Source: Gammaproteobacteria bacterium (lineage in GTDB: Bacteria > Pseudomonadota > Gammaproteobacteria > JAADHQ01). Taken from it: 42,380 bases of DNA. Position numbers and translations under genes: made by a program. Of the stretch, positions 1-42,380 are shown in pieces. Position 1 is the first letter of the stretch, and each line of letters opens with the position of its first letter. The notes beneath the pieces are model-generated. The model was not told where the DNA came from. It ran no database searches and worked only from the letters and a program-made list of their open reading frames with translations. The DNA lies in the NCBI GenBank assembly GCA_011052215.1, contig DRJK01000073.1, forward strand, positions 1 through 42,380. The letters run 5' to 3'.

Positions 1-813
1 CAACGACTGAAAAAAATCCTGCGCGAACAGCAACTGCATACCGTCTGTGAAGAGGCATCTTGTCCGAATCTTGGAGAGTGTTTTGGCCATGGAACCGCCA
101 CCTTCATGATCATGGGTGACATTTGCACACGGCGCTGCCCGTTCTGTGATGTCGCACACGGCAAGCCACTGCCTCTGGACACCGGTGAACCCGTGAACCT
201 GGCTACAACCATTCGCGCCATGGGCCTGCAATACGTTGTTATCACATCAGTCGATCGTGACGACCTGCGTGATGGCGGTGCCGGTCATTTCATTGAATGT
301 ATCCATGAGGTACGCAAACAAAACCCGGACATCCGAATAGAAATTCTGGTACCGGATTTCCGCGGGCGCATGAAAATTGCACTGGAAATTATGAACAAGC
401 AACCACCCGACGTGTTTAATCATAATCTGGAAACCGTACCGCGTTTATACAAACAGGTACGGCCGGGGGCCGATTACCAATGGTCATTGAGCTTAATCAG
501 GGAATTCAAGAAACTCTATCCGGATGTCCCTGCCAAATCCGGCCTGATGCTTGGCCTGGGTGAAACAATAGACGAGGTACAACAGGTCATGCAGGACCTG
601 CGTGAGCATGACTGCAATATGCTGACAATCGGCCAATACCTGCAACCCGGCCTTAGCCACCTGCCTGTGCAGCGTTATGTTACGCCAGATGAATTCCGTC
701 AACTTGAAACCATCGGAAAGGGCATGGGTTTCAGCCAGGTTGCCAGCGGGCCCATGGTAAGATCTTCATACCACGCTGACATACAGGCTGCGGAAGTCAT
801 CAAGAAACGTTAG
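1..813 (+). CDS. lipA: Lipoyl synthase LipA (5' end outside window)
   Basis: LipA is a radical-SAM enzyme that inserts two sulfur atoms into the protein-bound octanoyl chain, making the lipoyl cofactor of GcvH and the 2-oxoacid dehydrogenases. The frame is open from base 1, so the N-terminus lies upstream of the window. Both iron-sulfur cluster signatures are visible. The auxiliary-cluster cysteines are in [12 protein letters not shown] (about bases 46-81), and the radical-SAM CxxxCxxC is in CTRRCPFC (about 124-147). The C-terminal half has GLMLGLGET and the typical [11 protein letters not shown] ending. The stop is TAA at 811-813. It is functionally linked to the glycine cleavage genes at 28-32 kb, because GcvH needs lipoylation. 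The identification is very secure; only the missing start is unknown. Confidence 0.97.
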
Positions 814-890
814 TCATAATCGGGAAGATCCTGATGGCGCTTACTTAAACCCAATCCCAACGTCATGTTTGATTAAAAAATGAAATTAAG

Positions 891-1123
891 CCACTGTTGT
901 CCCGTTTACCTGTAACAAATATAGTTGAAACGTAAACGGCAAGCACGTTTTGAGCTAAACAGGGCATTGCGGACATGAAACCGGCATAGCCAGATCAAGA
1001 CACGCAAAAGATGCCATCCCTGGCCGCTCGGCTGCCGCATCCCTGCGGCAGACGGTCTTTATCTGGCTATGCCGGTTTCATGTCCTCACATTGATGCTCG
1101 ATTCAAAAGTTAACGGGACAGTA
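891..1123 (+). mobile_element. MITE-like hairpin element, copy 1 (complete)
   Basis: This non-coding element belongs to a family with six members in the window. The left end reads CACTGTTGTCCCG (from 892) and the right end CGGGACAGTA (to 1123), forming imperfect terminal inverted repeats. The 11-bp sequence ATGAAATTAAG occurs immediately on both sides (880-890 and 1124-1134), as expected for a target-site duplication. The core is a long hairpin: arm 971-1001 pairs with 1055-1085 at 30 of 31 positions. An inner stem lies at about 1032-1051 (CTGCCGCA/TGCGGCAG). There is no ORF inside. The element, with its flanks, fills the gap between lipA and the DUF167 gene, and its right border touches that gene's ATG. 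Confidence 0.85.
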
Positions 1124-1381
1124 ATGAAATTAAGTATAAAGGTAGTTCCCGGTTCATCTCGCGAATGCATAGCGGGCTGGCTGGGTGATACCCTCAAGGT
1201 ATGTGTCAAGGTGCCCCCTGAAAAAGGAAAGGCAAACAAGGCGGTAGAAAAAATAGTCGCAAAGGTACTTGCAATGCCGGTTAAACAGGTAAAAATCATT
1301 CGCGGCAATACCTCATCCCGCAAGGTCATTGAAATTACCGGTTTAAGTGAAACGGAAGTCTATGAGCGACTTAAAAAATAA
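1124..1381 (+). CDS. DUF167 / YggU family protein
   Basis: This is an 85-aa protein of the DUF167 (YggU) family, small alpha/beta proteins of unsettled function. The family features seen are the opening KLSIKVVPGSSRECIAGW, the central VKVPPEKGKANKAVEKIV (the conserved PPxxGKAN core) and the I-RGNTSSRK-I segment. ATG 1124 is chosen because it begins the conserved domain. An upstream TTG at 1091 would add 11 codons made of repeat-element DNA. The start codon lies in the duplicated target site of repeat copy 1, and copy 2 starts 8 bp after the stop, so the gene is tightly enclosed by two mobile elements. No good ribosome binding site is visible; the upstream sequence is element DNA (GGGACAGTA). 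Confidence 0.88.
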   Translation: MKLSIKVVPGSSRECIAGWLGDTLKVCVKVPPEKGKANKAVEKIVAKVLAMPVKQVKIIRGNTSSRKVIEITGLSETEVYERLKK

Positions 1382-1389
1382 TAAATTAT

Positions 1390-1621
1390 CACTGCTGCCC
1401 CGTTAACCCATGACGAATATAGCTGAAATGTAAGTAGCAAACGCGTTTTGGGCTAGCCCGCAATCCGGACATGAAACCGGCAAGCCTGACCAAGACACGC
1501 AAAACATGCCATCCATGGCGGCTCGGCTGCCGCGTCCGTGCGGCAGACGGTCTTGGTCAGGCTTGCCGATTCCATGTCCTCACATTTATATGTACTTCAT
1601 AAAGTTAACGGAGCAGCAGTG
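1390..1621 (+). mobile_element. MITE-like hairpin element, copy 2 (complete)
   Basis: This 232-bp member lies in the same orientation as copy 1. Its terminal inverted repeats are the cleanest in the window: 1390-1407 against 1604-1621 match at 17 of 18 positions (CACTGCTGCCCCGTTAAC). The flanks ATAAATTAT (left) and ATAATTTAA (right) agree at 7 of 9 positions, possibly a decayed 9-bp duplication. Hairpin arms 1467-1496 and 1550-1579 pair at 28 of 30 positions. The middle of the arms differs from copy 1, but both arms changed together (CTGACC with GGTCAG). It lies between the DUF167 stop and the convergent hydrolase gene and could also act as a bidirectional terminator. Confidence 0.88.
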
Positions 1622-1672
1622 ATAATTTAACAACCACTAAATAATTTCCTTTGCACCTTTGCATCAGATTTT

Positions 1673-2686
1673 TTATTTATTCAGCACTTGGTACCTTTCC
1701 ATCAGATAACAAAGGCAATCCTGCCGGATCACCTTTTCATTGAGGGTCAGCATTGATGGCATAACCGGCTTTCTTGTCAGAATTTCATTGTTTTCATAAT
1801 AAAATACCTCATCCGCAATATTCAGCCCCTCATTGTTCCATGCCTCCAACCGCAACACATGGTCACCACTGATTCTGCCGAGACGGGTCCCCTGCTGTAT
1901 TTCACGAAAGTTCATGTGATCAATATCACTATCAAAACAAATATCGCAATGATTACCACCAAAACTGAACTTCGCATGTTCAGGCACCTTTACGATTGCA
2001 ATGGTATGAAAAAGATCAAGATCATGTTCAGGTATATGATGTACAGGTATTTCTGCAAGGTGTAGTGCCGCGTCCAGAAAATCCGTCGCATGGGTTTCTG
2101 AATAGGCCTGACCGACTTTACCACATTCTATTGTTACCGATGGACACAGGTCGGCAAAGGAGGCTGCCTGCACACCCAGCGGACGGGTGAAATAAACTAC
2201 CGTGCGACTGAACAGTGTTGCCAGATAAAGAAATCGATTATCAATAAAGTTGACACAGGCATAATGCGGGTTGATGCCGGTATTATTATGCACATCGATA
2301 CTGGCAAAAATATTATGCCGGAGCATTTCTTCCTTGATCTGATGCATCATCATGGTTTCCGGACAACTGACATATTCGGTTCCCGGCCAGGCCCTGTTAT
2401 AGTCTGGTTGACCATCAAGTCGACGTTGCCCCTGTGATGCCGCAGTGACGTTACCAATAAAAATAGAGATGGCACGCGGCAGTTGCTTGCCATCATATTT
2501 TCGTAATAAGTCCTGTACGGCCTGTAAGCCGGTAATCTCATTTCCATGCAACAGAACCGAGACAAACAATGGCTCTTTCCTGCGCCCTTGCAAATGTATC
2601 AGGGTCGGGCCGGTCAACAGCCCCTGCATCTGTGTCGCGTCGGTTTCCAGAAATCCCTCTGGAATATGTCCTGTTATATTCAACAT
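1673..2686 (-). CDS. M14-type succinylglutamate desuccinylase/aspartoacylase family protein
   Basis: This is a 337-aa zinc hydrolase of the succinylglutamate desuccinylase/aspartoacylase family, which is related to M14 carboxypeptidases and releases an acyl group from an amino acid. The zinc-site signature HGNE is at about residues 48-51 (SVLLHGNEITGL). The third ligand region is probably IDVHNNTGINPHYACV at about residues 151-166, and the substrate-binding motif LDGQPDYNRAWPG lies between. TVIECGKVGQ further on carries a candidate catalytic acid. The gene starts 4 bp after the GCS2-type ligase gene, so the two are probably co-translated. One makes and one breaks amide bonds to amino acids, but the substrate cannot be inferred. 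Class is confident, function is not. Confidence 0.82.
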   Translation of the reverse strand: MLNITGHIPEGFLETDATQMQGLLTGPTLIHLQGRRKEPLFVSVLLHGNEITGLQAVQDLLRKYDGKQLPRAISIFIGNVTAASQGQRRLDGQPDYNRAWPGTEYVSCPETMMMHQIKEEMLRHNIFASIDVHNNTGINPHYACVNFIDNRFLYLATLFSRTVVYFTRPLGVQAASFADLCPSVTIECGKVGQAYSETHATDFLDAALHLAEIPVHHIPEHDLDLFHTIAIVKVPEHAKFSFGGNHCDICFDSDIDHMNFREIQQGTRLGRISGDHVLRLEAWNNEGLNIADEVFYYENNEILTRKPVMPSMLTLNEKVIRQDCLCYLMERYQVLNK

Positions 2687-2690
2687 GCAG

Positions 2691-4124
2691 TTATAATGAC
2701 CAGAGATGAACGGGTTCCCCCGTTTGTTGATGTTCTGCGTAGGCAGCTGTCAGTGTTTGCATATCACAGTGATGTTTTTTTACGTATTGTCTTTGCCAGG
2801 AGGCACCGTGCTGACCTTTATCTACACGCTCGTTCAGAATACCCATATACAGACTGATGTCATCCCCCGACAGTTCCATCTGATACAGGCCCCGCTCGGC
2901 GGCAGCCAGCAATTCCTGCTGCAACAGCTGTTTCATGCGTCCCTTATTGCCACCCAGCCAGGTAACATGCCCTTTTAGTCCTGACTTGGCACAGGCATAA
3001 AAATTATCCCGTGCAGTCGCAAATGGCAGGTCCAGTTCCGGGGCATCTGTCAAGTTGGCAAGGTAATTGGCCAGTCCATAATAAAAAGCAGCATTCGCAA
3101 TACTGTCGATCACAGTGGGTCCTGCCGAAATGACCCTGTGTTCGATACGCAGATGTGGCGTATCGTCCTCATCATGACCGATCAGGGGTCTGTTCCAGCG
3201 CCAGATGGTACCGTTATGCAACCGCAGGTGTTTCATCTCTATTTTCGCATCCTGATACTGTATGGGTAGCAGGACAGGATAATGTCCGATATTCTCCTGG
3301 AACAACTCCATGACAGACTCCCGCACATAACCCGATCCGAAACCGGCACGACGTGTCGGCCCGAATGCCGCAGCCTCAAAACCACCCACCTGCACAGACT
3401 GTTCAAATAATGGAATGCGCGTTTCGTCCCATAAGTCCTTACCAAATAAATACGGTGAATTAGCTGAGACCGCCACGGTCGCAGCGGCAGCTATCTGGCT
3501 GGCGTTATAGGCACGCACTGATTTTTCTAACGGCATTTGCCAGTGTAGCTGAAATGAGGTTGTTGCCGACTCGAGCATAACATCGTAATGCGTGATCTTC
3601 AGGTGCTCTTGCCCGATAATATCCAGATTCAGGGGTTTGCCTTTGCGTTGTCGAAAGACCTGTTCATTCAACGCATAATAGCGCTTCATTCGTGACATAT
3701 TTTCAAGGACAAGCTGGTCTTCATTGACACTCGGCAAGGTTCCGATCATGATCAGTGACGCATTGAACTTACCCGCAACCTTATAACAATGTTGCCAGCT
3801 TTGCTCCAGCGAAACCTGTAACCTGGAAAGGGCCTTGCCCTTTAGTTCTTCCGGTTTACCATTCAGTTCGACATTAAACAATGAAAGCTCAGGTGAAACC
3901 CATTCACTATTCAGCTCCTGTAAATAGGCATCATTGATCGGGATCGGATTAAAATTTTCATCTACAATCCAGACCTCCAGCTCAAAACCTCCACGATTAT
4001 GACAGGATGATAGCCGGCTGCTCAAAAATAACTCTGACAACAACCGGGTTTCTTCCGATAGGCATTGATGATAATGCTCAAAATCCTGATCGGTAAAATG
4101 GATGGTGTCGATTTCTTCGCCCAT
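2691..4124 (-). CDS. Glutamate-cysteine ligase family 2 (GCS2) protein
   Basis: This 477-aa protein is related to the GCS2/YbdK group of carboxylate-amine ligases, which use ATP to join an amine to the gamma-carboxyl of glutamate. The typical acidic nucleotide/metal motif is seen as GGFELEVWIVDENF near residues 45-58. Later segments such as EHLKITHYDV and LHWQMP fit the family, as does the basic HRVISAGPT strand. It is longer than the roughly 370-aa YbdK type, so it probably belongs to a distinct subfamily. The gene starts 7 bp after murU ends and is followed after 4 bp by the aspartoacylase-like gene, suggesting one operon. Whether it makes gamma-glutamylcysteine or another gamma-glutamyl amide is not decidable here. 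Confidence 0.75.
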   Translation of the reverse strand: MGEEIDTIHFTDQDFEHYHQCLSEETRLLSELFLSSRLSSCHNRGGFELEVWIVDENFNPIPINDAYLQELNSEWVSPELSLFNVELNGKPEELKGKALSRLQVSLEQSWQHCYKVAGKFNASLIMIGTLPSVNEDQLVLENMSRMKRYYALNEQVFRQRKGKPLNLDIIGQEHLKITHYDVMLESATTSFQLHWQMPLEKSVRAYNASQIAAAATVAVSANSPYLFGKDLWDETRIPLFEQSVQVGGFEAAAFGPTRRAGFGSGYVRESVMELFQENIGHYPVLLPIQYQDAKIEMKHLRLHNGTIWRWNRPLIGHDEDDTPHLRIEHRVISAGPTVIDSIANAAFYYGLANYLANLTDAPELDLPFATARDNFYACAKSGLKGHVTWLGGNKGRMKQLLQQELLAAAERGLYQMELSGDDISLYMGILNERVDKGQHGASWQRQYVKKHHCDMQTLTAAYAEHQQTGEPVHLWSL

Positions 4125-4131
4125 GCCTTAC

Positions 4132-4809
4132 TCAGCTTCCTTCTTGTATTTTTGAAACGAAGTCTTGCACATGCTGCAGACGCACCGGTGCTCCAACATC
4201 AAACCAGTGACCTGCAAAATATTCTCCGCTGACATGCCCATTTTTCATTGCCTCTCTTAAAACAGGTGTCAGGGAAAAACGTCCGGGTTTGCATTCTGAA
4301 AAAAGTTCAGGACGATAGACGCCGATTCCACTAAAAGTATAGCGTTCTCCGTGGCTGTTTTCTAAAACCCGGTTATTCTGCAAAACAAAATCACCCTGCG
4401 GATGTTGCGCAGGATTGCCGACCAGCACCAGGTGCGCAAGACCCTCGGGAGCATGTAACCCTGAAAACGGGTAGTCTGTCCAGATATCACCATTGACGAC
4501 GACGAACGGGTCACCCCCCAGCAACGTCAATGCCTGAAATATGCCGCCACCGGTTTCCAGCGCCACCGCGGGCTCTTCAGAATAGACAATATTCACATTA
4601 AATTTTTGACCGTTACCCAATGCATCACGTATCTGACTGGCGAGGTGGGAAATATTGATGACGATGTCCTTGATACCTGATTCGGCGAGATGTTTGAGAT
4701 GCCATTCTATCAGGCTGTGCCCCCCCACCTGAACAAGTGGTTTGGGAGTGGTGTCTGTCAACGGGCGAAGCCGTTCGCCACGGCCAGCTGCGAGTATCAT
4801 GGCTTTCAT
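4132..4809 (-). CDS. murU: N-acetylmuramate-1-phosphate uridylyltransferase MurU
   Basis: MurU transfers UMP from UTP to MurNAc-alpha-1-phosphate, giving UDP-MurNAc and so recycling cell-wall sugar without de novo synthesis. The nucleotidyltransferase signature is at the N-terminus (MILAAGRGERLRPLT, then TPKPLVQVGG). The metal-binding motif VVNGDIW follows at about residue 106, and the C-terminus has the GHWFDVGAP segment. ATG 4809 is preferred because family members begin MKAMILAAG; a TTG at 4818 would add three residues. The upstream neighbour is the matching kinase amgK, 171 bp away, as in the Pseudomonas murU-amgK pair next to lptD. A related sugar-1-phosphate nucleotidyltransferase is possible, but the neighbourhood strongly favours MurU. 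Confidence 0.87.
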   Translation of the reverse strand: MKAMILAAGRGERLRPLTDTTPKPLVQVGGHSLIEWHLKHLAESGIKDIVINISHLASQIRDALGNGQKFNVNIVYSEEPAVALETGGGIFQALTLLGGDPFVVVNGDIWTDYPFSGLHAPEGLAHLVLVGNPAQHPQGDFVLQNNRVLENSHGERYTFSGIGVYRPELFSECKPGRFSLTPVLREAMKNGHVSGEYFAGHWFDVGAPVRLQHVQDFVSKIQEGS

Positions 4810-4980
4810 ATCAGTCAAGATACTCGATATGAAAGAAAATAAGAAGATATGGTGACAGCTAATTTTCCCCCTTATCTTATAAGGTGCTGGAACCCATGCG
4901 TTATGGTGCTACCCCGTCTGTCAGGGCGAGCCCCACGACCCTTAACAATTAATTTTTTCTTGCAGGGTACGAAAATCAAT

Positions 4981-5964
4981 CTAGAAATCGAGTTTGCCTG
5001 TTATAAACCTGTGCAAACCTTCCAATTCGGGATACCTGCCACTCACGTCAATGATGTATCCCACCGTACGGGGAACATCGCGCATGTAACCCGGCTTGTT
5101 ATCACGGTAATTCAAACGCGCAAATATACCCGCGGCCTTGAGATGCCTCTGCACGCCCATCAGATCAAACCATCGTATGAACTGCCGTTCTGTCTGTTCA
5201 CGCAATATCCCGGACTGCATGGCCAAATCATAGTATCCTGTAACCCATTCCTCGGTCTGTTTGCGTGGCCATTCAATATAACAATCCCTTAACAAGGACA
5301 CCAGATCATAGGTTACCGGCCCCGTCACAGCATCCTGAAAATCAAGAATACCGGGGTTATGTGATTCCAGCACCATCAGGTTACGGGAATGATAGTCACG
5401 ATGGACGGGCACCTGCGGCTGTTCCACTGCCGACCGACAAAGAAATGTAAACGCATTATCCAGCATATCCTGTTCCGCCCGGGAAAGCTCTATGCCATGA
5501 TGCCTGACCAGCAACCAGTCGCGAAACAGTTTCATTTCTGCCATCAAACATTTTTCATCATAGGACGGTAATGGGTAATGCAGGTCACCACAGACCTGTA
5601 ACACCAGTAATGCACCCATGGCATCGCCATAAAGCCTGCCGACATTTTCGTCATTGAGTACATCCAGGTATTGCCGATCACCGAAATCTGTTAATAACAG
5701 AAATCCCTGCTCCTGATCCTGCTCGAGTACTTGCGGTACATTCAGGCCGACTTTCAGGAAGGCCCGCGCTAACCCAACAAACGGGCGACTGTCTTCCTTG
5801 TCTGGTGGGGCATCCATAACAATAAAACTTTTGTTATTATGGCTTATCCTGAAATAACGTCTAAAACTGGCATCATCCGATGCCGGTCTGATCTCATAAT
5901 CTTTTTTTCCTGACTGCCGTAGCCAGTCTTCCAGTTGCTTTAGCCGCACATCATTATTTGTCAT
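4981..5964 (-). CDS. amgK: Anomeric MurNAc/GlcNAc kinase AmgK
   Basis: AmgK is an aminoglycoside-phosphotransferase-fold kinase that phosphorylates the anomeric hydroxyl of MurNAc, feeding MurU. Family features are the SFRRYFRISHNNKSFIVMDA N-lobe, the catalytic loop VHRDYHSRNLMV at about residues 193-204 and the metal-binding LDFQDAVTGPVTYDLVSL. The start ATG 5964 gives MTNNDVRLKQLEDWLRQ. An upstream in-frame extension would run deep into the RND gene. The gene overlaps the 3' end of the RND pump gene by 11 bp, so it is likely translated from the same transcript. Length (327 aa) is normal for the family. Confidence 0.87.
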   Translation of the reverse strand: MTNNDVRLKQLEDWLRQSGKKDYEIRPASDDASFRRYFRISHNNKSFIVMDAPPDKEDSRPFVGLARAFLKVGLNVPQVLEQDQEQGFLLLTDFGDRQYLDVLNDENVGRLYGDAMGALLVLQVCGDLHYPLPSYDEKCLMAEMKLFRDWLLVRHHGIELSRAEQDMLDNAFTFLCRSAVEQPQVPVHRDYHSRNLMVLESHNPGILDFQDAVTGPVTYDLVSLLRDCYIEWPRKQTEEWVTGYYDLAMQSGILREQTERQFIRWFDLMGVQRHLKAAGIFARLNYRDNKPGYMRDVPRTVGYIIDVSGRYPELEGLHRFITGKLDF

Positions 5965-8900
5965 GCGTGGTTTCCTTGTCATTTTCAAGCAGGCAATAGT
6001 CATTACCTGACTCGGATACAACCGGCATTCCGAACATGGTTCTGACACGTCGGCATGTCCAGATCTTCATATCATCTGCAATCAGGTAGAAACACGGCAA
6101 CGCAATCAGGATCAATACCGTTGCAAATAATAATCCAAACCCCAGGCTTACCGCCATCGGTGACAGGAATGCCGTCTGACCCGTAGCAAAAAAAATCAGC
6201 GGTGATATACCCAGGAATGTCGTAATACTGGTCAACAGAATCGGCCTGACACGCACACGACCTGCTTCAATCATGGCGTCCACCCTGTTCATACCCTCGG
6301 CACGCATACGCTTGGCAAAATCAACCAGTATCAATGAGTCATTTACTACGATCCCTGAGAGTGCCAGCATTCCGATCAGTGACAGAAACTGCAGATTATA
6401 ATTGAAGATTGCATGGCCAATGACAATACCGATCAGCCCAAACGGGATTGCAAACATCACCACCAGTGGATCAAGTAATGACTTGAACAAGGTACTCAGG
6501 ATAAAGAATATGATCGCCAGTGAGATGATACCCGCACGTGTCATGCCTTCAAAAGAGTCATTGGCCTCCTTTTTCTCACCGAGGAATAATAACTTGTAAC
6601 CCGGTACTTTCTTGCTGAAATCGGCGAACTCCAGTTCAACCTGTCTGTTGACTTCGATGGGTGTCGAAATTGATGCATCAACCTCCGCAGTAACCGTTGC
6701 CAGCCGTCGCAAATCACGTCGATTGATTGTACTCAGGCCACGACCGATTTTTATATCCGCTATATCCCCGAGATAAACAGTTTTACCATTGGGCAGGGTG
6801 ATCGGGAGGGATTGCAAGGCACTGCTGTGTCTGACCGGATCCGTATAGATCAGTCTGACCGGGAGCCGTTTATCGTCCAGGGTAACATGCACAACCTCCT
6901 GCCCAAGATAGCCGGTGCGAATCACATTACTGATCTGGGTCTGGGTCAGGCCCAGGTCACGACCCCTTTCATTCAGTGAATACTGGATTTCAAGTTTCCC
7001 CGGATCCATATCGTGTCGTACATCATAAACACCTGGCAGGCGTCGCAGGTAGTTCCTGATCCGTTCAGCCTGTTTGCGCAGTACGTACACATCATCACCT
7101 GCAACACCAATCTCTATATCCGCCCCGCCCGGCCCGCCTTGTGGGCGCAGTATCGAAATCCTCTGCAGACCCGGTATGACCTCAATACGCTGTCGCAGTC
7201 GTTTGATAATATCGGCTGTCCTGGTCTCGCGCGTTCCTTCCCAGGAGAACTTCATGCTCACAATGGGCGAAACAAAACGCTCAATAATACCCTCCGGTTT
7301 ACGCTTGTTCAGGTCAACCATAATCTGGATATATTGTGAGCCGATTCGAAAACGATTAAAATCGATAAAGCTGAGCCCGACATTGGTCAATGTTGTTCGC
7401 ATCTCGCTCTCATCGAGCTCGTCCAGTAACACCTTTTCGACTTTCGCAGCAAGACGTGTTGAATCTTCCAGGCTGTATGTATTCGGCGCCTCCAGGTTGA
7501 TAAAAAACTGGCCGGTATCAACATGTGAAAACAGGTTGAAAGGCAGGCGCGTTGCGGCATAGGTAAGCGTGACGGCCAGTACACCTATCGTGATGATGGT
7601 CACCAGATAGCGGGCATGCAATGCCTTCCTCAGGTAGCCGGTATATTTAACCAGTAACTTGTCCCAGGGTATCCATGACTCCCGCTTGTTCTTGCTGACC
7701 TTCAGCATATCTGCCGCATGTGATGGCAATACGCCAAAGGCCTCAAATAATGAACCCAGCAATGAGGCCGTCACGACAACCGGAATAACGGAGATGAATG
7801 CTCCCATGGTTCCGGTAATTGCAAACATTGGCAGAAAGGCTGCGATGGTGGTGGTGGTGGACGCAATGACAGGCCAGAAGACCTCCTGCGCCCCAAGCTC
7901 GGCTGCCTGATCTGCCGGCATTCCCATTTCCATATGCCGGTATACATTTTCATTTACGATAATGGCATCATCCACAATCATGCCCAACGAAATGAGGAAG
8001 GCAAACAATGAAACCATATTAATGCTATAGCCCAGATAACTGAGCATAATGACTGCAACAAGAAATGAGACAGGTATCCCCATGGCGGTAATCAATGCCA
8101 CCCTGAAATTCAAAAACAGGTAAAGTGATAGCAAAACCAGGATCAGACCAACAAAACCTGAAGACTTGACTGTTTCAAGACGTGTTTTGACAAATACAGA
8201 GGTGTCATTAAATAGCCCGGCCTTGATACCGGGAGGCAACTGCCGGGATAACCCGGCAACAAATTCCCGGACCTTTTGTGACAACTCGATGGTCGAGGCA
8301 CTCGCACTTTTGTTGACCGTCAGATTAACCGATGGCCTGCCATTAAAACGACCCAGTGTTGTTGCCTCCTGCAGACGTTTTTCAATCGTTGCAACGGCGC
8401 CAAGATGGAGCTGACCTCCCCCCTTGATACTACGTATAATTATCTTTTTTATTTTATCGGGTGTGGGGAAAACGCCCAGCCCTCTTAGCAAAATATCCCC
8501 TTCAAGCGCCTTGACCGAACCACCTGGAATATCTTTCAGGTTATCCCGCAGTGCCTTGATAACTTCCTCAAGTGAAACCCGGCTGGCCGCCAACTTCTGT
8601 GGATCAACCGACACCCATAATTCCCATTCACGCTTACCTGCTATACCCACACTGGCTGTACCCGGCAACACCTGTAGCTTGCGCTTTACGTCCTCTGCAA
8701 GATCATAGAGATAGGGAAGAGAAACATCTCCATACAGCGCAATACTGATAACGGGAAATCGTGTTTCCAGCCGCACCATTTCGGGCGTATCGACTTCATC
8801 GGGCAGATCGGTAATCTGATCGATTTTACTACGCGCATCACGCATAAAATTATCCATATCGGCCCCTGCCTTCAGCCGGATAATCACTGCCGAACGACCC

Positions 8901-9157
8901 TCGTTACTGACCGACTGGATAAAATCAATATCAGATAACCCTTCAAAGGCCTCTTCAATCGGCAGCGTTACCTGCCTTTCCACTTCCTCTGGAGGGGCAC
9001 CCTCAAATATCGTGGTTATCCTGACAATGTCCTTTTCGATAACCGGAAACATTTCCTGTGGCATGGCATACCATGACAGAACACCCGCCAGCAGGATAAA
9101 GGCAAGAACCAGATTAACGACCAGGGCATTGCGAATGGAAAATCGTATCAGAAACAT
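5954..9157 (-). CDS. RND family efflux transporter permease
   Basis: This 1067-aa inner-membrane resistance-nodulation-division pump is driven by protons. The first membrane helix starts at about residue 10 (ALVVNLVLAFILLAGVL), and a second helix bundle follows the first large periplasmic domain. The conserved helix-4 motif is present as GMIVDDAIIVNENVYRHME, with the two adjacent aspartates used for proton relay. The repeat architecture (two halves, each with one large periplasmic loop) is visible, including the second-half GIVVNDSLILVDFAKRMR. It starts 8 bp after the adaptor gene and overlaps amgK. No outer-membrane TolC-type gene is present, so a shared channel is probably used. Substrate is unknown. 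Confidence 0.93.
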   Translation of the reverse strand: MFLIRFSIRNALVVNLVLAFILLAGVLSWYAMPQEMFPVIEKDIVRITTIFEGAPPEEVERQVTLPIEEAFEGLSDIDFIQSVSNEGRSAVIIRLKAGADMDNFMRDARSKIDQITDLPDEVDTPEMVRLETRFPVISIALYGDVSLPYLYDLAEDVKRKLQVLPGTASVGIAGKREWELWVSVDPQKLAASRVSLEEVIKALRDNLKDIPGGSVKALEGDILLRGLGVFPTPDKIKKIIIRSIKGGGQLHLGAVATIEKRLQEATTLGRFNGRPSVNLTVNKSASASTIELSQKVREFVAGLSRQLPPGIKAGLFNDTSVFVKTRLETVKSSGFVGLILVLLSLYLFLNFRVALITAMGIPVSFLVAVIMLSYLGYSINMVSLFAFLISLGMIVDDAIIVNENVYRHMEMGMPADQAAELGAQEVFWPVIASTTTTIAAFLPMFAITGTMGAFISVIPVVVTASLLGSLFEAFGVLPSHAADMLKVSKNKRESWIPWDKLLVKYTGYLRKALHARYLVTIITIGVLAVTLTYAATRLPFNLFSHVDTGQFFINLEAPNTYSLEDSTRLAAKVEKVLLDELDESEMRTTLTNVGLSFIDFNRFRIGSQYIQIMVDLNKRKPEGIIERFVSPIVSMKFSWEGTRETRTADIIKRLRQRIEVIPGLQRISILRPQGGPGGADIEIGVAGDDVYVLRKQAERIRNYLRRLPGVYDVRHDMDPGKLEIQYSLNERGRDLGLTQTQISNVIRTGYLGQEVVHVTLDDKRLPVRLIYTDPVRHSSALQSLPITLPNGKTVYLGDIADIKIGRGLSTINRRDLRRLATVTAEVDASISTPIEVNRQVELEFADFSKKVPGYKLLFLGEKKEANDSFEGMTRAGIISLAIIFFILSTLFKSLLDPLVVMFAIPFGLIGIVIGHAIFNYNLQFLSLIGMLALSGIVVNDSLILVDFAKRMRAEGMNRVDAMIEAGRVRVRPILLTSITTFLGISPLIFFATGQTAFLSPMAVSLGFGLLFATVLILIALPCFYLIADDMKIWTCRRVRTMFGMPVVSESGNDYCLLENDKETTHDK

Positions 9158-9165
9158 TTTGTTAT

Positions 9166-10344
9166 TTATTTGCCGGCCGTCTTGATGATGGTTACTTCCT
9201 GATTATCCGATAAAGAGGCCACATCCCGTGCCACCACTTTTTCACCCTGTGTAACACCCGACGAGACAACCTGTTCATTTCCAATACGTGGTCCGGGCTT
9301 AATCATCTGCCTTTGTATTTTTCCATGCTGATATACCATTACATACTGCTGGCCATTATCATATGTTAATGCGGTTACAGGTACGACCAGCACCTGTCGA
9401 AGTGGTGGTAAATAAATTTCTGCCTGTACCATCTGGCCTGCATAGCCGACACCAGCGGGTAACCGCACCCTGAGTTCATGCGTAAACGTGGAGTCATCGG
9501 GATCTTCCTGCAGTGCTATGATACGGCCCTGTTGTATTTTTTCGTCCACCTTTACCTTCACAACGGTATCCTGTTTTATCCGATGCGCAATTTCACCGCG
9601 CACAAACAACAGGAACTCAAGCTCGGTACTATCGATCAGCTCGACGACAATCTGTGCGGGAGAAGCATAGTCACCTGCCTGAACAAGAACCCTGTTTACC
9701 TTGCTCTTCATTGGGCTGACCAGTCGGGTACGCTGGAGATTTCGATTGGCCGTGTCCCGGCTTGCCTGACTGATGGCAAGCCGGGCAGCCGATGAGTCAA
9801 CGCTGAATTGCAATCGGGATTCCTCAACCTGCAGTTTTGCCAGTTGTTGACGTGCGGCATCCAGCCTGGAATAGGAAGTCAGTGATTTTTTGATCAGCCT
9901 TTCCTGTCGTTTTACTTCCTTTTGCTGCAATTGACGATTTTTTCCGGACAACTTCAGAAGATTATGATCCCGGGTGATGGCTGCCTTTTCGATATCCAGC
10001 TTTGAGCGGGCATCGATAGCCACGTTCCTGTAGTCTGCATCGTCCAGCTTGAGTAATACCTGCCCCTGGTCGACTGACTGCCCCGGCTCAACCAGCCGTG
10101 ATACGACCTGCCCACTGACCTCAAAACGTAATTGTACACGTTGTTTTGGAATCAGGCGGCCGGTCAGTGTTTCAGCGACCCGTATATCCTTGGTTGTGAC
10201 ACTGAAAAGTTCAACCCGCGCCTTGGGCAGGGTCTTCATTTCCGGTTTTTTATCAGGGGCTGTTAATTTCAGTATAATAACGAGTAGAATACTGACAAAT
10301 ATGGCCATTGCCGCTGGAGACCTGTGAATTCTGGTAAAATCCAA
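9166..10344 (-). CDS. RND efflux periplasmic adaptor (membrane fusion) subunit
   Basis: This 392-aa membrane-fusion protein bridges the RND pump to an outer-membrane channel. It has an N-terminal membrane anchor (about residues 13-29), a lipoyl/barrel-sandwich half motif (VSGQVVSRLVEPGQSVDQG at about 73-91), a coiled-coil hairpin rich in Lys/Gln/Arg (about 110-200), and then the second lipoyl half, the beta-barrel and a membrane-proximal domain. The start is a TTG at 10344 preceded at 6 nt by GGAAG; an ATG at 10308 is the alternative, but it would shorten the positively charged N-terminal end. The gene is divergent from lptD with 106 bp between them and lies 8 bp before the pump gene. Confidence 0.9.
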   Translation of the reverse strand: MDFTRIHRSPAAMAIFVSILLVIILKLTAPDKKPEMKTLPKARVELFSVTTKDIRVAETLTGRLIPKQRVQLRFEVSGQVVSRLVEPGQSVDQGQVLLKLDDADYRNVAIDARSKLDIEKAAITRDHNLLKLSGKNRQLQQKEVKRQERLIKKSLTSYSRLDAARQQLAKLQVEESRLQFSVDSSAARLAISQASRDTANRNLQRTRLVSPMKSKVNRVLVQAGDYASPAQIVVELIDSTELEFLLFVRGEIAHRIKQDTVVKVKVDEKIQQGRIIALQEDPDDSTFTHELRVRLPAGVGYAGQMVQAEIYLPPLRQVLVVPVTALTYDNGQQYVMVYQHGKIQRQMIKPGPRIGNEQVVSSGVTQGEKVVARDVASLSDNQEVTIIKTAGK

Positions 10345-10450
10345 TTTACACTTCCATCAGAGTTTGAGAGATAATACATTCTATACGACTTTCTGCCATC
10401 GGGGCTATGAATACACCTCATAAATCAAGCTCAATTAGATAAAATATTCG

Positions 10451-12655
10451 GTGAAAAAAACGTTGTTAAATTCAATCTTGAAACTGACCGTCTTTATGAC
10501 CATTTCAACCCAATGTCTGGCTGGCAATGATACCGTTAAAAGTCTGGAAGGTCAGCTATGCGACGATACTATCCGTGACCTTAATAAAACAGATCCTGAC
10601 CCCGATAACAAAACAATTATTTCAGCAGACCATACCAACACACAGGGAGATAATTTCTCGCTTACAGGCAATGTTGTCATCAACGACCAGGGCAAGACAT
10701 TCAGAGCTGATCAAATTACCTATAATCGTTCAACCGGTGCGGTCAAACTGACGGGGAATGTCAGCTTGTCAAATAAAGCCATGACCATGTCAGCCAAAAA
10801 GGGTACTGGAAACATAAAAAAATTTACCGCAAAACTGTTGGATATCCATTATCAATTCAATCAATTTGCAGGCCAGGGCGTTGCCGATTCAGTAGCCATA
10901 CATGATCGGCAAAGGTCCACATTTAGTAAAATCACCTACAGCACCTGTAAAAAACAGCAACAAGACTGGTTGATCAAGGCACGTGAAGTTACAATTGACC
11001 AGAACAAGCAACTGGGAAAGGCAAAAGATGTCAGCTTCTGGTTTATGGACACCCCTGTTTTCTATCTGCCCCGATTCTCTTTCCCGACAGGTGATATGCG
11101 CAAATCAGGTTTTCTTTCACCGGACTTCGGACAAACGACGAAGAACGGAAGTGAACTCAATATTCCCTGGTACTGGAATATTGCACCCAACCGCGATGCT
11201 CTGCTCAACCTTCATTATATGTCTGACCGGGGCCTGAAAATCGAATCGGAATACCGCTATCTTTATAAAAACAGTAAGGGAACCCTCAAGCTGGAACACC
11301 TGAATGACAAGTTAATCAAGGAAAACCGCTACCTGGCATCATTTCAACATAAAGGCATGCTCGCAAAAAACTGGAGCATAAAAGCTGATATTAACCATGT
11401 ATCTGACCAGCAGTATTTTGATGATCTTGGCTCCGGGCTCAATGTATCCAATATCACCCACCTGCCAAGATCCATAGAGCTGCAACGCGATACTTCACTC
11501 GGATTTTTACTTTTACGCGCCCATGAATATCAGTCATTGAATGTTGCCAATGCCTATCAGCGCCTGCCTCAGTTTATAATTGATCTGGAGAAACCGGGCC
11601 ATAACAATAAATTACTCTACAGCCTGAAGGGTGAAGCAACCCGTTTTGAACACCGGGATATTATGACCACGGGTACCCGGCTGGATATCAAACCGGGGAT
11701 TCAGTATGAATGGGGGAGCAGCAGCTATTACATAAAACCGGGGGCAAAATTACGATACACACAGTACAATCTTAATAATCCGGGAATCGGCCGGGCTGAC
11801 AAACTGTCACGTACAACACCGATATTCAGTCTTGATTCGGGAATTTTTCTGGAACGCCCGGTTAATTTCATCGGACAAGCACAAACACTGACACTGGAAC
11901 CCCGGTTGTTTTATTTATACGCCGCCTATGATGACCAGGGTAATTTCCCGGTCTTTGATACCACGGTTCCGGATTTCAGATTTTCCGAGTTGTTCAGGGA
12001 AAACCATTTCGCCGGCCCCGACCGCCAGTCCAATGCAAACCAGCTGACGCTTGCCCTGGACAGTCGTTTGATAGACAGCCTTGATGGGCGGGAGAAATTG
12101 CGCCTCAGTGCAGGGCAGATTTTCTACTTTGATGACCGGCGGGTATTTCTACCTGGCTCCAGTGTCGAGACAAGCAGTAGTTCAGATTTTGTAGGCGAAA
12201 TGGAAGGCACCATTGCACGATATACACACCTGAGAATCAGTGGCCTCTGGGATGTGGATAATAACCAGGCCGACAAGGCCATAGCAACCCTGCGCTACAA
12301 CAGGGACAGAAAACATATGGTCAATATGTCATATCGATATCAGCGCGGCATTATTGAACAGTCCAATTTTTCCACCCGCTGGCGGCTGGGATTGAACTGG
12401 AATGGCATAGCCCGCTGGACATATTCATTGCGTGACAAGCAGACCATTGACTCCGTTGCCGGACTGGAATACGGGACGTGCTGCTGGTCCGTCCAGTTTG
12501 CCGGCCGTCGGTTCCTTAGCAGCAGAGGGATCGGTATGGATAATGCTTTCTATATCCAGTTGAATTTAAAGGGATTTGGTAACGTTGGTAACAAAATTGA
12601 CACCCTTCTGGATAACACTAATCTTGGCTATAGGACCCGAAGCACAGTACAATAG
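10451..12655 (+). CDS. lptD: LPS assembly protein LptD
   Basis: LptD is the outer-membrane beta-barrel that, with the lipoprotein LptE, inserts lipopolysaccharide into the outer leaflet. A signal peptide covers residues 1 to about 24 (ending QCLAG). The N-terminal periplasmic beta-jellyroll (OstA/LptA-like) follows at about 55-165, then a long beta-barrel of alternating residues. The cysteine layout matches the known disulfide pattern: Cys37 and Cys166 in the periplasmic part and adjacent Cys677-Cys678 near the C-terminus. The start is GTG; no ATG lies close in frame. At 734 aa it is slightly shorter than the E. coli protein. surA follows after 44 bp, and SurA is the chaperone LptD needs. Confidence 0.95.
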   Translation: MKKTLLNSILKLTVFMTISTQCLAGNDTVKSLEGQLCDDTIRDLNKTDPDPDNKTIISADHTNTQGDNFSLTGNVVINDQGKTFRADQITYNRSTGAVKLTGNVSLSNKAMTMSAKKGTGNIKKFTAKLLDIHYQFNQFAGQGVADSVAIHDRQRSTFSKITYSTCKKQQQDWLIKAREVTIDQNKQLGKAKDVSFWFMDTPVFYLPRFSFPTGDMRKSGFLSPDFGQTTKNGSELNIPWYWNIAPNRDALLNLHYMSDRGLKIESEYRYLYKNSKGTLKLEHLNDKLIKENRYLASFQHKGMLAKNWSIKADINHVSDQQYFDDLGSGLNVSNITHLPRSIELQRDTSLGFLLLRAHEYQSLNVANAYQRLPQFIIDLEKPGHNNKLLYSLKGEATRFEHRDIMTTGTRLDIKPGIQYEWGSSSYYIKPGAKLRYTQYNLNNPGIGRADKLSRTTPIFSLDSGIFLERPVNFIGQAQTLTLEPRLFYLYAAYDDQGNFPVFDTTVPDFRFSELFRENHFAGPDRQSNANQLTLALDSRLIDSLDGREKLRLSAGQIFYFDDRRVFLPGSSVETSSSSDFVGEMEGTIARYTHLRISGLWDVDNNQADKAIATLRYNRDRKHMVNMSYRYQRGIIEQSNFSTRWRLGLNWNGIARWTYSLRDKQTIDSVAGLEYGTCCWSVQFAGRRFLSSRGIGMDNAFYIQLNLKGFGNVGNKIDTLLDNTNLGYRTRSTVQ

Positions 12656-12699
12656 GCCTCGCTATTCGTCATTAACCCTTTATCAAAGTAACCGGATCT

Positions 12700-14016
12700 A
12701 TGAAAAGTTTTTTTTACTGGCTGTCAATCCTTACCCTTTGCCTGTATCAGCACTCCATCCTGGCTAACACCACCGAACCCGAAGTCAGGTCACTCGACCA
12801 CATTGTTGCCGTTGTCAATAATGATGCAATCCTTCGAAGTGAGCTGGACAAATACCTCAACGGGGTCATTCGGCAACTGAAAAACCAGAATACACCCATA
12901 CCGGACAAATCTGTGCTGGAAAAAAAGGGCCTCGAACGACTGATAATCCGTTCCCTCCAGTTACAACGCGCCAAAAAAACCGGTATCCAGGTTGATGATG
13001 CAGCACTGAATCTGGCCATTCAGGATATTGCCAGAAAAAATGGCATGAACCTCGAACAATTCAGGTCGGCACTGGTTAATGAAAAAATTGACTATGAAAA
13101 TTTTCGTGAAGATATTCGCCATGAAATCGTCATATCAAGGCTCAGAAAGCGTGACGTTACTAACAGAATTGTTGTCAATGAACAGGAAATTACGGATTAC
13201 CTGGCGCGAGAAAAAGACCTGGGCGATAAAAACAAACTGGTCAAGTTTTCGCATATCCTGATCAGTCTGCCCGATGCAGCCTCGACGGAACAAATACAAG
13301 CTGCCCGGGAAAAAGCCCGGAAAGTATTAAAACTTATCAAGCAGGGCGCCGATTTTGCACAAACAGCGGTTGCCTACTCTGATGGACAAAAGGCCATGGA
13401 AGGGGGTGAATATTCCTTCAGGCCTGTCTCACAGGTACCTCCCCTGTTTTCCAAAACCATTGCAAACATGAAGATCGGAGAAGTCAGTGCACTTTTCCGT
13501 AGCCCCTACGGCTTTCATATTATCAAGTTATTACAGGTCAAGGATAAGGCAAAACACATTGTTTCACAGACCAAAATCAGGCATATCCTGATACGGCCAA
13601 CGGCCTTGATCAGTAGCCAGGATGCCAAATCCAGGCTATTACAACTGAAAACACGCATCGAAAATGGTGATGACTTTGCCACCCTGGCCAGGTCACATTC
13701 CGATGACACACTGTCGGCGAAGGAAGGTGGGAGCCTGGGGTGGGTAAGCCCGGGAGATACAGTTGCCACCTTTGAACAAATTTTCTCAACGCTAAGCCCG
13801 GGACAGATCAGCGAACCGTTCAAGACACGTTTTGGCTGGCACATATTACAAGTACTTGATCGCAGACAACACGATGATACGAAAAAATTCCAACGTGCAC
13901 GGGCGATAACAAATATCAAAAAGCAAAAGGCCTTGGAAGAGCTGCAATCATGGCTAAGGCGTCTGCGTGATGAAGCCTATGTTGAACACAAACTCGAACA
14001 GCATCGTATTCGCTAA
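12700..14016 (+). CDS. surA: Periplasmic chaperone / peptidyl-prolyl isomerase SurA
   Basis: SurA escorts outer-membrane proteins such as LptD across the periplasm. The 438-aa product has a signal peptide (about residues 1-22, ending SILA), the SurA N-terminal chaperone domain starting [18 protein letters not shown], and two parvulin-type PPIase domains. The first parvulin domain runs at about 180-275 ([11 protein letters not shown], then GGEYSFRP). The second runs at about 290-385 ([12 protein letters not shown], then [11 protein letters not shown]). The C-terminal helix closes the chaperone module. Gene order lptD-surA-pdxA-rsmA is the classical gammaproteobacterial one. Confidence 0.96.
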
Positions 14017-14033
14017 AAGCCCGTAGGTCACAC

Positions 14034-14975
14034 TTGCAGGACGGAACACCACGAATTGTCATTACATCCGGTGAACCTGCCGGCATAGGCCCCGACTTGT
14101 GTGCCCGACTGGCCTGCACCAGGCCCCCCTGCCACATCACGCTACTCATCGACCCCGAACTACTGGCTCAACGTGCTGAAATGCTCGGGCTCGATATCAG
14201 GCCGGGGAAGAATCTGGATATTATACCTGTCAGGCTGAAAACCCCTGTTACAGCAGGAAAACTGCATCAGAAAAATGCGTCATATGTCCTGGAGATGCTG
14301 GATACCGCAGTCAAGGGCTGTCAGAATGGTCACTTCCATGCCATGGTGACAGCACCGGTGCATAAGGGCGTGATCAATGAGGCCGGAATACCGTTCAGCG
14401 GCCACACAGAATACCTCGCCAGACTTTGTCAGTGTGAAGAGGTTGTCATGATGCTGGCCACCCATGGACTCCGTGTCGCACTGGCCACAACCCATTTACC
14501 CGTGTCCAGGGTAAGTCAGGCCATTACCCGTGAAAGGCTAACAACTATCCTGCACATCCTGCACAGCGAGCTCATCAACAGGTTCGGCATTGCATCTCCT
14601 GAAATTCTTGTCTGCGGCCTTAACCCACATGCCGGGGAAGGGGGCTATCTGGGGCGTGAGGAAATAGATACTATCGAACCCGTGCTTGATCTGCTCAGAA
14701 AGACGGGAATGGATCTTGTCGGCCCCATGCCGGCCGATACACTGTTTTCCCCGAAGAACCTCAAACGTGCTGATGCCGTGCTCGCCATGTACCATGATCA
14801 GGGTCTACCCGTTCTAAAACACATCGGGTTCGGAAAATCTGTCAATATAACATTAGGGCTTCCCATCATACGTACTTCTGTTGACCATGGTACAGCTCTC
14901 GAACTTGCCGGTGGTCACAATGTTCAATCAGGTAGCCTGATGCTGGCAATTGAAACCGCACTGGAAATGATATGA
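14034..14975 (+). CDS. pdxA: 4-hydroxythreonine-4-phosphate dehydrogenase PdxA
   Basis: PdxA oxidises 4-phosphohydroxy-L-threonine in pyridoxal-5'-phosphate synthesis, with NAD and a divalent metal. The 313-aa protein opens with [14 protein letters not shown]. It has the metal/substrate histidines in [16 protein letters not shown] and [12 protein letters not shown], and ends with the usual [14 protein letters not shown] region. The start is a TTG at 14034, 17 bp after the surA stop; there is no ATG before the conserved N-terminus. It overlaps rsmA by four bases (ATGA), implying translational coupling. Its product PLP is the cofactor of the glycine decarboxylase encoded later in the window. 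Confidence 0.95.
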
Positions 14976-15772
14976 GCAGAAACGATACTCATCAGGCCAG
15001 AAAGAGATTCGGGCAAAATTTTTTGCATGACCAGTATGTTATACAAAAAATCGTCAATGCAATATCACCAACACTGGAACAAACCCTGGTTGAAATCGGC
15101 CCGGGCAAGGGTGCAATCACATCACTGCTGATTCAGAATTGCAAGGAGCTCCATGTTATCGAAATTGATCGCGATCTGGTCGCTCTGCTGAAAAATAAAT
15201 TTTTGCACACCCCTAATCTGCAGATTCATACCCGGGACGCACTTCATTTTGATTATTGCAGCCTGGTACAGAACAACAAACTGAGGCTGATGGGAAACCT
15301 GCCTTATAATATTTCAACCCCTCTACTCTTTCATCTACTTGAAAATTCGAATTGCATTGAAGACATGCATTTCATGTTACAAAAAGAAGTTGTCGACCGC
15401 ATGGCGGCCATGCCGGGGAGCCGTGACTACGGGAGATTGTCTGTCATGATTCAGTACCAATGCCATGTAGATGCACTGTTTAATGTAGGGCCAGGTGCGT
15501 TTACACCCGCACCCAAAGTAGACTCAACAATTGTTCGACTGGAGCCGTATACTGACAAACCGGTTGAGGTGTCCAATACGCAAATTTTTCAACGGATTGT
15601 CACCCAGGCTTTTTCCTTGCGCCGAAAAACGATACGTAATGCCCTGAAAAGAATGCTGGGCGAAAAACAGATCAGGGATTGTAGTATCGACCCGGATTTA
15701 CGCCCTGAAATGCTCGGTGTTGAGGACTATGCCCGTCTGGCTGAATACATGGCAAAACAGGAACGGCTATAA
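14972..15772 (+). CDS. rsmA: 16S rRNA dimethyladenosine transferase RsmA (KsgA)
   Basis: RsmA dimethylates two adjacent adenines in helix 45 of 16S rRNA during late small-subunit assembly, using S-adenosylmethionine. The 266-aa sequence has the opening [12 protein letters not shown], the SAM-binding [11 protein letters not shown], the acidic VIEIDRDLV, and the catalytic GNLPYNIS at about residue 109. The C-terminal region [14 protein letters not shown] is typical. The start codon sits inside the pdxA stop (ATGA). The gene ends 5 bp from a convergent minus-strand gene, so no intergenic terminator separates them. Confidence 0.97.
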
Positions 15773-15777
15773 AAACC

Positions 15778-16218
15778 TTACCAGCGATGTCCCAGCATAA
15801 AATAGATTTTCGGACGATAACGATTATACCACTCCAGCGAATAGTTGAAATTAGTCCGATAGTAACTTTTGAGATCCTCCATACCCAGGCCGACGGTAAA
15901 GCTGCTGTTTTTCGGTAGCAACTCAGGCAATCTGCCTGCATCGTTACTGTATACCTGAAAATGTAACATGCCTTCATATATTGAAGAACGGAGGCCACCA
16001 CCCCCTGGAATCAGCAAGCTGCTCCTTTTACCTGACAACGAAAGATTCAACAGCTTTGTCTCTCTATAGTCAGGATAACCGTTGCCGGTCAATTCACCAT
16101 CATATTTTTTGTACAAGTAGTCCTGGGCATGGGCAATGGAGGTCAAAATCATGCCAATCATGATGGCCACGAAAAGCAACACCATGGAATCGGGCTTGAA
16201 TTGACGGTGAGGTCGCAT
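15778..16218 (-). CDS. Small exported protein of unknown function
   Basis: I do not recognise a family. Starting at ATG 16218 gives about 146 aa with a basic N-terminus (RPHRQFK), a hydrophobic stretch VLLFVAIMIGMILTSIAHA and a likely signal-peptidase cut after AHA, so the mature part is probably periplasmic or outer-membrane. The mature part is rich in Tyr, Gly and Ser, with GGGGLRSSIYEGMLHFQVY and a C-terminus ending in alternating aromatic residues (IYFMLGHRW). This could be beta-strands of a small membrane-associated protein. A palindrome matching the Crp consensus lies 74 bp upstream. The frame extends further upstream to 16287, but that stretch does not look like a natural N-terminus. 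It is convergent with rsmA. Confidence 0.72.
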   Translation of the reverse strand: MRPHRQFKPDSMVLLFVAIMIGMILTSIAHAQDYLYKKYDGELTGNGYPDYRETKLLNLSLSGKRSSLLIPGGGGLRSSIYEGMLHFQVYSNDAGRLPELLPKNSSFTVGLGMEDLKSYYRTNFNYSLEWYNRYRPKIYFMLGHRW

Positions 16219-16291
16219 TCTGGAGTACCTGCTTATTAAGTGTAAATTAATAATATTAATAAGCAGTATGGAATTGGGGCACAGCACCCAC

Positions 16292-16307
16292 TGTGATTCA
16301 GTTCACA
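16292..16307. promoter_or_regulatory. Crp/Vfr-type operator
   Basis: The sequence TGTGATTCAGTTCACA is a perfect TGTGA-N6-TCACA palindrome, the established core of Crp (cAMP receptor protein) sites. It lies 74 bp upstream of the small exported protein on the minus strand, in a region otherwise without genes (16219-16460), which is a usual activator position. It is also about 150 bp beyond the stop of the DUF945 gene and so is unlikely to serve that gene. No crp gene is in the window. Confidence 0.5.
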
Positions 16308-16460
16308 TTTAAATAACATCCAGGTCAGGGCAATACCTGAGAATAATAATGGAAACCCGTCAAAAGTTATAGATTACTCAGCGACGATGGGCCAAATCCA
16401 CAGGCTGTATATAGCGATTGAAAACCGCCTTGCTACAAAATGTGCCAGGACAATAATATT

Positions 16461-17891
16461 TTACTGCGCCGGTCGCATTCCGCCAAAAGGAATCTGGAAT
16501 GGCTTACCGTTAACCCTGGAAATACCGTTTTTAATGCTGGCACTGAATTTGAACATATTGCCAACCTTGTTAAATATATTTCCTGCAACCAGTCTGGACA
16601 TGCGTTTGTTCACTCTGGCCTTTGCCATGGTCTTTAACTGGTCTTCATTATACTGGATATTCACATCTTTAAACTCTTTTCTCAGTGTCGCCATGGTAAA
16701 GGCCACCATTAACTCTTCCGGCATCTCCAGGTCTACTTCCCCAATGATGGCATCCTTGACCAATAACGGATTTGAGAGCATTTCGGGCCTGTCGGTATCC
16801 ACCGTGATCATGGCAGTGCCCATTAATTTTCCGTAAGACGAGCCAAGGCTCAATTCACCAATCTCTATCACCGGTCCTTTTTGTAACAGGTTGGACAACT
16901 CGGAAATCATCGTGGCTCCAATCATCATGTTCATCTGGTCTTGTGGCATATCAGGGTTTTGCCTGATTTCTTTCATCTTGCTACTAATCCGTGCTATCGA
17001 TGCAACATTGAAATTTCTGAATGCCAGCTTGAAAACTGCAGGACCATATTGCTCACCAGACAGGGTGAATTTCCCCAGTTTGATCTCGGCCTTGCTGTCT
17101 AATAAACCATCCATTATGTCCGTATTTGCCGTTATGCCCAGGTTACTCATATTGAAGCTGGCACCGGTTTTCCTGTCACTGAATTCGATGTTTTTAATTT
17201 CAACCGTGGAATCGCCTACTGGCAAATCTTCAGCTCCCGGGCGGATTTCAGAGCTCAGTGTCAGGCCGGTCAGGGCCATGCCTCCATTTGCAGCGCTGAT
17301 CCTGAAGAATGGAATATCAATACGGGAGTCTGTTTTACTCAGCCCGTCTGAAAGTTTGAATGAAATCATGGCATCCTTCCATTCTGCAACGGCATCGCCC
17401 TTGCCCACCGGGCCACTCCATTCCGGAATGGACAATGTCGTCTTACTGCCCCCCTGAATGGCCAGATCAGTCCTGAAACGATAATCAATGTTAACCAGTT
17501 CCTCTGCACCATCACTGATATCTTTCACGATACGGCTGTCAATGGTTGCAACCACGGGTATGAATGAAGGATTCCTGGCCATAAATGCTATCGGACCGTG
17601 GTAAATCCTGCTTCGCAAAAAGACCCCGGGATTCTCAACGACACCCCCGCCTTCCTTCTGTTTTATCTTGTTGAAGGCCTTTGCGAGCTGACCTGCGAGT
17701 TCAACCTCAACCACGGACTCCGTTGAGAGCCATCCCCTGCTTGTTTTGATAATGGTAAAACTGACCAGTCCGGACTCATTCAAGTCTTCCAGCAGCGTGT
17801 TCAGACGGCTGTCAGCCCAGAATCCGAAGCCAAACGGGGCAACCGCTGACAATACCAGCAAGACCAGAACTATGACTATGGATTTTCTCAT
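16461..17891 (-). CDS. DUF945 (YdgA-like) family protein
   Basis: This is a YdgA-type protein of about 476 aa with one N-terminal membrane helix (VIVLVLLVLSAVAPFGFGFW) followed by a long periplasmic part made mainly of repeating beta structure. The FWADSRLNTLLEDLN and SRGWLSTESVVEVEL segments near the N-terminus resemble the DUF945 pattern. The function of the family is unknown. The start is ATG 17891: AAAGGA sits 5 nt before it, whereas the in-frame ATG at 17897 would overlap that ribosome binding site. It is transcribed alone and divergently from apaG. Confidence 0.8.
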   Translation of the reverse strand: MRKSIVIVLVLLVLSAVAPFGFGFWADSRLNTLLEDLNESGLVSFTIIKTSRGWLSTESVVEVELAGQLAKAFNKIKQKEGGGVVENPGVFLRSRIYHGPIAFMARNPSFIPVVATIDSRIVKDISDGAEELVNIDYRFRTDLAIQGGSKTTLSIPEWSGPVGKGDAVAEWKDAMISFKLSDGLSKTDSRIDIPFFRISAANGGMALTGLTLSSEIRPGAEDLPVGDSTVEIKNIEFSDRKTGASFNMSNLGITANTDIMDGLLDSKAEIKLGKFTLSGEQYGPAVFKLAFRNFNVASIARISSKMKEIRQNPDMPQDQMNMMIGATMISELSNLLQKGPVIEIGELSLGSSYGKLMGTAMITVDTDRPEMLSNPLLVKDAIIGEVDLEMPEELMVAFTMATLRKEFKDVNIQYNEDQLKTMAKARVNKRMSRLVAGNIFNKVGNMFKFSASIKNGISRVNGKPFQIPFGGMRPAQ

Positions 17892-18141
17892 GATCATCCT
17901 TTATATATCTGATACTGACCGCTTGGGTCATGATTATCTGTTTAGTAAAAAAGGCTTATGTTGAATAGCCAGATCCACAGTATACTCTAGTATAGGTAGA
18001 TATATGACTGGTACAATACATTTCGGGGAAAACCCCCTGATTTACAGAAAATTCAATATCAGAACTGGAATGTATATTATTTTCAGTACACATTAATATA
18101 ACAGTATGCCGGGCAACCCGACAATATGGAACCCTCTACCA

Positions 18142-18525
18142 ATGAGCGACAAACAGATTTGCCAGATGACCATTGATGTTGAAACCGCTTACATTGATGA
18201 GCAATCCGACCCTGATAATAATCGCTATGTTTTCTCTTATACCATCACCATTCGTAATACCGGTGATGTGGCTGCAAAATTGATGACTCGCCACTGGATC
18301 ATCACCGATGCTAACAATTTTACCCAGGAAGTCAAAGGAGATGGTGTCGTTGGTGAACAACCACACCTCAAGCCAGGTGAAGGTTTTCAATACACAAGTG
18401 GAACTGTACTGGATACACCGATTGGCAGTATGCGTGGTTCCTATCAGATGCTCACCAGCGACGATACCTATTTTGATGCGGAGATACCCACCTTTACACT
18501 TTCAAAGCCCAACGCATTACACTGA
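18142..18525 (+). CDS. apaG: ApaG protein
   Basis: ApaG is a small fibronectin-III-like fold protein found next to apaH; its role is not settled. The 127-aa product has ENR-type conserved strands: DNNRYVFSYTITIRNTG, LMTRHWIITDANN, the GEGVVGEQP-like segment VKGDGVVGEQPHLKPGEGF and GSMRGSYQML. The start at ATG 18142 gives the usual length of about 125 aa. The frame extends to 18106, but the 12 extra residues are not family-like. apaH follows after 14 bp, so the two are probably one transcript. The upstream 250 bp, shared with the divergent DUF945 gene, is AT-rich. Confidence 0.94.
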   Translation: MSDKQICQMTIDVETAYIDEQSDPDNNRYVFSYTITIRNTGDVAAKLMTRHWIITDANNFTQEVKGDGVVGEQPHLKPGEGFQYTSGTVLDTPIGSMRGSYQMLTSDDTYFDAEIPTFTLSKPNALH

Positions 18526-18539
18526 ACCTGGATTGAAAC

Positions 18540-19364
18540 ATGAGCACCTATGCCATCGGCGATATTCAGGGTTGCCTGGATCCGCTGCAAAAACTGTTAA
18601 AAAAAATCGCCTATAATCCTGCAAAGGATCATCTCTGGTTTACCGGCGACCTGATTAACCGTGGCCCCGATTCACTTGAAACACTGGAATTCATTATGGG
18701 CCAGGGTAACAATGCTACTGTTGTGCTGGGTAATCACGACCTGCATTTCCTGGCCATTGCCGAAGGCCATGGCAAGCAGTCCACAGAGGATAATCTGGGC
18801 AAATTACTGGGTTCTGCCGAACTGCCCTCCTATATTAAATGGTTGCGACATCAGCCACTGATACACTGTGATGCTGAACTCGGCTATTGCATGATCCATG
18901 CCGGTCTGCCACCCCAGTGGGACCTTGATCAGGCAATTGCATGTGCTCGTGAAGTGGAAACCATACTACAGGGTGATGACTATGGATCCTTTTTGGCCAA
19001 TATGTACGGCAACAAACCGTCGGTCTGGTCGGACGAACTACAAGGAATCGACAGGTTGCGTTTTATCACCAACGCATTCACACGACTACGATTTTGTAAT
19101 GCACAGGGTGAGATGTGCCTGGCTGCCAAAGGCCCACCGGGAACGCAACCGCAAGGGTTCCTGCCCTGGTTCCAGGTCAGTGGAAGATCAAGCAGGGATA
19201 TGAACATCCTGTTCGGTCATTGGTCATCATTGGGCTGTCATCATGAAAACAATACATTCTCACTGGATAGCGGCTGCCTGTGGGGGCAACAACTGACCAC
19301 GCTCAGGCTTGATGATATGAATTATTTCAGCGTGGAATGTGATACTTACAGACCCATTGTATAA
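18540..19364 (+). CDS. apaH: Symmetrical bis(5'-nucleosyl)-tetraphosphatase ApaH
   Basis: ApaH cleaves Ap4A to two ADP and also decaps Np4-capped RNA. The 274-aa sequence has the PPP-family phosphoesterase motifs in order: GDIQGC (about residue 7), GDLINRGPDS (about 34) and GNHDLHFL (about 63). A late histidine occurs in ILFGHWSSLG. Length equals the family norm. It is paired with apaG and followed after 32 bp by the deacetylase-like gene, possibly on the same transcript. Confidence 0.96.
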   Translation: MSTYAIGDIQGCLDPLQKLLKKIAYNPAKDHLWFTGDLINRGPDSLETLEFIMGQGNNATVVLGNHDLHFLAIAEGHGKQSTEDNLGKLLGSAELPSYIKWLRHQPLIHCDAELGYCMIHAGLPPQWDLDQAIACAREVETILQGDDYGSFLANMYGNKPSVWSDELQGIDRLRFITNAFTRLRFCNAQGEMCLAAKGPPGTQPQGFLPWFQVSGRSSRDMNILFGHWSSLGCHHENNTFSLDSGCLWGQQLTTLRLDDMNYFSVECDTYRPIV

Positions 19365-19396
19365 TCGGGGCAGCAGGAACCTGGAAGACAGATTTT

Positions 19397-20344
19397 ATGA
19401 GACATGATACCGGCCTGTATATCGGTGAAGCACTGGCACGCTATGGCTTCAGCAATCACCCTTTTGGTTGTGACCGGCACGATGCGTTTGTTGATGCATT
19501 TAACCTGACCGCCAGTCAGTCGAAAATCGACATTCTTCAACCCGCCGTGGCAGAGCAGGACAAGATAGAATACTTCCATACCCATGATTATGTAGAAAAG
19601 GTAAAGACACTGTCTGCCAGCGGCTCAGGCTTTCTGGATCACGGTGACACACCTGCCTTCAAGGGGGTCTACGAGGCTGCGGCCACCGTCGTGGGTACCG
19701 GTCTGTCCGCGATACAGGATATTACCCTGGGATTTCATAAACGCGCCTTTATTCCGATTGCCGGCCTGCACCATGCACGCCGCGAACTGGCCGCCGGTTT
19801 TTGTGTATTCAATGATTGCGGGGTCATAATCGAGGCGTTGCGACGTGACCACGACGTCCGGCGCATTGCCTATATCGACATCGACGCTCACCATGGCGAT
19901 GGTGTTTTTTATGCCTTTGAATATGACCCCGATCTGATTTTTATCGACCTGCATGAGGACCCGCGCTTCCTTTACCCCGGCACCGGTTTTGCCAGTGAAA
20001 CAGGCAAGGGGGCGGCCAGAGGAACAAAACTGAATATACCCATGCGTCCACAGGCCAATGATGATGACTTCATGGTGGCCTGGCAACAGGTCGAAAAATT
20101 TCTTGAGCAACATAAACCTGAATTTATTTTGTTTCAGTGTGGTGCCGACAGCTTAAAAGGTGATCCGATAACCGACATGGCATATTCAGAGAAATCGCAT
20201 GCCTACGCTACTGATCGTCTGTGCGTCCTTGCAAATCAGTACTGTGAAGGAAAATTGCTGGCCATGGGCGGGGGTGGATATAACCACAGCAACCTGGCAA
20301 AGGCATGGTGCGCCGTTGTAGAGACAATGATCAGGATTGCTTGA
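19397..20344 (+). CDS. Histone-deacetylase-like (AcuC/APAH type) amidohydrolase
   Basis: This 315-aa zinc hydrolase belongs to the arginase/deacetylase superfamily. Bacterial members remove acetyl groups from proteins, polyamines or small amides; the substrate here is unknown. The key residues are visible: GLHHARRELAAGFCVFND around residue 120 (active-site His-His), DIDAHHGDGV with zinc-binding Asp and His, the later acidic ligand in QCGADSLKGDP, and the Gly-rich GGGGYN with the catalytic Tyr. It has the class II-like opening TGLYIGEALARYGF and no extra domains. It sits downstream of apaH. Repeat copy 3 and the old folA terminator follow. Confidence 0.88.
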   Translation: MRHDTGLYIGEALARYGFSNHPFGCDRHDAFVDAFNLTASQSKIDILQPAVAEQDKIEYFHTHDYVEKVKTLSASGSGFLDHGDTPAFKGVYEAAATVVGTGLSAIQDITLGFHKRAFIPIAGLHHARRELAAGFCVFNDCGVIIEALRRDHDVRRIAYIDIDAHHGDGVFYAFEYDPDLIFIDLHEDPRFLYPGTGFASETGKGAARGTKLNIPMRPQANDDDFMVAWQQVEKFLEQHKPEFILFQCGADSLKGDPITDMAYSEKSHAYATDRLCVLANQYCEGKLLAMGGGGYNHSNLAKAWCAVVETMIRIA

Positions 20345-20360
20345 TACGGTCAATTATGAA

Positions 20361-20383
20361 ATAAAAAACCGGGAGACCCGGTT
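20361..20383 (-). terminator. Rho-independent terminator, probably of folA before element insertion
   Basis: Read on the minus strand, AACCGGG (complement of 20377-20383), a 3-nt loop and CCCGGTT (complement of 20367-20373) form a perfect 7-bp stem, followed by a run of six T and ATT. It is oriented for transcripts arriving from folA but now lies beyond repeat copy 3, more than 220 bp after the folA stop. The plus-strand side has no T-run, so it does not look like a terminator for the deacetylase gene. Confidence 0.75.
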
Positions 20384-20398
20384 ACCCAGATCTTTCAT

Positions 20399-20631
20399 CA
20401 CTGTTGCCCCGTTAACTTTATGAAGCACATATCAATGTGAGGACATGGAATCGGTAAGCCTGATCAAGGCCGTCTGCCGCACGGGCGCGGCAGCCGAGCC
20501 GCCATGGATGGCATGTTTTGCGTGTCTTGATCAGGCTTGCCGGTTTCATGTCCGGTTTCCCAATTTAGCCCAAAATGCACTTGCCGTTTACATTTCAACT
20601 ACATTTGTCATGGGTTAACGGGGCAACAGTG
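20399..20631 (-). mobile_element. MITE-like hairpin element, copy 3 (complete, inverted)
   Basis: This 233-bp member is in opposite orientation to copies 1 and 2. Terminal inverted repeats CACTGTTGCCCCGTTAAC (20399-20416) and GTTAACGGGGCAACAGTG (20614-20631) match perfectly. The flanking 9-bp direct repeat ATCTTTCAT (20390-20398 and 20632-20640) is also perfect, the clearest evidence that this is a transposed unit with 9-bp target duplication. The hairpin arms contain GCCTGATCAAG and CTTGATCAGGC. The right end overlaps the folA coding region and supplies its last codons. There is no ORF of its own. Confidence 0.92.
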
Positions 20632-21123
20632 ATCTTTCATTCTTTCATATATCATAAATGTACATGCATATGCATTTTTTTCATCTACCGTACTTTCCGA
20701 ACACTGCACTTCCTTCCAGCCACCCATGTCAAACCGCGGAAACCAGACATCGCCCTCGAACTGACCATGCACCTGCGTGATATACAGCCTGTCCACTGTT
20801 GGTAACATCTGCTGATAAAATGATGCTCCACCAATGATCATGATTTCTTCTGCATCACCTGCAACTGCCAGGGCTTCGTCGATAGAATGCACGACATCAA
20901 CACCTTCGGCCTGATAAGCCCGGTCATGCGTAATGACAATATTCTGTCGATCTGGCAAGGCTCTGGCACCGAATGATTCGAAGGTTTTACGTCCCATCAC
21001 AATTGGTTTACCCATGGTATTCTGGCGAAACCATTTCATATCGGCAGGCAGCTTCCATGGCAGGCTATTGTTTATACCAATGACACGGTTTTCATCCATG
21101 GCCCATATGAGGGAGATGATCAA
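20608..21123 (-). CDS. folA: Dihydrofolate reductase FolA (C-terminus recoded by a mobile element)
   Basis: FolA reduces dihydrofolate to tetrahydrofolate with NADPH, serving the neighbouring thyA, which produces dihydrofolate. Conserved features are ISLIWAMDENRVIG, the LPWKLPADMKWFR loop, GRKTFESFG, and IMIIGGASFYQQML. The start is a TTG at 21123 with GGAG 8 nt upstream, both inside a perfect 13-bp inverted repeat. Residues HCCPVNP and the stop codon at the very end are encoded by the terminal repeat of the inserted element. The catalytic domain ends before this (ERMK at about residue 163), so activity is probably kept. Total length is 171 aa, against 159 in E. coli. Confidence 0.94.
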   Translation of the reverse strand: MIISLIWAMDENRVIGINNSLPWKLPADMKWFRQNTMGKPIVMGRKTFESFGARALPDRQNIVITHDRAYQAEGVDVVHSIDEALAVAGDAEEIMIIGGASFYQQMLPTVDRLYITQVHGQFEGDVWFPRFDMGGWKEVQCSESTVDEKNAYACTFMIYERMKDHCCPVNP

Positions 21124-21138
21124 ACGATCATCTCCCTC
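21109..21138. promoter_or_regulatory. Perfect hairpin over the folA ribosome binding site and start
   Basis: GAGGGAGATGATC (21109-21121) and GATCATCTCCCTC (21126-21138) form a perfect 13-bp inverted repeat with a 4-nt loop. In the folA mRNA the 5' arm contains the GGAG ribosome binding site, the loop contains part of the UUG start, and the 3' arm is codons 2-6. An AUG just after the GGAG opens only a three-codon frame (M-I-V-stop) whose UGA overlaps the UUG. The structure would hide the binding site; regulation is an inference. Confidence 0.5.
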
Positions 21139-21196
21139 AGTAACGGGTGGCTAGTGACTGGTAACAAGGTATAATTCATAATTAAATATCATATAT

Positions 21197-21282
21197 GTCC
21201 CGTTAACCCATGACGAATGTAGTTGAAATGTAAGCGGCAAGTACGCTTCGGGCTAACCCGCAATCCGGACATGAAACCGGCA
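21197..21282 (+). mobile_element. MITE-like hairpin element, copy 4 (left half only)
   Basis: About 86 bp matches the left half of the family, from GTCCCGTTAACCC through the GGCTAACCCGCAATCC block to the first hairpin arm (GGACATGAAACCGGCA). The outer CACTG end and everything right of the first arm are missing. The homology stops one base short of the thyA stop codon (TCA at 21283-21285 on the plus strand). It is a decayed or deleted remnant between thyA and folA. Confidence 0.8.
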
Positions 21283-22077
21283 TCATACTGCCACTGGCGC
21301 CTTGATGTGCGGATGGCTTTGGTAATTAACCAACTCGAAGTCTTCAAATTTAAAATCAAAAATATCATTTATATCCGGATTGATATTCATATTCGGCAAT
21401 GCAAACGGCTCACGACTCAACTGCAGATCAACCTGCTCCATGTGATTATTGTATAAATGAGCATCTCCCAGGGTATGGATAAAATCACCGGGTTCAAGCC
21501 CCGTTACCTGCGCCATCATCATGGTCAGCAATGCATAGGACGCAATATTAAATGGCATGCCCAGAAAAATATCGGCACTCCGCTGATATAACTGACAGGA
21601 CAATCTGCCATCGGCAACATAAAACTGGAAAAAGGCATGGCAGGGCGGCAGGGCCATATTTTCGATTTCACCCACATTCCATGCGCTGACTATAATGCGG
21701 CGTGAGTCCGGGTTATTTTTTAACTGATTAATAACCTGGCTTATCTGATCAATATGTTTGCCGTCGGCTGCCGGCCATGAGCGCCACTGGTATCCGTACA
21801 CCGGCCCCAGGTTACCTTTTTCATCCGCCCACTCATCCCAGATTCTGACACCATTTTCCTTCAGCCATGCAATATTGGTATCACCCTTCAGAAACCAGAG
21901 TAACTCATGAAGGATCGAGCGCAGGTGACATTTCTTGGTTGTTACAAGCGGGAACCCCGCAGACAAATCAAAACGCATTTGATATCCGAACACACTGATG
22001 GTGCCGGTACCGGTACGGTCGTCCTTGTGAGTTCCGTTATCACGAACATGCCGCATCAAGTCAAGATATTGTTTCAT
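21283..22077 (-). CDS. thyA: Thymidylate synthase ThyA
   Basis: ThyA methylates dUMP to dTMP using methylene-tetrahydrofolate. The 264-aa product is the same length as E. coli ThyA. It has the [16 protein letters not shown] start region, the active-site cysteine in [12 protein letters not shown] (about residue 146), the dUMP-binding [17 protein letters not shown], and the ending IKAPVAV. It overlaps lgt by four bases (ATGA), so it is translated from the lgt transcript. folA lies 160 bp downstream with the half-copy of the repeat in between. Confidence 0.97.
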
Positions 22078-22868
22078 TGGCCCACGCTTGCTTTTTTATT
22101 GTTACCGGCGGAGGCGATCAGATACATACCCAGCAATACCATGGGCAGAGACAGGATCTGCCCCATACTCACCCATCCAAAGGCAATAAAACCAAGTTGT
22201 TGGTCGGGTTGGCGTACAAACTCGACCATGAAACGAAATAGCCCGTAAAATAACAGAAACATGCCTGAAGCGGATCTCAAGGGTCTGGGACGTGATGAAT
22301 AAATCCACAGGATCAGAAACAAAACCAGCCCCTCAAGAAAGGCCTCATAAAGCTGGGACGGGTGAACTCCCTGCCCTCCGGGCTTGATCATAAAGGCCCA
22401 TGGTACATCAGTCACCCTGCCCCACAGCTCGTTATTAATAAAGTTGCCCACCCGGCCAACCCCGAGTCCAAGTGGAATCAACGGTGCAACGAAATCTGAA
22501 ACCTCAAAAAAGGATTTTTTGTATCGGCGTGCAAACAGCCACATCGCCAGTGTCACGCCTATCAGGCCACCATGAAATGACATCCCGCCATTCCATACCT
22601 TGATAATCATTGATGGCGTATTCAAAAATTGTTCGAAATTATAAAAAAGTATATAACCGATACGCCCGCCCAGAATAACGCCCAGCGCACCATAAAAAAT
22701 AATATCGCTTATCTGTTCGCTCGTCCACTGAACATCTTCACGAGTCGCCCTGCGCGTAGCAAACCACCATGCCAGACCGAAGGCGACCAGATACATCGCA
22801 CCATACCAGCGCACCTGCAGGGGGCCTGCCGAAAATATGACCGGATCAATCCTCGGGTATAAAATCAT
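22074..22868 (-). CDS. lgt: Prolipoprotein diacylglyceryl transferase Lgt
   Basis: Lgt transfers diacylglycerol from phosphatidylglycerol to the lipobox cysteine of prelipoproteins in the inner membrane. The sequence has about seven hydrophobic segments and the Lgt signature [16 protein letters not shown]. Other conserved blocks are [25 protein letters not shown] and [12 protein letters not shown]. Start ATG 22868 gives [15 protein letters not shown], as in the family; the frame continues 17 codons upstream without conserved residues. It overlaps thyA (ATGA), the usual lgt-thyA arrangement. Confidence 0.96.
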
Positions 22869-22943
22869 AATCCATGAAGGGGTTTGTTTAGTGCAGTCAT
22901 TGGCGAAGCATTTTAACACGATATGCCAATGCGTGACATAAAA

Positions 22944-23035
22944 TCCGGGTTCTGCAACGACGGGCCTATGGTTATCGTGATGAGGAATACCTCAAGTTGA
23001 AAATCGTTGCAGCATTTCTTCCGTCATTACCCGGA
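22944..23035. other. Nested inverted repeats upstream of lgt
   Basis: Three nested inverted repeats share one centre: TCCGGGT (22944-22950) with ACCCGGA (23029-23035), CTGCAACGA (22952-22960) with TCGTTGCAG (23004-23012), and TGAGG (22981-22985) with CCTCA (22990-22994). Together they could fold as an RNA or cruciform about 92 nt long in the gene-free 22869-23265 interval, on either strand. On the lgt side it would lie in the leader. There is no T-run, so it is not a simple terminator. Confidence 0.4.
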
Positions 23036-23074
23036 AATGCTAATATCAACCCACACGATTCCGCGTAGACCCGG

Positions 23075-23202
23075 CTTTATAAAGCACATATAAATGTGAG
23101 GACATGGGATCGGCAAGCCGGATCGTGTCCGGCTGCCGCATCCGTGCGGCAGCCGAGCCGCCATGGATGGCATGTTTTGCGTGTCTTGATCCGGCTTGCC
23201 GG
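23075..23202 (-). mobile_element. MITE-like hairpin element, copy 5 (both ends missing)
   Basis: A 128-bp remnant in the same orientation as copy 3. It starts inside the element (TTTATAAAGCACATATAAATG), keeps the hairpin core with arms CGGCAAGCCGGATC and GATCCGGCTTGCCG, and the inner CTGCCGCATCCGTGCGGCAG stem. It ends right after the second arm. Neither terminal repeat is present, so it can no longer move as this family does. It lies in the 397-bp gap between lgt and the 109-aa gene. Confidence 0.85.
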
Positions 23203-23265
23203 GAACGTCTGCCTTTGCTGCGATGGGGAATATAACCTGTAGTGGTTTAACCAGTCTGGCGGATA

Positions 23266-23595
23266 CTACGGGTAGGCTTTGGCTAAAGGCTGCCATACCA
23301 CTGAATATTTTATTGCTATTTTTTCATCGAGCCTGTTATAAACAAACAGGCCATCCAGCATTTCATCCGGCACCCTGTTGCCCCGATCATCCTCGCCCTG
23401 CTGTGACCACATATTATGCTCGACCAGCTGGCTAAGACTATGCATCAAGTCATCAAAACGTATCTTGAATTCATTTGCCAGTTGCTTGAAATCATCAAGC
23501 CCCAGTGGCCTGCCCAGTTTCCGAAACTGCTCCAGTGCCACGGCTTCAAGCGCCACATCCCATTTTGGAATATCTTCCATCACTTGCTTATTCAT
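23266..23595 (-). CDS. Hypothetical 109-aa protein
   Basis: I do not recognise a family. The 109-aa product is soluble and mostly helical in appearance, with no signal peptide or membrane segment. The middle (LGLDDFKQLANEFKIRFDDLMHSLSQLVEHNMW) looks like a small helix-turn-helix or winged-helix-like unit, followed by VPDEMLDGLFVYNRLDEKIAIKYSVVWQPL, which could be beta-strands. That suggests a small regulatory or binding protein, but this is only an impression. Codon use matches the neighbours and the frame is clean, supporting a real gene. It is divergent from the DUF255 gene across a 210-bp AT-rich promoter region. Confidence 0.65.
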   Translation of the reverse strand: MNKQVMEDIPKWDVALEAVALEQFRKLGRPLGLDDFKQLANEFKIRFDDLMHSLSQLVEHNMWSQQGEDDRGNRVPDEMLDGLFVYNRLDEKIAIKYSVVWQPLAKAYP

Positions 23596-23713
23596 TGTTT
23601 AATAAGGACTCATTGTGCCATATTCAGAAAAATAATAAATATTCTTACCGGCTATCGGCCGAATTGTTATATTTATTAATAATAATCATTATATTGACTG
23701 TAAAATATAATAA

Positions 23714-23784
23714 TAACTAATATCAATTAGTTATGTTAAACATTACGCTATACTGAATACCCTGTTTGCTATATAGTATACTAT
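23714..23784. promoter_or_regulatory. AT-rich divergent promoter region with two palindromes
   Basis: The 210 bp between the divergent 109-aa gene and the DUF255 gene is strongly AT-rich. It contains TAACTAAT-ATCA-ATTAGTTA (23714-23733), a perfect 8-bp inverted repeat, and the perfect 12-bp palindrome ATAGTATACTAT (23773-23784) just before the DUF255 start. A TTGACT is seen at 23694-23699, without a well-spaced -10. These are candidate operators; no specific regulator can be named. Confidence 0.35.
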
Positions 23785-23805
23785 TTTACTAGGAATTATG
23801 CGAGA

Positions 23806-25887
23806 ATGAGTAGCCTGAATAAACTGGCCAATGAGACCAGCCCCTACCTCCTGCAACATGCAGACAACCCGGTTGACTGGTACCCGTGGGGCAGCGAGTC
23901 CCTGACAATTGCACGGCAACAAAACAAACCTATCCTGCTGTCCATTGGCTACTCCGCATGTCACTGGTGCCATGTCATGGCGCATGAATCATTCGAGGAT
24001 GAGACGACCGCATCCATCATGAATGAACGGTTCATTAATATAAAGGTCGACCGTGAGGAACGTCCCGATCTGGACAGGATTTACCAACGCGCACATCAAC
24101 TGCTGACACAGCGACCCGGTGGCTGGCCACTGACCATGTTTCTGATGCCTGATGATCATGTGCCCTTCTTTGCAGGCACCTATTTTCCAAATGAACCCCG
24201 TTATCAGCTCCCGTCTTTCTCCGATTTACTATGCAGGATTGATGATTTCTACAAGGAAAACCGCAGTCAGCTTGAAGAACAAAATCAGTCATTGATGCAG
24301 TCCTTGCAAAACCTGCAACCGGAAAAAAATACCGGCAACCCGTCGTTGAACCCCGCCCCGCTGGATATGTCACGTAAACAACTTGAAAACAGCATGGACT
24401 GGAAACATGGCGGCTTTGGACAGGCACCTAAATTTCCCCACCCAACCAATATCGAGCGCCTGTTACGACACTGGGCCGGGGCACGTGAAGACACGCGGGC
24501 CCTGCAAATGGCCTGCCTGTCGCTGAAACAAATGGCACAGGGCGGTCTTAACGACCAACTGGGGGGTGGTTTCTGCCGTTACTCGGTAGATGACCGATGG
24601 ATGATCCCGCATTTTGAAAAAATGCTCTATGACAATGGCCCGTTGTTAACACTTTACAGCGAGGCCTGGGCCGCGACCGGTGAACCCCTGTTTCTTGATG
24701 TGGTGAACACAACCACTGAATGGGTCATGCGTGAAATGCAATCACCCGGGGGTGGTTACTATTCCAGCCTGGATGCCGACTCGGAAGGTGAGGAAGGAAA
24801 ATTCTATGCATGGGAGCGGGATGAAATCCATGGCTTGCTGGAGACAGATGAATTTACGCTGTTTGAGCTGAGGTACGGGCTGAACAGGAAACCCAACTTT
24901 GAAGGTAAATACTACCCGCATGTCTTTATGGAATGGGGTGAAATGGCCAGACAGACCGGAAAAAATGAGCAGGAACTGACCACCATGGTCAAACAGGCAC
25001 GCGAAAAACTTTTCTGCCATCGAGAAAAACGCATCCATCCAGGCCGTGATGACAAGATTCTGACTTCATGGAACGCCCTGATGATCAAGGGCATGGCGTC
25101 TGCCGCAAGACACCTTGATCGAACGGATGTTGCCAACTCGGCCTTCAGGGCGCTCGACTTTATCAGGACGACCCTGTGGCAAGGTGATCGCCTGATGGCA
25201 ACGGTCAAGGATGGCAAGGCACACCTGAATGCCTACCTCGATGACTATGTATTTTTGATCGATGCCATCATTGAATTATCACAGGTTCGCTGGAGGGACG
25301 GTGACCTGACATTCGCGATACAACTGGCTGATGTCGTGCTGGAACAGTTTGAGGACAAACAAAACGGTGGTTTCTTTTTTACATCGAATGACCATGAACA
25401 GCTGATTGAACGGCCCAAGCCATATGGCGATGACGCAACACCATCCGGTAACGGTATCGCCGCCTTTGCGTTACAACGTCTGGGACACATTATTGGCGAC
25501 AGCCGGTATACGGAAGCTGCAGAAAAAACACTCCACAGTGCCTGGGAGTCGATCAGACAGATACCCTATGCCCATAACAGTATGTTACTGGCACTGGAAG
25601 AGCATCTCTACCCGGCGCAGATCATAATCCTGCGCGGCCAGGTGCAGGCAATGGAGGCATGGAAACAGCAATGTATCCGTGCCTATGCCCCCCGCCGAAT
25701 CACACTGGCCATACCAGCTGAATGTAATGATCTGCCAGGGATACTGGCCTCGAACAGACATAACGGGGCGAAGGTTGTGGCCACTGTTTGCAATGGGGCA
25801 CAATGCCAGGCGCCCATAGGGTCAGTAGAGGCCCTGGAGAAGGAACTGGCACAGGATAATGCCCGTGCCAGCATCCATTGGGAATAG
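23806..25887 (+). CDS. DUF255 thioredoxin-like / glycosidase-like protein (YyaL, SSP411 type)
   Basis: This 693-aa protein is of the YyaL/SSP411 type. It has an N-terminal DUF255 thioredoxin-fold domain (about residues 1-165) followed by an alpha/alpha-toroid resembling six-hairpin glycosidases. The redox motif CHWC is in [15 protein letters not shown] (about residue 50). Other family blocks are [48 protein letters not shown] and MLYDNGPLL. The biochemical role is not established. It has its own promoter region upstream and is convergent, 7 bp apart, with the PfkB-type kinase gene. Confidence 0.93.
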
Positions 25888-25894
25888 ATTGCCA

Positions 25895-26827
25895 TTACAA
25901 ACTGCGGTCATAGGCCTGTCTGAACAGTCCGGCAAACTCATCCATTGTAAACCGGTAATTCTGGGTACCATGACTGGCTATCTTGATAGAACCCATCAGG
26001 CCTGCAATCCTGCCGGTCGTATCCCAGTCCAGATCATTCATCAGCCCGTACAGAAGCCCGCCACGAAAGGCATCACCGCAACCGGTCGGGTCAATCAATT
26101 GGGTGGCCTTTGCCGGTGGTATTTCAAGACGTTTGTTTTCTGTATAGATATGAGAACCTTCACCGCCCCGGGTCACAATCAGCGCACTGACACGCTCGGC
26201 AATCTCATGTGGCGACAAGCCCGTTCTTTCCTGCAACAATTGTGACTCGTAGTCATTAACGGTGACCCATGTGGCCTGTTCGACAAATTTCAACAGGTCA
26301 TCACCGTCAAACATCGGCATCCCCTGACCCGGATCAAAAATAAATGGAATACCGGCCTCGGCAAACTGGGTGGCATGTTCAATCATGCCTTCACGGCCAT
26401 CGGGTGAGACAATGCCCATTTTAACCCCGCTGGCATCCTCGACCCTGTTTTCATGTGAAAAACCCATGGCCCCCGGATGGAAGGCGGTTATCTGGTTATC
26501 GTCCAGATCGGTGGTGATATAGGCCTGCCCTGTGTAACTTTCTTCCATCACCCTGATATGCTGACGATCGATCTTGCATTCATCCATCCAGTCGGCATAC
26601 GGTGCAAAATCCTTACCTACCGTGGCCATCGGCTTGGCCGGGCCGCCGAGTAAATTCAAACCATAGGCAATGTTACCGGCGCAACCACCAAACTCCCGCC
26701 TCATGTCCGGCACCATAAAAGAAACATTCAACATATGAACCTTGTCGGGGAGAATATGATTTTTAAACTGATCATGAAAAACCATGATAGTGTCATATGC
26801 AAAAGAACCACAAATCAGTGCAGACAT
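25895..26827 (-). CDS. PfkB/ribokinase family carbohydrate or nucleoside kinase
   Basis: This 310-aa PfkB-family kinase transfers phosphate from ATP to a sugar or nucleoside hydroxyl. It has the N-terminal GGCAGNIAYGLNLLGG signature and the C-terminal signature DPTGCGDAFRGGLLYG, whose Asp is the catalytic base. Lid segments MVPDMRREFGGC and ITTDLDDNQITAFHPGA resemble bacterial adenosine-kinase-like members, so adenosine or a pentose is a plausible substrate, but this is not proven. A good ribosome binding site (AAAAGGAA) precedes the ATG. It is the last gene of the run that starts at the gcv riboswitch, 16 bp after dgkA. Confidence 0.87.
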   Translation of the reverse strand: MSALICGSFAYDTIMVFHDQFKNHILPDKVHMLNVSFMVPDMRREFGGCAGNIAYGLNLLGGPAKPMATVGKDFAPYADWMDECKIDRQHIRVMEESYTGQAYITTDLDDNQITAFHPGAMGFSHENRVEDASGVKMGIVSPDGREGMIEHATQFAEAGIPFIFDPGQGMPMFDGDDLLKFVEQATWVTVNDYESQLLQERTGLSPHEIAERVSALIVTRGGEGSHIYTENKRLEIPPAKATQLIDPTGCGDAFRGGLLYGLMNDLDWDTTGRIAGLMGSIKIASHGTQNYRFTMDEFAGLFRQAYDRSL

Positions 26828-26843
26828 AATATTTTCCTTTTAA

Positions 26844-27221
26844 CTATTTAACTTGAAAAAACAGTTGGTATAAAACCAGGCCCCACATCACAATCACGTT
26901 CATCAAGGCCAGAAATACAGCTGCCGAGCCCATGTCCTTGGCACGACCGGAAAGCTTGTGGGGTTCTTCACCGGTTCGATCCACCACCGCCTCGATGGCC
27001 GAATTGAGTATTTCAACGATCAGCACGAGTATGAGGCTGCCCAACATGGCCATCAGATGGACAGGGTCGATTGTTAACCAGAATGCGATTGGTATCAGTA
27101 ATACTGCCAAAAGCAGTTCCTGACGAAAGGCCGCCTCATGCTTGTATACAGCACGAAACCCCTGCATGGAATATACAAAGGCATGCAGTACCCGGGAAAT
27201 CCCTGTGCGTCCTGGTTTCAT
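26844..27221 (-). CDS. dgkA: Diacylglycerol kinase DgkA
   Basis: DgkA is a small homotrimeric inner-membrane kinase that returns diacylglycerol to phosphatidic acid. The 125-aa product has the basic N-terminal amphipathic part (RVLHAFVYSMQGFRAVYKHE), three membrane helices, and the signature EILNSAIEAVVDRTG with catalytic Glu/Asn and the Asp-Arg end. Length is normal. It lies between gcvPB and the PfkB-type kinase with short gaps, so it may be on the gcv transcript. Confidence 0.94.
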   Translation of the reverse strand: MKPGRTGISRVLHAFVYSMQGFRAVYKHEAAFRQELLLAVLLIPIAFWLTIDPVHLMAMLGSLILVLIVEILNSAIEAVVDRTGEEPHKLSGRAKDMGSAAVFLALMNVIVMWGLVLYQLFFQVK

Positions 27222-27252
27222 ATCACCCCTAACCTGTTAGTAGAAAAACTGA

Positions 27253-28704
27253 TTATGCCTTTTCTTTCCATACAAGATCCAGCTCTCGCGCCGCCCTGAC
27301 GTCATCCAGCCTGCGAACCGGTAACGTATACGGGGCACCTTTTACATACCCGGCATTTTCTTCTGATTCCACCTTGATTCTGGCCAGAGCATCAATAAAG
27401 GCATCCAGCGTGTCCTTGTCCTCGGTCTCGGTTGGCTCAATCAGCAGGCACTCCGCTACCAGTAATGGAAAATAGGTTGTTGGTGCATGAAAACCATAGT
27501 CCAGCAGGCGTTTGGCAAAGTCCATCGTGTTCACGCCCAGGTCTTTTGCCTGACGTTTCAGTGTTACAATAAACTCATGTGTGGCGCGTCGATCCGGATA
27601 GGCCAGATCAAATCCCTGCTGCTTGCACAGAACCATCATGTAGTTGGCATTCAGTGTCGAGTATTCAGCCACCCGCGTCATGCCCTCACGCCCGAGCAGA
27701 CGTGCATAAATGTAGGCGCGTAACAATACGCCGGCATTACCCATGAAGGCGGATAGCCTGCCAATGGTCTGTGGTTTTTCCTTTTTGGTGACCCAGCTAT
27801 ATTCATCTCCATTGCAAGCCACCATCGGAACGGGCAGGAAGGGTTCAAGACATTCATTTACACCGACCGGACCGGCACCCGGACCGCCACCACCATGGGG
27901 CGTTGAAAAGGTCTTGTGCAGGTTCATGTGAATAACATCGAAACCCATATCACCCGGACGAACCTTACCGAGAATGGCATTCAGGTTGGCGCCATCATAA
28001 TAAAGTAGCCCACCGGCCTCGTGTACGATGCGTGCGATCTCCTCGATCTGGCGCTCGAACACACCCAGTGTTGACGGGTTGGTCAACATCAAGCCGGCCG
28101 TCTGCGGCCCCACCACCTCTTTCAATGCCTCAAGATCAACATCCCCCTGTGAGTCTGTCGGGATCTCACGTACCTTGTAGCCGCACATCACTGCCGTGGC
28201 CGGGTTGGTCCCGTGGGCCGCATCAGGAATCAGTACCTCGGTACGATCATCATCTTTTTTCGCCTCATGATAGGCACGGATCATGGCCATGCCGGCAAAC
28301 TCACCCTGCGCACCGGCAGCCGGTGTTAATGACACGGATTTCATGCCGGTAACATCCTTGAGGATCTCCTGTAAATCATACATACAGGCCATAAAACCCT
28401 GCCCCATACTGTCAGGTGCCAGCGGGTGACGAGCGAGTAACCCCGGCAACATCGACAGGGTGTTCGATGCACGCGGATTGTATTTCATTGTGCATGATCC
28501 CAACGGGTAAAAATGCGTATCAATGGAGAAATTTTTCTGCGACAACCTCGTATAGTGCCGCACCGTCTGCATCTCGGAGGTTTCCGGTAATATGGCCCGT
28601 GTTACACGATGAAACGAAGCGGGGATGTCTGCCATTTCGGGTCGTGACTGCGGTGACTGCGACGGATTGACCCTGCCTTTTCTGGATTGCTCAAAAATCA
28701 ACAT
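27253..28704 (-). CDS. gcvPB: Glycine dehydrogenase (decarboxylating) subunit 2
   Basis: This is the C-terminal half of the split P-protein, which decarboxylates glycine and passes the aminomethyl group to lipoyl-GcvH. The 483-aa product carries the PLP lysine in [16 protein letters not shown], the glycine-rich loop after it, and the segments [14 protein letters not shown] and [14 protein letters not shown]. The final domain includes [21 protein letters not shown]. It is encoded separately from gcvPA with tpx between, whereas enterics have one fused gcvP. The 122-bp gap before it holds two short hairpins. Confidence 0.95.
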
Positions 28705-28758
28705 ACTCTGATCTCATATCTTATCATTCAATAAATTACAGCCTATTCAGATGCAGGA

Positions 28759-28773
28759 GCGGTCCATGACCGC
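28759..28773. other. Short hairpin between tpx and gcvPB
   Basis: GCGGTC-CAT-GACCGC is a perfect 6-bp stem with a 3-nt loop, upstream of gcvPB. It resembles a REP-type palindrome or a processing hairpin, but no second copy was noticed in the window. Function unknown. Confidence 0.3.
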
Positions 28774-28803
28774 GAAAATCTTTTGCTCGTTTCAGGGAAA
28801 CAA

Positions 28804-28824
28804 CGCCACATAAAATCCGTGGCG
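28804..28824 (-). terminator. Possible attenuating terminator after tpx
   Basis: CGCCAC-9 nt-GTGGCG forms a 6-bp stem starting 2 bp after the tpx stop. On the minus strand it is followed by TTGTTT, a short T-rich run. A weak or partial terminator could lower gcvPB expression relative to tpx, or simply stabilise the upstream message. Confidence 0.4.
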
Positions 28825-28826
28825 AT

Positions 28827-29327
28827 TTAATTCAATGCTGCCAGTGCCTGATCATAGTCGGGCTCCTGCGCAATTTCGGGTACCAGCTCCGTGTAAACAA
28901 CCTTGTTATTTTCGTCCAGTACGACAACGGCACGGGCCGTAATCCCGGCCAGCGGACCATCGGTAATCAATACACCATAGTCCCTGGCGAAATTTTTCGA
29001 CCGCATCATCGATAATGAAATGACATTATCGAGGTTTTCGCCTGTACAAAAACGACCCATCGCAAATGGTAAATCGGCCGAAATAATCAACATCACAACA
29101 TCATCACGATTCGCAGCCAACTTGTTAAAGTGCCGGGTGGATTCAGCACAGACCGGTGTGTCCAGGCTTGGAACAATGTTGAGTAATTTTTTCTTGCCCG
29201 CATAGTCTGACAAACCGAGATCATTCAGATCACTATCGACCAGTTTGAAATCAGGTGCGTCACCGCCTACCATTGGCAGATCACCATTGGTATTTATTTC
29301 GTTACCCTGTAGTGTAATTTTGGCCAT
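28827..29327 (-). CDS. tpx: Thiol peroxidase Tpx
   Basis: Tpx is an atypical 2-Cys peroxiredoxin that reduces lipid and hydrogen peroxides using thioredoxin. The 166-aa product has the peroxidatic cysteine in [15 protein letters not shown] (about residue 58) and the resolving cysteine in [11 protein letters not shown] (about residue 92), the Tpx spacing. A strong AAGGAG precedes the ATG. It lies between the two halves of the glycine decarboxylase, 62 bp after gcvPA, an unusual placement that suggests co-expression under the glycine riboswitch. Confidence 0.95.
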
Positions 29328-29389
29328 TTCCGTTCTCCTTGAAATTGTGCCTGCTCATCACATCAGGCACATAATGATTATGTAACGAC

Positions 29390-30796
29390 TTAATTTTTAA
29401 CCTGCCATTTTGGTTTTATCGGACACTTTACAGGTTCATGTTTTCCCAGAATGCGTTGCAGATGCCCAACGTAGGTTTCAATATCCTCATCCGTACGCGT
29501 TTCAGTTGCACAAACCAGTAAACAGTTTTCAAGTTCGGGGTAATCATCTGCAAGTTCATAACCTGGCAGCAGGTTTTGTACATGCAATGCTCGCATGACC
29601 TCACCCAGGGGTGCCGCCAGCCTGATCACCACCTCATGGAAAAATGGATTCTCAAACACAACCTCCACCCCGTCCAGGGACGATAACCGCTCAATCAGCT
29701 TGCGGGTATTGGCATGACAATTCAGCGCCACCCGCTCCAGCCCCTCGGCCCCCAGCAAGGACATATGGATAGTCGATGCGGTTATCATCAAGCCCTGATT
29801 GGTGCAGATATTGGAGGTGGCCCTGGATCGTCTGATATGTTGCTCACGCGCCTGCAGGGTTAACGTGAACCCGGGTTTGCCTTCCAGATCCACTGTGCGC
29901 CCGATAATACGCCCCGGCATTTGCCTGACATAGGCCTGTTTACAACACAACAAACCATAGTACGGACCACCGGATGAAAGCGGAATGCCCAACGGTTGCC
30001 CCTCACCACAGGCGATATCGGCACCTTCCCCTCCCCATTCACCAGGTGGTTTCAGGATGGCCAGTGAAACCGGGTTAACCACGGCGATCGCGAGCCCTTT
30101 GTGGACATGCGCCCAATCAGTCAGTGCATCAACATCTTCCAGCGCACCAAAAAAATTAGGCTGCGGAATAACAAGTGCTGCAAAATCACCGGGGGCCGCT
30201 GGCAGGGTGTCCGGACTGATGCAACCTGTCGTACGATCATAGTCCAGCAACTCCAGGGTAATACCCTGATTATGGACAATGGTCTCGACCGTTTTACGAT
30301 AATTCGGATGCACAGTCCGTGGCATGTAGACACGCCTTGATTTCGATTTCCGGTTTAGCCTGACAGCCATCAGAATGGCTTCGGCCAGGGCAGAGGCGCC
30401 GTCATACAGTGAGGCATTGGATACATCCAGCCCGTTCAGGTTGGCCATCATGGTCTGGTATTCGTACAGGAGTTGTAATGTCCCCTGACTGGCCTCGGCC
30501 TGATAAGGTGTATAGGCCGTATAAAACTCGCCGCGTGTGGTCAATTCCCAAACGGCGGCAGGAATATGATGTTCATATGCCCCCGCCCCGAGAAAACACA
30601 ATGGCTGACCATCACGGGCGGCACGTTCACTGATGATCCGTGATACTTCCATTTCAGTGGTCTGCACAGGCACGCCCGCCAGTTTGTCATGGCGTAATGA
30701 TGAAGGTATTTCGTCAAACAGCTCATCAATACTGCCGGCACCAATGGTGTCCAGCATTTGTTTAACTTCTTCTTCGGTGTGTGGAATAAATGGCAT
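29390..30796 (-). CDS. gcvPA: Glycine dehydrogenase (decarboxylating) subunit 1
   Basis: This is the N-terminal half of the split glycine decarboxylase. It keeps the aminotransferase-like fold but lacks the PLP-binding lysine, which subunit 2 carries. Diagnostic segments are [41 protein letters not shown], and [12 protein letters not shown]. The 468-aa length is normal. It starts 12 bp after gcvH and is followed by tpx. Together with gcvT, gcvH and gcvPB it forms a complete set apart from the shared lipoamide dehydrogenase. Confidence 0.96.
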
Positions 30797-30808
30797 GAAA
30801 AGGTCCGG

Positions 30809-31204
30809 CTAATTTGCTGACTCGACGTGTGCAATGTAGTCATCGGCATACATCAATTGCTGAACGTCGTCGGGATCGGCGGGCCTGATTCTCATGATCC
30901 AGCCTTCACCATACGGGTCAGTATTGACGACTTCCGGGGCATCGCCGAGTGTCTCATTACCCTCTACCACTTCGCCAGCAACCGGGCTGTAAATATCAGA
31001 AGCGGCCTTGACGGATTCAACGACGGCACAGGCCTCTTCGGCATTGACTTCGCGTCCCTCTTCCGGTGCTTCAACATAAACCATATCACCCAACAAACCC
31101 TGGGCATGATCGGTAATACCCACCCGCAGGGTTCCGTCATCCTCGATCTTCACCCATTCGTGACTTTTTGTATATCTCAAATCATCCGGTATATTTTCGC
31201 TCAT
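30809..31204 (-). CDS. gcvH: Glycine cleavage system H protein
   Basis: GcvH is the small lipoyl carrier that shuttles the aminomethyl group between P and T proteins. Starting at ATG 31204 gives 131 aa: SENIPDDLRYTKSHEWV, the lipoyl-lysine in VESVKAASDIYSP (about residue 67) and the C-terminal GWIMRIRP. This start is preferred over a further upstream one (31243), because GGAG lies 8 nt before it and because it matches the family N-terminus. Its lipoylation depends on LipA, encoded at the left edge of the window. Confidence 0.96.
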   Translation of the reverse strand: MSENIPDDLRYTKSHEWVKIEDDGTLRVGITDHAQGLLGDMVYVEAPEEGREVNAEEACAVVESVKAASDIYSPVAGEVVEGNETLGDAPEVVNTDPYGEGWIMRIRPADPDDVQQLMYADDYIAHVESAN

Positions 31205-31282
31205 AACAACTTCTCCAGAAAAAATGTTTACAACCTTTCCCAAAAATTCTTGCCAACAATTACAATTTAAAACAATGTAATA

Positions 31283-32380
31283 TCATATCTCTTCCGGCAA
31301 ACAGGATCGTCCATTACGAATAAAAGGGGCCTTGACAATATGTGCCGGCAGCATCTTACCGCGTATATCAACTGAACATTCTACCCCGGATTCACGAGGC
31401 ACGCTGGCGAAGGCAATGGCCTTACCCAGGGTAGGTGAAAAACTGCCACTGGTTATCTCCCCCTCACCGACACCTGATACGATAACCTTTTGATGATTTC
31501 GTAACACACCTTTACCCTGCAAAACCAGCCCCACCAGTTTTCGTGATGGTTTTGTTTCACGTAATTTCTCCAGGCTTTCCCGGCCAACAAAATGACGGTC
31601 ATCGGGCTTCCATGCCACGGTCCACGACAGCCCGGCTTCCAGGGGACTGGTATCCTCATCCATATCCGAACCATACAGATTCATGCCTGCCTCCAGCCGC
31701 AAGGTATCACGGGCACCCAGCCCGACCGGGGCGACCCCTGCCTTGTCCAATGCACACCAAAGGTCTGCGGCCTGATTATTCGGTAGAATAATTTCAAAAC
31801 CGTCCTCACCGGTATAACCGGTACGTCCAATAAAATACTCACCACATTCGATCGCAAAAAAGGTTTTCAGCTCATCTATCCTGGAAGCCACGGGCTCGCC
31901 GAGCACCTGCTTGAGTTTTTCTGCGGCATTGGGCCCCTGTACCGCAATCATGGCCAGCTCTGTTCGCTCGATCACCTGGACATCATAGTCACCTGATTGT
32001 TGCATAATCCATGACAGGTCTTTTTCACGGGTAGAGGAATTAACCACCATACGGAACCAGCCCGGTTTTATGAAATAGACAATCAGGTCATCGATAACAC
32101 CACCTGCGGGATTAAGCATACAGCTGTACAGGGCCTTACCGGGCTGCTTCAGGCGGGCAACATCATTGGCCAACAGGTAACGCAAAAAATCAGTGGCTCC
32201 GACACCTCTCAGGTCGACTACAGTCATATGGGAAACATCAAACATGCCGGCATCATTCCTGACCTGGTGGTGCTCCTCGATTTGTGACCCGTAATGAATC
32301 GGCATATCCCAGCCGGCAAAATCCACCATCCTGGCTGACATGTTGATATGTTCATTATATAAAGGTGTTTTGTTTCCCAT
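31283..32380 (-). CDS. gcvT: Aminomethyltransferase GcvT
   Basis: GcvT releases ammonia from aminomethyl-lipoyl-GcvH and hands the one-carbon unit to tetrahydrofolate. The 365-aa product has VDFAGWDMPIHYGSQIEEH, FDVSHMTVVDLRG, the folate-binding GRTGYTGEDGFEI and GLGARDTLRLEAGMNLYG. It is the first gene after the glycine riboswitch. Its downstream gene gcvH starts 78 bp later. Methylene-THF made here can feed ThyA, encoded in the same window. Confidence 0.97.
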   Translation of the reverse strand: MGNKTPLYNEHINMSARMVDFAGWDMPIHYGSQIEEHHQVRNDAGMFDVSHMTVVDLRGVGATDFLRYLLANDVARLKQPGKALYSCMLNPAGGVIDDLIVYFIKPGWFRMVVNSSTREKDLSWIMQQSGDYDVQVIERTELAMIAVQGPNAAEKLKQVLGEPVASRIDELKTFFAIECGEYFIGRTGYTGEDGFEIILPNNQAADLWCALDKAGVAPVGLGARDTLRLEAGMNLYGSDMDEDTSPLEAGLSWTVAWKPDDRHFVGRESLEKLRETKPSRKLVGLVLQGKGVLRNHQKVIVSGVGEGEITSGSFSPTLGKAIAFASVPRESGVECSVDIRGKMLPAHIVKAPFIRNGRSCLPEEI

Positions 32381-32400
32381 AACACTATCCAGTCTCCGAA

Positions 32401-32443
32401 ATAAAAAAAGGGCGGCAGCCGGTACCCGTTCCAGCTGCCGCCC
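32401..32443 (-). terminator. Intrinsic terminator between glycine riboswitch and gcvT
   Basis: Read on the minus strand, GGGCGGCAGC (complement of 32434-32443) pairs perfectly with GCTGCCGCCC (complement of 32410-32419). It is followed by seven T and ATT. It sits directly after the second aptamer and 21 bp before gcvT, so it is the likely expression platform. Glycine binding would be expected to prevent it forming (on-switch), as in characterised glycine riboswitches. Confidence 0.85.
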
Positions 32444-32602
32444 CTCTGTCCCGTAACCTGAGAGATTGAGTGCCAGGTTGATTAAGCCTGCCTCTGCCCC
32501 GTCGGTGGATCACTATGGTGATCACTCTCCAGAGTCAACATGATTCCTGCGGTCCTTTTGCCTGAGCGTTTCCGAGCGGTGTGTTGCGCCTTCGGCTCCC
32601 GT
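32439..32602 (-). ncRNA. Tandem glycine riboswitch
   Basis: The minus-strand leader of gcvT carries two glycine aptamers in series. The first reads GGGAGCCGAAGGCGCAA, then CTCAGGCAAAAGGACCG, then the ACTCTGGAGAG junction. The second reads CACCGACGGGGCAGAGG, then CTCTCAGGTTACGGGACAGA. These are the hallmark GAAGG-GCAA and CTCAGG-CAAAAGGAC blocks of the class. A strong terminator follows at once. A TTGACT (complement of 32633-32638) and TACAAT (complement of 32606-32611) lie upstream, but their 21-bp spacing makes the promoter uncertain. No gene is present in 32381-32739 other than this leader. Confidence 0.92.
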
Positions 32603-32739
32603 ATCATTGTAATCTGTGTCTGTCCCCGGAACAGTCAACAGATCGACAGGGTATCTCCCGCAGGATCTTTAGTTGAGGAGGCAAATATACCTGTACAGGG
32701 AACTAAATCCAAGTGGGTCTGTAAGCCGTTGATAATATG

Positions 32740-34017
32740 CTATATCTTTGTGGGCTCCTGTTTGCCAACCAGATGACCGATCGTTAACCCCTGCACCATG
32801 ATCGAGAAAATAACAACGCAATATGTCACAGACAGGATCAGATCTCTTTCCTCCCCACGAGGTAGTGACAGGGCCAATGCAACTGATATGCCGCCCCTCA
32901 GACCGCCCCAGGTGAGGATGGAAACAACACGTGGGCTGAATTCCCGAAACAATTTCATAATTGAAACGGGAACCCCGACCGAGATAAACCGCGCAACCAG
33001 TACCACAGGAACCATACTGATACCTGCTACAAGATGGGTCGTACTGAAATTGATCACCAATACCTCGAGCCCGATCATGACAAATAATACTGCGTTGAGT
33101 ATCTCATCAACCAGCTCCCAGAAGGTATCGACATGCCCGCGTGTTTTATCTGACATCGCCAGCAGACGACCGTGGTTGCCAATCATCAACCCTGCGACGA
33201 CGATCGCAATCGGTGCGGAGACATGTATCGCCTCTGCAAGGGCATATCCACCCATGACCAGCGCAAGTGTGGTTAGTATTTCTACCTGATACTGGTCAAT
33301 AGAACGCAGCATATAAAATGCGATGCCGCCGATGGCCAATCCAAACAATATGCCACCAATGGCTTCCTTGGCAAACAGGACGGCTATATCAGCGACTTGC
33401 ACATCGCCTTCACCCGTCGCCATTGCCAGGATAACCAGGAAAATAACCACCCCTACACCATCATTAAACAGTGACTCTCCTGTTATTTTTGTCTCCAGTG
33501 TTTTAGGTACCCCGATTTTTTTCAAAATACCCAGCACTGCGATGGGATCGGTTGGTGATATCAGCGCACCAAACAGAAGGGAATAGATCAATGAAATATT
33601 GAAACCAAGCAATCCAAAGATCCACCAGGATAATACCCCTATGATTGCGATGGAGAGCACGATACCCAGCGTGGCAAGTGTGAGAATCAACCATTTCTGT
33701 TTTTCCAGATCACCCAGGTTGACGTGCAGGGCACCTGCAAATAACAGGAAGCCCAACATGCTGTGCAACAGGGCATCATCAAAAGCGATTTCCTTGACGA
33801 TATGCCCCACCATATTGACCATGCCAAACCCTAGCCAGTTCAGCAGGATAATCAGCAAGGACATGCAAAGTGCTATCAGCATCAGTCCGATTGCTGTGGG
33901 CAACCTCAGGAAGCGATAATTAATATAACTGAAGATAGCTGCCAGCGTAATCAAGATGGCAAGGAGTGGGATCAGGGTTATGTTTGTCTGCAATTCTTTA
34001 CTCTGCAAGTTTGCCAT
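32740..34017 (-). CDS. CPA1-type sodium/proton antiporter
   Basis: This 425-aa inner-membrane cation:proton antiporter (NhaP/NHE-like) exchanges Na+ or K+ for H+. About 12 hydrophobic segments are visible. The membrane motif GESLFNDGVGVVIFL carries the paired Asn-Asp of the ion site. LLFGALISPTDPIAVLGIL, with its Thr-Asp-Pro unwound-helix motif, lies just before it. FVMIGLEVLVI and WGGLRGGISVALALSLP are also typical. No C-terminal regulatory domain is present. The gene overlaps the UbiI-like gene by 20 bp and is transcribed in the same direction, so translational coupling is likely. Which cation is used is not known. Confidence 0.9.
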   Translation of the reverse strand: MANLQSKELQTNITLIPLLAILITLAAIFSYINYRFLRLPTAIGLMLIALCMSLLIILLNWLGFGMVNMVGHIVKEIAFDDALLHSMLGFLLFAGALHVNLGDLEKQKWLILTLATLGIVLSIAIIGVLSWWIFGLLGFNISLIYSLLFGALISPTDPIAVLGILKKIGVPKTLETKITGESLFNDGVGVVIFLVILAMATGEGDVQVADIAVLFAKEAIGGILFGLAIGGIAFYMLRSIDQYQVEILTTLALVMGGYALAEAIHVSAPIAIVVAGLMIGNHGRLLAMSDKTRGHVDTFWELVDEILNAVLFVMIGLEVLVINFSTTHLVAGISMVPVVLVARFISVGVPVSIMKLFREFSPRVVSILTWGGLRGGISVALALSLPRGEERDLILSVTYCVVIFSIMVQGLTIGHLVGKQEPTKI

Positions 34018-35221
34018 CACGAATCATGGTCGGTAATTCACCACGCAGCCCGGAGGCACCTTTCATGATCATGTCCTTGATCGGGTTTATGGAATTAACA
34101 AGTTCAATGCCGGCGTTACGCGCGCTCTTCAATGGCCCAGGTTCAGTGGTAAACATTCGTTTGAACGCATCCATTAAAAACATGACCCCCAGATTATCTC
34201 CCTTACGCCAACGTTCGTAGCGACGAAGCAAGGCAACCGATCCAATCGGTTTACCCTGCCTGGCACCTTCAAGAATAACATCGACAAGGCTGGCAGAATC
34301 CAGCAACCCCAGGTTCACCCCTTGTCCTGCCAGCGGGTGGATACTGTGTGCGGCATCTCCGATCAGTGCCACACCCTGTTTGACGTATTGCCTTGCATAC
34401 TGTAATTGCAGGGGGAAAACGCCCCGTTCACTACACAATTTGATACTACCTAAACGAAAATCAAAGGCCTCGGCCAGTTGTCTCTCAAAAATATCCTCTG
34501 GCAGGCCGGCCAGTTCCTGTGCCTGGTGGTGTTTGGCTGACCAGACAATCGAGCACATGTTATCGGCCAGAGGCAGGAATGCCAGCGGCCCATCCGGCAG
34601 GAAACACTGCCACGCGGTATCATCATGAGGGAGTTCTGTGCCGACTGTGGCAACCAGTGCCGACTGATCGTACTTCCATCCTTTTGTATCAATACCTGCC
34701 AGAGACCTGACTTTTGAACGGTTGCCATCCGCTCCAACCAGTAAACCACAGGTAATCCGGCTGTCATCGGTCAGGGTTAATTTTACCCGGTCATCTCTTA
34801 CAGCACAGGACTCAATACTGAGTGAATCGAAAAAATCGATATTCCCCGAGCGTCTTGCCTTTTCAAGTAAATAATACTGTATTGCACGATTCTCAATGAT
34901 GTAACCTAGCACGTCTTCACCGATTTGCGCACCATCGAAATGAATGGCAGAGCCACTCTGCTTTTCCCATATGTGCATTTGCTGATACGGAGAAACGCGG
35001 AAGTCCTGTAACCCGGACCAGATGCCCAGTGACTGGAAATAATATTTTGAGGCAACTGAAATAGCGGACACACGGATATCGTAGTCCTCAGGCAGGGGGG
35101 CTGGTGAGCATACGGAGGAATCAAGTAAAAGAACTCTCATCGACGTATCCGACAGGGCCACTGCCATGGAAGCACCGACCATGCCGCCACCGATAATTGC
35201 AATATCATAGTAATCACGCAT
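33998..35221 (-). CDS. UbiI-like FAD-dependent ubiquinone hydroxylase
   Basis: This FAD monooxygenase of about 407 aa is of the UbiH/UbiI/UbiF/COQ6 family, which hydroxylates the ring of ubiquinone precursors. It has the dinucleotide fold IAIIGGGMVGASMAVAL, the DG motif LVGADGNRSKVR, and the GD motif ALIGDAAHSIHPLAGQG. The position downstream of ubiH and before gcvT matches ubiI (visC) in E. coli, so C5-hydroxylation is most likely, but sequence alone does not separate the paralogues firmly. ATG 35221 is chosen; the frame extends to a TTG at 35248 without conserved residues. Confidence 0.87.
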   Translation of the reverse strand: MRDYYDIAIIGGGMVGASMAVALSDTSMRVLLLDSSVCSPAPLPEDYDIRVSAISVASKYYFQSLGIWSGLQDFRVSPYQQMHIWEKQSGSAIHFDGAQIGEDVLGYIIENRAIQYYLLEKARRSGNIDFFDSLSIESCAVRDDRVKLTLTDDSRITCGLLVGADGNRSKVRSLAGIDTKGWKYDQSALVATVGTELPHDDTAWQCFLPDGPLAFLPLADNMCSIVWSAKHHQAQELAGLPEDIFERQLAEAFDFRLGSIKLCSERGVFPLQLQYARQYVKQGVALIGDAAHSIHPLAGQGVNLGLLDSASLVDVILEGARQGKPIGSVALLRRYERWRKGDNLGVMFLMDAFKRMFTTEPGPLKSARNAGIELVNSINPIKDMIMKGASGLRGELPTMIRDGKLAE

Positions 35222-35372
35222 GCGAAAATTCTGCACTACCTGATGCAAGAGTGCAACGGGAAAAGCTTATTTAGTGTCTACCATGATGGCCTCACCCGTC
35301 GTCTGTCACACCAGAACGCCGGGAACAGCCCCGGATTTCATGATTACCGTCGCATATTAATAAATATGTGGA

Positions 35373-35879
35373 CTAACCGGCTTCCGTTTTTAATTTATCC
35401 AGGTCTGCCAGCAGTTTTCCCAGCAACGGGTTCAGGTCAGCCTTGCCATTTGATGACTGAATGGCCCTGGCTGTATTTTTTATGTTTCCTATCCTGCTGC
35501 GCAGCAAATCAACATTCTTGTTAAATGAGTCGGAAATTTCCTTCAAATGATCCTGTTGCCGCAGCCGCATAACGGTGGTCAGATCACCTTCACCCATACG
35601 ATCCATATTACGCATCAGCACAAACACCGGCCCCGATACCCTGTGGTCTATACGCAGGGTGTAGTAATAGGTTGCAGCCAAAAGACCTAAACCCGCTGCG
35701 CCTGCATAGATTGTATCGCCGAGGCTGGCCCCGCCCAGCATCATCGGGTCAATAATCCACATAACACCTGTCACCAGACCAATCAACAGGATAAGCGCCG
35801 TCATGACTGTCAGAAACGAAAGCAGAATGAAATGTTGCTCATGGCCTTTAAGAATGACCTTGTTACGTCGATTTGGCAT
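35373..35879 (-). CDS. Small membrane protein with a stand-alone HAMP-like domain
   Basis: The 168-aa protein has two membrane helices (about residues 19-43 and 55-74) separated by a very short loop. A HAMP linker follows at about 76-130: RVSGPVFVLMRNMDRMGEGDL gives helix 1 and connector, and DHLKEISDSFNKNVDLLRSRI gives helix 2. A short helical tail ends the protein. There is no kinase, GGDEF or chemoreceptor output domain. It may act by partnering with another membrane protein; the role is unknown. AAGGA precedes the ATG. It lies between ubiH and the ubiI-like gene, where E. coli has none. Confidence 0.8.
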   Translation of the reverse strand: MPNRRNKVILKGHEQHFILLSFLTVMTALILLIGLVTGVMWIIDPMMLGGASLGDTIYAGAAGLGLLAATYYYTLRIDHRVSGPVFVLMRNMDRMGEGDLTTVMRLRQQDHLKEISDSFNKNVDLLRSRIGNIKNTARAIQSSNGKADLNPLLGKLLADLDKLKTEAG

Positions 35880-36056
35880 GAAAAATATCCTTTTTTTGTT
35901 CGTATGATTATCGATTCAAATACCACTGCATATATGGACCCACCCCGTTTTGCAAGGTAAATTAACCGTGTTCAAATACAATCATAATTCGGCTACCTTG
36001 CATTTCTGTAACATACCCTGACAGTTATTTACTTAGTCGGCCATGTGATTAATATA

Positions 36057-36222
36057 TTAAGGAGCCTCTGATTAATTCTGGACGAAACAGATTGTACTCG
36101 GAAAATACAGATTCAAGGCATTGAATCTTCGTAATAGCAAGCTATTGCGAAGATTCGCAACACAGAAGCTGGATTTTCCGAGGGCAAGATGCGAGTTCAT
36201 GAATTGATCAGAGGTTCCTTAA
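36057..36222. mobile_element. Second MITE-like inverted-repeat element
   Basis: This element is unrelated to the six-copy family. Ends GGAGCCTCTGATTAATTC (36061-36078) and GAATTGATCAGAGGTTCC (36201-36218) are inverted repeats matching at 16 of 18 positions. TTAA flanks both sides, a possible 4-bp target duplication. Inside are CTCGGAAAAT (36097-36106) with ATTTTCCGAG (36173-36182), and a central 15-bp stem (36123-36137 with 36142-36156, one G/A change). There is no ORF. It lies in the 432-bp gap between the HAMP gene and ubiH; the rest of the gap is AT-rich, with the palindrome CCATATTA-A-TAATATGG at 36252-36268. Confidence 0.75.
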
Positions 36223-36311
36223 GCCTGTACATTTATAAAATAGATGATGTGCCATATTAATAATATGGTAATGATGGAGGCTCCCCCTGGAACAGGAAAA
36301 AAGACCGGATA

Positions 36312-37565
36312 TTATTTAACCGATACGGGTAATCCCCGGGCAAGACGCGGGAGATATCCTGAAAGACCCATGGTACGTCGGGCCATTCCATTTTTTACAA
36401 CGGGGAAAAAATCCAGTGCTGTCAACGCCAGGCCCCTTGCTACCTTGACCGGGAACAGCGGGTTGGTAAATATTCTTATCAGGCTGTCGGTAAACGTGAT
36501 GACATTATTGTGGTCACGTTGCCGCCATTTCGCGTATTCACCCAGTACCTGTATATCGCCGATATCCCTGCCTGCCCTCAGTGCACTGGCAATGACATCA
36601 GCCAGAACGGCAACATCACGAATACCAAGGTTATAACCCTGACCGGCAACCGGGTGAAGTGTGTGAGCTGCATTTCCTATCAGGGCTATGCGGGACTGTA
36701 CATGCTCAGACGCCCTGATCAGTCTGAGTGGGTAGGCGTGTCGACTGCCAACGTGAATGAATTCACCCAGCCTGCGGCCGAAGGTTTCCTGCAAACGTGA
36801 CAGAAACTCATCATCAGCCAATGCCATGACTTCATCAATCTGGTCGTCACGCAGGGTCCATACCAATGAACACCGCGGGCAGGCCTTTCCCTGAATATCC
36901 GCGGGCTGCATTGGCAATAATGCCAACGGACCTGTCGGTGTAAAACGTTCATAAGCGATATTATGATGGTCTGATGACATGCTGACGTTGCTGATCAAGG
37001 CTGTTTGTCCGTATTCCAGTGTCTTGACCGGAATATTGAGCTGTCCCCGTGTAAAGGACTGGCTTCCATCGGCGGCGATGACAAGCGTTGATGTCAGTAT
37101 CCGTGTCTGTTCACCGACCTGGATCACCAGCTCGGCATGATCGTCCAGAATGATGACATCCTTCACATCGGCCGGACTGATCACCTCTATCTGTTTACTA
37201 TCCTGTAACCTTGCCCGTAACACCCTGCCCATATCACGACTTTCAACTACATAACCCAGGGCATCGACAGCCAATTGCTTGCAGTCCAGTCGGGTAGCGC
37301 CAAAGTTGCCCCGTTCAGAGATATGAATTTTTCTGATCGGTGAAATGACATCAACCAGGTTATCCCATATTCCGATGGCCCTGAAGATTTTCTTTGTGCC
37401 ATAGGCCATGGCAATGCTGCGGTCATCAAAACTGGGTTGTTGCTCTGCATCAGTCGTGCATCGCTCAATAATGCCTGTTTTCAATTTTAATGGGGACAGA
37501 GCACAGGCGAGACTGGCACCAACCATGCCGCCGCCTATAATCAGTACATCAAATTCCACTTTCAT
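36312..37565 (-). CDS. ubiH: 2-octaprenyl-6-methoxyphenol hydroxylase UbiH
   Basis: UbiH is the FAD-dependent hydroxylase that adds the C1 hydroxyl in ubiquinone biosynthesis. The product, about 417 aa, has VLIIGGGMVGASLACAL, the DG motif region VIAADGSQSFTRG and the GD region ALIGNAAHTLHPVAGQG (Asn replaces the usual Asp, as in UbiH proteins). Start ATG 37565 overlaps the pepP stop (ATGA), the same arrangement as E. coli pepP-ubiH. The two hydroxylases in this window are similar over their length and are paralogues. Confidence 0.92.
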   Translation of the reverse strand: MKVEFDVLIIGGGMVGASLACALSPLKLKTGIIERCTTDAEQQPSFDDRSIAMAYGTKKIFRAIGIWDNLVDVISPIRKIHISERGNFGATRLDCKQLAVDALGYVVESRDMGRVLRARLQDSKQIEVISPADVKDVIILDDHAELVIQVGEQTRILTSTLVIAADGSQSFTRGQLNIPVKTLEYGQTALISNVSMSSDHHNIAYERFTPTGPLALLPMQPADIQGKACPRCSLVWTLRDDQIDEVMALADDEFLSRLQETFGRRLGEFIHVGSRHAYPLRLIRASEHVQSRIALIGNAAHTLHPVAGQGYNLGIRDVAVLADVIASALRAGRDIGDIQVLGEYAKWRQRDHNNVITFTDSLIRIFTNPLFPVKVARGLALTALDFFPVVKNGMARRTMGLSGYLPRLARGLPVSVK

Positions 37566-38872
37566 GCCTGGCTGGCCATCCATTCCTGAATATCATCGAT
37601 ATGTTTGGGTGCAGCCCCGGTAAGCACTTTTGGCTCGTCCCGGGTCACCAGTACATCATCTTCGATACGTATCCCCGTATCCCACCATTTTTTGGCGACA
37701 CCCTTGCTGCCGGCAGGAATATACAGACCGGGCTCGACCGTCAACATCATGCCCGGCTCCAGCTCACGCCACTCACTGTCCACTTTATAGTCACCCACAT
37801 CATGTACATCCATGCCAAGCCAGTGCCCCGTCCGATGCATGTAAAACCGTCTGTATGCCTCATTCTTGATCAATGCCCTGACCTTACCTTTTAATATGCC
37901 CAGCTCAACAAGGCCTTCAGTCAACACCTGTACCGCAGTCTGATGTGGCTCATTCCAGTGCCCGCCCGCCCGAACCTTGTCGATCGCGGCCAATTGTGAA
38001 TTCAAAACAACTTCATAGACGGCCTTCTGCGCTTTACTGAACACCCCGTTAACCGGGAAGGTACGGGTTATATCGGCTGCATAGCATTCATCTTCAGCGC
38101 CTGCATCGATCAGCAACAGATCTCCATCGTGAAGGGTGTCGCTGTTTTCGGTATAGTGCAGGATACAGCCATTGGCGCCTGAACCTACTATTGAAGAATA
38201 GGCGGGTTGCATACCGTTACGTTGAAAATGATATAAAAACTCGGCCTCGATCTCGTATTCCTTCATACCTGGCTGGCAAACCTTCATGGCCAGCTTGTGT
38301 GCCTGAACAGATACCTTCATGGCCTTCCTGTGGCAGGCTACCTCGGCACGGCTCTTGTACAATCTCATGTCATGCAGAAAATGCTCCAGTGAAATAAATT
38401 CGCCTGGCGCTCGCGCACCGCCCCGATTCATGGAGCGGATCTTGTTGACCCACTGCAATACGTGCTGATCAAATTCAGGCTGGGTCCCCATGGTATAAAA
38501 AACACGCTCACAACCTTCTATCATACCAGGCAGGATTTCATCGAGATCATTAACAGGAAAAGAATCGTCAGCACCATACAATTCACATGCCCCTTCCTGT
38601 CCGACACGCTTGCCATTCCAGGTTTCCATTTCCACATCCCGCTCACGGCAAAAAAGAATAAATTCACCGTGTTTTCTATCAGGTATCAGGACAATAACTG
38701 CCTCAGGTTCCGGGAATCCGGACAGGTACTGAAAATCACTGTCCTGACGATAGCGGTAGTCCACATCACGATTGCGAATTGAAACCGGGGCGGCAGGTAA
38801 TATCGCCACTGAACCTTCACCCATCATTCGCATCAATTGTTTACGTCTTCTGGCAAATTCCTTTATGTTCAT
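37562..38872 (-). CDS. pepP: Xaa-Pro aminopeptidase PepP
   Basis: PepP is a dimanganese metallopeptidase that removes the N-terminal residue before proline. The product, about 436 aa, has the N-terminal creatinase-like domain (YRQDSDFQYLSGFPEPEA) and the pita-bread catalytic domain. Its metal ligands are seen in LLIDAGAEDECYAADITRTFP (two Asp), HRTGHWLGMDVHDVGDY (His) and MMLTVEPGLYIP plus IRIEDDVLVT (two Glu). ATG 38872 is the start; a TTG one codon upstream is less likely. It is 20 bp downstream of ygfB and overlaps ubiH. Confidence 0.96.
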   Translation of the reverse strand: MNIKEFARRRKQLMRMMGEGSVAILPAAPVSIRNRDVDYRYRQDSDFQYLSGFPEPEAVIVLIPDRKHGEFILFCRERDVEMETWNGKRVGQEGACELYGADDSFPVNDLDEILPGMIEGCERVFYTMGTQPEFDQHVLQWVNKIRSMNRGGARAPGEFISLEHFLHDMRLYKSRAEVACHRKAMKVSVQAHKLAMKVCQPGMKEYEIEAEFLYHFQRNGMQPAYSSIVGSGANGCILHYTENSDTLHDGDLLLIDAGAEDECYAADITRTFPVNGVFSKAQKAVYEVVLNSQLAAIDKVRAGGHWNEPHQTAVQVLTEGLVELGILKGKVRALIKNEAYRRFYMHRTGHWLGMDVHDVGDYKVDSEWRELEPGMMLTVEPGLYIPAGSKGVAKKWWDTGIRIEDDVLVTRDEPKVLTGAAPKHIDDIQEWMASQA

Positions 38873-38892
38873 CAATATTATTTCACCCGTCG

Positions 38893-39456
38893 TTATTGCA
38901 GGCGAGTGCTCGCTGATACAGGGTGCAGCGTGGTAAAAATATAGATCACGCCCATCCTGATGTACTCCTGTATTTCGACGATGGATTCCTCATCACCTTC
39001 ATCATTATCAACGGCCTCGACATCGATTTGAGTTACTCCGACAAAATCCTGCAAAAGCTCATCAATTTCACCCCTGACTTCTCCTTCAATTGTATCAAGA
39101 TTACGCATACTGAAACCCAGCAGGAACCCCTGGCACCATTCACTCAGGGATTGCATTCTTTCACCGATTGAAACCTCATCATCAGGGGTAAATAACTGAA
39201 ACCCCAACTCATCATCATAGAGAGACTGCATTGATTCATCATACAGCGACTCAAGCTGGTCAGTCAGCTCCCTGACCAGCGCCCCACCTGATGCCGCCGC
39301 TTCCCCGATAACCTGTCGGGCCCAGGATTGCTTTTCGACCCGCCCCAACGCACATAATATGCCACAAAAAAGTCCCTGGGCTTCGGCGGCCTCGGTGACG
39401 GCATCATGCTTGATGAGTGAATGGGAAAGATCGTCAAAATCAGTTGTGTAGATCAT
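38893..39456 (-). CDS. ygfB: UPF0149 family protein YgfB
   Basis: This 187-aa UPF0149/YgfB protein is an all-helical acidic protein of largely unknown role; in Pseudomonas YgfB has been tied to control of beta-lactam resistance and peptidoglycan recycling genes. Characteristic segments are EAQGLFCGILCALG near the N-terminus, LSEWCQGFLLGF in the middle, and EEYIRMGVIYIF-type residues near the end (here QEYIRMGVIYIF). It is first in the ygfB-pepP-ubiH run and divergent from zapA, exactly as in E. coli. Confidence 0.94.
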   Translation of the reverse strand: MIYTTDFDDLSHSLIKHDAVTEAAEAQGLFCGILCALGRVEKQSWARQVIGEAAASGGALVRELTDQLESLYDESMQSLYDDELGFQLFTPDDEVSIGERMQSLSEWCQGFLLGFSMRNLDTIEGEVRGEIDELLQDFVGVTQIDVEAVDNDEGDEESIVEIQEYIRMGVIYIFTTLHPVSASTRLQ

Positions 39457-39645
39457 TTGCTTCGTACCTGCTGAAAACCAATGTACGAAATATAACAGGA
39501 GTCGATATGAATTAGCATAAGTCCGCGCCTGACAAGGCTAAAACTACATGAAACCCTGCTTTTTTCTGCCAAACGAACCGTTATTGGTCTGTTTTTGGGC
39601 ATGAATGGCATTGACCCGGGGTATCAGCCACTCTATATTGATGGC

Positions 39646-39879
39646 ATGACAACAGAAAAACACACACAACCCATCGATATTGAACTCAAAAAACTGGAAA
39701 ACAGGGTAGATGAACTCATCCACGTCTGTGACCGTCTGAGTGATGAAAACCGGTCTTTAAAGGATCAACATAAAACCCTGTTTTCAGCACGGAAAAATCT
39801 TATGGAAAAGAATGAACTGGTCAGGACGCGCGTAGAGTCCATGATCACACGCCTCAGGTCCATGGAGAAACACCCTTGA
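39646..39879 (+). CDS. TIGR02449-type small coiled-coil protein
   Basis: This is a 77-aa coiled-coil protein (ELKKLENRVDELIHVCDRL, then LSDENRSLKDQHKTLFSARK) of the TIGR02449 type found immediately before zapA in many gammaproteobacteria. A role near cell division is often suggested because of its neighbour and resemblance to ZapB-like coiled coils, but it is not shown here. ATG 39646 is chosen; the frame continues upstream to ATG 39601 and TTG 39595 without coiled-coil character. The stop TGA overlaps the TTG start of zapA. Confidence 0.83.
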   Translation: MTTEKHTQPIDIELKKLENRVDELIHVCDRLSDENRSLKDQHKTLFSARKNLMEKNELVRTRVESMITRLRSMEKHP

Positions 39880-40190
39880 GTACTGAACCCAGGCCTGTCT
39901 CTATCCGTATCATGGACAAGGACTTTCTGGTGGCTTGTCCGGAAGAGGATGAAACCAGCCTGCGATCCAGCGCACAATATCTCGATCGGCAAATGCGCAA
40001 TATCAGGGATAGCGGCAAGGTTATCGGCATGGATCGCATCGCTGTTATGGCAGCACTCAACATCACCCATGACTTGTTATCAAATAAAAACCTGAATGAT
40101 GACATAGGTCAAACTGTCAACAATCGGATAAAAAATATTCAGGGAAAAATCGAGGCCACCTTGCACAAAGGCAAGCAAATGGAACTATAA
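39876..40190 (+). CDS. zapA: Cell division protein ZapA
   Basis: ZapA binds FtsZ and bundles its filaments at mid-cell. The 104-aa product has the N-terminal strand domain (VSIRIMDKDFLVACPEEDE), the segment LRSSAQYLDRQMRNIRDSGKV, then RIAVMAALNITHDLL and a C-terminal coiled coil. The start is TTG 39876, overlapping the upstream stop (TTGA), so translation is likely coupled. It is followed by 6S RNA and ygfA, the conserved E. coli order. Confidence 0.94.
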   Translation: MSTEPRPVSIRIMDKDFLVACPEEDETSLRSSAQYLDRQMRNIRDSGKVIGMDRIAVMAALNITHDLLSNKNLNDDIGQTVNNRIKNIQGKIEATLHKGKQMEL

Positions 40191-40194
40191 TGAC

Positions 40195-40375
40195 GTTCCT
40201 GCGGTGTTTGTTAGCAGCCGGGTAAAATCTTGAGCCATACTTTACTAGCAGGGTTTAACGTTCTGATACTGTTGTGCAAGTCCGCCCTGTAGCGGAAAGC
40301 CTGATGTATCAACATTATTCCCACCTGAACCTCTGGTTCAAGGGCGAAAGCTGCGACGGCACTTGCGGGAACCAA
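40195..40375 (+). ncRNA. ssrS: 6S RNA
   Basis: 6S RNA folds to mimic an open promoter and sequesters the sigma-70 RNA polymerase holoenzyme in stationary phase. The 236-bp gap between zapA and ygfA carries the diagnostic 3' block: CACCTGAACCTCTGGTTCA, then AGGGCGAAAGCTGCGACGGC. The closing stem is formed by GTTCCTGCGGTGT (from 40195) with CACTTGCGGGAAC near 40373. The length of about 180 nt and the position before ygfA match the known gene. Exact ends are estimates. Confidence 0.92.
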
Positions 40376-40426
40376 TTCATCAGCCAATAATTGTAGCCAA
40401 TTCTGAACAAAGACCTGGACAGATCC

Positions 40427-41026
40427 TTGAGTAAACCATTATCTGAACTCAGAACATCACTAAAAATACAACGCAGTCAACTCGATGCCAGGGCACGTGA
40501 CCGGCATGCCAGCCGGCTGACTAAAATCCTGACCCGGGAAAAGCTCTTCCTGAAAAGCCGGCATGTCGCATTTTATATTCCGGTGAATGGTGAAATCAGT
40601 ACACTGGGAATTATGGATGTGGCCCTGGAAATGGGTAAATCTGTTTACCTGCCTGTACTCATGCCCTTTTTAACCAACCGACTATGGTTTGCACCTTATT
40701 CTCATGACTGCGCAATGGTATTCAACCGGTTTGGCATCCCCGAACCCGTGTATCATGGGCGCCACCTGATGCCTGCCTCAAATCTCGATATCGTACTGAC
40801 TCCGCTCGTTGCCTTTGACCCGGAATGTAACCGGATCGGCATGGGTGGTGGGTATTATGACAGAACCTTTTCTTATCTGCGCCACCGGCAGCACTGGCAA
40901 AAACCAAAACTCATCGGTGTTGCATACGAATTTCAGAAAACCTCCCTTATCAAGACCCATAAATGGGACGTACCCCTGCATTCTGTATTCACAGAAGAAA
41001 ATTTCTATACGCCACGTAATAAGTAG
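40427..41026 (+). CDS. ygfA: 5-formyltetrahydrofolate cyclo-ligase
   Basis: YgfA converts 5-formyl-THF to 5,10-methenyl-THF with ATP, clearing an inhibitory folate that forms during glycine metabolism. The 199-aa product has HVAFYIPVNGEIST (substrate site), VDV-like IVLTPLVAFDPECNRIGMGG and the ATP/phosphate motif GMGGGYYDRTF. The start is TTG 40427; no ATG precedes the conserved helix. It is linked to 6S RNA upstream, as in E. coli, and may be processed from the same transcript. Repeat copy 6 begins 53 bp after the stop. Confidence 0.95.
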   Translation: MSKPLSELRTSLKIQRSQLDARARDRHASRLTKILTREKLFLKSRHVAFYIPVNGEISTLGIMDVALEMGKSVYLPVLMPFLTNRLWFAPYSHDCAMVFNRFGIPEPVYHGRHLMPASNLDIVLTPLVAFDPECNRIGMGGGYYDRTFSYLRHRQHWQKPKLIGVAYEFQKTSLIKTHKWDVPLHSVFTEENFYTPRNK

Positions 41027-41078
41027 GCCAACTGCCCGTTGGCGCCAGATCATAACTATCTTCACGATGGGTTGCGTT

Positions 41079-41313
41079 CACGACTATCCCGTTAACATGT
41101 AACGAATACAGTTGAAATGTAAACGGCAAGTGCGTTTTGGGCTAACCCGCAATCCGGACATGAAACCGGCAAGCCGGATCAAGACACGCAAAAGATGCCA
41201 TCCATGGCGGCCCGGCTGCCGCATCCGTGCGGCAGCCGGTCTTGATCCGGCTTGCCGATTCCATGTCCTCACATTGTTATGTGCTTCATAAAGATAACGG
41301 GACATTAGCAGTG
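41079..41313 (+). mobile_element. MITE-like hairpin element, copy 6 (complete)
   Basis: This 235-bp member has the same orientation as copies 1 and 2. The termini are degenerate (CACGACTATCCCGTTAAC on the left; GATAACGGGACATTAGCAGTG on the right). The flanks GGTTGCGTT (41070-41078) and AGTTGCGTT (41314-41322) agree at 8 of 9 positions, supporting a 9-bp target duplication. Hairpin arms 41156-41185 and 41239-41268 pair at 28 of 30 positions, with a CCGGATC/GATCCGG middle shared with copy 5. It separates ygfA from the AT-rich stretch. Confidence 0.88.
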
Positions 41314-41322
41314 AGTTGCGTT

Positions 41323-42189
41323 AGTAAAAAGCAGGGGTACTTATTCTCATCGACCGTATTCCGATTTTTTAAATTCATTGTGTTATCTTAAAGAATCCCG
41401 AAAAAGATAAACAATATTGCATCTTGCAACAAGAAGATAACAATTCAACCAGAAAGATCCCTTTTTATTTTCCCGGCTCACCATGTCCACAAGATTTTTC
41501 ATCTTGATAGAAACACACGCATTGCAGATAAAAAACAGTGCCAAACTGTACCGGAATAAAAACCAGACCGTAAAAATAAAGCCAACAAGAGAATAAAATT
41601 GATAATTTTCCAAAAATATATATTTTTTTTAATATCCACCGTCATTTTTACTGCTGAAATTTGTTTTTTTAAAAAAAAATGACTACACAACACCATTTTC
41701 TTCTTTTTTGTACTTTCATGATGAAGAAAATAAATATCAAGCTGCAATTTATGCAAAATAGTTTGGAATATTTGGGAAATTCAAAAAAAATAATCATTTT
41801 TTAGTAAAAAAAGTTTATTTCAGACAAAATTTTTAAAATTTTAAAAAAATATCCAAAAAATCATGCATGTTTTTAGGAATTCCAATAAAAAATCAATTTT
41901 TTTACCTTTTTAATAAAAAAATAATGATGTTTAATCAATTTTGTTTTTTAAATAAACTCTCACGGCATCATCTTTTTAGTTAAAGTTTTTATGCAACCTG
42001 ACGAAAAAGGAAACAATCAAGTTTATTTGTTTTAATAATTATTATTATTTTTGTTTGATTTATAAATTTTAAAAAAAATTTCTGTCCTGTAAACTTCGAT
42101 AAAGTCAATTTATTTATTGAATTTACTGGAATTTTCTTTTTACTGGTATATACTCAAACGCGAGCAAATGATACTTACTTATTACTATT
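41323..42189. other. Long AT-rich stretch without a credible gene
   Basis: About 870 bp is strikingly AT-rich compared with the rest of the window and full of A- and T-runs, such as AAATTTTAAAAAAAATTT. The open frames on the minus strand (41383-41613, 41499-41756) have the low-complexity Phe/Lys/Ile composition expected by chance and lack ribosome binding sites. No RNA gene is recognised. It lies directly upstream of the H1-like gene and may be its regulatory region, a curved or nucleoid-protein-binding segment, or foreign DNA. Confidence 0.7.
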
Positions 42190-42195
42190 GGAGGT
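42144..42195 (+). promoter_or_regulatory. Candidate promoter and ribosome binding site of the H1-like gene
   Basis: TGGTATATA (42144-42152) looks like an extended -10 element, with a weak -35-like TGGAAT about 14 bp before the hexamer. GGAGGT at 42190-42195, 7 nt before the ATG, is a very strong ribosome binding site. The promoter call is tentative, the ribosome binding site is clear. Confidence 0.45.
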
Positions 42196-42202
42196 CATTA
42201 AC

Positions 42203-42380
42203 ATGGCAACTAAAAAGAAAACTGCAAAAAGGAAGGCTCCAGCCAAGAAGAGAAAGGCTGTGGCCAAGAAGAAAAAAGCTACAGCCAAGAAGAAAAAGGC
42301 AGTAGCCAAGAAGAAAAAGGCTCCAGCTAAAAAGAAAAAAGCTGCTGCCAAGAAGAAAAAGGCTCCAGCTAAAAAGAAAA
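42203..42380 (+). CDS. Histone H1-like Lys/Ala repeat protein (3' end outside window)
   Basis: The frame from ATG 42203 stays open to the window edge (59 codons). After MATKKKTAKR come seven perfect-length heptads of the form KAxAKKK (x = P, V, T, V, P, A, P; the first ends in R), each 21 nt. This is the composition of bacterial histone H1-like and AlgP-type proteins, whose lysine-rich tails bind DNA non-specifically. A very strong ribosome binding site (GGAGGT) precedes it, suggesting high expression. Family membership by composition is reasonable; whether a folded domain follows cannot be seen. The repetitive DNA makes length changes by slippage likely. Confidence 0.85.
   Translation, partial: MATKKKTAKRKAPAKKRKAVAKKKKATAKKKKAVAKKKKAPAKKKKAAAKKKKAPAKKK

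Follow-up and report, generated by a model that had tools for sequence, protein, structure and literature searches.

A very AT-rich stretch located upstream of a gene for a histone-H1-like protein in a gammaproteobacterial genome is an array of A/T-tracts, 0.5–0.8 kb long, that is predicted to be intrinsically curved. A phased array of this kind recurs in five families without sequence similarity, and the H1-like gene is itself a regular member of the 6S RNA-ygfA-(EVE)-ilvA neighborhood. We have high confidence that the array is phased, curved and recurrent and that it lies upstream of a conserved promoter. That it is a putative docking site for a nucleoid protein, with feedback, is a tentative proposal against which we still lean slightly, and toward the combined statement, a phased curved array together with docking or feedback control of the H1-like gene, we lean by a small degree.

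The AT-rich stretch and its neighborhood

The window analyzed here is a 42,380-nucleotide stretch that comprises the entire contig C73 of a 2.6-Mb genome in 183 contigs. At its right end the order is 6S RNA (ssrS; 40193–40375, forward strand; Rfam RF00013, 97.5 bits), ygfA (FAU1, 5-formyltetrahydrofolate cyclo-ligase; 40427–41026, forward strand, the stop codon ending at 41026; TIGR02727, E 4.1e-44), a dispersed element, the AT-rich gap and the H1-like gene. A sequence-only reading had described about 870 bp of very AT-rich, gene-free DNA before a heptad-repeat gene, and this description holds: the stretch 41322–42202 is 881 bp long with 25.3% GC, and 41501–42200 is the 700-bp window of lowest GC (23.0%, the runner-up having 34.7%) across the 256,575 bases of this genome that were sampled, two N-filled contigs being ignored. 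No gene, tRNA or Rfam family lies within 41322–42202, where only chance-type open reading frames of at most 85 codons occur, and Rfam gives no match in the gap of either the window or 16 related loci. Elsewhere in the window, a glycine riboswitch aptamer lies at 32540–32670 on the reverse strand (RF00504, 58.8 bits). In G000, the genome of the window, and in congener G003, unbroken A/T runs reach 35 bases or more only at G000:C66:9671-9706 and G003:C9:99456-99499; both lie away from the locus, and such a run was rejected as its marker.

The dispersed element (41078–41314, "repeat copy 6" in the earlier reading) is a 237-bp insertion outside the array, flanked by a 7-bp target duplication, GTTGCGT, at 41071–41077 and 41315–41321. 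Members of its family are about 240 bp long, end in inverted repeats (of the TCACTGYTGCCCCGTTAAC type in other copies) and are flanked by target duplications of about 7 bp; this genome holds at least 40 near-full copies, and two further copies lie in the window (about 1382–1629 and 20397–20645). Terminal inverted repeats, target duplication and high copy number mark it as MITE-like. Congeners G001 and G003 have no copies, and G002 has seven weaker matches; this small mobile element landed beside ygfA later, in the window's lineage. The sequence-only reading had seen base composition change sharply here, as if the element marked a border. The step exists and is the right edge of the inserted element, but the element has no border role, because in the element-free congeners G001 and G003 the AT-rich gap follows ygfA directly (1046 bp with 30% GC in G003, 1110 bp with 32% GC in G001). 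Both congeners share the same order of 6S RNA, ygfA, AT-rich gap, H1-like gene and convergent ilvA. Without the element the window's gap measures 932 bp, and those of the relatives G001, G003, G047 and G187 measure 867–1110 bp.

The H1-like gene and its promoter

The H1-like gene begins with an ATG at 42203, preceded by the ribosome binding site GGAGGT (42191–42196, forward strand), and its 5′ part (42203–42380, forward strand) encodes a lysine/alanine heptad protein before running off the contig. The GGAGGT and the seven heptads reported earlier are both present, the first heptad being KAPAKKR and the other six KAxAKKK units. The 3′ end of an H1-like gene lies on contig C150, together with ilvA in convergent orientation; that C73 and C150 hold the two ends of the same gene is an inference, because both contigs break within repeats and their overlap is 92%. 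Full-length orthologues have 147 residues (G003) and 137 residues (G001), consist of lysine-rich repeats from residue 4 onward, and the H1-like protein has no match in Pfam or NCBIfam. H1-like proteins are in general abundant. In congener G002, an adenylate kinase (PF00406, PF05191; L010, 484–1605) runs on in the same frame into an H1-like, lysine-rich tail some 120 residues long.

The 95 bp 5′ of the gene are conserved across loci and contain the core CTRG-N19-TATACT, which in the window reads CTGG-N19-TATACT(C) at 42124–42152 on the forward strand, coordinates that were read from the sequence and are good to a base or two. The promoter alignment comprises 23 of 25 loci, L056 (near-identical to L047) and L111 (no TATACT) having been left out; TATACT is invariant and the spacing constant in all 23 rows, and CTRG is found in 20, with GTAG in the other three. 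Standard sigma-70 consensus sites in the region number 5 versus 4.8 expected, with none at the conserved promoter, and congener G002, whose assembly is 79% complete, has no match to the promoter.

Between ygfA and the array lies a conserved dyad, TTGCATCTTGCAA (41417–41429), which reads as a candidate regulator site. The TTGCANNNTGCAA pattern of this dyad occurs in the gaps of G000, G001, G003 and G187 and, by reading, in that of G047; it is found at five places in the whole genome and in 8 of 59 H1-gene gaps, the scan of which starts at the nearest recognized gene.

Phased A-tracts and predicted curvature

Phasing was measured by marking AAAA, TTTT, AAAT, AATT and ATTT and taking the normalized spectral peak between 9.8 and 11.6 bp, with 3000 dinucleotide shuffles for comparison. 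The array as scored over the whole stretch (41330–42145, about 25% GC) gives a peak of 25.6 at 10.1 bp, a height reached by none of the 3000 shuffles, and the same is true of G003 (37.2 at 10.3 bp), G001 (32.2 at 10.4 bp) and L070 (42.7 at 10.4 bp). The peak of L060, from Thiohalophilus, is 18.8 at 10.4 bp (1 of 3000 shuffles as high), and that of L052 is 14.5 at 10.5 bp (11 of 3000). A cruder measure based on AAA and TTT gives a weaker signal for the window, with 1.75% of shuffles as high. The L050 gap is weakly phased, and by either measure there is no phasing in G047, L067/G187, L059, L073, L092, L058, L086 or L095.

The local profile places the core of the array, predicted intrinsically curved DNA with a period of about 10.1 bp, at about 41500–42000, and the spectral peak, phase bins and a wedge model support it. 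Thirty-three of the 47 tracts in the window fall into four of ten phase bins; in the window, G003 and G001 the local phasing weakens over the 150–200 bp closest to the promoter. In G003, the locus ranks first of 11,547 overlapping 800-bp windows covering 1,203,284 bases (37.3 versus 17.4 for the next) and is also the 800-bp window of lowest GC; a scan of 250,765 bases of G000 likewise puts it first (26.3 versus 16.8). A tandem-repeat origin of the periodicity was rejected, as Tandem Repeats Finder gives only two- to three-copy runs of 7–10 bp within the gap.

Phased A-tracts curve DNA, according to PMC3940949, and an A/T-tract once per helical turn therefore implies intrinsically curved DNA. 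In an AA-wedge model with assumed wedge parameters, none of 100 shuffles is as bent as the window, G003, G001 or L070, and L060 exceeds 99 of its 100; the model gives G047 no excess bending over its shuffles. The earlier suggestion of a curved regulatory region is thus supported, as tract spacing follows the helical repeat in the window and in both informative congeners and modeled bending of these three exceeds that of every shuffle.

Recurrence across families

A sequence-only search profile of promoter and start, built on the 23 rows, matches 59 of 369 genomes of the class; five of the 59 predicted peptides are shorter than 58 residues, owing to contig ends or a misplaced start, and a second G181 match (L282) was left out. 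As ygfA and/or EVE lies no more than 3 kb upstream in 55 of the 59 matched genomes, the H1-like gene counts as a regular member of this neighborhood. In a survey of 80 named ygfA loci, the H1-like gene lies downstream of ygfA in 24, and an EVE-domain gene, recognized by motif, directly follows ygfA in 15; Pfam confirmed EVE in both loci tested, L060 and L070. The named and unnamed sets overlap (L060=G126, L059=G246, L058=G155, L095=G039, L092=G181, L063=G047, L067=G187), so that their counts are not independent.

Of the 59 gaps, the 28 that retain at least 300 bp after trimming were tested, and nine of them are phased (p ≤0.002): G341, G000, G001, G003, G180, G126, G240, G335 and G103, from families f132, f1, f36, f124 and f101. 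One of these genomes is that of a named isolate, Thiohalophilus thiocyanatoxydans DSM 16326 (L060/G126). When periods from 4 to 40 bp are allowed, the best period of all nine is 10.05–10.55 bp. The other 19 gaps are unphased; they include the syntenic G047 and G187, L059/G246, which is a near relative of the phased L052, and G334 (p 0.02), which was counted as unphased. Among gaps of at least 570 bp, 8 of 16 H1-gene gaps are phased, whereas a peak of at least 15 is reached by 0 of 31 control gaps, the controls coming from the window's genus only and the window sets overlapping. Of 141 G003 gaps of at least 300 bp, five have p ≤0.005, the locus included, and only the locus reaches a peak of 15. 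Weaker phased gaps of about 325 bp were seen in G003 before genes that open-reading-frame inspection suggests to be ilvB (acetolactate-synthase-like; L177, 6632–6956) and mraZ (MraZ-like; L169, 6722–7047).

Sequence similarity between the congeners is confined to the last 110–280 bp, one dyad and a 21-bp patch. It is thus as a property that the array is kept or regained. In addition, 10 of 25 ygfA-H1 loci have gaps of just 107–411 bp, and the array is therefore dispensable for the gene as such.

Proposed function

We propose that the curved array, which lies just upstream of the conserved promoter, may serve nucleoid proteins, putatively HU/IHF and/or the H1-like protein, as a site of docking or nucleation. 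Proteins bound there would adjust how strongly the gene of the H1-like protein, presumably an abundant one, is transcribed, and this may amount to negative feedback on the H1-like gene, plausibly in the manner of hns. The docking proposal draws on several observations. Histone H1 carboxy tails select A-tract DNA of scaffold-associated regions (passages of PMC6615755, citing Roque 2004); H-NS binds preferentially to curved, AT-rich DNA and is a repressor at its own promoter, as described in part of PMC7601328; H-NS itself was rejected as the binder, as PF00816 has no match in five of five genomes; and HU/IHF-family genes are present, with four matches each in four of four genomes. The AT-rich stretch is thus probably a control or docking region, putatively for a DNA-packing protein, and the sequence-only reading's candidate, that the H1-like or another nucleoid protein targets it, is plausible. 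The curvature itself is presumably under selection.

Alternative explanations

The alternative that survives best, although we consider it unlikely, is that the gap is the remnant of a lost EVE gene that has drifted toward AT by mutational bias, its AT-richness being without function. EVE stands directly after ygfA at the 15 loci given above, and the ZapAB-SsrS-FAU1-EVE unit is described in part of PMC7641849 as ancestral to beta/gamma-proteobacteria. None of the four genomes of the window's genus (G000–G003) has EVE (PF01878), and in G047, of another family, the gap contains a broken EVE gene (best tblastn 2.1e-23). This pseudogene, at about 8412–8880 of L019, has frame breaks and stops and lies between ygfA and the H1-like gene. 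GC is highest in intact EVE, lower in the G047 pseudogene and lowest in the gap of the window. As EVE adjoins ygfA in relatives and is broken in G047, some of the DNA next to ygfA is probably a relic. Against the whole gap being so explained, no EVE trace is detectable in the gaps of the window, G003, G001 or G187, the window giving chance-level matches; decay does not make a phasing of 10.1–10.5 bp, and the pseudogene-bearing gap of G047 is unphased. Furthermore, the EVE-intact loci L050, L058, L060, L070, L086 and L095 have a separate AT-rich gap of 475–795 bp before the H1-like gene, and the gap is phased in the EVE-intact L060/G126, L070, G180, G240 and G335. Gene decay may therefore account for extra length on the ygfA side only. 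The sequence-only reading had noted that conservation of the stretch as a coding or RNA gene in relatives would refute it, and these results go only part of the way: in relatives the EVE gene does occupy the ygfA side of the gap, but several EVE-intact genomes retain a distinct AT-rich, phased gap in front of the H1-like gene.

Somewhat less likely again is a direct action of curvature on transcription, of the kind seen at other curved upstream regions, by wrapping of DNA round RNA polymerase or by supercoil placement, with no dedicated nucleoid protein. The conserved promoter core downstream of the array is consistent with it, as are the shorter phased gaps before other G003 genes. However, at 500–800 bp the array extends far beyond what contact with the polymerase needs, and its phasing fades before the promoter is reached.

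We give slightly less weight still to the idea that the array is a chromosome-scale landmark, that is, an anchor of the nucleoid or a seed of its condensation comparable to a eukaryotic scaffold-associated region, which does not regulate the H1-like gene. The array is the single strongest site in the sampled chromosome, the A-tract preference of H1 tails (the same passages of PMC6615755) would suit such a role, and the H-NS family is unmatched in the five genomes. However, the array always lies at the same gene and upstream of its promoter, a position that fits local regulation better, and more than half of the genomes do without it.

That the gap holds an unrecognized RNA gene or small protein is very improbable: it is long enough, and an opposite-strand open reading frame of about 40 codons seems, by reading, to be conserved in the initial 350 bp downstream of ygfA in a different lineage (L052, L059, L073), but no Rfam family matches and the congeners align only over the short segments noted above. 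Least credible of all is horizontal acquisition or an element border, which the earlier reading had raised and which the sharp composition step at the inserted element might suggest, since an acquired island should be absent at the same place in relatives whereas the element-free G001 and G003 keep both order and gap, in contradiction to it, and the flanks are the conserved 6S-ygfA and ilvA.

Relation to known systems

The locus can be compared with several known systems. As for Escherichia coli hns, the gene of a nucleoid-type protein has AT-rich, predicted-curved DNA upstream, and autoregulation is a natural hypothesis (compare part of PMC7601328). Unlike hns, the system here is without a PF00816 H-NS, the array is coherent over 0.5–0.8 kb, and the protein is an H1-tail-like lysine/alanine polymer whose binding is putative. 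The combination of long A-tract-rich DNA with an H1-tail-like protein resembles that of scaffold-associated regions and histone H1 as outlined in sections of PMC6615755, but the present case is bacterial and phased at the helical repeat, and both binding and a scaffold are hypothetical here. A more speculative reading, which we regard as rather doubtful, is that of a bacterial counterpart of the scaffold-associated region in Gammaproteobacteria: a single long phased array would act as both high-affinity docking site and feedback sensor for the adjacent H1-tail-like protein, in a cell-cycle and 6S RNA neighborhood, and would be maintained for its physical property, not its sequence.

The order of 6S RNA and ygfA is that of the ZapAB-SsrS-FAU1-EVE neighborhood, for which RpiA and IlvA are also named in part of PMC7641849; unlike that unit, the window's genus has lost EVE, which is present in the relatives L060 and L070. 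The passages of PMC7641849 consulted name no H1-like gene, and the words AlgP, H1-like, lysine-rich and nucleoid lead to none in that paper. The protein also resembles Pseudomonas AlgP (AlgR3) and PhaF, which have lysine/alanine-rich DNA-binding repeat tails similar to histone H1. However, AlgP has a helical N-terminal domain of 124 residues and KPAA repeats (both points from parts of PMC9239181), whereas the protein here is lysine-rich repeat throughout and is encoded at another locus. Finally, genome-wide A-tract periodicity in bacteria, which is likewise phased with the helical repeat and has been linked to curvature and nucleoid proteins (PMC3940949), differs from one concentrated array at one gene, whose score in a congener is over double that of the next-ranking 800-bp window within 1.2 Mb.

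Concluding remarks

Literature searches gave no match for an H1-like gene together with 6S RNA, and for H1-like proteins with curved DNA only a study of an HU-like protein; to the extent of these searches, the locus is not in print. For curved DNA upstream of a nucleoid-protein gene, what is new here is the unusual length and strength of the array and its recurrence without sequence identity. In addition, the H1-like gene is added to the known zap-6S-ygfA-EVE neighborhood, on the evidence of 55 of the 59 profile-matched genomes. The locus bears on the ways in which H1-like proteins of bacteria locate DNA and in which their quantity is controlled. Overall, five families share a DNA shape at one and the same gene but not the underlying sequence, a pattern that points to selection acting on the curvature as such.
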